From a virus: DNA of 31,900 nucleotides. A model generated the notes under the pieces. The model had not been told where the DNA came from and ran no database searches. It saw only the letters and a program-made list of their open reading frames with translations. Location: positions 1 to 31,900 of IMG/VR virus record IMGVR_UViG_3300042310_000286; one strand, written 5' to 3'. Positions within the stretch are counted from its first letter, which is position 1. The number at the start of each line of letters is the position of its first letter. Below, in pieces: positions 1 to 31,900 of the stretch. The position numbers were made by a program, and so were the translations under genes.

Positions 1-3000
1 GTTATTTTGAGTTTCTGATCCCCTTCCTGTTGCATTATTTGCCATACTATTTAATACCGCCAAAGATTCTGAGGTGGCCTTACCCGCATCTTGCGATACG
101 CCAATATTGTGGAATATATTTTGATTTGTTGTTCCCATATCGACATTAAATCCGACAACTCTATTTGATAAAGCCCAATCGGACTTATTCTTTTGGTCTT
201 CTATTAATGGTTGTGGGGTTATTTTAGATAAATCTAAACCATCATCTTTAAATCTATAATCGGTATTATTAACCGCCAAATGTTCTGAGGGCTTACCTGC
301 GTATAAACACACCAATTTTGGTCCTGAGTTCCTATAATCTACGGTTGTGTGTGTTCCAAATAAATCATTAGCAAATTCAAGAGACCCCTCCAATCTAGGT
401 ATTGGATTTTTTATTGGATCTTGAACATTATAGAAATTAACATATGAAGGTAACGCCATTATTTGGAAGTTATTCATTTGTAATATTGACTGAACATATA
501 ACAATAAATTACTATCCACATTCATTGTGGTTATCATATCGTTTAATTTTAAGACATCCACAATAACTTTATTACCTAAATCTCTACTAGCTCTATCTAA
601 TAATAAAACATCTTCAAAAATGGTTTTATATGTTAAGTCAGCTCCAGCAATCCACTTGTCATTAGTGGCTTTCAAGGATTCCCACATCTCAACCTTACTT
701 TGTTTACCTATTATTTCTGTTGACACATTTCTAACAGGTGTATTATCAACATCTGGTAATGATTTTTGTAATTTAGTTACTAAATCATTTAATACTAAAT
801 TTTGTAAGTCATTGTTATTATTAACATATTCATTAATAGAAGCCCTAAAAAGAGTTTTATTATATGCGACATCCTCGCTTTTCTTTGTTGCGTATATCTT
901 AATCAAAGGAGCTAAAGTTTTAACATTAATCTCACTAAACTCAACATCGTTATCAATAAAAAAGTCAAATATGGTTGATCCACTATTTGTATATTTTATA
1001 TTACTTATGTTTGAGAATCCGACATATGTCTCCAAAGCCTTCCAAGCATCGGGATAATTGATTTTTGATTGGGATATTATGGTGGTATTACCGGGTGTCG
1101 GCAATGCGTCTGGCGAATAAGAAAAATATGAGTTATATTGTATTGGTTCAAAAATTGCATTAAACCCATAAGTCCTATTATTAGCGTTTGTAAATGATAA
1201 AAATAATTCTTTTGAGTATTCAGATGGGTTACCATACTTAAATAAGATATCATAATTTATAAACGCTTCTATTTTTGAATTTACTTGTGTAAATTGTTTT
1301 TGTTGCGTCTCTGATAAACTTATTGCGGTATTACCCGTTGATGGTATTTTCATCATATCAATCATTAACAACTGAAAATTCTGATAAACTAAATTACCAT
1401 CGCTAACTCCAGGTGTTGTTTGTGTTGGATCTATCGGTTGGAAATCGTATTTTGATAATGCGAACTTTAAGAAAAGTTGTTCAAATTGATCTAATATTTC
1501 TTTTTTAAATGTTGATAATAATTCACTTATATCACTATAACTATTATCCCCATATATTGCGAAATTATCTTGTGCGGTGTCCGTAATATCTGAAAATATC
1601 TTCTTTAAATACTCCGTTGTGTCTGGTTTAATTAATCTTGTATTATCAAAATAACCATAGTTAGGTGATGACCAAAATAATCTAACCGAACCATTATACA
1701 TAGAAGGATTATTTGTGACCTCTGTTTTAATTCTGGCGGTATCTAATGTACTATTAACATTTATAAAACACTCATTTAATGTTTGATTAAAGTTATTACC
1801 GAATGAGGGTATGGGGAAATAACCTGTGTCATCTTGATTCTTTAAAGTTGCCGACCAAGATGATATACTCATAGTCCTACCAGTATTCGCTTCGTCAAAC
1901 CCCTTTGGTAATAAAACATTACTAGTTTTTGTCACCGTAAGACCTGAATTAATACCATTTTGAATGTCGTCACTTGTAAATCCTATCGTTGATGAGGAAA
2001 AAAATCCTGTTCCTGATGCCGAAGTTGTAAATATATTATAACCATTAAAAAACACAGAGAAGTCATTTATCAATTTTGGATAAAATCCTGAATTGATAAT
2101 GGTGTAATCACCCTGACCACTATTTAATGTATCTTGTAATGTTACATTACTACTATTTGTTTGACCTAATCCTGTGAATGTATATGTAGTCGTGGTAGCC
2201 GATTTAGCCGGATCATAATTTTCTAAATAATTAAAATCTTTCCAAATACCATCAAGTATATCAACACCTGTTTCAACTTTCTTTTTATATCTGTGCCATA
2301 TTGAACCATATTTTAATATCCAAGCATATGGTATTTTATGTATTGCACCGAACTTTTTAAGGGTTGAGCACATATAATCCAAAGATAGTTCCGTATTACC
2401 ATTTAATGTCTTATATTTCTCTTTTAGGGTTGTTAATGGTAAGCTATTTAAAAACAAGTACGCCGATGAAACATAAGGATAATCATTAAAATCTCTGAAT
2501 TTTTGAACCCCTTCCTGTATAGAATTAATAAAGTATGGTGTATTAAGTATTGACGTTGTTTGATTTGCCGTTACCTCACCTGAATAGTTATAGTAATAAA
2601 GACCACCTTCTGTTACTAATTGTGTTTTCTTATCACTAACTCTAACATTATAGAAAATCGCTAACGATGCGGTATTAACATTTGTTTGGAATATTGGTTG
2701 GTTATTCCCTACATAATTAAAGTGAGTAATGGGTCTTTTGGTTTTATTTGTATCTGTAACCTCAAAATTGGATATTACATTTCTTTGAGTGTTGAACTTA
2801 ATTACTTGATTTGTCGCGTTTGAGCTCTTAGGCCCGCCACTATTAACCCCGTCAGATAAATTAGTTTTAACCCAATCACTATTTGTGAATGGGAATGTAT
2901 CAGGTAAAGTAAATTCATTTGTTGATGAACCATTAATATAATCAACCAACTTTGCCTCCTCATTTAATTTCTCAGAACTTTGGTTCGCATCATTTAATGT

Positions 3001-5439
3001 TATAAAAATAGGATTATCCTCAATACTAAAATCGTTTTTGGTAAAATCTCTAATGTATGGGGTGGAGTAATACCCTCTTATATATTTTTGCCAAGATTCA
3101 CCCTCACCACTATTTGATATTTGTCTTAATGTTGCAATTATGTTAGCAGAACTAATTCCATACTCTTTAAACTTCTTAATTAAGAAAACATTCGTTTTAT
3201 TTAATGCATTAACAAGATTTTTATTTTCAGCGTCCGAAATTAATGAATAAATTGAGTTAGAATTACTATTTCCTCTACCTAATCTTGAATAATTTACCAC
3301 AAAACCAAGTCGTTCCCATATTTCATAAAAGAATTTAACTTCTTCTTTATTAATATAAATTTGATTTGTTATAGGAAATTCTATTGCGTTTAATGAAACT
3401 CGTTTTATGGCACTAACTTCATTACTTGATAATTGGGAAGGATCGGGATCGTCAGCTCTCAAAATATAAGCCCTTATAAGTTCCTCAACAAACTCAACCT
3501 CAGGCCATATTGTATAATCATACCCTTGTGTTTCATTAACAACCGAAGTATCACCAGGATATGTAATCTCATAACTTGTTTGTCCATCTTTTGTTGATTC
3601 TTTAATTAATTGTGGCCAAGGATAAACTATTTTATTCTCATCAGGCATCATTTTTTTATCCGAACTTGTTGATGAACTAAGTATTGATTTAACTCTCGCA
3701 GGAGATTCTCTTTGATCCCAAGCAGCTCTATGAACATCGTCCATTAACCTTAAATAAGCCTCACCATTTGCGAAAAATACGGCCAATACATTTCGTATTG
3801 TTGGTATAAAACCTAACCCATTAACTCCCTTATCTTGTAATTTTTCATTTAAAGCGTCGGTTAATTGTTGTAAGATAGTTTCTTTTATTCCTAACAATTG
3901 TTTCTCCATTTTTTCAGCTCTATCAATAAAAGCATCTACGGGTGTTGCTCCTTGGAATTTAAAGTATTGTGACTGAAATGAGTCCTTATTAGTATTATTA
4001 AGTGATATTTCTCCAGATAATGTTGCGGTGAAAGCCGTGACTTCAGGCGAGTTTGCCTTAAAAACTGACGTATTATTCTGTTGTTGATATGTCGCAAAAT
4101 AATCAACATCAGCAGGACTTATTTTAACTTCCAACCAGTCAGGTAGAACATCTGATTTTGGTAGTTCTAAAAGATTTTTAACTGGATTGGAGAATTTATC
4201 TCCACTTATAGTATATTTTGAATTACTACCTAATGTAGCATTTGCGTTTAGAAGTTTGTTAGATTCTGTGAATATTGTTATAAGCATTCCCTTAGCGTCT
4301 GAGGCTTGTTGACCTGTATTATTTCCAGGTTTTAACTTATATACTTTGGTCTTATCTTTTAATATTATAAAATTTTTGGTATCTAAGTATGTGTTTAACC
4401 AAGATTCGGGTTGATAATAAACAACCTTTTTCTTAAATTCAGATAATTGTAAAGTATAAACATCTAAATCTGTTAATGGTGATAAATTTTCCTCACCAAA
4501 AGATGTTAATATGTTTTTAACAAATGAGTCCAATTTCTTTTGTAACTGAACAAGTGTTAATTCGGGAAAATCATTATCTAATAAACCTTTTGACTTATAT
4601 TCGTTATATAATTCTTTTACTTTTTCGTAACCTTTTTCCACAGTAACGGGTGATAAATCAATACTTGACGCTTGGCTATCGTTAGCAGCTTTTAATTTAA
4701 TATTTGACCTATACATATGGGGAACCGCTAATAAATAACCCATAGGTATTTCGGATAATACCGTATATTTGTAAGTTAAGAATGTTAGATTAACTTTGAA
4801 GTTACCTGAGTTGTAATCAAAACTAGCATTGAAGTTCTGTAACATTAGTCGGTATCTAACCGCCTTACCGTAATAACCTTTTAAGGTTAAGAAAAATGTT
4901 GGATATGGTAAATTGAAGAAAGCCGCATATGGTGACTTATCGCCCAACTCAAATAAAGCTCTTCCTCTAACATCTTCTAATGTAATACTTATTGTTGGCA
5001 TAAATGAGGTATTAACCCTCATACTTATAGCAGTTATACCCAATAGAGATGTTTCCGTTATTTCATTTTCAGGTTCATCACCAATATATCTTATTGGCGT
5101 TTGATCATAAAAATTAGTAGGTGGGGGTTGTATCGGTTCATTTTTTTGGTCGTCCGTAAAAAGGTTAGTATAGTTGTTATTTAGATACTTACCCCCTGTT
5201 GGGTTAAGGAAATTAATCTTGGCTAATGATATTGTCTTTAACTCACTATTACTAACACCGATTGATAATTTACTTCTGGGGATAACAGAACACTCCAAGT
5301 TGGCGTACATAACCAAGTCCTCGTGATTAACCAATCTCTCTTTCGCCTTTCCATCACTATCAATTATTTTGTTTGGATCTACTACTATGATGTTTTGGTA
5401 ATCAAATTCTACTAGTATATTTTCTGAGTTATCTGCCAT
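1..5439 (-). CDS. Giant baseplate/tail structural protein (partial, C-terminus off the left edge)
   Basis: One uninterrupted frame runs from the ATG at 5439 to base 1 (1813 codons, no stop), so the gene continues beyond the window. The N-terminus begins MADNSENILVEFDYQN. About residues 120-230 form a recognisable module with the stretch SPYAAFFNLPYPTFFLTLKGYYGKA split over two motifs (SPYAAFF, then LTLKGYYGKA) and a following LQNFNASFDYNSGNF segment, a pattern I associate with large virion proteins of distant T4-like phages. The last visible part contains FNVDMGTTNQNIF, another recurring motif of such proteins. No enzymatic motif was seen. The start overlaps the end of the gp53-like gene by 11 bases, so the two are probably translationally coupled. 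Being last in the tail operon after tape measure and gp53 suggests a baseplate component. The gp6-type wedge role is possible but not shown. Confidence 0.75.
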   Translation of the reverse strand, partial: MADNSENILVEFDYQNIIVVDPNKIIDSDGKAKERLVNHEDLVMYANLECSVIPRSKLSIGVSNSELKTISLAKINFLNPTGGKYLNNNYTNLFTDDQKNEPIQPPPTNFYDQTPIRYIGDEPENEITETSLLGITAISMRVNTSFMPTISITLEDVRGRALFELGDKSPYAAFFNLPYPTFFLTLKGYYGKAVRYRLMLQNFNASFDYNSGNFKVNLTFLTYKYTVLSEIPMGYLLAVPHMYRSNIKLKAANDSQASSIDLSPVTVEKGYEKVKELYNEYKSKGLLDNDFPELTLVQLQKKLDSFVKNILTSFGEENLSPLTDLDVYTLQLSEFKKKVVYYQPESWLNTYLDTKNFIILKDKTKVYKLKPGNNTGQQASDAKGMLITIFTESNKLLNANATLGSNSKYTISGDKFSNPVKNLLELPKSDVLPDWLEVKISPADVDYFATYQQQNNTSVFKANSPEVTAFTATLSGEISLNNTNKDSFQSQYFKFQGATPVDAFIDRAEKMEKQLLGIKETILQQLTDALNEKLQDKGVNGLGFIPTIRNVLAVFFANGEAYLRLMDDVHRAAWDQRESPARVKSILSSSTSSDKKMMPDENKIVYPWPQLIKESTKDGQTSYEITYPGDTSVVNETQGYDYTIWPEVEFVEELIRAYILRADDPDPSQLSSNEVSAIKRVSLNAIEFPITNQIYINKEEVKFFYEIWERLGFVVNYSRLGRGNSNSNSIYSLISDAENKNLVNALNKTNVFLIKKFKEYGISSANIIATLRQISNSGEGESWQKYIRGYYSTPYIRDFTKNDFSIEDNPIFITLNDANQSSEKLNEEAKLVDYINGSSTNEFTLPDTFPFTNSDWVKTNLSDGVNSGGPKSSNATNQVIKFNTQRNVISNFEVTDTNKTKRPITHFNYVGNNQPIFQTNVNTASLAIFYNVRVSDKKTQLVTEGGLYYYNYSGEVTANQTTSILNTPYFINSIQEGVQKFRDFNDYPYVSSAYLFLNSLPLTTLKEKYKTLNGNTELSLDYMCSTLKKFGAIHKIPYAWILKYGSIWHRYKKKVETGVDILDGIWKDFNYLENYDPAKSATTTTYTFTGLGQTNSSNVTLQDTLNSGQGDYTIINSGFYPKLINDFSVFFNGYNIFTTSASGTGFFSSSTIGFTSDDIQNGINSGLTVTKTSNVLLPKGFDEANTGRTMSISSWSATLKNQDDTGYFPIPSFGNNFNQTLNECFINVNSTLDTARIKTEVTNNPSMYNGSVRLFWSSPNYGYFDNTRLIKPDTTEYLKKIFSDITDTAQDNFAIYGDNSYSDISELLSTFKKEILDQFEQLFLKFALSKYDFQPIDPTQTTPGVSDGNLVYQNFQLLMIDMMKIPSTGNTAISLSETQQKQFTQVNSKIEAFINYDILFKYGNPSEYSKELFLSFTNANNRTYGFNAIFEPIQYNSYFSYSPDALPTPGNTTIISQSKINYPDAWKALETYVGFSNISNIKYTNSGSTIFDFFIDNDVEFSEINVKTLAPLIKIYATKKSEDVAYNKTLFRASINEYVNNNNDLQNLVLNDLVTKLQKSLPDVDNTPVRNVSTEIIGKQSKVEMWESLKATNDKWIAGADLTYKTIFEDVLLLDRASRDLGNKVIVDVLKLNDMITTMNVDSNLLLYVQSILQMNNFQIMALPSYVNFYNVQDPIKNPIPRLEGSLEFANDLFGTHTTVDYRNSGPKLVCLYAGKPSEHLAVNNTDYRFKDDGLDLSKITPQPLIEDQKNKSDWALSNRVVGFNVDMGTTNQNIFHNIGVSQDAGKATSESLAVLNSMANNATGRGSETQNN

Positions 5440-5752
5440 AATAAAAAAAATGATTTTCCAATGTATTCTTATAATCTTGTAATGAAGCTAACAATGGAAA
5501 TGGAATAGTCAATATAGTTCCGTCAGGAATTAAAAATTCATTTGGTCCAAATTGGGGATTTGCCTGTAAAATTAACCAACCAAAGAAGGGGGTATCATAA
5601 AATTGTTGTGAAACCTTATCTAATCTAGATTGTCCGTTCTTATAGATATATCTCTTATCTGTTGTTTTCGCAGGTAATTGAACGAATGGAACTACGGTTT
5701 GTTCTCCATTAACTAAAAAGTTTTGATATCTATTATAATATTGTAATGCCAT
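5429..5752 (-). CDS. gp53-like baseplate wedge protein (LysM-like fold)
   Basis: A 107-aa protein that resembles the T4 gp53 / LysM-like baseplate family. It has an N-terminal YYNRYQNFLVNGEQ segment, a central SRLDKVSQQFYDTPFFGWLI block and the closing pattern NPQFGPNEFLIPDGTILTIP, which matches the family scheme of Arg-Leu-Asp, a tyrosine-rich hydrophobic helix, then 'PDGTxLxIP'. Proteins of this kind bind between wedge subunits or dock tail proteins to cell-wall-like partners. The start follows the stop of the 1540-aa gene by one base (TGATATG), and the stop lies inside the next gene, so it is the middle cistron of a tightly packed baseplate operon. It is shorter than T4 gp53 (about 196 aa), covering mainly the LysM-like core. 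Confidence 0.7.
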   Translation of the reverse strand: MALQYYNRYQNFLVNGEQTVVPFVQLPAKTTDKRYIYKNGQSRLDKVSQQFYDTPFFGWLILQANPQFGPNEFLIPDGTILTIPFPLLASLQDYKNTLENHFFYYGR

Positions 5753-5753
5753 A

Positions 5754-8700
5754 TCAATTTAATTGTTTTTTACCGTTAAATAATGGACCGTCCGAATTAA
5801 CAGTACCATATAGCTCTGTTAAATCTTTTTTAATAGTGTCAGGTGCATCGGGTGTTGATGAATAATCGAATACTCTTTCGTTTGTAAGTAGATTGAATGG
5901 CTTATAGAATCTAGATAATCCAATATATTTTGTATTTGTGTTTCTAAATTCATTTATATGTCTATTCTGTTGTCTTTGTTCTTTTGTGTATTTTTCGTGT
6001 AGAGAATCTTTTCCTATGTTAAAGTCAAAAGCGTCGATTGTTCTTAATCCTAAAATTTTCTCCAATAATTTTAAAGGGTCAGGTTTTCCTGAAGGATTGT
6101 ATGTTACCCCACCTATAGTATTACCATTAGGTAGTAGAGCGTTTTTAAATTGTTCTAATTTATTTTTATCTAAGAATGTTTGTGATACGACTTTGAAGAA
6201 CTCTTGTTCTACTTTGTCCTCTATATTTTTTGTTGGGTATACTACCGGATCATTGTTAGGGGTAATTATCTTTTTACCCCCTAATAACTCCATAAACTCT
6301 TTTAAATCATTCCCAACAATTTCTATGTCAGAAATAAAATCACCTACCGATGCTAATATGACATTATACACTAATGGACTTCCATCACCCTTTATCTTAC
6401 CATCATAATCCTCAACAACAAAATTTAATTTATCAATTATGTTAATTAATTTTTGTTGTTGTTCTAATAGTAATTGTAACTCAATATTTAATCCAGATAC
6501 AAAATCAGCGTTTATACCCTTTATAAAAGTAATCATATTATTTTTTATCTCACCAATAACAGGACCGTCAGGTTCATACTCTTTTGATAAAAAACCACTA
6601 ATAATAACATTATCGTTATTAGTTATATCACTTATAACACCATCAAATAATTTATTTATTCCATTTTCAAGGTCTTTAACTTTACCGAAAATTTCACTTG
6701 GGAACGTAGCCACATTACCGTCGGTATATTCTCTACTACTAGTTATTATTTGTAGAATACCGTAATTATATGCGGTCGCAATAGAATCACATTTACCCAC
6801 AACCGTACCAAAATAATTTTGGGCTTCATCAACAAGGCTTTTCATAATAGCCCTATAACTAATAGTGCCTGTCTCACCACTTTCAGCAACATTAGATTTA
6901 GTTATAACTCCAATTGTTGACCCTCCGGCATTTTGTTGTTTATTCTGAACTACAGGTGGTTCAATCTCTTCATCCTTTATACCTTGTAATACAATCTGAT
7001 CTAACTTTGAAACGTCTTCTGTTGCGGTAGCCCTCTCATCATATATTTCAGTGTTAGCGTAATAATTAAATGATAATGCGTTTTGTAGTTCCTCCACAGG
7101 TCTCGCTAATCCGTGACCACCAATAAAATCAAACGATAATGTAACATTTGCCAACATTGGTTGGACACCTATACCTTCAGGGTTTAAATCTAAAATCAAA
7201 GGCTCATATGATATCTGTAAATTTCTAGGTATTATCTTTGTATTATAAAAATCTCCGATCCTTAACACTAATACGGGTGGAGTTCCAAATGCGGTGTTAA
7301 TAGCATCATTATATACAGGTTTACCCTCAGTATCAATAGTAGGTATAGTATCACCAGGTCTTAAACATTGGTTTAGGAATGTTAATCTAGCATTTAATCC
7401 TTCGGGTGTCATTGAATGGAAAGCGGGATTAAAGAATTTAAGTTTTTCTTTTAAACTATCATAAACAAAAGGGCTTTCTTCTTTTATCGCCTCAAAATAA
7501 TCACATTCCGTTAATAGATCCCTTAATACTTTTTTACTTAATCCGGGTCTTGTTACCAATTCTTGTCTAACTATATCGGGTTTTTGTATTGTTTTTTTAG
7601 TTCCTGTTTTAGCCTCTTCTTGTTTTTTTGTTTCCACTACTGCTGGAGCTTCTGGTGGTGTTTCCTCCACTTTTATTGTTTTTATTCTAACACTTCTACA
7701 ACTCATCGATTCAATTGTATATATAGCATCTTTGTCCGTCATTTTTTTTCCTTTATTATTTCCGGATAAATAATTTGGGTTTACAGTACATTCAGCGATA
7801 GACCCAAACCCATTTTTATCTCCCGATCCTTGTGATGATACCGGAGTAACATTAGTTGCTTTTTCGCCAACAGGTTTTGGGTTTATAATTAGGGTGGGAT
7901 TTTCACCCATAAATTCTTCTAATGTAACGTCCTTACCATCAAGATTTGTTATTACTTGAGATTTAAAAAATTTTATTACCGAATCTATTCTTCTTGCTGA
8001 TAGGTTGTCATTATAATCAATTGGGGCACTTGCGGATGCGGAACCTTCCATCTCTATTGTTATTTTACCCCTCTTTTCCGATAAAATTTTATAAAGTTGT
8101 TTCATTAAATTATCATCACCATTTTGACTATAAATTTTATTAAAATTATAATCCAAAACATCACTAAAAAAACCATTAACACTATCAGGATTATTTATTG
8201 CTTTATTAGCATAATCTGATTGTAACCCTTTATAAGCCAAATAATATTGATAATAAGAACCGTCCGCTGTGGTTCCTTGATGTGGTGGTGGTACGTCATT
8301 ATGAAAGTAAAATCCAAGATTTAAAAAATTACTTAGATCAATTTTTTCAGGTTGTTTAACAGTGTCAGCATTTTGAGTTGTTACAGGTTGTTTTTCTATC
8401 GCTTCTGCGGCAACAGTAATCTCCTCAGTAGTACCTCTTTGAATAACATCTTGATAATATTGTAATTTATTAAGGGGTGTTGTATTGAACTTTATTGCCA
8501 AATCATATAAATCATATTTTTGACATCCCGCAAAAAAAGATTCTAACGCTCTATTTGCTCCCGCTCCTGTCTCTTTCGCCAATAATTTATCAACAATTAT
8601 GTTTAATACGGATGGATGATCAACAATTATTTTCCAAGTTAATGTACCATTTCTACTTGTACTTTTATATGTATAAACAGGTTCAGGTCTTCCAAGGAAT

Positions 8701-10376
8701 GTAGTGTCATTCCAATTTGCCGTTGAGTTATCATTAAATTTTAAGTCGTAGGGTGGAAACCACATTATTCTACCCCCATTTGGTCCTCTCTCACATAAAG
8801 GTAAATCTTGTACATTATAACCCGGTCTTTTTGAACTTTTCCAAGCAAGATTCTCAATTGAGAACATATATTTTTTAACCTTGTTATTACTTAAATAACT
8901 TTGGTTACTCCCTTTAGTTGGTGATATGTTTAAATTAAATGTATTATCTAATACCGAGTTATTAAATCTTCTTCCGTAATTAACTATACCATCAGTTTTT
9001 TGTAACCTTGGGTAAGTACTATATGGTCGGTCTTTGGTAAAAATTCTACAATATTCTTCACCAACTATGGTTTCAAATGTTGGATCCTTGTAAGTTACAA
9101 CTTGTGATCCTTTTGTCATTTGTTTGTAACCATCGTTAAATATTCTACTAACTTGATTAATTGCGTTACCTGCGTGTCTGAATCTGGCTTCTCCTTGAAC
9201 GTTATCGGCAGCATTAACCATTCTTTGAGTATCGTCTAATATAGACCCCGGCTTGAATGGTATGTTTGTTGAGTAATGTTCCGCATTAACATTGCCCTTA
9301 TATTTTGGTGACACCCAAACGAACTCCCCGTCAATACTTCCTTGATTAATTACTGGTTTGGCTACCAATCCAAAATTAAGCCTACCCTCGTTACCTTCAT
9401 AATCTTTACCCAATACATCAGGTCCATAAACAATGGCCTGTGTCTCCTTACCGTAGATGTCAATTGGCATCGCTTGTATAGGTGATGTCGCATATGATGG
9501 TTCGGATGTAACAGAACCCACGTAATAAGCTCCAGGTAGTTGTAATCCTAAGTTATCTAACAAACTATTTGCGAATGTCGTTAATGCATTTCCCGCTAAA
9601 CCACCAAGTAATGATTGCCCATAAGCAGGTCTAAATATGTTATAAGATAAATTCTCAAACATTATACTTTTTTGACCTGATTCTGTTTGTACTAAGAACT
9701 TCTGTGATGGAGTTATTGTTCTATTAATTAAACCATCAAACAATCCACCAACAATTGTGCTCCTGCCCGCCAATAAATTAATACCCTCACCCAATGAAGT
9801 TGTTCCTCGTCTGTTTTGAACATCCAAGAAATAGTTACCCTCAATTGGTGATGATGGGATATAAGATCCCTCTAACTTACTTAAATATGTATCATTAGCG
9901 TTTGGTGTTGTAATACCAAAATTAATGGTGGATTCAGATTGAGCATTATTTCCGAGAAAAATTCCATTATTAAACAATAATAAATCTTGGAGAACTTGCG
10001 ATCCTATTTTAGCGATATAAGAATCTTGTGATAAAGAACCGCTATCCCCTTGTGGATTATTTGAATTTAATATGTTATATGCTTTATATGAGGAGGGCAC
10101 TATTACATTACCCGGACTGTCATTTTTATATATTAAAAAATTATTAGATGAAGTATATAAAACATCGGGGCTTGATAAATCGGGTAATGTTTGTTGATAT
10201 ATTACCGTCCCTTGTTGCCCCGGATTTAACCCAACAAAATTGTAAGGTTTTAAGTTTTTTAACATTAACTCCTCTCTGAAGGTGTTTGAAGACGCAAAAG
10301 AAAGTGGGCTATCACCCGAAGGTTGGCTTTTTGGTCCTGCTTGTTGTGCTTGTAATAATAGAGAAGGAGTTGGCAT
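5754..10376 (-). CDS. Large baseplate/tail structural protein with an OmpA-like segment
   Basis: A 1540-aa protein with no Shine-Dalgarno sequence; its ATG lies 15 bases after a TATTTAT motif. Residues about 685-905 look like an OmpA/MotB-type peptidoglycan-binding domain: an FYFHND strand (689-694), then after an insertion the core ITIEMEGSASAS (772-783), NLSARRIDSVIKFF (791-804), and RSVRIKTIKV (894-903), as in 'N..LS..RA..V'. After a Pro/Glu/Lys-rich linker (about 903-935), residues 1077-1116 contain NVTLSFDFIGGHG and LQNALSFNYYANTEIYDERA, a pattern typical of phage baseplate proteins near gp53/gp54. The rest (1-680 and 1120-1540) is unassigned. It sits between the tape-measure candidate and the gp53-like gene, where hub/wedge proteins are expected. 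The OmpA-like part could contact cell wall or anchor the baseplate; that role is inference. Confidence 0.7.
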   Translation of the reverse strand: MPTPSLLLQAQQAGPKSQPSGDSPLSFASSNTFREELMLKNLKPYNFVGLNPGQQGTVIYQQTLPDLSSPDVLYTSSNNFLIYKNDSPGNVIVPSSYKAYNILNSNNPQGDSGSLSQDSYIAKIGSQVLQDLLLFNNGIFLGNNAQSESTINFGITTPNANDTYLSKLEGSYIPSSPIEGNYFLDVQNRRGTTSLGEGINLLAGRSTIVGGLFDGLINRTITPSQKFLVQTESGQKSIMFENLSYNIFRPAYGQSLLGGLAGNALTTFANSLLDNLGLQLPGAYYVGSVTSEPSYATSPIQAMPIDIYGKETQAIVYGPDVLGKDYEGNEGRLNFGLVAKPVINQGSIDGEFVWVSPKYKGNVNAEHYSTNIPFKPGSILDDTQRMVNAADNVQGEARFRHAGNAINQVSRIFNDGYKQMTKGSQVVTYKDPTFETIVGEEYCRIFTKDRPYSTYPRLQKTDGIVNYGRRFNNSVLDNTFNLNISPTKGSNQSYLSNNKVKKYMFSIENLAWKSSKRPGYNVQDLPLCERGPNGGRIMWFPPYDLKFNDNSTANWNDTTFLGRPEPVYTYKSTSRNGTLTWKIIVDHPSVLNIIVDKLLAKETGAGANRALESFFAGCQKYDLYDLAIKFNTTPLNKLQYYQDVIQRGTTEEITVAAEAIEKQPVTTQNADTVKQPEKIDLSNFLNLGFYFHNDVPPPHQGTTADGSYYQYYLAYKGLQSDYANKAINNPDSVNGFFSDVLDYNFNKIYSQNGDDNLMKQLYKILSEKRGKITIEMEGSASASAPIDYNDNLSARRIDSVIKFFKSQVITNLDGKDVTLEEFMGENPTLIINPKPVGEKATNVTPVSSQGSGDKNGFGSIAECTVNPNYLSGNNKGKKMTDKDAIYTIESMSCRSVRIKTIKVEETPPEAPAVVETKKQEEAKTGTKKTIQKPDIVRQELVTRPGLSKKVLRDLLTECDYFEAIKEESPFVYDSLKEKLKFFNPAFHSMTPEGLNARLTFLNQCLRPGDTIPTIDTEGKPVYNDAINTAFGTPPVLVLRIGDFYNTKIIPRNLQISYEPLILDLNPEGIGVQPMLANVTLSFDFIGGHGLARPVEELQNALSFNYYANTEIYDERATATEDVSKLDQIVLQGIKDEEIEPPVVQNKQQNAGGSTIGVITKSNVAESGETGTISYRAIMKSLVDEAQNYFGTVVGKCDSIATAYNYGILQIITSSREYTDGNVATFPSEIFGKVKDLENGINKLFDGVISDITNNDNVIISGFLSKEYEPDGPVIGEIKNNMITFIKGINADFVSGLNIELQLLLEQQQKLINIIDKLNFVVEDYDGKIKGDGSPLVYNVILASVGDFISDIEIVGNDLKEFMELLGGKKIITPNNDPVVYPTKNIEDKVEQEFFKVVSQTFLDKNKLEQFKNALLPNGNTIGGVTYNPSGKPDPLKLLEKILGLRTIDAFDFNIGKDSLHEKYTKEQRQQNRHINEFRNTNTKYIGLSRFYKPFNLLTNERVFDYSSTPDAPDTIKKDLTELYGTVNSDGPLFNGKKQLN

Positions 10377-10386
10377 ATTTTACTTT

Positions 10387-10399
10387 TATTTATAAATAC
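10387..10399 (-). promoter_or_regulatory. TATTTAT promoter-like motif before the 1540-aa gene
   Basis: On the minus strand the sequence reads GTATTTATAAATA, 15 bases before the ATG at 10376. It contains TATTTAT and, overlapping it, the T4-style late box TATAAATA. It occupies the only non-coding gap (10377-10417) between the tape-measure candidate and this gene. Confidence 0.45.
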
Positions 10400-10417
10400 A
10401 TAATAAATCGTTTTTTA

Positions 10418-13147
10418 TTATCCAAGACCCATACCTGAACTATTACTATACGCACTAACTTTACCACCTGTTAATCCATAATTATTTGCCATTACTTCTT
10501 GACTTTTCATCATCTTATCAGTAAATGCGGGGCTATTAACCATATCGTTAATTGTTTTAGTAACATAAGCTGAATCAACACCAGGAGGAACATCGACTTT
10601 TATTGTTATAGTACCATCAAATTTATGCTCAACTATTTGTGTCTGTGGTGGTAACGCTTTGGATATAATATCAATTAGATAATCGGATTGGTTTGTTGAT
10701 TGTTGTTGGTTATTATTTGTTGCGGTTACTGTTTGATTATTTAAATCACTAACTTGTGAATTAGTTACGGTTTGTGTTTCTCCCGCAGTTCCTTCTGTAA
10801 CCTTATCAAACGCATCTATTTGTTTCATCCAGCTAAGTTTTGGACCTTCTGTTTGGGATTGTGTTTGGGATTGTTGTGTTTGGGGTTGTTGTGTTTCGTT
10901 TTTTTCTGTTATCTGACTAGATTTAGCAAGAGTTTTAATTTGGTCTTCAGTGAGTTTGGTATTAGCTCCAACCAAATCAGTAAACATCTTCATTGTTTTA
11001 TCATCCATTCCAAATTTACTTAATTGTGATTCAATATCTTTACTTGTTTTTTCTGCGTCCGCTGTATTACCACTTTCCATTTGTTTTGTTAAATTTTCAA
11101 AGTCAGGTAACATTTTTTCAACTAACCCTTTAATTTCTTCAGGTTTTATCATATTAGCAATACCTGTCTGTTCTTTTGATTGATCTGTTGTCTGTTGTTG
11201 TATTGGGTTTTTTTCTGATACCTTAGTGGCATCTGTAAGAGTTTTAATCTGTTCTTTACTAAGTTTAGCATTATCAACTAACATATCGGTAAACCCCTTC
11301 ATTGTTTTATCATCCATACTGGATTTACCCAATACCTCCCCAATTTTTGATAACGTCCCATTAATTTCAGTTTTATTATCACCACCCCCACCTTTCATTT
11401 GTTCATATAATTTATTAAGATTTGGGCTCATTTTATTAACGAATTCATCTAAATCTTTAGGATTCATTGCCGACCCAACACTTTTAGGTTCTTGTATTTG
11501 TTGTTGTTTTGTTTGTGTTTTTGTTTGTGTTGTTGTCTTTTGAGCCGATGGGTTACCAGCATGAGTAAACATATCAATCTGGTCTTTTGTAAGTTTAACA
11601 GTATCACCAACAAGACCCATAACCCTTTTAATCGTCTCATCTTTCATACCCCCTAATTGTGAATCAAGTTTTGCTCCTGTTTTTTTAGCACCTTCTTTAT
11701 CCCCACTCGCAATTTGTTGTGCGAAAGTTTTAAAATCTGGCAACATTTTATTTACCAATTCTTTAATTTCGCCAGGTTTTATTAAATTACCAACTTTATC
11801 GGCCGCTCCTGACTCTATGTTATATCCCGCTCTCCTAACCGCTTGACCACCGGCAGATCCAAAAAGACCCGCTTTAGGTGCGGTGGCAGTGGAGGTAACT
11901 GCGTTTGCGATACGATTTAATGCGGTTAATTGTTCTTTAGCGATATCCTCCATTGCCTTAGGTTTTGAGGATTCAGATAATGTCTTTATGTCCTCCTCAG
12001 ATAATTCAGTTATCGCTTTCTCTTCCATTATCCCTGTTTTAAACCCCTGCGCATCTTTTTGTTCCACCATTACGGAATACTTACCATCACGGAGTTCGGA
12101 CATATTGGCAATCATTTGTTTTTGTTCCTCACTCATAGGTCCAGTATCTAAAGTTGGGAATCTAATTTCACTCATCTTTTTATTTAACTCGGAACTACCT
12201 AATGCCATTCTCGCTAATTCATCCGCGCCAATCCCAAGTTCTTTACCAATTTCTCTCATCTGTCTTTGAGCCCCTGGAAGTATTTGGAATTTTTGATTCT
12301 TTTCATCAAAATATGTGAACTGTTTAGTCATTTCAACTATTTGATTTTGTAATTCGGCGGGGTTATTTTGACCCATATCCATTAACGCTAATGGGTCTAA
12401 TAAAGCACTTGTAGATACACCTAATCTCTGTAATGATGCTGCCATATTGATCGCCTGTTCAGGGTCAAACATTTTCTCCGCTAAACCATAGATATTACTC
12501 ATATTAACACCGAATAATGCGGACTGGGAGACCATTTTAGTTAACCCTTGTATTCCATTATCAAAATTATATAGATTTAAATTTTTTAGATTCTCGACAA
12601 CCCCTTTACTAACTTCCGCAGTATTTACACCAATACTTCTAGTGTAATCTGTGACTTTCTGCATCTCTTTAGGTATGGCACTTAAAGAGAAACCAGCATC
12701 CTTAAAGTTTTTAACTAATGTTGCGGATGGTACATTGGTTGCTTCCATCGCCACCGCAATACCTTCTATTTCCTTAGCATTTCCAATTAAACTTCTATTT
12801 GTTGCGTCCGATATATTACCTACAATTTCAGCACTTCTCTTTAAAGCTTCCTCATAGGTGTATATTCCTTTGGAGAATTTTAGGATTTCTGTTGCTGATT
12901 GAGTAATTGAGGTCTCCATCTCAATGGTTCTCTCTCTACCCATTCCTGTGTTCTTAACGAACTCGGCGGATAACTCATCTAATTTTGACCAAGTAGAGGT
13001 AAAATCAGTAGCCTGTTCATACGCTTTTTTAATTTCATCCGTAACACTTCCCCAAACTTTTTTAATGTCCGTACCAACGCTTGCCGTTCCCGTCGCCGGT
13101 GTTGATCCAGGTGTTCCTGCTGCCGGTGGTGTAGTTGCTTGTAACAT
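10418..13147 (-). CDS. Tape-measure protein candidate with three internal repeats
   Basis: A 909-aa, mostly helical protein. It opens with a Pro/Ala/Thr-rich tail (1-25), followed by a long alpha-helical region (30-415) rich in Ala, Lys and Glu, such as KVTDYTRSIGVNTAEVSKGV. Residues 455-531, 561-640 and 667-750 are three related units separated by Gln/Thr-rich linkers. The C-terminal 80 residues include a beta-rich HKFDGTITIKVDVPPG segment. No lytic domain or convincing membrane segment was seen. Position supports the role: directly downstream of the gp26-like gene and its apparent frameshift extension, the usual place of the tape measure after tail chaperones. If it is the ruler, the usual 1.5 angstrom per residue would imply a tail near 130-140 nm. 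Another long virion protein is the main alternative. Confidence 0.62.
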   Translation of the reverse strand: MLQATTPPAAGTPGSTPATGTASVGTDIKKVWGSVTDEIKKAYEQATDFTSTWSKLDELSAEFVKNTGMGRERTIEMETSITQSATEILKFSKGIYTYEEALKRSAEIVGNISDATNRSLIGNAKEIEGIAVAMEATNVPSATLVKNFKDAGFSLSAIPKEMQKVTDYTRSIGVNTAEVSKGVVENLKNLNLYNFDNGIQGLTKMVSQSALFGVNMSNIYGLAEKMFDPEQAINMAASLQRLGVSTSALLDPLALMDMGQNNPAELQNQIVEMTKQFTYFDEKNQKFQILPGAQRQMREIGKELGIGADELARMALGSSELNKKMSEIRFPTLDTGPMSEEQKQMIANMSELRDGKYSVMVEQKDAQGFKTGIMEEKAITELSEEDIKTLSESSKPKAMEDIAKEQLTALNRIANAVTSTATAPKAGLFGSAGGQAVRRAGYNIESGAADKVGNLIKPGEIKELVNKMLPDFKTFAQQIASGDKEGAKKTGAKLDSQLGGMKDETIKRVMGLVGDTVKLTKDQIDMFTHAGNPSAQKTTTQTKTQTKQQQIQEPKSVGSAMNPKDLDEFVNKMSPNLNKLYEQMKGGGGDNKTEINGTLSKIGEVLGKSSMDDKTMKGFTDMLVDNAKLSKEQIKTLTDATKVSEKNPIQQQTTDQSKEQTGIANMIKPEEIKGLVEKMLPDFENLTKQMESGNTADAEKTSKDIESQLSKFGMDDKTMKMFTDLVGANTKLTEDQIKTLAKSSQITEKNETQQPQTQQSQTQSQTEGPKLSWMKQIDAFDKVTEGTAGETQTVTNSQVSDLNNQTVTATNNNQQQSTNQSDYLIDIISKALPPQTQIVEHKFDGTITIKVDVPPGVDSAYVTKTINDMVNSPAFTDKMMKSQEVMANNYGLTGGKVSAYSNSSGMGLG
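10898..11785 (-). repeat. Three tandem coding repeats in the tape-measure candidate
   Basis: Three units of about 77-84 aa lie at 11555-11785, 11228-11467 and 10898-11149. Shared features in order are IKPxEIKxLVxKMLPDF (or MNPKDLDEFVNKMSPN), an acidic/Gly spacer, SQL or TLSKI, then MDDKTMKxFTDL, KLTxDQIKTL and a closing xxSEKN. Linkers between units are Gln/Thr-rich (TQTKTQTKQQQIQ; QTQQSQTQSQT). Divergence shows old duplication. Confidence 0.85.
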
Positions 13148-13163
13148 ATATAATTATTTAACA

Positions 13164-13170
13164 ATAAATA
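13164..13170 (-). promoter_or_regulatory. TATTTAT promoter-like motif before the tape-measure candidate
   Basis: The minus strand reads CTATTTATTG, ending 16 bases before the ATG at 13147, in the 29-base gap after the 60-codon extension ORF. No Shine-Dalgarno sequence is present. Confidence 0.35.
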
Positions 13171-13176
13171 GATAGA

Positions 13177-13359
13177 TTATTCATTTTTTGGAGTATTCTC
13201 CTCTATCAATTTATCAATAAAGTATCTCCTAATATATGTTGGTAGTATTAGATAATCCCTGTAAGAAAGATGTAAGTGTTTTGATAAGTGATAAAACTCA
13301 TCAATCAATGATTTAGCGTAATCAGAAGAACGGACGAAAAAACTCCACCCCGAACGCAA
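13177..13359 (-). CDS. gp51-like C-terminal extension ORF, probably made by frameshift from the gp26-like gene
   Basis: A 60-codon open frame that overlaps the 3' end of the gp26-like gene by 38 bases. It contains no ATG at all; the only upstream initiator is a TTG without a ribosome-binding site, so independent translation is unlikely. The distinctive part is SLIDEFYHLSKHLHLSYRDY followed by LILPTYIRRYFIDKL, which resembles the C-terminal parts of tail assembly chaperones and T4 gp51, where a 'lP..R..l' pattern follows a helix. It reads +1 (equivalently -2) relative to the upstream gene, and a T6 run in the overlap gives a plausible slip site. It immediately precedes the tape-measure candidate, as frameshifted chaperone extensions do in lambda-like, P2-like and Mu-like phages. 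A degenerate separate gene is the alternative. Confidence 0.6.
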   Translation of the reverse strand: MRSGWSFFVRSSDYAKSLIDEFYHLSKHLHLSYRDYLILPTYIRRYFIDKLIEENTPKNE

Positions 13360-14080
13360 TGTTGACCATTACTTTTTCTCCTGACGGGGCGGTTACTTCT
13401 CTAGTTAAATCTAATCCTGGCTCATTTTCATTCATAAAGGTTCTAATGTGTTTTGAGTCCATTATTGGCATGCTCTCAACAAACTTAGCAATCATACCTT
13501 TATCCGTATTTCCATCAATAGAAACAATCTGTTTCATCAATCTCCAAGTAACCGTAGGAGCGACTCTACCTGATGGATAATCATTCGCCATCTTTTCCAA
13601 TTCTAATGATTCACCCATTGATATTGGTTTTAATTTAATAGTATTACCACTTCTAGGTAATTTTGTTTGTAAAGTCCCGTCTTCATCAGGTTGAACATTA
13701 CACTTTTTAATGTTTAATTCGTCCAAAACGATTTTAACATCGAATTTCTTTCCTGTTTGTGGATCAGTTAACGCGACATTATATTCAGGTCCGAATGATG
13801 TATTTCTTAGGAAGATTAATATAGCCTCAACATCACTATTTAATAGTTCTTCTGGTCGTAAATCTGATTCGTAAATTTTATTTCTTAATAAAGAGATAAC
13901 AATACCATCTTTACCTGAAGAGTTTGCGGCCCCAATTAAAATATTTTCATCAGATGCGGTTAGATAACCGACCTTAACTGATTTCTTTTTTGATTTATAG
14001 AAAATACCACCTGTTGGTAGTTGTACCACATCATGTGGTAAAGAAAAATCCATTTGTCCGTATGTTGCACTTTGGTCCAT
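13322..14080 (-). CDS. gp26-like baseplate hub / tail assembly chaperone protein
   Basis: A 252-aa protein of the T4 gp26-type baseplate family. Recognisable features are LPTGGIFY (residues 21-28), the KVGYLTASDENIL segment, IVISLLRNKIYESDL and the block LNSDVEAILIFLRNTSFG, matching the family order 'LPS.G..Y', 'l...de.ll', 'D...ll..lR...yG'. The family is involved in hub or tail assembly. It sits between the tail tube (interrupted by a homing endonuclease) and the tape-measure candidate, the usual place of a tail chaperone. The last codons (VEFFRPFF, stop) overlap a second frame that extends the protein by about 50 residues; see the slip site. The leader is purely A/T-rich with no Shine-Dalgarno sequence. 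Confidence 0.72.
   Translation of the reverse strand: MDQSATYGQMDFSLPHDVVQLPTGGIFYKSKKKSVKVGYLTASDENILIGAANSSGKDGIVISLLRNKIYESDLRPEELLNSDVEAILIFLRNTSFGPEYNVALTDPQTGKKFDVKIVLDELNIKKCNVQPDEDGTLQTKLPRSGNTIKLKPISMGESLELEKMANDYPSGRVAPTVTWRLMKQIVSIDGNTDKGMIAKFVESMPIMDSKHIRTFMNENEPGLDLTREVTAPSGEKVMVNIAFGVEFFRPFF
13335..13346 (-). promoter_or_regulatory. Candidate programmed frameshift site (T6 run)
   Basis: In the 0 frame the minus-strand codons are GAG TTT TTT CGT CCG, ending at TGA nine bases later. A -2 slip of the peptidyl-tRNA on the second TTT re-pairs perfectly within the T6 run and continues TTC GTC CGT. A +1 slip moves tRNA-Phe from TTT to TTC and continues GTC CGT. Both enter the 60-codon extension frame. 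No -1 option leads there. Confidence 0.5.
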
Positions 14081-14129
14081 AATAATTATTTTTTAAATAA
14101 TAATAGTTAGTATGTTATTTAAGTGAACA
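14081..14129. other. Short A/T-rich gap before the gp26-like gene
   Basis: A 49-base gap between the homing endonuclease stop and the gp26-like start, with a weak A/T inverted repeat (ATTATTT...AAATAAT). The TATTTAT motif found elsewhere is absent, suggesting this gene may be co-transcribed from the tube or endonuclease promoter. Confidence 0.4.
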
Positions 14130-15710
14130 TTAAATGGTGTATTCCCACCTTATATTTCCACAATCATAAATTCTATAAATTTTACGTTCAAACATTATTT
14201 GTTGTTCCGTCATATTTCTATCATAACCTTCATTAATTAACATAGTTTTTCTATACCCAAATCTATGTTTTCTTAAATCATTTATCACATACCAATAATT
14301 AGGTTTTGATTGTGATATCTTTTTAAATCCTATTTTATTATACATTCCCCCATCAAAAATCCTAATATCGGAATATGATACAATATTATGGGGTTGATAT
14401 GTTTTGATAAAGTATTTTAATAATTTTGATGCTCCGCCAATAACATTATGACCTAATAAATTACAAAAACGATTTAGTTCCCACTCAGTATTTTTACCAC
14501 CCATTATAATCCTCCCTCTTGAGAAAGTCATTACAGAAACTATTTTACCTTCGTTGAATAATCCAATTTTTACTTTTGAATTTACGTTTCCTTGTATGTG
14601 GTTTTCATTAAGGAATTTTTTTGCTGTTTTTGAATCTACCTCTCTTATCTCACATTTTCTACCGTGTATTTTATTATTAATAAGTCCTAATTTACCAGTT
14701 AAAATTGATTTAACAATATCCTTCTTATATATCCACTCATCCTCAAAAATATGAATTAGTTTTATGTCATTTTCCTCACAATCAATTGTTTTTTGTAAAT
14801 GATAATTTTTACTTTTAAATAACTCATTATGCCAATAAACACCATTAACTTCAATACCAATATTATATTTTGGTAAAAAAATGTCTATTTCTGTTTTTTT
14901 ATTTGGTATTTTTTTATTCGTTTCGTAAAGTATGTTAAATTCATCTAAAAATTTACATATCTCGTTTTCATAACCACTTCTATTTGATGATCCGATAGGG
15001 TTACATTTAGTACATATTATATAATTTCTCCTATATCTTTCATATAGTAATTGTTTAGTTAATTCAGAAGTATGGTTACATATAGGACACAAAACACTTA
15101 ATAAATCCTTTTTAATATCGGTAAAAGTAATATCAGGATATAACCCTTTAAATGTTTCTATTATTTTATTTTTATAGTTATTTGTCTTACTATAATTTTC
15201 ATCACCATATTGATTTAAACAAGTTTTCTTATATTTTTCAATATTATTGTAATTTTTATTACCATATTTTTCTAATTTAGTTTTTTGACTTTTTTTAACA
15301 TTATTATAATTTTCATCACCAAAATTAATTAATTTTGTCTTTTTTTGTTTTATGGTGAATTCTTTATGTTGGGGGTAGAAATCAATTCCGTATTTTTTTT
15401 GAAATGTTTCTTTTTGTCTCTTTACCATTTCAGGTTTATTATCATTAATACATTTTAATGAGCAGAAACTACCGTAAGGTTTGTCAAACCTATTTCTAAA
15501 TTTTAATTCTGAATTACAAGTAACACATTTTGGTCTTTCAACTATGTTATTATAATAAAACCATATTTTTTCTTTAAAGTTTAAATTTAAAGGTAAATTA
15601 ATAGAATGGTCAATTATTTTTTTGTGTAAAGTTGGGTAGTTTTTAAAAACCCATTCCTCATTAGTTTTATATCCCGACTTGTTATCCGTAATAAAAAAAG
15701 TAAAATCCAT
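14130..15710 (-). CDS. Free-standing EDxHD/Vsr-like homing endonuclease with GNAT-like C-terminus
   Basis: A 526-aa mosaic protein. Cys62, Cys65, Cys83 and Cys87 form a probable zinc finger; residues about 105-186 hold four copies of a basic 18-22-aa repeat (cores NFGDENYNNV, KYGNKNYNNI, QYGDENYSKT), probably DNA-binding. A second Cys pair set lies at 208/211 and 233/236. The nuclease core spans about 245-340: TEIDIFLPKYNIGIEVNG, then VYWH (His294), H304/K307 and FEDEW (322-326), the order seen in Vsr-like homing enzymes. Residues about 350-475 resemble the GNAT/Mom-like domain often attached to phage homing enzymes (ELNRFC, GGASKLLKYF, SYSDIRIFDGG, GFKK). It lies between tail tube and gp26-like genes, is more A/T-rich than both, and has its own promoter-like motif, consistent with a mobile insertion into the tail operon. 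It likely cuts intron-less alleles of a neighbouring gene; the target is unknown. Confidence 0.82.
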   Translation of the reverse strand: MDFTFFITDNKSGYKTNEEWVFKNYPTLHKKIIDHSINLPLNLNFKEKIWFYYNNIVERPKCVTCNSELKFRNRFDKPYGSFCSLKCINDNKPEMVKRQKETFQKKYGIDFYPQHKEFTIKQKKTKLINFGDENYNNVKKSQKTKLEKYGNKNYNNIEKYKKTCLNQYGDENYSKTNNYKNKIIETFKGLYPDITFTDIKKDLLSVLCPICNHTSELTKQLLYERYRRNYIICTKCNPIGSSNRSGYENEICKFLDEFNILYETNKKIPNKKTEIDIFLPKYNIGIEVNGVYWHNELFKSKNYHLQKTIDCEENDIKLIHIFEDEWIYKKDIVKSILTGKLGLINNKIHGRKCEIREVDSKTAKKFLNENHIQGNVNSKVKIGLFNEGKIVSVMTFSRGRIIMGGKNTEWELNRFCNLLGHNVIGGASKLLKYFIKTYQPHNIVSYSDIRIFDGGMYNKIGFKKISQSKPNYWYVINDLRKHRFGYRKTMLINEGYDRNMTEQQIMFERKIYRIYDCGNIRWEYTI

Positions 15711-15717
15711 ACACTAT

Positions 15718-15737
15718 CATATTTATTATGATAAATA
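15718..15737 (-). promoter_or_regulatory. Inverted-repeat TATTTAT element before the homing endonuclease
   Basis: A perfect 8-bp inverted repeat, ATATTTAT-TATG-ATAAATAT, gives the TATTTAT motif on both strands. The minus-strand copy (15731-15737) ends 20 bases before the ATG at 15710. It could be a promoter, an operator, or a weak hairpin behind the tail tube gene (stop at 15779). Confidence 0.4.
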
Positions 15738-15778
15738 TATGGATTTATGTTTTGGTTGTAAAGGGTATGTATAAAAAA

Positions 15779-16267
15779 TCAATACACTAAGATACAACGG
15801 TCCATTCTTAACTGAGCCGTGATTGAAGCTAACGCATCCGCATTGTAAGCCAATGTATCAAAGTTAACATCTTGTAACCAAGTACCCTCTAATATCCATT
15901 TCTCAACAACAACACCGGTTGGATCTAACATCTCAAGGTCTACATTTTTCTTGTATCCCGCAGCGTAACCCATACGACCTGTAACAGATTCGGCACATAG
16001 ACGAACCCATTCCATTAACGCTTGTGATGCTGATGGACCAATTGGGTCTCTGAATTTAACATTTATTTGACCCCAAGTAAATCTACCCGCAACATAAGTT
16101 GAAGTGTTTAGAAAAGGTATCTCTGTTGAGTTTATTGTTATATGTGGTCTAGCGGTTGATTCAACAAACCATTCGTTGATACCCAAGGTTGATGGAAATC
16201 TTAATATAAACCTGTTTTGTCTTTTAGGTTCATATGGTATGGGCATTTTCATTAATAAATCAGCCAT
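15779..16267 (-). CDS. Tail tube protein (gp19-like)
   Basis: A 162-aa protein matching the T4 gp19 tube family in size and layout: MPIPYEPKRQNRFILRFP near the N-terminus, the variable STARPHITINSTEIPFLN loop, GQINVKFRDPIGPSASQAL in the middle, LEMLDPTGVVVEKWILEG, and a final beta-strand block ending in MDRCILVY. Tube monomers form stacked hexameric rings inside the sheath. The gene lies downstream of the sheath gene (with a HAD gene between) and upstream of the chaperone and tape-measure candidates, as expected. The leader has no Shine-Dalgarno sequence but carries a TATTTAT motif 38 bases upstream, in line with strong independent late expression. Confidence 0.88.
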   Translation of the reverse strand: MADLLMKMPIPYEPKRQNRFILRFPSTLGINEWFVESTARPHITINSTEIPFLNTSTYVAGRFTWGQINVKFRDPIGPSASQALMEWVRLCAESVTGRMGYAAGYKKNVDLEMLDPTGVVVEKWILEGTWLQDVNFDTLAYNADALASITAQLRMDRCILVY

Positions 16268-16348
16268 GTTTTCTTATTTTTTTTGTTAGTTTATTTTAGT
16301 TATCTATAAATATTACTATTAGTAATTTTTTTTATTTTTTTATGTATT
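16268..16348 (-). promoter_or_regulatory. Leader of the tail tube gene with TATTTAT promoter-like motif
   Basis: The minus strand contains AATATTTATAGATAAC (motif core at 16306-16312), then ACTAAAATAAACTAAC. The sheath leader shares both the motif and the TAAAATAAACTAA stretch downstream, so the two most abundant tail proteins have similar leaders. A 15-base palindrome (ATTACTATTAGTAAT, 16312-16326) overlaps the motif; it is preceded, not followed, by a run of A on the transcribed strand and so is not a minus-strand terminator. Confidence 0.45.
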
Positions 16349-17197
16349 TTAATATTTCTTTTTTACTCCCCCAGCCGTGGAGTAAGTTGTTATTATATTT
16401 TCAGGGTCTTTTTCAAAATGTTGTTTCATTGTCTCAACATTTCTAACATCATCATCCGAAAATCCTATTGTTGGTTCAGGTACGAAATTATTACTTATAT
16501 CATTTTTAAAGAACGCTTTTTTACCAATCTCTCTTGATTTTTCTTTAATAAAAGAAACAAATTCCTCCATCGCCTTAATCTTACCTTCTTCAGGGTTTGT
16601 CGCAGAACCTTCACCATAACTCACAGGATAAAACTTACATAAATCAAGATATTCTTTTATCATATCTATTTTTGATGTTTCCCCTTCCATATCTGCCAAG
16701 TCACGATACTTTTCTAAGTTTTTAACTAACTCATCAGATGAAATCCCGTTATGGTCAGATATAATAAGGTTATAACAAGCCTCTTTAAGAACTGAAGGTG
16801 TATGTCCTCTAGCGGTTACAATTGCAAATATTGAACCATTATTAATTGCCTCAACAAAATCAGACCAAGCCGGTCCTGGTTTGGCTAACATAGCGTCAAT
16901 AATAAATTGTTTATCCCCCTTAACGTTAAAGTTTTGGAATGGTTCTTCTCCGTAACCAACAATTTCCTCTCCTTTATATTTGAAATCTTCTTTACCTATG
17001 ATAGAACGATAATGAGCGAAATCCTCAGTGCTCATACCCACATTATCACCCTCCTTATTTTTAAGGATAATTTTTGTTGGCATTGATGCTATGTTATCGT
17101 CCCAATCAAAAGCGTAATACTTCATATCAGGAGATCCGGTCTCTGTAATACCTTCCATCACAGAGACCGTTCTTCTATTTGTTAAATTAATCATCAT
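16349..17197 (-). CDS. HAD-superfamily phosphatase-like protein
   Basis: A 282-aa protein with all HAD motifs: motif I FDWDDN (nucleophile Asp31, Asp33), motif II VTARGHT (Thr128), lysine candidates in GKKAFFKND (225-232) and motif IV FSDDDVRN (Asp248/Asp249). The ~90 residues between motifs I and II and ~110 between II and IV leave room for a cap. The start ATG overlaps the TGA of a 36-aa ORF (ATGA), implying translational coupling; a second possible start is Met25, just before the catalytic strand. The C-terminus is basic (GGVKKKY). HAD enzymes hydrolyse phosphate esters; the substrate cannot be told. Location between sheath and tail tube is unusual: it may be a cargo gene, or act on a polynucleotide or nucleotide as in T4 Pnk-type HAD domains (speculative). 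Confidence 0.82.
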   Translation of the reverse strand: MMINLTNRRTVSVMEGITETGSPDMKYYAFDWDDNIASMPTKIILKNKEGDNVGMSTEDFAHYRSIIGKEDFKYKGEEIVGYGEEPFQNFNVKGDKQFIIDAMLAKPGPAWSDFVEAINNGSIFAIVTARGHTPSVLKEACYNLIISDHNGISSDELVKNLEKYRDLADMEGETSKIDMIKEYLDLCKFYPVSYGEGSATNPEEGKIKAMEEFVSFIKEKSREIGKKAFFKNDISNNFVPEPTIGFSDDDVRNVETMKQHFEKDPENIITTYSTAGGVKKKY

Positions 17198-17304
17198 TTA
17201 ATCAATTTGTCAATTAATCTTTCCAATTGTTTCTCGGTCAGAATTATTGACCTTGATTTATTTTTGGATTCTTTGACGCTTTTTACTTTTTTATTATTTT
17301 CCAT
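17194..17304 (-). CDS. 36-aa basic peptide coupled to the HAD gene
   Basis: A short ORF, beginning MENNKKVKSVKESK and ending IILTEKQLERLIDKLIK. It starts 5 bases after the sheath stop and ends overlapping the HAD start (AAATGATG). The C-terminal 'I.LTE..L.RLI...I' helix recalls a short motif that recurs at ends of proteins in distant T4-like phages. Tight spacing on both sides supports it being translated, perhaps mainly to couple sheath and HAD translation. Confidence 0.55.
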   Translation of the reverse strand: MENNKKVKSVKESKNKSRSIILTEKQLERLIDKLIK

Positions 17305-17309
17305 AAATA

Positions 17310-20300
17310 TTAGATATTTTCAAATGATGCTCCAGTTGGAGTAATGTAGAATGTAATGTCAATGAATTCCAACGCTCTTGTTGGTTTAACATAAATTGAA
17401 CCTACTAATCTATTATTATCCAAATCTTCAGGTGAGCTTGATACAGTTACTCTGAAATCATATAGACCTCTATCTCTTCTTATTGAATCCAAGATTGGAT
17501 TAACAGAGTCCAAGAATTGTTGTCTTACAATATCATCGTTTTGTTCAAACAACAATCTAACAGAAACCGCAGATATCAATTTACGTGCTTGTAATAACAA
17601 TCTTCTAACATTGATTCTATCAAGAGCTGATTGTTTAACTTGTAGAGTTTTGTTACCCCAAATTACAGTACCAACATCAGAGAAAGTCGCAATTGGATTA
17701 ATTCTACCTTCATACAATACGTCTCTATCTTCTTGTGATAGTTTCTTTCTTGCCTTAACAGCATTTACAATACCTCTTGTGTAACCCGCAGTTGCGAACC
17801 AAGGGAAAGCGATATTATCAGTCAATGCTAAGTTTCTTGTAACCTCAGCAGTTGGTGGAATATAAATCTGTGTATTGTTAACCGTATCTCTAGTTAATAC
17901 CCAAGGGTAGTAAGTAGCCGTGTAGTTAGAATCAATACCTGAGTTATATAGGTTATCAACCGCTTCTTGTGGTAAGATTTGGTCTTGTTCAATACCCGTT
18001 GTTGATGTGAATAAATCGTAGTCAGGTGTTGTTACGATATAAATTGAATCCGCTCTGTCTAACTCAACCATTGTGATTGCGTTTTCAGTTAAGTTTGAAT
18101 TATTAACATAATCAATACCAGGAGTAACGAACACATTTATATTTACCGCTTCAGGGTTTGCGAAAGTTCTTATACCCAATAGGTAAGCGTAGTAGTCAGT
18201 ATTTGCCCAATCAACAGAGTTTTTATCTATGGTGATATTTCTAAATAATCCAGCACCTGTTGCAGTTGGGTATCTGTCAGAAGTACAAGCCCCTTTCTTA
18301 TATCCAGATGCTCCGAGTACGAATCTATCTTCATTTGTTCTTGATTCTCTGTATATATCCCAACCATCAAAACCACCATAAGGTAGTACTGTGAATTTTC
18401 TTGCGAAAACTCTATAGTAAGGATTTGTTTGGTCTTCAGGATCAGATTGGAATGTAGCATCACCGACTTCAAATGCCGATGTTCCACTTGTGAAGTAACT
18501 ATTAGCAATAGTAACCGCACTTGCCTCTTTATCCATATGGAAACCTTTTGTTTGGTAATTCCAATTGTCAAAATCACCACTAGTTGTACATAAATCCAAA
18601 GGATTTTGTTTACCCTTGTATTCTAAGAAGTCAGAATCAATACCTATCTTATCGGAGAAACCTAAATAGGTTCTTCTGATATTATCACCCGAAGATGTTG
18701 TTGAATTGTCACCCCCGTTTGTAGTTCCAAAAGGTGGATTATAAACAACTTCGCCCGGAAAGTTATACTTAGTTTTGTAAATTGCGAATGGTGGAATCGC
18801 TCCACTATATTCTCTCATTACATAACCCTGAAATCCACAAGGAAGTGCGTCAATCGGTGCGTTTTCATTAACCTCAACCATAACGTATTTTGAAAGTAAT
18901 GCATATTCACCGTTTGATGAACCTATTTTCTTAGCAATATAGTTATTAAGATTTGGATCCATTGAACAGTTCGTATATTTTTCAATAACAACAGGATTTG
19001 AATCCGTATCGTAGAAATCTCTAACTAATACATCAAATGTTCCGTTTGCGAATGACATATTTGCTAATGAAATTTTTACTTCGGTGTTCGCCGCGCTACC
19101 ATCAGAAATTAATATGAATTTAAATAACTCATATATTGAATTACCTCGTAATTCGGATACAACCCAAGGTGTTGATGGTGTTTGATATTTCTCTAAGTAG
19201 TTAGCAATTGATGTAACATCTGCACTTCTCGCGTCGTCCAAAGCGATTAAATCACAACTTAATCCTCTGATGTATCCTTTATTATATGCCCATCTTAACA
19301 TTGATGAATATCTTTCTTCAACAAAGATTGGGAAGTCAGTTCTTGATTTATCAAAGTTTCCAATACCAAATACTTTTGTGATGAAGTTTGAATTTGACGA
19401 ATCCATTGATGTTTCAAATTCAAAAGTTTGACTATTTTTAGTAATACCTGAAAGTTTGAATGTTGAGAATGGATTCTTAGTAACCGCAGAATAAGCTCCT
19501 GTACAAATCATATCTAAATCAGTTGTTCCTGATACTTGATAAACAGGTCCGTTATCTGAACTGTAAGTCGCAATACCTCTTGATCTTAATGTAGATACAA
19601 CAACATTGTCATATTCTGTGAATGACATACCACTGAAGTATTGCACACGTAACTCACCCCAAGTCACCCAATATGTATCCGACCCTTGTGATAACAAAGT
19701 CTCACCATTTTGTTGGTTAATACAAAAAGAGAATCCATTGTAAGTTCCATCACTATTAGTAAAGGTTGCATAATACCAAGGGTCATTTAACGGACTTGTT
19801 AATGTATTACCTGACAATGGTATACTTGGGACTCCGAAAGCGTTTGTTTCTCCCGTATACGCCCCTAAAGTTGCATAAGTTGCGTCCGTTGCCGAACCCC
19901 AATATGTTATTTTAGGTATATCAGTTGCCGATCCTCCGTTATTAACAACATAATCAACCAAACTGAAAATCCAATTATTAATATCTTCTCTAATGGTTGA
20001 TGTACTTCCATCAAACAACTGATATGGTATATCAAGTAAATTATCAATATCAGACCCTAAAGATTCAAACGCATATGTATAATCAGAAAATTTAACCTCT
20101 GTTAATGTTGTATCACCAATCGCGCTAAAATTAATTTGATTAACGACACTTGTAGATCCTGTCGGGGCAATTGTTGATGAATCAACATTCGCAATTGTTG
20201 TTATTGACCAAGATGGTCCCGCATCATAACCAGATAATCCTAATATCCTTGATACGAATAATTGGTTAGATTGTTGTAAATATGATTTAGCAATGTATGC

Positions 20301-20528
20301 CGCTTCATATTTAGGAATTTGTGTATTAACAAATTTTTCTGGTGATGTACCACCGAAAATTGTCGTGAATTCGTCAAAATTCTTAACGAATATAGGTTCA
20401 AATGCGGGCCCTTTTAATGTTTCCCCCACAATACCTAATGTTGTGATACCAACACTTGAAGCCACGAAGCTTAAATCAACTTCTGATGTGTAGACCCCAG
20501 GTGATACGAATACTTTTGTATTTGCCAT
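17310..20528 (-). CDS. Tail sheath protein (gp18-like)
   Basis: A 1072-aa contractile sheath protein, well above T4 gp18 (659 aa). The N-terminus has the sheath hallmark FVSPGVYTSEVDLSF, followed by GIVGETLKGPAFEPIFVKN and FGG. The C-terminal domain that forms the inner core is typical: FSDVGTVIWGNKTL, ALDRINVRRLLLQARKLISA, LLFEQND, FLDSVNPILDSI and a final beta strand ALEFIDITFYITP. Extra length lies in the middle (about 110-700), probably surface domains. It is the first gene of the sheath-tube run and has a divergent upstream region shared with a small plus-strand gene. Polymerised sheath contracts to drive the tube through the host envelope. Confidence 0.95.
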   Translation of the reverse strand: MANTKVFVSPGVYTSEVDLSFVASSVGITTLGIVGETLKGPAFEPIFVKNFDEFTTIFGGTSPEKFVNTQIPKYEAAYIAKSYLQQSNQLFVSRILGLSGYDAGPSWSITTIANVDSSTIAPTGSTSVVNQINFSAIGDTTLTEVKFSDYTYAFESLGSDIDNLLDIPYQLFDGSTSTIREDINNWIFSLVDYVVNNGGSATDIPKITYWGSATDATYATLGAYTGETNAFGVPSIPLSGNTLTSPLNDPWYYATFTNSDGTYNGFSFCINQQNGETLLSQGSDTYWVTWGELRVQYFSGMSFTEYDNVVVSTLRSRGIATYSSDNGPVYQVSGTTDLDMICTGAYSAVTKNPFSTFKLSGITKNSQTFEFETSMDSSNSNFITKVFGIGNFDKSRTDFPIFVEERYSSMLRWAYNKGYIRGLSCDLIALDDARSADVTSIANYLEKYQTPSTPWVVSELRGNSIYELFKFILISDGSAANTEVKISLANMSFANGTFDVLVRDFYDTDSNPVVIEKYTNCSMDPNLNNYIAKKIGSSNGEYALLSKYVMVEVNENAPIDALPCGFQGYVMREYSGAIPPFAIYKTKYNFPGEVVYNPPFGTTNGGDNSTTSSGDNIRRTYLGFSDKIGIDSDFLEYKGKQNPLDLCTTSGDFDNWNYQTKGFHMDKEASAVTIANSYFTSGTSAFEVGDATFQSDPEDQTNPYYRVFARKFTVLPYGGFDGWDIYRESRTNEDRFVLGASGYKKGACTSDRYPTATGAGLFRNITIDKNSVDWANTDYYAYLLGIRTFANPEAVNINVFVTPGIDYVNNSNLTENAITMVELDRADSIYIVTTPDYDLFTSTTGIEQDQILPQEAVDNLYNSGIDSNYTATYYPWVLTRDTVNNTQIYIPPTAEVTRNLALTDNIAFPWFATAGYTRGIVNAVKARKKLSQEDRDVLYEGRINPIATFSDVGTVIWGNKTLQVKQSALDRINVRRLLLQARKLISAVSVRLLFEQNDDIVRQQFLDSVNPILDSIRRDRGLYDFRVTVSSSPEDLDNNRLVGSIYVKPTRALEFIDITFYITPTGASFENI

Positions 20529-20645
20529 TTTTATAAAGTTATTTTAGTTTATTTTAATAATAAATATTATCAAAAAAAGCAAAAACTTTACTTATCGCAA
20601 ACTATTTATATTTTAGGTAGATTATTTTCTGCCTTTTATCTATAT
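20529..20645. promoter_or_regulatory. Divergent promoter region between sheath and a small RHH gene
   Basis: A 117-base A/T-rich region with one TATTTAT in each orientation pointing at the gene it would serve: minus strand at 20560-20566 (AATATTTATTATT, 31 bases before the sheath ATG) and plus strand at 20603-20609 (CTATTTATATT, 36 bases before the ATG at 20646). The sheath leader then contains AAAATAAACTAA, shared with the tube leader. Confidence 0.45.
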
Positions 20646-20810
20646 ATGGGTTCAGACACTAATAAAATCAAGAATTTGAAAATTTCGGAAGAAGCGCACG
20701 ATATGTTAAAAAAATATTGTGACAAAAGAGGTATCAAAATTTATAGATTTTTGGAGAATTTAATAAAAGAAAAATGCTCCGAAAATAAAGATATCTACGG
20801 CGAAAATTAA
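20646..20810 (+). CDS. Small ribbon-helix-helix-like protein (54 aa)
   Basis: ATG at 20646, TAA at 20808-20810. The peptide has a short beta-strand KNLKISEEA, then helix HDMLKKYCDKRG, a turn, and helix IYRFLENLIKEKC, the layout of CopG/Arc-type ribbon-helix-helix DNA-binding proteins. It is the only plus-strand gene within the tail cluster, divergent from the sheath and convergent with the gp15-like gene; the two stop codons overlap within TTAA. A role as a local transcription regulator of the divergent sheath promoter is possible but inferred. Confidence 0.6.
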   Translation: MGSDTNKIKNLKISEEAHDMLKKYCDKRGIKIYRFLENLIKEKCSENKDIYGEN

Positions 20811-21847
20811 ATGTTAAACAATTCGTAAGTTATTGTTGATTCCAAATTATTATCAACTTTAATGACCGTAAATGTTATGACATCATTCGTGCTTATTTGT
20901 ATGGTATCTAAATCTGAACCATAATAATCTCCACTTATGAAAACATCAAAAGATGCGATATTTGTTGTCCCAATTAATGAGGCGGAATTTGATAAATTAA
21001 ATGTTTGGGTAACGGAAGTTGTTCCTGACGGGAATGTTAATTTTAATTCGGAAGTTTGAGGTATTTCGTTTCTACCTTTACTTCTCTTAGCATTGGCTAT
21101 TCCATCCGCTTCAAATACTTGAACCACTCTATTAATAGCTGGCGAAACAATAAACTCATTTTCATCAATTAAGAATCCCATCATAAGAAATTCGTAACTC
21201 TGAACATAATACTTTCTCTTATCCAAATCCATAACAGATTCATCAGTTATGTTATTCCATATAATAGGTATGTAATGACCTTTTATTGTTGCGTATGCTT
21301 GTCTTGATGCAAATTTCTCCAATATTAATTTATTAAATTGGTTTAATTCTCTCATTCTATTACAAATAATCTTTACTTGATATGTAATATCTACGGGAAC
21401 TGGTTGTGGTATCTTATATACGTCAGCACCCATTCTATTTCCATCCCAAGTCGGTACGGTGGCGTAATAATATTGTCTTCTGTTTGGTATATTATATAGT
21501 AACGCAGGATTCGTTCCGAATTTAACTTCAGGAACTCTTACCGTTGTAACGAATGGTGGTTTGGCGTTGAAGTCCAAATCGACGAAATTCCAAGTTTCCG
21601 TGAATTGAGCCCAATTTTGTGTTGTAATAATTATATCAACCAACGGAACTAATGTTCCATCAACAACTAACCTAAGTTCATCCTTAACAAAATCCATAAA
21701 CCCCCTATCCAAATCAGCATGAAGGATTGATTTTGGTAAAAATGTTCCATCTTGGTTAATTTTATCCAATAACTCTTGTCTTCTCGGATATAATGTCTTT
21801 GAAGTTGTAAGTGGTAGGTATTTTTTTATTTGTTTGGGGAAAGCCAT
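20807..21847 (-). CDS. gp15-like tail completion / sheath-stabiliser protein candidate
   Basis: A 346-aa protein. Residues 65-250 follow the layout of T4 gp15-type proteins: DIIITTQNWAQFTETW, a strand FVTTVRVPEVKFG, PVPVDITYQVKIICNRM with a helix RELNQFNKLILEKF, a YIPIIWNNI segment and YEFLMMGFLIDENEFIVSP ahead of VVQVFEAD. Family members cap the tail tube and sheath and connect them to the neck. Residues about 263-346 form an extra beta-rich C-terminal domain (Ser/Thr-rich, FDVFISGDYYGSD) not present in T4 gp15. It is in the same run as a gp14-like gene and lies just upstream of the sheath in gene order, in keeping with a neck role. Three bases separate it from the 121-aa gene. Another tail terminator is the main alternative. 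Confidence 0.55.
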   Translation of the reverse strand: MAFPKQIKKYLPLTTSKTLYPRRQELLDKINQDGTFLPKSILHADLDRGFMDFVKDELRLVVDGTLVPLVDIIITTQNWAQFTETWNFVDLDFNAKPPFVTTVRVPEVKFGTNPALLYNIPNRRQYYYATVPTWDGNRMGADVYKIPQPVPVDITYQVKIICNRMRELNQFNKLILEKFASRQAYATIKGHYIPIIWNNITDESVMDLDKRKYYVQSYEFLMMGFLIDENEFIVSPAINRVVQVFEADGIANAKRSKGRNEIPQTSELKLTFPSGTTSVTQTFNLSNSASLIGTTNIASFDVFISGDYYGSDLDTIQISTNDVITFTVIKVDNNLESTITYELFNI

Positions 21848-21849
21848 AA

Positions 21850-22215
21850 TTATTTATCTGAGAATACTCCTAATTTAATTCCTTTATTACCTATTTGTTG
21901 GTCAACCCACTTCATTATATATCTAACAGTTTCATATTTATCAAGATTAAATAATCTATGTATATCGTCCAATAATCCGTAGTAAATTTCACCATTAATA
22001 TAATATGTTTTATTCTGTCTAAGTGATATTGAATGTGATTGATACATTTCTTTGATTATTCTTGTACCTTTACCATTAACCCAATATCTAAACCTATAAG
22101 AATCTTTTAAATTATCATCACCATAATCGTTATCGGTTGTTAATTTACCAACTGATGTCGTTATCCATTTAAGGATAATCCTATCCATTTGCTCCTGACT
22201 TATTTTAACATTCAT
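21850..22215 (-). CDS. Unknown 121-aa protein in the neck gene run
   Basis: No family recognised. The N-terminus MNVKISQEQMDRIILKWI is an amphipathic helix; a central charged/aromatic region (DSYRFRYWVNGKG) is followed by YYINGEIYYGLLDDIHRLFNL and a C-terminal helix YIMKWVDQQIG. No signal peptide, Cys cluster or membrane segment is seen. It lies two bases from the gp14-like stop and two bases from the gp15-like start, so co-expression with neck proteins and a connector or chaperone role are likely (inference). Confidence 0.7.
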   Translation of the reverse strand: MNVKISQEQMDRIILKWITTSVGKLTTDNDYGDDNLKDSYRFRYWVNGKGTRIIKEMYQSHSISLRQNKTYYINGEIYYGLLDDIHRLFNLDKYETVRYIMKWVDQQIGNKGIKLGVFSDK

Positions 22216-22217
22216 AA

Positions 22218-22730
22218 TTATAATCCTCTAAATTCGTTTTCACTTACAGGTGTGGCGATTATGGTCCTGTAAAAGGGTTTGTAGCCCGCATACGTGTGTT
22301 TATTATCAGAAACAACACGACCATCATCGGTAACCGAATAATATCTAACTCTTGTTTCGGTTTCATAATAACCAATATAATCACCCATCGCAATATCAAT
22401 ACCCAATTCATCCAAATGTTTTTGGTAAACCGATATTCTTGCGTTTCCAGGTTCGGTTTGTTCAATTTTTGAATTACCTAAATTTTTTGATACTGGTGGT
22501 TGTACCTGTAAATATGCCTTAAACTCTACCGGAGTTTTAAATTGTACCCCATCAGAACTTACCTCACCATATACATCGTCTTTCTTTGTTTTATATCTAT
22601 CAACACGATATAATACCATTGTGAAATTCATATCACCCTCAAGCCATTCAGACCCCATTTCAATATCCAATGAGTAGTCCTCCGCTCCGAAGAACTTACC
22701 TAATCTTGTAATTGGAACTTTCTTTGCCAT
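22218..22730 (-). CDS. gp14-like neck (head-tail connector) protein candidate
   Basis: A 170-aa protein beginning MAKKVPITRLGKFFGAEDYS. The features DVYGEVSSDG, a beta-strand VEFKAYLQVQPP, HLDELGIDIAMGDYIGYYE and YYSVTDDGRV followed by YAGYKPFYRTIIATP recall the gp14-type neck proteins of T4-like phages ('DvYGE', 'f....L...GI.i..GD.i.y', 'y.V.d'). This family sits at the head-tail joint. It heads the minus-strand tail cluster and its start lies only four bases from the divergent helicase ORF. The minus leader has TATTTATCAATAATATGG, putting TATTTAT 7 bases from the ATG. Similarity is from pattern only. Confidence 0.5.
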   Translation of the reverse strand: MAKKVPITRLGKFFGAEDYSLDIEMGSEWLEGDMNFTMVLYRVDRYKTKKDDVYGEVSSDGVQFKTPVEFKAYLQVQPPVSKNLGNSKIEQTEPGNARISVYQKHLDELGIDIAMGDYIGYYETETRVRYYSVTDDGRVVSDNKHTYAGYKPFYRTIIATPVSENEFRGL

Positions 22731-22734
22731 ATTA

Positions 22735-25638
22735 TTGATAAATATACATTTATTTGTTATTTTTAATAAAAAGTTATCATTGGAAAGTTCCGCAATTTTT
22801 GAACAGAAGGCGTTAGAGATATTAAATACTTACGAGGGGGGGAATAACTATATCCTTAAGTTAAAACAACAACAACAAAACAATAAGAAGTTTTATCCCA
22901 CAAGATCACAATCAGATTATATTATTACTTATCATAATGAAACCCCAAAAATAGCAAGAAGATGGGTTGATTTGGATCCTTATTTTGCGAAGAAATTTGC
23001 TGATGAAAAATTATTTAGGGAAGTACCCGATAAGATATGGGTTGAGAAATTATTAATTGAGAAAGAAAAGTCGTATCATATTTGGGGTAGGTTTTTTGAA
23101 ACTGAGGAGATTCACGATATTTGGATGCCAAAAGGTGCGTTAATTAAAACCCACACCGTAGAGAAAGTTAATATTGATTATACAAAATATTCCCATCGTC
23201 CCCCACTTACACACCAAATAGAGGCAATAGAAAAACTTGCGGGTAGTAAGAGATATATATTGGCTGACGATATGGGTTTGGGCAAGTTTTTGCCAGTGAA
23301 AACTCCAGTATATACCCCAACAGGTACAAAAAAAATTGGGGATATTAAAATTGGTGATAAAGTCATTGGTAGTGATGGTAAACCATATAATGTAATTGGT
23401 GTATTTCCGCAAGGAGTTAAGGAAACATATAAAATAACATTTAATGATGGGTTTTCAATTTTATCAGGAGACGAACACTTATGGTCTGTTTCATCCCCTA
23501 ATTATAGTAAAAATAGAAAAAATGAAAGACGAAAAAAATCTTTAGTATTATCAACCAAACAAATGTATGAGGGTGGTAAAATTAAAGTTAAAGGTATTGA
23601 CTATAATGAAGATAAGGAGTATGAAATTGAAACTTATTATAAATCACCAAACGGAAATAATAAATGGCAAATACCAATTGTTGAACCAATTCAATTTGAA
23701 CGAAATGATATTCTTCCGATTGACCCTTATTTGTTAGGTCTTGGTTTAGGTGATGGTTCATTCAATAAAAAAAATATTAAATTTTCAGTTCATAAAGATG
23801 ACTACGATGTCCTATTCGGATTATTAAATTTAAAAGAAAACAAACCACAAGGTAACAAAAGAATTGGATATATTAATGTTGGGTCATTTTTATATAACTT
23901 GGGTATTGAACATACTCGTTCTTACAATAAATTTATTCCAGAAATATACAAATATTCGTCAGTTGAAAATAGATTATCTATACTACAAGGATTAATGGAT
24001 ACTGATGGGCATTGTATGTTCAACGGAAAAGATAATTTTTTAGGGACTGAATTTTGCACTATTTCAAAACAACTTTGTGATGATGTAGTTGAAATTGTCC
24101 AAACATTAGGAGGTATTGCAAGAGTTAAAACTCGTATTCCAACTTATACACATAATGGGATTAAAAAGAAAGGTAAGTTAGCTTATAGGGTTAATATTAA
24201 ATTACCAAAGGGTATGAATCCATTTAGATTAAAAAGAAAATCTGAAAGATATGTTGAACAAAAAAAATATCCAACAGGTAGGTATATTAAAAATATTGAA
24301 AAGGTTGGATTTGAAGAGAGCGTTTGTATTTCAGTTGATTCTCCCGATAAATTATATGTCACAGAACATTGTATTGTTACTCATAACACAACCTCAACAA
24401 TAATTGCGGCATTAGAAACGGGAGCAAAAAAAGTTTTGATTATTTGCCCCGCTTCACTAAAATTAAATTGGGAAAGGGAGATACGTAATTACACAGATAA
24501 GAGTGTCTATATATGTGAGGGTAAACATTTTTCCTCCGAAGATGATTTTGTTATTATTAATTATGATATCATAAAAAACTTTCACGATATAAAGGACAAA
24601 GAAAATTCACAGATATTAAAGGCAGGTTTTGATTTGGTTGTTATTGATGAGGCTCATTACATAAAGAACGCACAAGCCCAACGAACCAAATTAATAAACA
24701 ATTTTGTTAAAGATGTTAAGAGGTTATGGTTATTGACGGGAACCCCAATAACATCAAGACCGATTGATTATTTTAACTTATTGAGTTTGGTTGAATCACC
24801 CGTCGCTCAGAATTGGTTAGCTTATGTTATTAGATTTTGCGAAGGATATCAATTTAGAGCGGGTCAGAGAAAGGTTTGGAATGTGTCGGGGGCATCAAAT
24901 TTGGAAGAATTAAGAGATAGAACATCAAAACAAATATTACGTAGATTAAAGACGGATGTATTGGATTTACCCGACAAATTAATTAACCCCGTATATTTGA
25001 GGTTAAAATCAAAGATGTATGAGGAATTGATGGGTGAATATTATGATTGGTATAACAATAAAAAGGAGGAGTCATCGTCATTAACAATACAATTTTCAAA
25101 GTTAATGAAAGTTAGACAAACCATTGCCGATGAAAAAGTTGCATCAACAATAGAACTTGCCGAAAATATTATTGAGCAAGGTAAGAAGGTTATTATATTT
25201 AGTAACTTCACAGAACCATTAAAGAGAATCCACGAACATTTTGGAAAACAATCCGTATATTTGGATGGATCAACCTCAAAATTTGGAAGACAAAAGTCAG
25301 TTGATGACTTTCAGGATAACGAAAAGATAATGGTGTTTTGTGGGAATATTCGCGCGGCGGGAGTGGGAATAACATTAACCGCGGCGGAAGTGGTTATTAT
25401 GAATGATTTATCTTTTGTCCCTGGTGATTTATCTCAAGCCGAAGACCGAGCATATCGTTACGGGCAAAAGAATAATGTATTAGTATATTACCCATTATTC
25501 GTTAATACAATTGAAGGGGTTATATACGATATGGTTAATGAGAAGAAAAAAAACATTAGCACTGTAATGGGTGATGATATGGACGGTAAGGCCGACTTTT
25601 TCGCAAATATTATGAACGAAATTAATTCAACAAAATAA
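22735..25638 (+). CDS. SNF2-family helicase interrupted by an intein
   Basis: The 967-aa precursor contains a 367-aa intein (residues 185-551), leaving a 600-aa host protein. The Walker A motif is split: DDMGLGK184 | TTST after splicing. Other motifs are DEAH (VVIDEAHYIKN, 638-641), LLTGTPI (667-672), FSNF/LDGSTS (823-847) and QAEDRAYRYGQ (901-911), the last typical of SNF2/SMARCAL1-like enzymes rather than T4 UvsW. Such ATPases remodel or anneal DNA at forks and recombination intermediates. The N-terminal 140 residues include a Gln-rich run and RSQSDYIITYH plus YHIWGRFF. No ATG occurs before Met131; possible starts are TTG at 22735 or TTG at 22780. The later one fits better with the minus-strand gene starting at 22730. 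It is the first gene of the plus-strand run. Confidence 0.85.
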   Translation: MINIHLFVIFNKKLSLESSAIFEQKALEILNTYEGGNNYILKLKQQQQNNKKFYPTRSQSDYIITYHNETPKIARRWVDLDPYFAKKFADEKLFREVPDKIWVEKLLIEKEKSYHIWGRFFETEEIHDIWMPKGALIKTHTVEKVNIDYTKYSHRPPLTHQIEAIEKLAGSKRYILADDMGLGKFLPVKTPVYTPTGTKKIGDIKIGDKVIGSDGKPYNVIGVFPQGVKETYKITFNDGFSILSGDEHLWSVSSPNYSKNRKNERRKKSLVLSTKQMYEGGKIKVKGIDYNEDKEYEIETYYKSPNGNNKWQIPIVEPIQFERNDILPIDPYLLGLGLGDGSFNKKNIKFSVHKDDYDVLFGLLNLKENKPQGNKRIGYINVGSFLYNLGIEHTRSYNKFIPEIYKYSSVENRLSILQGLMDTDGHCMFNGKDNFLGTEFCTISKQLCDDVVEIVQTLGGIARVKTRIPTYTHNGIKKKGKLAYRVNIKLPKGMNPFRLKRKSERYVEQKKYPTGRYIKNIEKVGFEESVCISVDSPDKLYVTEHCIVTHNTTSTIIAALETGAKKVLIICPASLKLNWEREIRNYTDKSVYICEGKHFSSEDDFVIINYDIIKNFHDIKDKENSQILKAGFDLVVIDEAHYIKNAQAQRTKLINNFVKDVKRLWLLTGTPITSRPIDYFNLLSLVESPVAQNWLAYVIRFCEGYQFRAGQRKVWNVSGASNLEELRDRTSKQILRRLKTDVLDLPDKLINPVYLRLKSKMYEELMGEYYDWYNNKKEESSSLTIQFSKLMKVRQTIADEKVASTIELAENIIEQGKKVIIFSNFTEPLKRIHEHFGKQSVYLDGSTSKFGRQKSVDDFQDNEKIMVFCGNIRAAGVGITLTAAEVVIMNDLSFVPGDLSQAEDRAYRYGQKNNVLVYYPLFVNTIEGVIYDMVNEKKKNISTVMGDDMDGKADFFANIMNEINSTK
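22738..22744 (-). promoter_or_regulatory. TATTTAT motif before the gp14-like gene
   Basis: The minus strand reads GTATATTTATCAATAATATGG; the motif ends 7 bases before the ATG. The site overlaps the presumed 5' end of the divergent helicase gene. If it is a -10 element, the transcript would be almost leaderless. Confidence 0.4.
23287..24387 (+). mobile_element. Class 3 intein with LAGLIDADG homing endonuclease
   Basis: A 367-aa intein inserted in the P-loop Gly-Lys/Thr junction. It starts FLPVKTPVYTPTG (Phe at position 1, not Cys/Ser) and ends HCIVTHN followed by Thr+1. Block B reads GDEHLWSV (His248, Trp250), block F reads ESVCISVDSPDKLYV (Cys531 at the F:4 position). Trp B:12, Cys F:4 and Thr+1 are the signature of class 3 inteins, which begin splicing from the block F Cys. 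Two LAGLIDADG motifs are intact: YLLGLGLGDGSF (Asp340) and ILQGLMDTDGH (Asp424). The endonuclease is therefore probably active and the element mobile. Confidence 0.9.
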
Positions 25639-25673
25639 TATTAGGAATAATCACACTTTTATACATTTTAAGA

Positions 25674-25684
25674 TATTTATCATT
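25674..25684 (+). promoter_or_regulatory. TATTTAT motif before the 54-aa RHH gene
   Basis: The plus strand reads AAGATATTTATCATTATGGG; the motif is only 4 bases from the ATG at 25685. The 46-base gap after the helicase stop has no other feature. Confidence 0.4.
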
Positions 25685-25849
25685 ATGGGAAGAAAATTAA
25701 AAACAGAGGAAGAAAAAAAAACTAAAGTATCCGTGGCGTTAGATAGGGAACTATTAGCGTATTATAAAAATCTTCATATTAATTTATCTTCACTCGTTAA
25801 TCAACTACTTAAAGATTATAGAAAAAATGGAAACAAAGATTTGTACTAA
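25685..25849 (+). CDS. Small ribbon-helix-helix-like protein (54 aa)
   Basis: The peptide starts MGRKLKTEEEKKTKVSVALD and continues with a helix ELLAYYKNLHINL, then SSLVNQLLKDYRKNG. The basic N-terminus, KVSVALD strand and two helices fit the CopG-type ribbon-helix-helix fold. Its end (TAA at 25847) overlaps the HNH gene start by 23 bases. This suggests it either regulates the downstream unit or is a hitch-hiking partner of the endonuclease. It is unlike the 54-aa protein at 20646 in sequence, though equal in length. Confidence 0.65.
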   Translation: MGRKLKTEEEKKTKVSVALDRELLAYYKNLHINLSSLVNQLLKDYRKNGNKDLY

Positions 25850-26483
25850 ATGTAATGAAGAAAAAATGGTTTGTTATTTCGGTTTTCACAAAAGGAGTAA
25901 AGACGGTAAACGAGGTTCTTGTAAGGAATGTGAAAGTAAAAAAATTAAAGAATGGAGACAAAATAATCCTGAAAAATTAAAATTACAAAAACAAAGATAC
26001 CTTAAAAAATATCCTCAAAAAAATTTAAATAGAGGTAAAGAATATAGAAAAAATAATAAAGAAAAAGTAATTGATCGGTCAACTAAATGGAGAATATCCA
26101 ATTCTGGATATGCATCAATTTATTATCAAATTAATAAAAATAAACTAAATAAACAAATTTTAATTAAGAAAAAAAATGACATAATTTTTAATTTAAAATG
26201 TAATTGCCGAAGTAAAATAAATAAAATATTAGGATCAAAAAAATTTGAAAAAACATTTGAAATTATTGGTTGTACTCCACAATTCTTAAAAGAACATTTA
26301 GAAAATCAATTTATTAATGGTATGGATTGGGGTAATCACGGATTATTTGGGTGGCATATTGACCACATTATCCCGTTATCATCCGCAAAGACGGAAGAAG
26401 AACTATATAAGTTATGTCATTACTCTAACCTACAACCACTATGGGCTGAAGATAATTTAAAAAAAGGTAGTAAAATTATATAG
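25827..26483 (+). CDS. HNH homing endonuclease
   Basis: A 218-aa protein with an N-terminal zinc-ribbon (CTKCNEEK ... CKEC, Cys residues at 5, 8, 33 and 36), a long Lys/Asn-rich helical linker (about 40-130) and a C-terminal HNH module: FGWHIDHIIPLSSA, then HYSNLQPLWAEDN and LKKGS. These are the residues of the H-N-H/N nuclease fold (the His-Asp-His triad, Asn in NLQPL, and Asn-Leu-Lys). Such proteins are commonly free-standing homing endonucleases in phage genomes. Its base composition is strikingly A-rich, unlike the flanking helicase. It overlaps the RHH gene by 23 bases and is followed by about 100 bases of non-coding DNA. Confidence 0.85.
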   Translation: METKICTKCNEEKMVCYFGFHKRSKDGKRGSCKECESKKIKEWRQNNPEKLKLQKQRYLKKYPQKNLNRGKEYRKNNKEKVIDRSTKWRISNSGYASIYYQINKNKLNKQILIKKKNDIIFNLKCNCRSKINKILGSKKFEKTFEIIGCTPQFLKEHLENQFINGMDWGNHGLFGWHIDHIIPLSSAKTEEELYKLCHYSNLQPLWAEDNLKKGSKII

Positions 26484-26586
26484 TGATATCAACAGGGGGG
26501 ATTTGGTGGAAGAGATGCTTAATTCAATCAACAATGTCGGGTAATTTAAAGATTACTGGATATTTATAGATAACCCCATAAATTAT
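26484..26586 (+). promoter_or_regulatory. Leader of the SOD-fusion gene with TATTTAT motif and possible coding remnant
   Basis: The 103-base gap holds GTAAT...ATTAC (26541-26556) and then GGATATTTATAGATAACC, with TATTTAT at 26561-26567, 19 bases before the ATG at 26587. The first 60 bases read in one frame as SDINRGDLVEEMLNSINNVG and stop, which looks protein-like. Confidence 0.4.
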
Positions 26587-28137
26587 ATGCGGTTTTTACA
26601 TATGAAAAAAATAGAAAACAAAATTAAAATATTAACAGAGAAGATAAAGGATCAAAACGAAACGAAAAACGAAATACTTTTTTTAAATGAAATGAAAAAA
26701 ATAGGAATAGAGAAATTACCCTACTCCTACTCAGCCTTAAAACAATTCATAGATCCCGAAACAATGTCTTACCATTATAATAAACATTATAAGGGTTATG
26801 TTGATAAGTTAAATGACGCACTTAGTAAGAAAAACTATGGTGACTTAGATTTAGAACAGATTGTCAGAACAATTAATAAGTTTGACAAGACAATTAGGAA
26901 TAACGCCGGAGGTGCTTTCAATCACGCCCTTTTTTGGAAGATGTTATCCCCAACCGAACAGAAATGTAATGGTAAGATATTAGCAAAAATCAAAAAAGAT
27001 TTTAAATCGTTTAGGGAATTTAAAACGGAATTTGAAGATAAATCAAAAACCAATTTTGGTAGTGGTTGGGTTTGGTTAGTCCTAACAAAGAGAGGAACTC
27101 TTAAAATTATGACAACTCCTAACCAAGATAATCCGCTTATGAATATTATTGATAATGGTGGTTATCCTTTATTGGGGTTAGATCTATGGGAACATGCCTA
27201 TTATTTAAAATACAGAAACAAAAAAGACGAATACATTAAGAACTTTTGGAAAGCGGTTAATTGGGAATTCGTAAATAAATTATTTGAAATGAAAGTATTT
27301 TCAAAAATTAATGAAACAACTATGTTAAAACAAGTTATTGTGGAGTCCGTATCGGAATCTTGCTCAAAATCAGACAATGAATCAATTAGATTTATGTTCA
27401 ACATCAATCCCATAGTGAAACAAATATACAGATATGGAATTGATTCGGCACTTAAAAGTGTTTTTAGTGAAAATTATTACGAAAGAGGTGAAGCTGGTGG
27501 TGGTGAAATGTCGGGCGTTTATAATTTAGAGGGTGAGGGTAGATCAGTTTTAAATAAAATGAATACCAATTACTCTTGTTTTTGTATTCTAATGAAGGAT
27601 ATAAATAAATTATTATTATCTTTAAATCAACCTACTTTAGATTTAATTGGTCAAACACCAAAGAAACAAATTGACGAAGTTAATAGAATGGTTAGCATTA
27701 TTGACCAATTTAAATTCAGAATATTCGCAACCAAATCAAAAACATTTCAAAACATATTATCAACTTTATCACAAAATAACAAATTGGGTGATTCAAGGGA
27801 AGACAAGACCGTCGTTAATTTAAAGAAAATATTTGGTGATAATAATGTTATTAAAGTTGGTAAGTTGGGTGATAAAGATGATATGATTGGTGGTATTGAC
27901 GCTGAGATTATGGTTGATGGTAAAAAACAAACCGCTCAGATTAAACCATTTAAAAGTTACACAAATAAGGATGGTAAATACACCATATTCGGAACTGCCA
28001 ATGTTAAATCATATAAAACCGATTTATTAATATTCATAAAATATAACAATGATATGTTAATATTTAATAACGATAAAACTAAAATAGTTGGTGGTAATTT
28101 TGTTTTTGACGAAAGTTCATTAATTTATCCCAAATAA
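26587..28137 (+). CDS. Fe/Mn superoxide dismutase fused to a PD-(D/E)XK-like domain
   Basis: A 516-aa fusion. Residues 43-238 are a full Fe/Mn SOD: metal ligands His63 (SYHYNKH), His113 (FNHALFW), Asp199 and His203 (LDLWEHAYY) are intact, as is the gateway Tyr71. NNAGGAFNH and NQDNPL (Gln180) follow the Mn-SOD pattern, so Mn or a cambialistic metal is predicted. Residues 240-400 are helical and unassigned. Residues 402-455 contain DSRED, GGIDAEI and AQIKPF, which fit the E...D...(E/Q)xK pattern of PD-(D/E)XK nucleases (Glu405, Asp438, Gln451, Lys453). The SOD converts superoxide; the second domain may be a nuclease or a structural remnant. A start at ATG 26602 is also possible. It lies between the HNH gene and a gp13-like neck gene; virion or packaging roles are speculative. 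Confidence 0.85.
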   Translation: MRFLHMKKIENKIKILTEKIKDQNETKNEILFLNEMKKIGIEKLPYSYSALKQFIDPETMSYHYNKHYKGYVDKLNDALSKKNYGDLDLEQIVRTINKFDKTIRNNAGGAFNHALFWKMLSPTEQKCNGKILAKIKKDFKSFREFKTEFEDKSKTNFGSGWVWLVLTKRGTLKIMTTPNQDNPLMNIIDNGGYPLLGLDLWEHAYYLKYRNKKDEYIKNFWKAVNWEFVNKLFEMKVFSKINETTMLKQVIVESVSESCSKSDNESIRFMFNINPIVKQIYRYGIDSALKSVFSENYYERGEAGGGEMSGVYNLEGEGRSVLNKMNTNYSCFCILMKDINKLLLSLNQPTLDLIGQTPKKQIDEVNRMVSIIDQFKFRIFATKSKTFQNILSTLSQNNKLGDSREDKTVVNLKKIFGDNNVIKVGKLGDKDDMIGGIDAEIMVDGKKQTAQIKPFKSYTNKDGKYTIFGTANVKSYKTDLLIFIKYNNDMLIFNNDKTKIVGGNFVFDESSLIYPK

Positions 28138-28161
28138 AGATATTTATAGAAAACTACTTAT
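28138..28161 (+). promoter_or_regulatory. TATTTAT motif before the gp13-like gene
   Basis: Plus strand AGATATTTATAGAAAACTAC, motif 28141-28147, ends 14 bases before the ATG at 28162. The motif extends the same GATATTTATAG pattern seen before the SOD-fusion gene. Confidence 0.4.
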
Positions 28162-29286
28162 ATGGCAACGATACCAGAACCGGAAAGAACCAAAATTTTT
28201 ACACAAGTGAAACACCTTTTGGGTGCTCCCGTTAGATCGGTTGAGATTGAAGATGAACAGATGGACTCCTTAATGGACTTCTCAATTCAAGATTACGGAC
28301 AGTATGTTCAGGATTGGTTAATTGAATCACAATGGACATCCTTATATAACTTAAATTTGGACACACAATCTCTATCTAGGGCTTTAATAACCAAAAGTCT
28401 AGATTGGGAAACTAGATACACATACGCATATTCCAAGATCGTTGGATTACAGGCGGGTGGTGACTGGGTTTTAAAGAAAGATTATATCCAATTGGTTAAA
28501 AATCAACAAATTTATGAAATTCCTGCGGGTAGAGAAATAAATGAATTACTATGGTTTACGCCATCAACACTTAATAATGTGTTCTTTGATCCTTGGTCAT
28601 TCGGTGGTTTAGGTTCAGGTGGTTTAGGTGGATCAGGTGGATTCGCACAAATGGGGACTGCCGGTGGTTCATACTTTATGACACCAGTATTTGATATGTT
28701 ACTTAGAATGCAAGAGGTTAATATACAAAGAAGGATTATTGCCGGTGATTTAACTTATAGAATAACCGCCCTTCCCGGTGGAAAGAAAGCGATTCACTTA
28801 ATGCAGACACCAGGTGGTAAGTTTGACTTTGGTAATGCTCAAATGACACAAGGAAAGATTTGGTATTGGTATTATGATACCGAAGGTGCCGATAAAGACA
28901 AATGTTTAAAAGATAATCCCGATATTATTAAACTACCATCCGATGTTCCGTTTGACGAAGTGGCTTGGGTAGATTTAAATAACCCATCTAGACAATGGGT
29001 GAGAAGATGGTTTATCGCATATGTTAAAGAAACATTGGCAAGGATTAGAGGTAAGTATAGTGGTAATCTTAAAACCCCCGATTCTGAACTGACCTTAGAT
29101 TACACATCTTTAGCAACAGAAGCGAAAGATGAAAAAACCAAATTGATTGAGGAATTAATTGGTGCTGAGGGTAGATTGACAAGATTGAAACCTGAAAAAG
29201 TTATGGAGAGGGAGGCATTAATTGCTGAAAATCTTAACAAACAATTAAAATTCAGAGCGTTCCCAAGACCTTTATATGTAATTTAA
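28162..29286 (+). CDS. gp13-like neck protein
   Basis: A 374-aa protein. The N-terminus (FTQVKHLLGAPVRSVEIEDE, then QMDSLMDFSIQDYGQYV) matches the gp13/neck pattern 'LGaP...ve.tDeqld....A...y'. The C-terminal region RQWVRRWFIAYVKETLARIR (280-299) and the following GKYSG and ALIAENLNKQL segments are also family-like. Residues about 149-167 form a Gly/Ser-rich loop (FGGLGSGGLGGSGGFAQMG), probably an exposed insertion. Gp13-type proteins form a dodecameric neck ring on the portal after DNA packaging. The start lies 14 bases downstream of a TATTTAT motif. The gene is on the opposite strand to the gp14/15-like genes. Confidence 0.7.
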   Translation: MATIPEPERTKIFTQVKHLLGAPVRSVEIEDEQMDSLMDFSIQDYGQYVQDWLIESQWTSLYNLNLDTQSLSRALITKSLDWETRYTYAYSKIVGLQAGGDWVLKKDYIQLVKNQQIYEIPAGREINELLWFTPSTLNNVFFDPWSFGGLGSGGLGGSGGFAQMGTAGGSYFMTPVFDMLLRMQEVNIQRRIIAGDLTYRITALPGGKKAIHLMQTPGGKFDFGNAQMTQGKIWYWYYDTEGADKDKCLKDNPDIIKLPSDVPFDEVAWVDLNNPSRQWVRRWFIAYVKETLARIRGKYSGNLKTPDSELTLDYTSLATEAKDEKTKLIEELIGAEGRLTRLKPEKVMEREALIAENLNKQLKFRAFPRPLYVI

Positions 29287-29287
29287 T

Positions 29288-29623
29288 ATGGCGATAGTTC
29301 GTTCAATACCAAAAGAAAAGTTAGTTGGTGGTAGAGTTGTAAGAACCTCAGAAGTTGTTGTTATGTCAGAAGGTAGTTACTCTACCAATGGTGAAAGTTT
29401 AGTTGTTATTAAAGATATTGATTTTTGTAAGATAAAATTAAACTCAGCAACAACAGACCATATAAGAGTTAAGTCATTAACAAATACTTTGATTATACCA
29501 GATCTTGGTAAGATTGATGGTATATATGACGAAATTACTTTAAATTCCGAGTCCTGTGCTGAGTTTTATTTCGTATTGGATACTTGGTATATCACATCGA
29601 GTGATGGACTGAAAGCGTCTTAA
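29288..29623 (+). CDS. Unknown small beta-rich protein, probable virion component
   Basis: A 111-aa protein starting one base after the gp13-like stop, so it is probably co-translated. The composition is beta-rich with many short strands (VVVMSEGSYS, SLVVIKDIDFCKIKLN, LIIPDLGKIDG, EFYFVLDTWYIT). No signal peptide or catalytic motif is seen. Such small beta proteins beside neck genes are often head-decoration or neck-fibre proteins, but no family is recognised. Its TAA overlaps the convergent polymerase stop in TTAA at 29620-29623. Confidence 0.75.
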   Translation: MAIVRSIPKEKLVGGRVVRTSEVVVMSEGSYSTNGESLVVIKDIDFCKIKLNSATTDHIRVKSLTNTLIIPDLGKIDGIYDEITLNSESCAEFYFVLDTWYITSSDGLKAS

Positions 29624-31900
29624 ACATATTCAGCCCACCCCTCTTCTGCAAGTTCGTACATATAATTAGGTGAGACCCCAATTCTATCCCAAAATTTAAC
29701 TTCGCCCTCTGACATTGCCATAACTTCATCCAAGTCATCTTGGTCTCCAATATCAATTGGTTGTCCATTTATTAATTCGCACTGAATTTTAGTGAATATA
29801 CCTCTACTTTCAGGGTCGGTAACCAATAATTGTTCCCTAACTTCATCCTTAAATACAACCAATAAAGGTTCAATCTTCTTATTGAATGTGGTAATTGCTC
29901 TGGGAACATTATAATCCCCCAACATATCAGGATTATTCTCCAATTCATTAGCGTCCAATAGATAACAATTAATCATAACACCAAGATCTTGTACTGGCAT
30001 TGGTTTTCCGTTATTTATTTCATATAATCTTTCATCTTCTTTTTCCGCCTTTGTTTTTGTTTTTGTTATCTTTTGAACATCCCCGTGAGATGACTTGGTA
30101 CCGTTATTTACATAATAAATAACATCACCCAAATTAACTTTAAGATTGTTTTGTATTGCCAATTCAAGATATGCCATTCTACTCATAGCGTGACCCGCCT
30201 TTGTCTTAGTATTAACCCTAAGTTTATAGTCATCTATGGACATTTTTACCTTAGCTCTTTGAGCGATCTTTTTAAGAGGTATTTCTTGGTTAAATATTTT
30301 TTGTAGATATTCATAATACCACTCAATGAATTCCTGACCATTACCTTCAAGTAACATCTTAATACCCTTATCAAGAAAGTCCTCAATATATATGGGAAGT
30401 TTCTTTGATTTAATGGAGTTACCAGTTAATTTAACTTTACCATTGTTTTCCAATGTTGCGTAATTCTTACGAGAAAGATTTATACAGGATTTCCAAGTTC
30501 CATCGCAATCTAAGCCCATCTCACCTTTCATAAACAAATCATTATATTCGGCAACATCGGCATCATAACCACGATATTCTTTACCCTCTTTAACCAACCA
30601 ATTAAGACCTTTGCCGATATAAATCCTATCATCCACTCCACCATCAGGTAACGAGAAATTAACCCCGTCTGTGTCCATTACAAGTGGTGTATATCCTTTT
30701 TTCATAAAGAAACTAATCATCTGACGAAGATATTGTCTTCCGGTACAGGTAATTCTTTCCCCTTGATTAATGTCACCCCAATTAAATACCAATGGAGCAC
30801 TTAACGATCCGAAGAAGGCGTTAATGAAAATCTTAATCGGTAATTGCTTTCTATCATACGATAATGATTTTTTCTTATCAATCTTTTTATATTCGGAAGA
30901 TAAGTTCTTATACATAATACGGGTACTTCTGAAATAAGCCAAAAGTCCTTTCATCACCCCCGTTACATCACATTCAGGAAATACGTCATGAACCAACTGA
31001 ATGGATGGGTATAGAGATGAAAAGTCCAACTTGAGAACATCCTTTGAATAACCCACTTTTAGTAGTCGTGATAACCCTCCTACGAATTCTCTCTTTGATT
31101 CTTTTTGGGGAATTGCCAATTTATGTTTATAAGACCAAGCAAGCATTATCATTCGCCATAATGTTGCAGTTCCCATTGTTGATACCCTCTCATATGTTGT
31201 TGGTACCATTGATGCCAGAAGAAACGTCCCTTGATTGAATTCATCATCCACCAACAGAGTTTCCTCCAAGTCATCATCAAGATATCTCTCAACGATCTCA
31301 TCACCTTCTACTTTTATGTATGTACCGGGAAAACGTTCATCCAAATCATCAAACGCAGGATTATCTGCCTTCTTATACTTTCCGTTTTTAACATTTAACC
31401 AATATTCGTCCTTTTTAGCATACATCTCACCAATATTCTCGTGAGAGATATATACACGATCTTCAGCCTCGGCATCAATGTATTGGGTGATATATTTTAG
31501 ACCCGCAGATTTAATGTTGGAGTTGATTGCTTGTGCTCTCCTAACCGAGTGAATAATATCAATAACATTATAACCCCACATTCCAACCTGATTATATGTC
31601 TCAACCTCATTGGCGAGTTTTAACATATTCTCCCGTTGTGAGATTGTTTGTTCGGGATTTAATGTCTTACAGGTTCTTTTGATATCAATGTTTAACGCTT
31701 TACATCTCTCAAATATCCAAACCCAATCAAAGTTCGCGGAGTTATATCCACCGATAATGGATGGTTTAACTTCGTCAATAACCCTGAAAAATTCTATTAA
31801 TCCTTCTCTTTCTTGTTCTTCGTTGGAACATTCAATTACTCTCTGTAATCCTTTATTGGTTTTAATCCCAATCATAAATATACGACCATCCTTTGGTTCA
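29620..31900 (-). CDS. Family B DNA polymerase (partial, N-terminus off the right edge)
   Basis: The frame is open to the right edge; translation just inside it reads EPKDGRIFMIGIKTNKG, which normally follows the ExoI 'DIET' motif, so the true start is beyond the window and the ATG at 31875 is internal. Counting from that Met: ExoII YNSANFDW (Asp50), ExoIII-like YLDDDLEE (about 198-205), polymerase motif A LDFSSLYPSIQ (Asp284), motif B KQLPIKIFINAFFG (Lys348, Asn352), motif C MDTDGVNF (Asp401, Asp403) and RKNYATL with GNSIKSKKLP. It replicates phage DNA with 3'-5' proofreading. Motif C has Gly where most relatives have Ser. Residues about 150-195 look like an extra loop between the exonuclease motifs. 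It is convergent with the 111-aa gene. Confidence 0.93.
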   Translation of the reverse strand, partial: EPKDGRIFMIGIKTNKGLQRVIECSNEEQEREGLIEFFRVIDEVKPSIIGGYNSANFDWVWIFERCKALNIDIKRTCKTLNPEQTISQRENMLKLANEVETYNQVGMWGYNVIDIIHSVRRAQAINSNIKSAGLKYITQYIDAEAEDRVYISHENIGEMYAKKDEYWLNVKNGKYKKADNPAFDDLDERFPGTYIKVEGDEIVERYLDDDLEETLLVDDEFNQGTFLLASMVPTTYERVSTMGTATLWRMIMLAWSYKHKLAIPQKESKREFVGGLSRLLKVGYSKDVLKLDFSSLYPSIQLVHDVFPECDVTGVMKGLLAYFRSTRIMYKNLSSEYKKIDKKKSLSYDRKQLPIKIFINAFFGSLSAPLVFNWGDINQGERITCTGRQYLRQMISFFMKKGYTPLVMDTDGVNFSLPDGGVDDRIYIGKGLNWLVKEGKEYRGYDADVAEYNDLFMKGEMGLDCDGTWKSCINLSRKNYATLENNGKVKLTGNSIKSKKLPIYIEDFLDKGIKMLLEGNGQEFIEWYYEYLQKIFNQEIPLKKIAQRAKVKMSIDDYKLRVNTKTKAGHAMSRMAYLELAIQNNLKVNLGDVIYYVNNGTKSSHGDVQKITKTKTKAEKEDERLYEINNGKPMPVQDLGVMINCYLLDANELENNPDMLGDYNVPRAITTFNKKIEPLLVVFKDEVREQLLVTDPESRGIFTKIQCELINGQPIDIGDQDDLDEVMAMSEGEVKFWDRIGVSPNYMYELAEEGWAEYV

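Follow-up and report, generated by a model that had tools for sequence, protein, structure and literature searches.

The window analysed here, the 31,900 bases of IMG/VR virus record IMGVR_UViG_3300042310_000286, carries T4-like tail tube, sheath and baseplate genes, and within it we recognize, with high confidence for a prediction from sequence, a class 3 intein that is complete, very probably active and equipped with a LAGLIDADG homing endonuclease, lodged in the Walker A motif (GK/T) of the SNF2-family helicase of a T4-like phage. That the P-loop of a phage SNF2 helicase holds a class 3 intein was already proposed in the initial annotation; residue signature, predicted fold, relatives and empty insertion site all agree with that proposal. 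Inteins of class 3, one of them in an Snf2 protein, and insertion at GK/T have each been published already, and this is no new kind of system; what is somewhat fresh is the scale of the natural allelic series at the first intein residue, where one site in near-identical exteins presents seven different first residues.

Intein anatomy and splicing class

The interrupted helicase ORF (22735-25638, + strand, 967 aa) has Pfam matches to the SNF2-related family PF00176 (E 7e-28; residues 160-797, with an intein-sized gap) and to Helicase_C PF00271 (E 1e-16; residues 808-910), while Hint and LAGLIDADG matches fall inside the insert and are weaker than those of the flanking helicase domains. The coordinates first proposed for the intein are exact to the base, both by translation and by comparison with empty alleles (Table 1); its last codon is the AAC of Asn551 (24385-24387). 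Shifted splice junctions were considered and rejected, because deletion of F185-N551 yields exactly the P-loop of the empty allele.

Table 1. Features of the intein-bearing helicase and of the adjoining second insertion, in window coordinates; counts refer to the 52 distinct same-site inteins obtained from the best 80 of 137 relatives.
Feature	Position	Strand	Evidence or remark
N-extein, SNF2 helicase N-part to P-loop (...DDMGLGK)	22735..23286	+	PF00176; start probably TTG 22783
Class 3 intein, 367 aa, F1...H366-N367 (ORF residues 185-551)	23287..24387	+	Translation, alignment, fold; absent from L088
Intein residue 1, Phe (TTT; Phe185 of ORF), no class 1 nucleophile	23287..23289	+	Translation
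His64, block B:10, triad base	23476..23478	+	Invariant, 52/52; aligns with H65 of MchDnaB1
Trp66 (Trp250 of ORF), block B:12, W of WCT	23482..23484	+	Invariant, 52/52; aligns with W67 of MchDnaB1
LAGLIDADG homing endonuclease domain, approximate limits	23704..24261	+	PF14528; full-length structural match to PI-SceI, Z 25.9
First LAGLIDADG motif LLGLGLGDG, Asp156	23731..23757	+	Asp invariant, 52/52
Second LAGLIDADG motif LQGLMDTDG, Asp240	23983..24009	+	Asp invariant, 52/52
Cys347 (Cys531 of ORF), block F:4, predicted initiating nucleophile and first branch point	24325..24327	+	52/52; aligns with C124 of MchDnaB1
Thr365 (G:5, T of WCT; Thr549 of ORF), His366 (G:6), Asn367 (G:7)	24379..24387	+	Invariant, 52/52
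Thr+1 (Thr552 of ORF), predicted second nucleophile, P-loop Thr of helicase	24388..24390	+	Thr in 52/52
C-extein, remaining SNF2 helicase	24388..25638	+	PF00176/PF00271; last ~60-70 codons apparently replaced along with arrival of downstream HNH cassette
Ribbon-helix-helix-like ORF, 54 aa	25685-25849		In second insertion
HNH endonuclease ORF	25827-26483		In second insertion

The class 3 signature as published consists of Trp at B:12, Cys at F:4 and Thr at G:5, usually accompanied by Ser or Thr at +1 (PMC5222942, PMC3196547), and the insert has all of these in W66, C347, T365 and Thr+1, together with a residue 1, Phe1, that is not a nucleophile. Phe185 had been read correctly as a residue 1 that is neither Cys nor Ser. 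The initial annotation had allowed that its reading would fail if Cys531 did not align at F:4; in the comparison with class 3 inteins that it suggested, Trp250 and Cys531 fall at B:12 and F:4, on W67 and C124 of class 3 MchDnaB1 (chain 6RIX), and Thr365 falls on T143 of the same chain. In MchDnaB1, H65, W67, C124 and T143 make up the Cys-His-Thr triad and the WCT tryptophan (PMC7664689). The His550-Asn551 end and Thr552 at +1 are present as claimed, but the threonine that defines class 3 is the one at G:5 (Thr549), which is also present and had been missed, not Thr+1.

Viral contigs yielded 137 relatives when searched with the intein by itself, which argues that the insert is not a product of chance. 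The best 80 were retained; 75 of them are complete inteins which, with the window's own, give 52 distinct inteins at the same site, 57-90% identical to the window's, and the close relatives all come from metagenome contigs. Throughout these 52 (from the best 80 of 137), there is no variation in the WCT tryptophan, cysteine and threonine, the B:10 histidine, the terminal His-Asn, Thr+1 or either LAGLIDADG aspartate; both endonuclease motifs are intact, as first stated. The two motifs with Asp156 and Asp240, the empty alleles and the lateral movement described below together point to a LAGLIDADG homing intein.

One alternative, which we consider very improbable, is a class 2-like route in which Thr+1 would attack the N-terminal junction directly and Cys347 would be dispensable. 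It would account for a Phe1 unable to start class 1 splicing alongside a +1 nucleophile, but it does not predict Cys347, Trp66 and Thr365 to be invariant in 52 of 52 distinct inteins (best 80 of 137), and tested class 3 inteins no longer splice at all once the F:4 Cys is changed to Ala (PMC5222942). Moreover, class 2 inteins are KlbA orthologues with Ala1, Cys+1, Asp at F:4 and Ser at G:6 (PMC4031507), whereas the window intein has Phe1, Thr+1, His366 at G:6 and an SNF2 extein.

The predicted fold is consistent with class 3. An AlphaFold2 model built on the 52-sequence alignment (mean pLDDT 90.5, pTM 0.89) matches class 3 6BS8 with Z 19.6 and an rmsd of 1.5 A over 123/125 residues, and class 3 6RIX with Z 19.3 at 2.0 A; in these two proteins, Msm DnaB-1 (6BS8) and Mch DnaB1 (6RIX/6RIY), the WCT residues and Cys-His-Thr triad align with the window's, and the splicing fold superposes at 1.5-2.0 A. 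Unlike the window intein, the Mycobacterium DnaB class 3 inteins are mini-inteins that lack an endonuclease, reside in DnaB and have Ser+1. At full length the model matches PI-SceI (the Sce VMA intein) with Z 25.9 over 331 residues at 3.7 A, and the two share the combination of a splicing domain with a two-motif LAGLIDADG domain; PI-SceI differs in being a class 1 intein of yeast with an extra DNA recognition region.

By sequence, the closest solved relative is class 1 gp41-1 (E 2.6e-12 for the wild type and 1.8e-13 for a WCT-grafted variant, versus 3e-10 for MchDnaB1), and the assignment to class 3, which we regard as very probable, rests on the signature and on the pattern at residue 1, not on the nearest neighbour. 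The cyanophage-like gp41-1 shares Thr at G:5 with the window intein but uses Cys1, with Phe at B:12 and Asp at F:4 in place of the class 3 residues, and grafting WCT onto it led to no productive splicing (PMC7664689).

Predicted splicing, selection and the host helicase

On the model of tested class 3 inteins (PMC5222942, PMC7664689), from which we infer the order of the splicing steps, Cys347, positioned by Trp66 and with His64 and Thr365 as its activators, would attack the Lys184-Phe185 bond to give a block F branched thioester. The N-part of the helicase would then move to Thr+1, forming a block G branched ester, after which Asn367 would cyclise, with assistance from His366, to free the 367-aa intein, and an O-to-N shift would leave ...GLGK-TT... 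and a P-loop that is intact again. At the DNA level, the endonuclease would cut intein-free GK/T alleles, and the repair that follows would either copy the intein in or swap in another allele.

The split of GK/T described at the outset is borne out, in that the insert sits between the P-loop Lys and Thr, and the nearest empty allele reads an uninterrupted GLGK-TT. The accompanying suggestion, that helicase activity depends on splicing, appears sound by position, and since the insert parts the Walker A Lys from its Thr, conservation of the helicase implies that the insert is removed. Conditional control of the helicase by splicing is no more than a possibility, by analogy with the mycobacterial DnaB class 3 inteins that are characterized as redox- or zinc-responsive (PMC6195587, PMC8557812, PMC7360933).

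Selection on both the intein and the helicase is strongly purifying. In comparisons with five close inteins, dN/dS is 0.02-0.11 for the splicing part and 0.08-0.19 for the endonuclease part, and between the window extein and the empty L088 it is 0.06 for the N part and 0.02 for the C part. These values bear on the idea of a decayed or cleavage-only intein that would leave the helicase inactive and be kept as a selfish endonuclease or through recent arrival, an idea for which the class 3 pseudogene Arth_1007 (PMC3196547) offers a precedent, and with which the difference in GC3 between intein (0.16) and helicase (0.31), indicating that the intein may be a recent arrival, is compatible. We nevertheless reject decay as highly improbable, on dN/dS (for the interrupted helicase against the empty allele, 0.02-0.06) and on intact frames, the interrupted helicase ORF having no stop and no frameshift; Arth_1007, for its part, is missing the F:4 Cys and the B:10 His, both of which are intact here.

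The expected spliced product needs one correction, in that its length is more likely ~584 aa than the 600 aa first given. The TTG at 22735 is a doubtful start, and the TTG at 22783, aligned in L088, L089 and L090, is the likelier one. Ahead of the helicase, at 22737-22745, lies a T4 late promoter-like GATAAATAT that overlaps the TTG at 22735, which again favours the later start.

Variation at residue 1

Among the 52 distinct inteins (best 80 of 137), residue 1 is Phe in 17, Gly in 11, Ala in 10, Cys in nine, Leu in three, and Met and Ser in one each, so that 42 have no nucleophile at this position. Residue 1 ranks 26th of 367 positions in variability across the 52, and residues 1-8 have a mean entropy of 2.07 bits versus 0.92 for residues 9-60. 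On an intein tree built from residue 16 onward, residue 1 changes at least 14 times, and the state 'C/S versus other' switches at least four times. A constrained F:4 with an unconstrained residue 1 is what a class 3 mechanism predicts and a class 1 mechanism forbids.

The initial annotation had itself wondered whether related inteins carry Cys1 and the window a sequencing error, and a class 1 intein whose Cys1 was lost to sequencing or assembly error, for which one could cite Cys1 in nine distinct close relatives (best 80 of 137) and a TTT codon one base from TGT, was rejected as exceedingly improbable, because Phe1 recurs in 17 of the 52 distinct inteins, from separate assemblies (including the independent contigs L001, L002, L005, L006 and L007), Gly, Ala, Leu or Met stands there in 25 further distinct inteins of the same best 80 of 137, and the WCT residues are invariant throughout, in Cys1 members too. 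Cys1 alleles are themselves not unprecedented, members with both Cys1/Ser1 and WCT having reportedly been described as class 3 by Tori and Perler (2011).

Empty alleles and probable homing and exchange

With the spliced helicase sequence as query, we found phage helicases without the insert, and the P-loop is unbroken in all 80 of the best extein matches. Two intein-free helicases, L088 and L089, are 96% and 95% identical to the window's over 429 aa of extein, and in the DNA of both, the equivalents of window positions 23285 and 24384 are directly adjacent.

Among intein carriers, the intein and extein trees are in conflict. L065 and L079 have exteins 99.1% alike and inteins 77% alike, with F and S at residue 1; L034 and L057 have exteins 96.7% alike and inteins 75% alike, with F and A. 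The extein nearest to the window's is that of L025 (81%), whose intein is 77% identical, and the nearest intein, that of L002 (90%), sits in a 74% extein. Such disagreement between intein and helicase trees is expected of an element that homes, but exchange is not free, since an overall correlation between the distances among inteins and those among exteins persists (Mantel r 0.68). Chimaeric assembly as the source of the conflict is unlikely, because contigs from different samples agree (L065/L066; L076/L078/L079). The simplest reading of these comparisons is one of replacement and lateral movement at a single GK/T site.

A broader proposal, which we offer tentatively and regard as rather doubtful, is that the GK/T site hosts a pool of interchangeable class 3 inteins shared among related phages, in which residue 1 would be catalytically unconstrained, members with Cys1 or Ser1 as well as Cys at F:4 could splice by either route, and inteins would often replace one another as well as invade empty sites. 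If this were true, those Cys1/Ser1 members would be living intermediates between class 1 and class 3. Regardless of that proposal, the series adds many same-site class 3 inteins in near-identical helicases (for example, L065 with F1 and L079 with S1), and natural alleles in an unchanged host protein allow the role of residue 1 to be tested without artificial point mutants. Same-site natural alleles likewise make it possible to test whether, as proposed, class 3 inteins descend from class 1 inteins in phages.

Relation to known inteins

Class 3 inteins are regarded as monophyletic and phage in origin (PMC4031507, PMC3196547), and GK/T is a "classic" P-loop insertion point (PMC5050341). A close published counterpart, by description, is the Deinococcus radiodurans Snf2 intein, also class 3 and in an SNF2 helicase, for which splicing and a block F branched intermediate are given as experimentally shown (Southworth and Perler 2002; Brace et al. 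2010, via PMC5222942, PMC3196547, PMC11219805); it lies on a bacterial chromosome, whereas the window intein is in a phage. A scan of genome contigs with the intein alignment returned only two distant relatives among bacterial homologues, L168 and L169, which lie in terminase-like proteins of an Acidobacteria MAG and of Pseudomethylobacillus, and did not return D. radiodurans. A PF05203 search gave matches in none of the 14 control genomes.

The same-site inteins of five annotated phages, Brevundimonas phage Papperlapapp, Erythrobacter phage L02, Vibrio phage 424E50-1, Mycobacterium phage Alice (gp175) and Pseudomonas phage PhiPA3 (gp233), share with the window the helicase insertion at GK/T (or S), W, C and T at B:12, F:4 and G:5, and a LAGLIDADG domain; they are ~34-38% identical to the window's intein, and their residue 1 is M, G or A; the genes bear no label other than helicase or 'DarB-like antirestriction'. 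A 484-kb uncultured phage keeps W, C, T and the GK junction, its residue 1 being among A, M or G like those of the distant annotated phages.

In L082-L087 and other records, genes labelled 'helicase', 'DarB-like antirestriction' or 'RNA polymerase-associated protein' hide an unannotated class 3 P-loop intein. The P-loop of many phage helicases that are recorded simply as helicase or as 'DarB-like antirestriction' thus carries an unannotated intein.

Second insertion and other window genes

Directly downstream of the intein-bearing helicase region lies a second insertion (25581-26485), absent from L088 and L089. Behind its HNH cassette, at ~26486-26545, the old helicase 3' end is still readable as it stands in L088 (98% identical), and the identity of the window to L088, 0.94 at 25200, is down to 0.63 at 25500. 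In the intein-free L151, an HNH gene directly follows the helicase end; the two are 78% and 81% identical, respectively, to their counterparts in the window. This layout fits a free-standing homing gene that would have arrived together with the helicase 3' end of its donor, pushing out the resident end, with L151 representing a donor-like arrangement.

No tRNA or Rfam family was found within the 31,900-base window. Other genes in it merit brief mention. A 516-aa phage protein (26587-28137) contains an Fe/Mn superoxide dismutase at residues 41-231 (PF00081, PF02777) and an extra C-terminal region of ~280 aa, phage matches spanning the superoxide dismutase part only. A 121-aa ORF of no assigned family (21850-22215) is absent from L088 and L089, where its flanking genes abut, so that it looks like a clean gain of a single gene. 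On the minus strand, a 526-aa homing-endonuclease-like gene (14130-15710; phrog_3339; Pfam DUF7487, Mom) sits between baseplate and tail tube genes, and the tail sheath protein (17310-20528, also minus strand) is unusually long at 1072 aa, its Pfam sheath domains lying only at residues ~786-1063.
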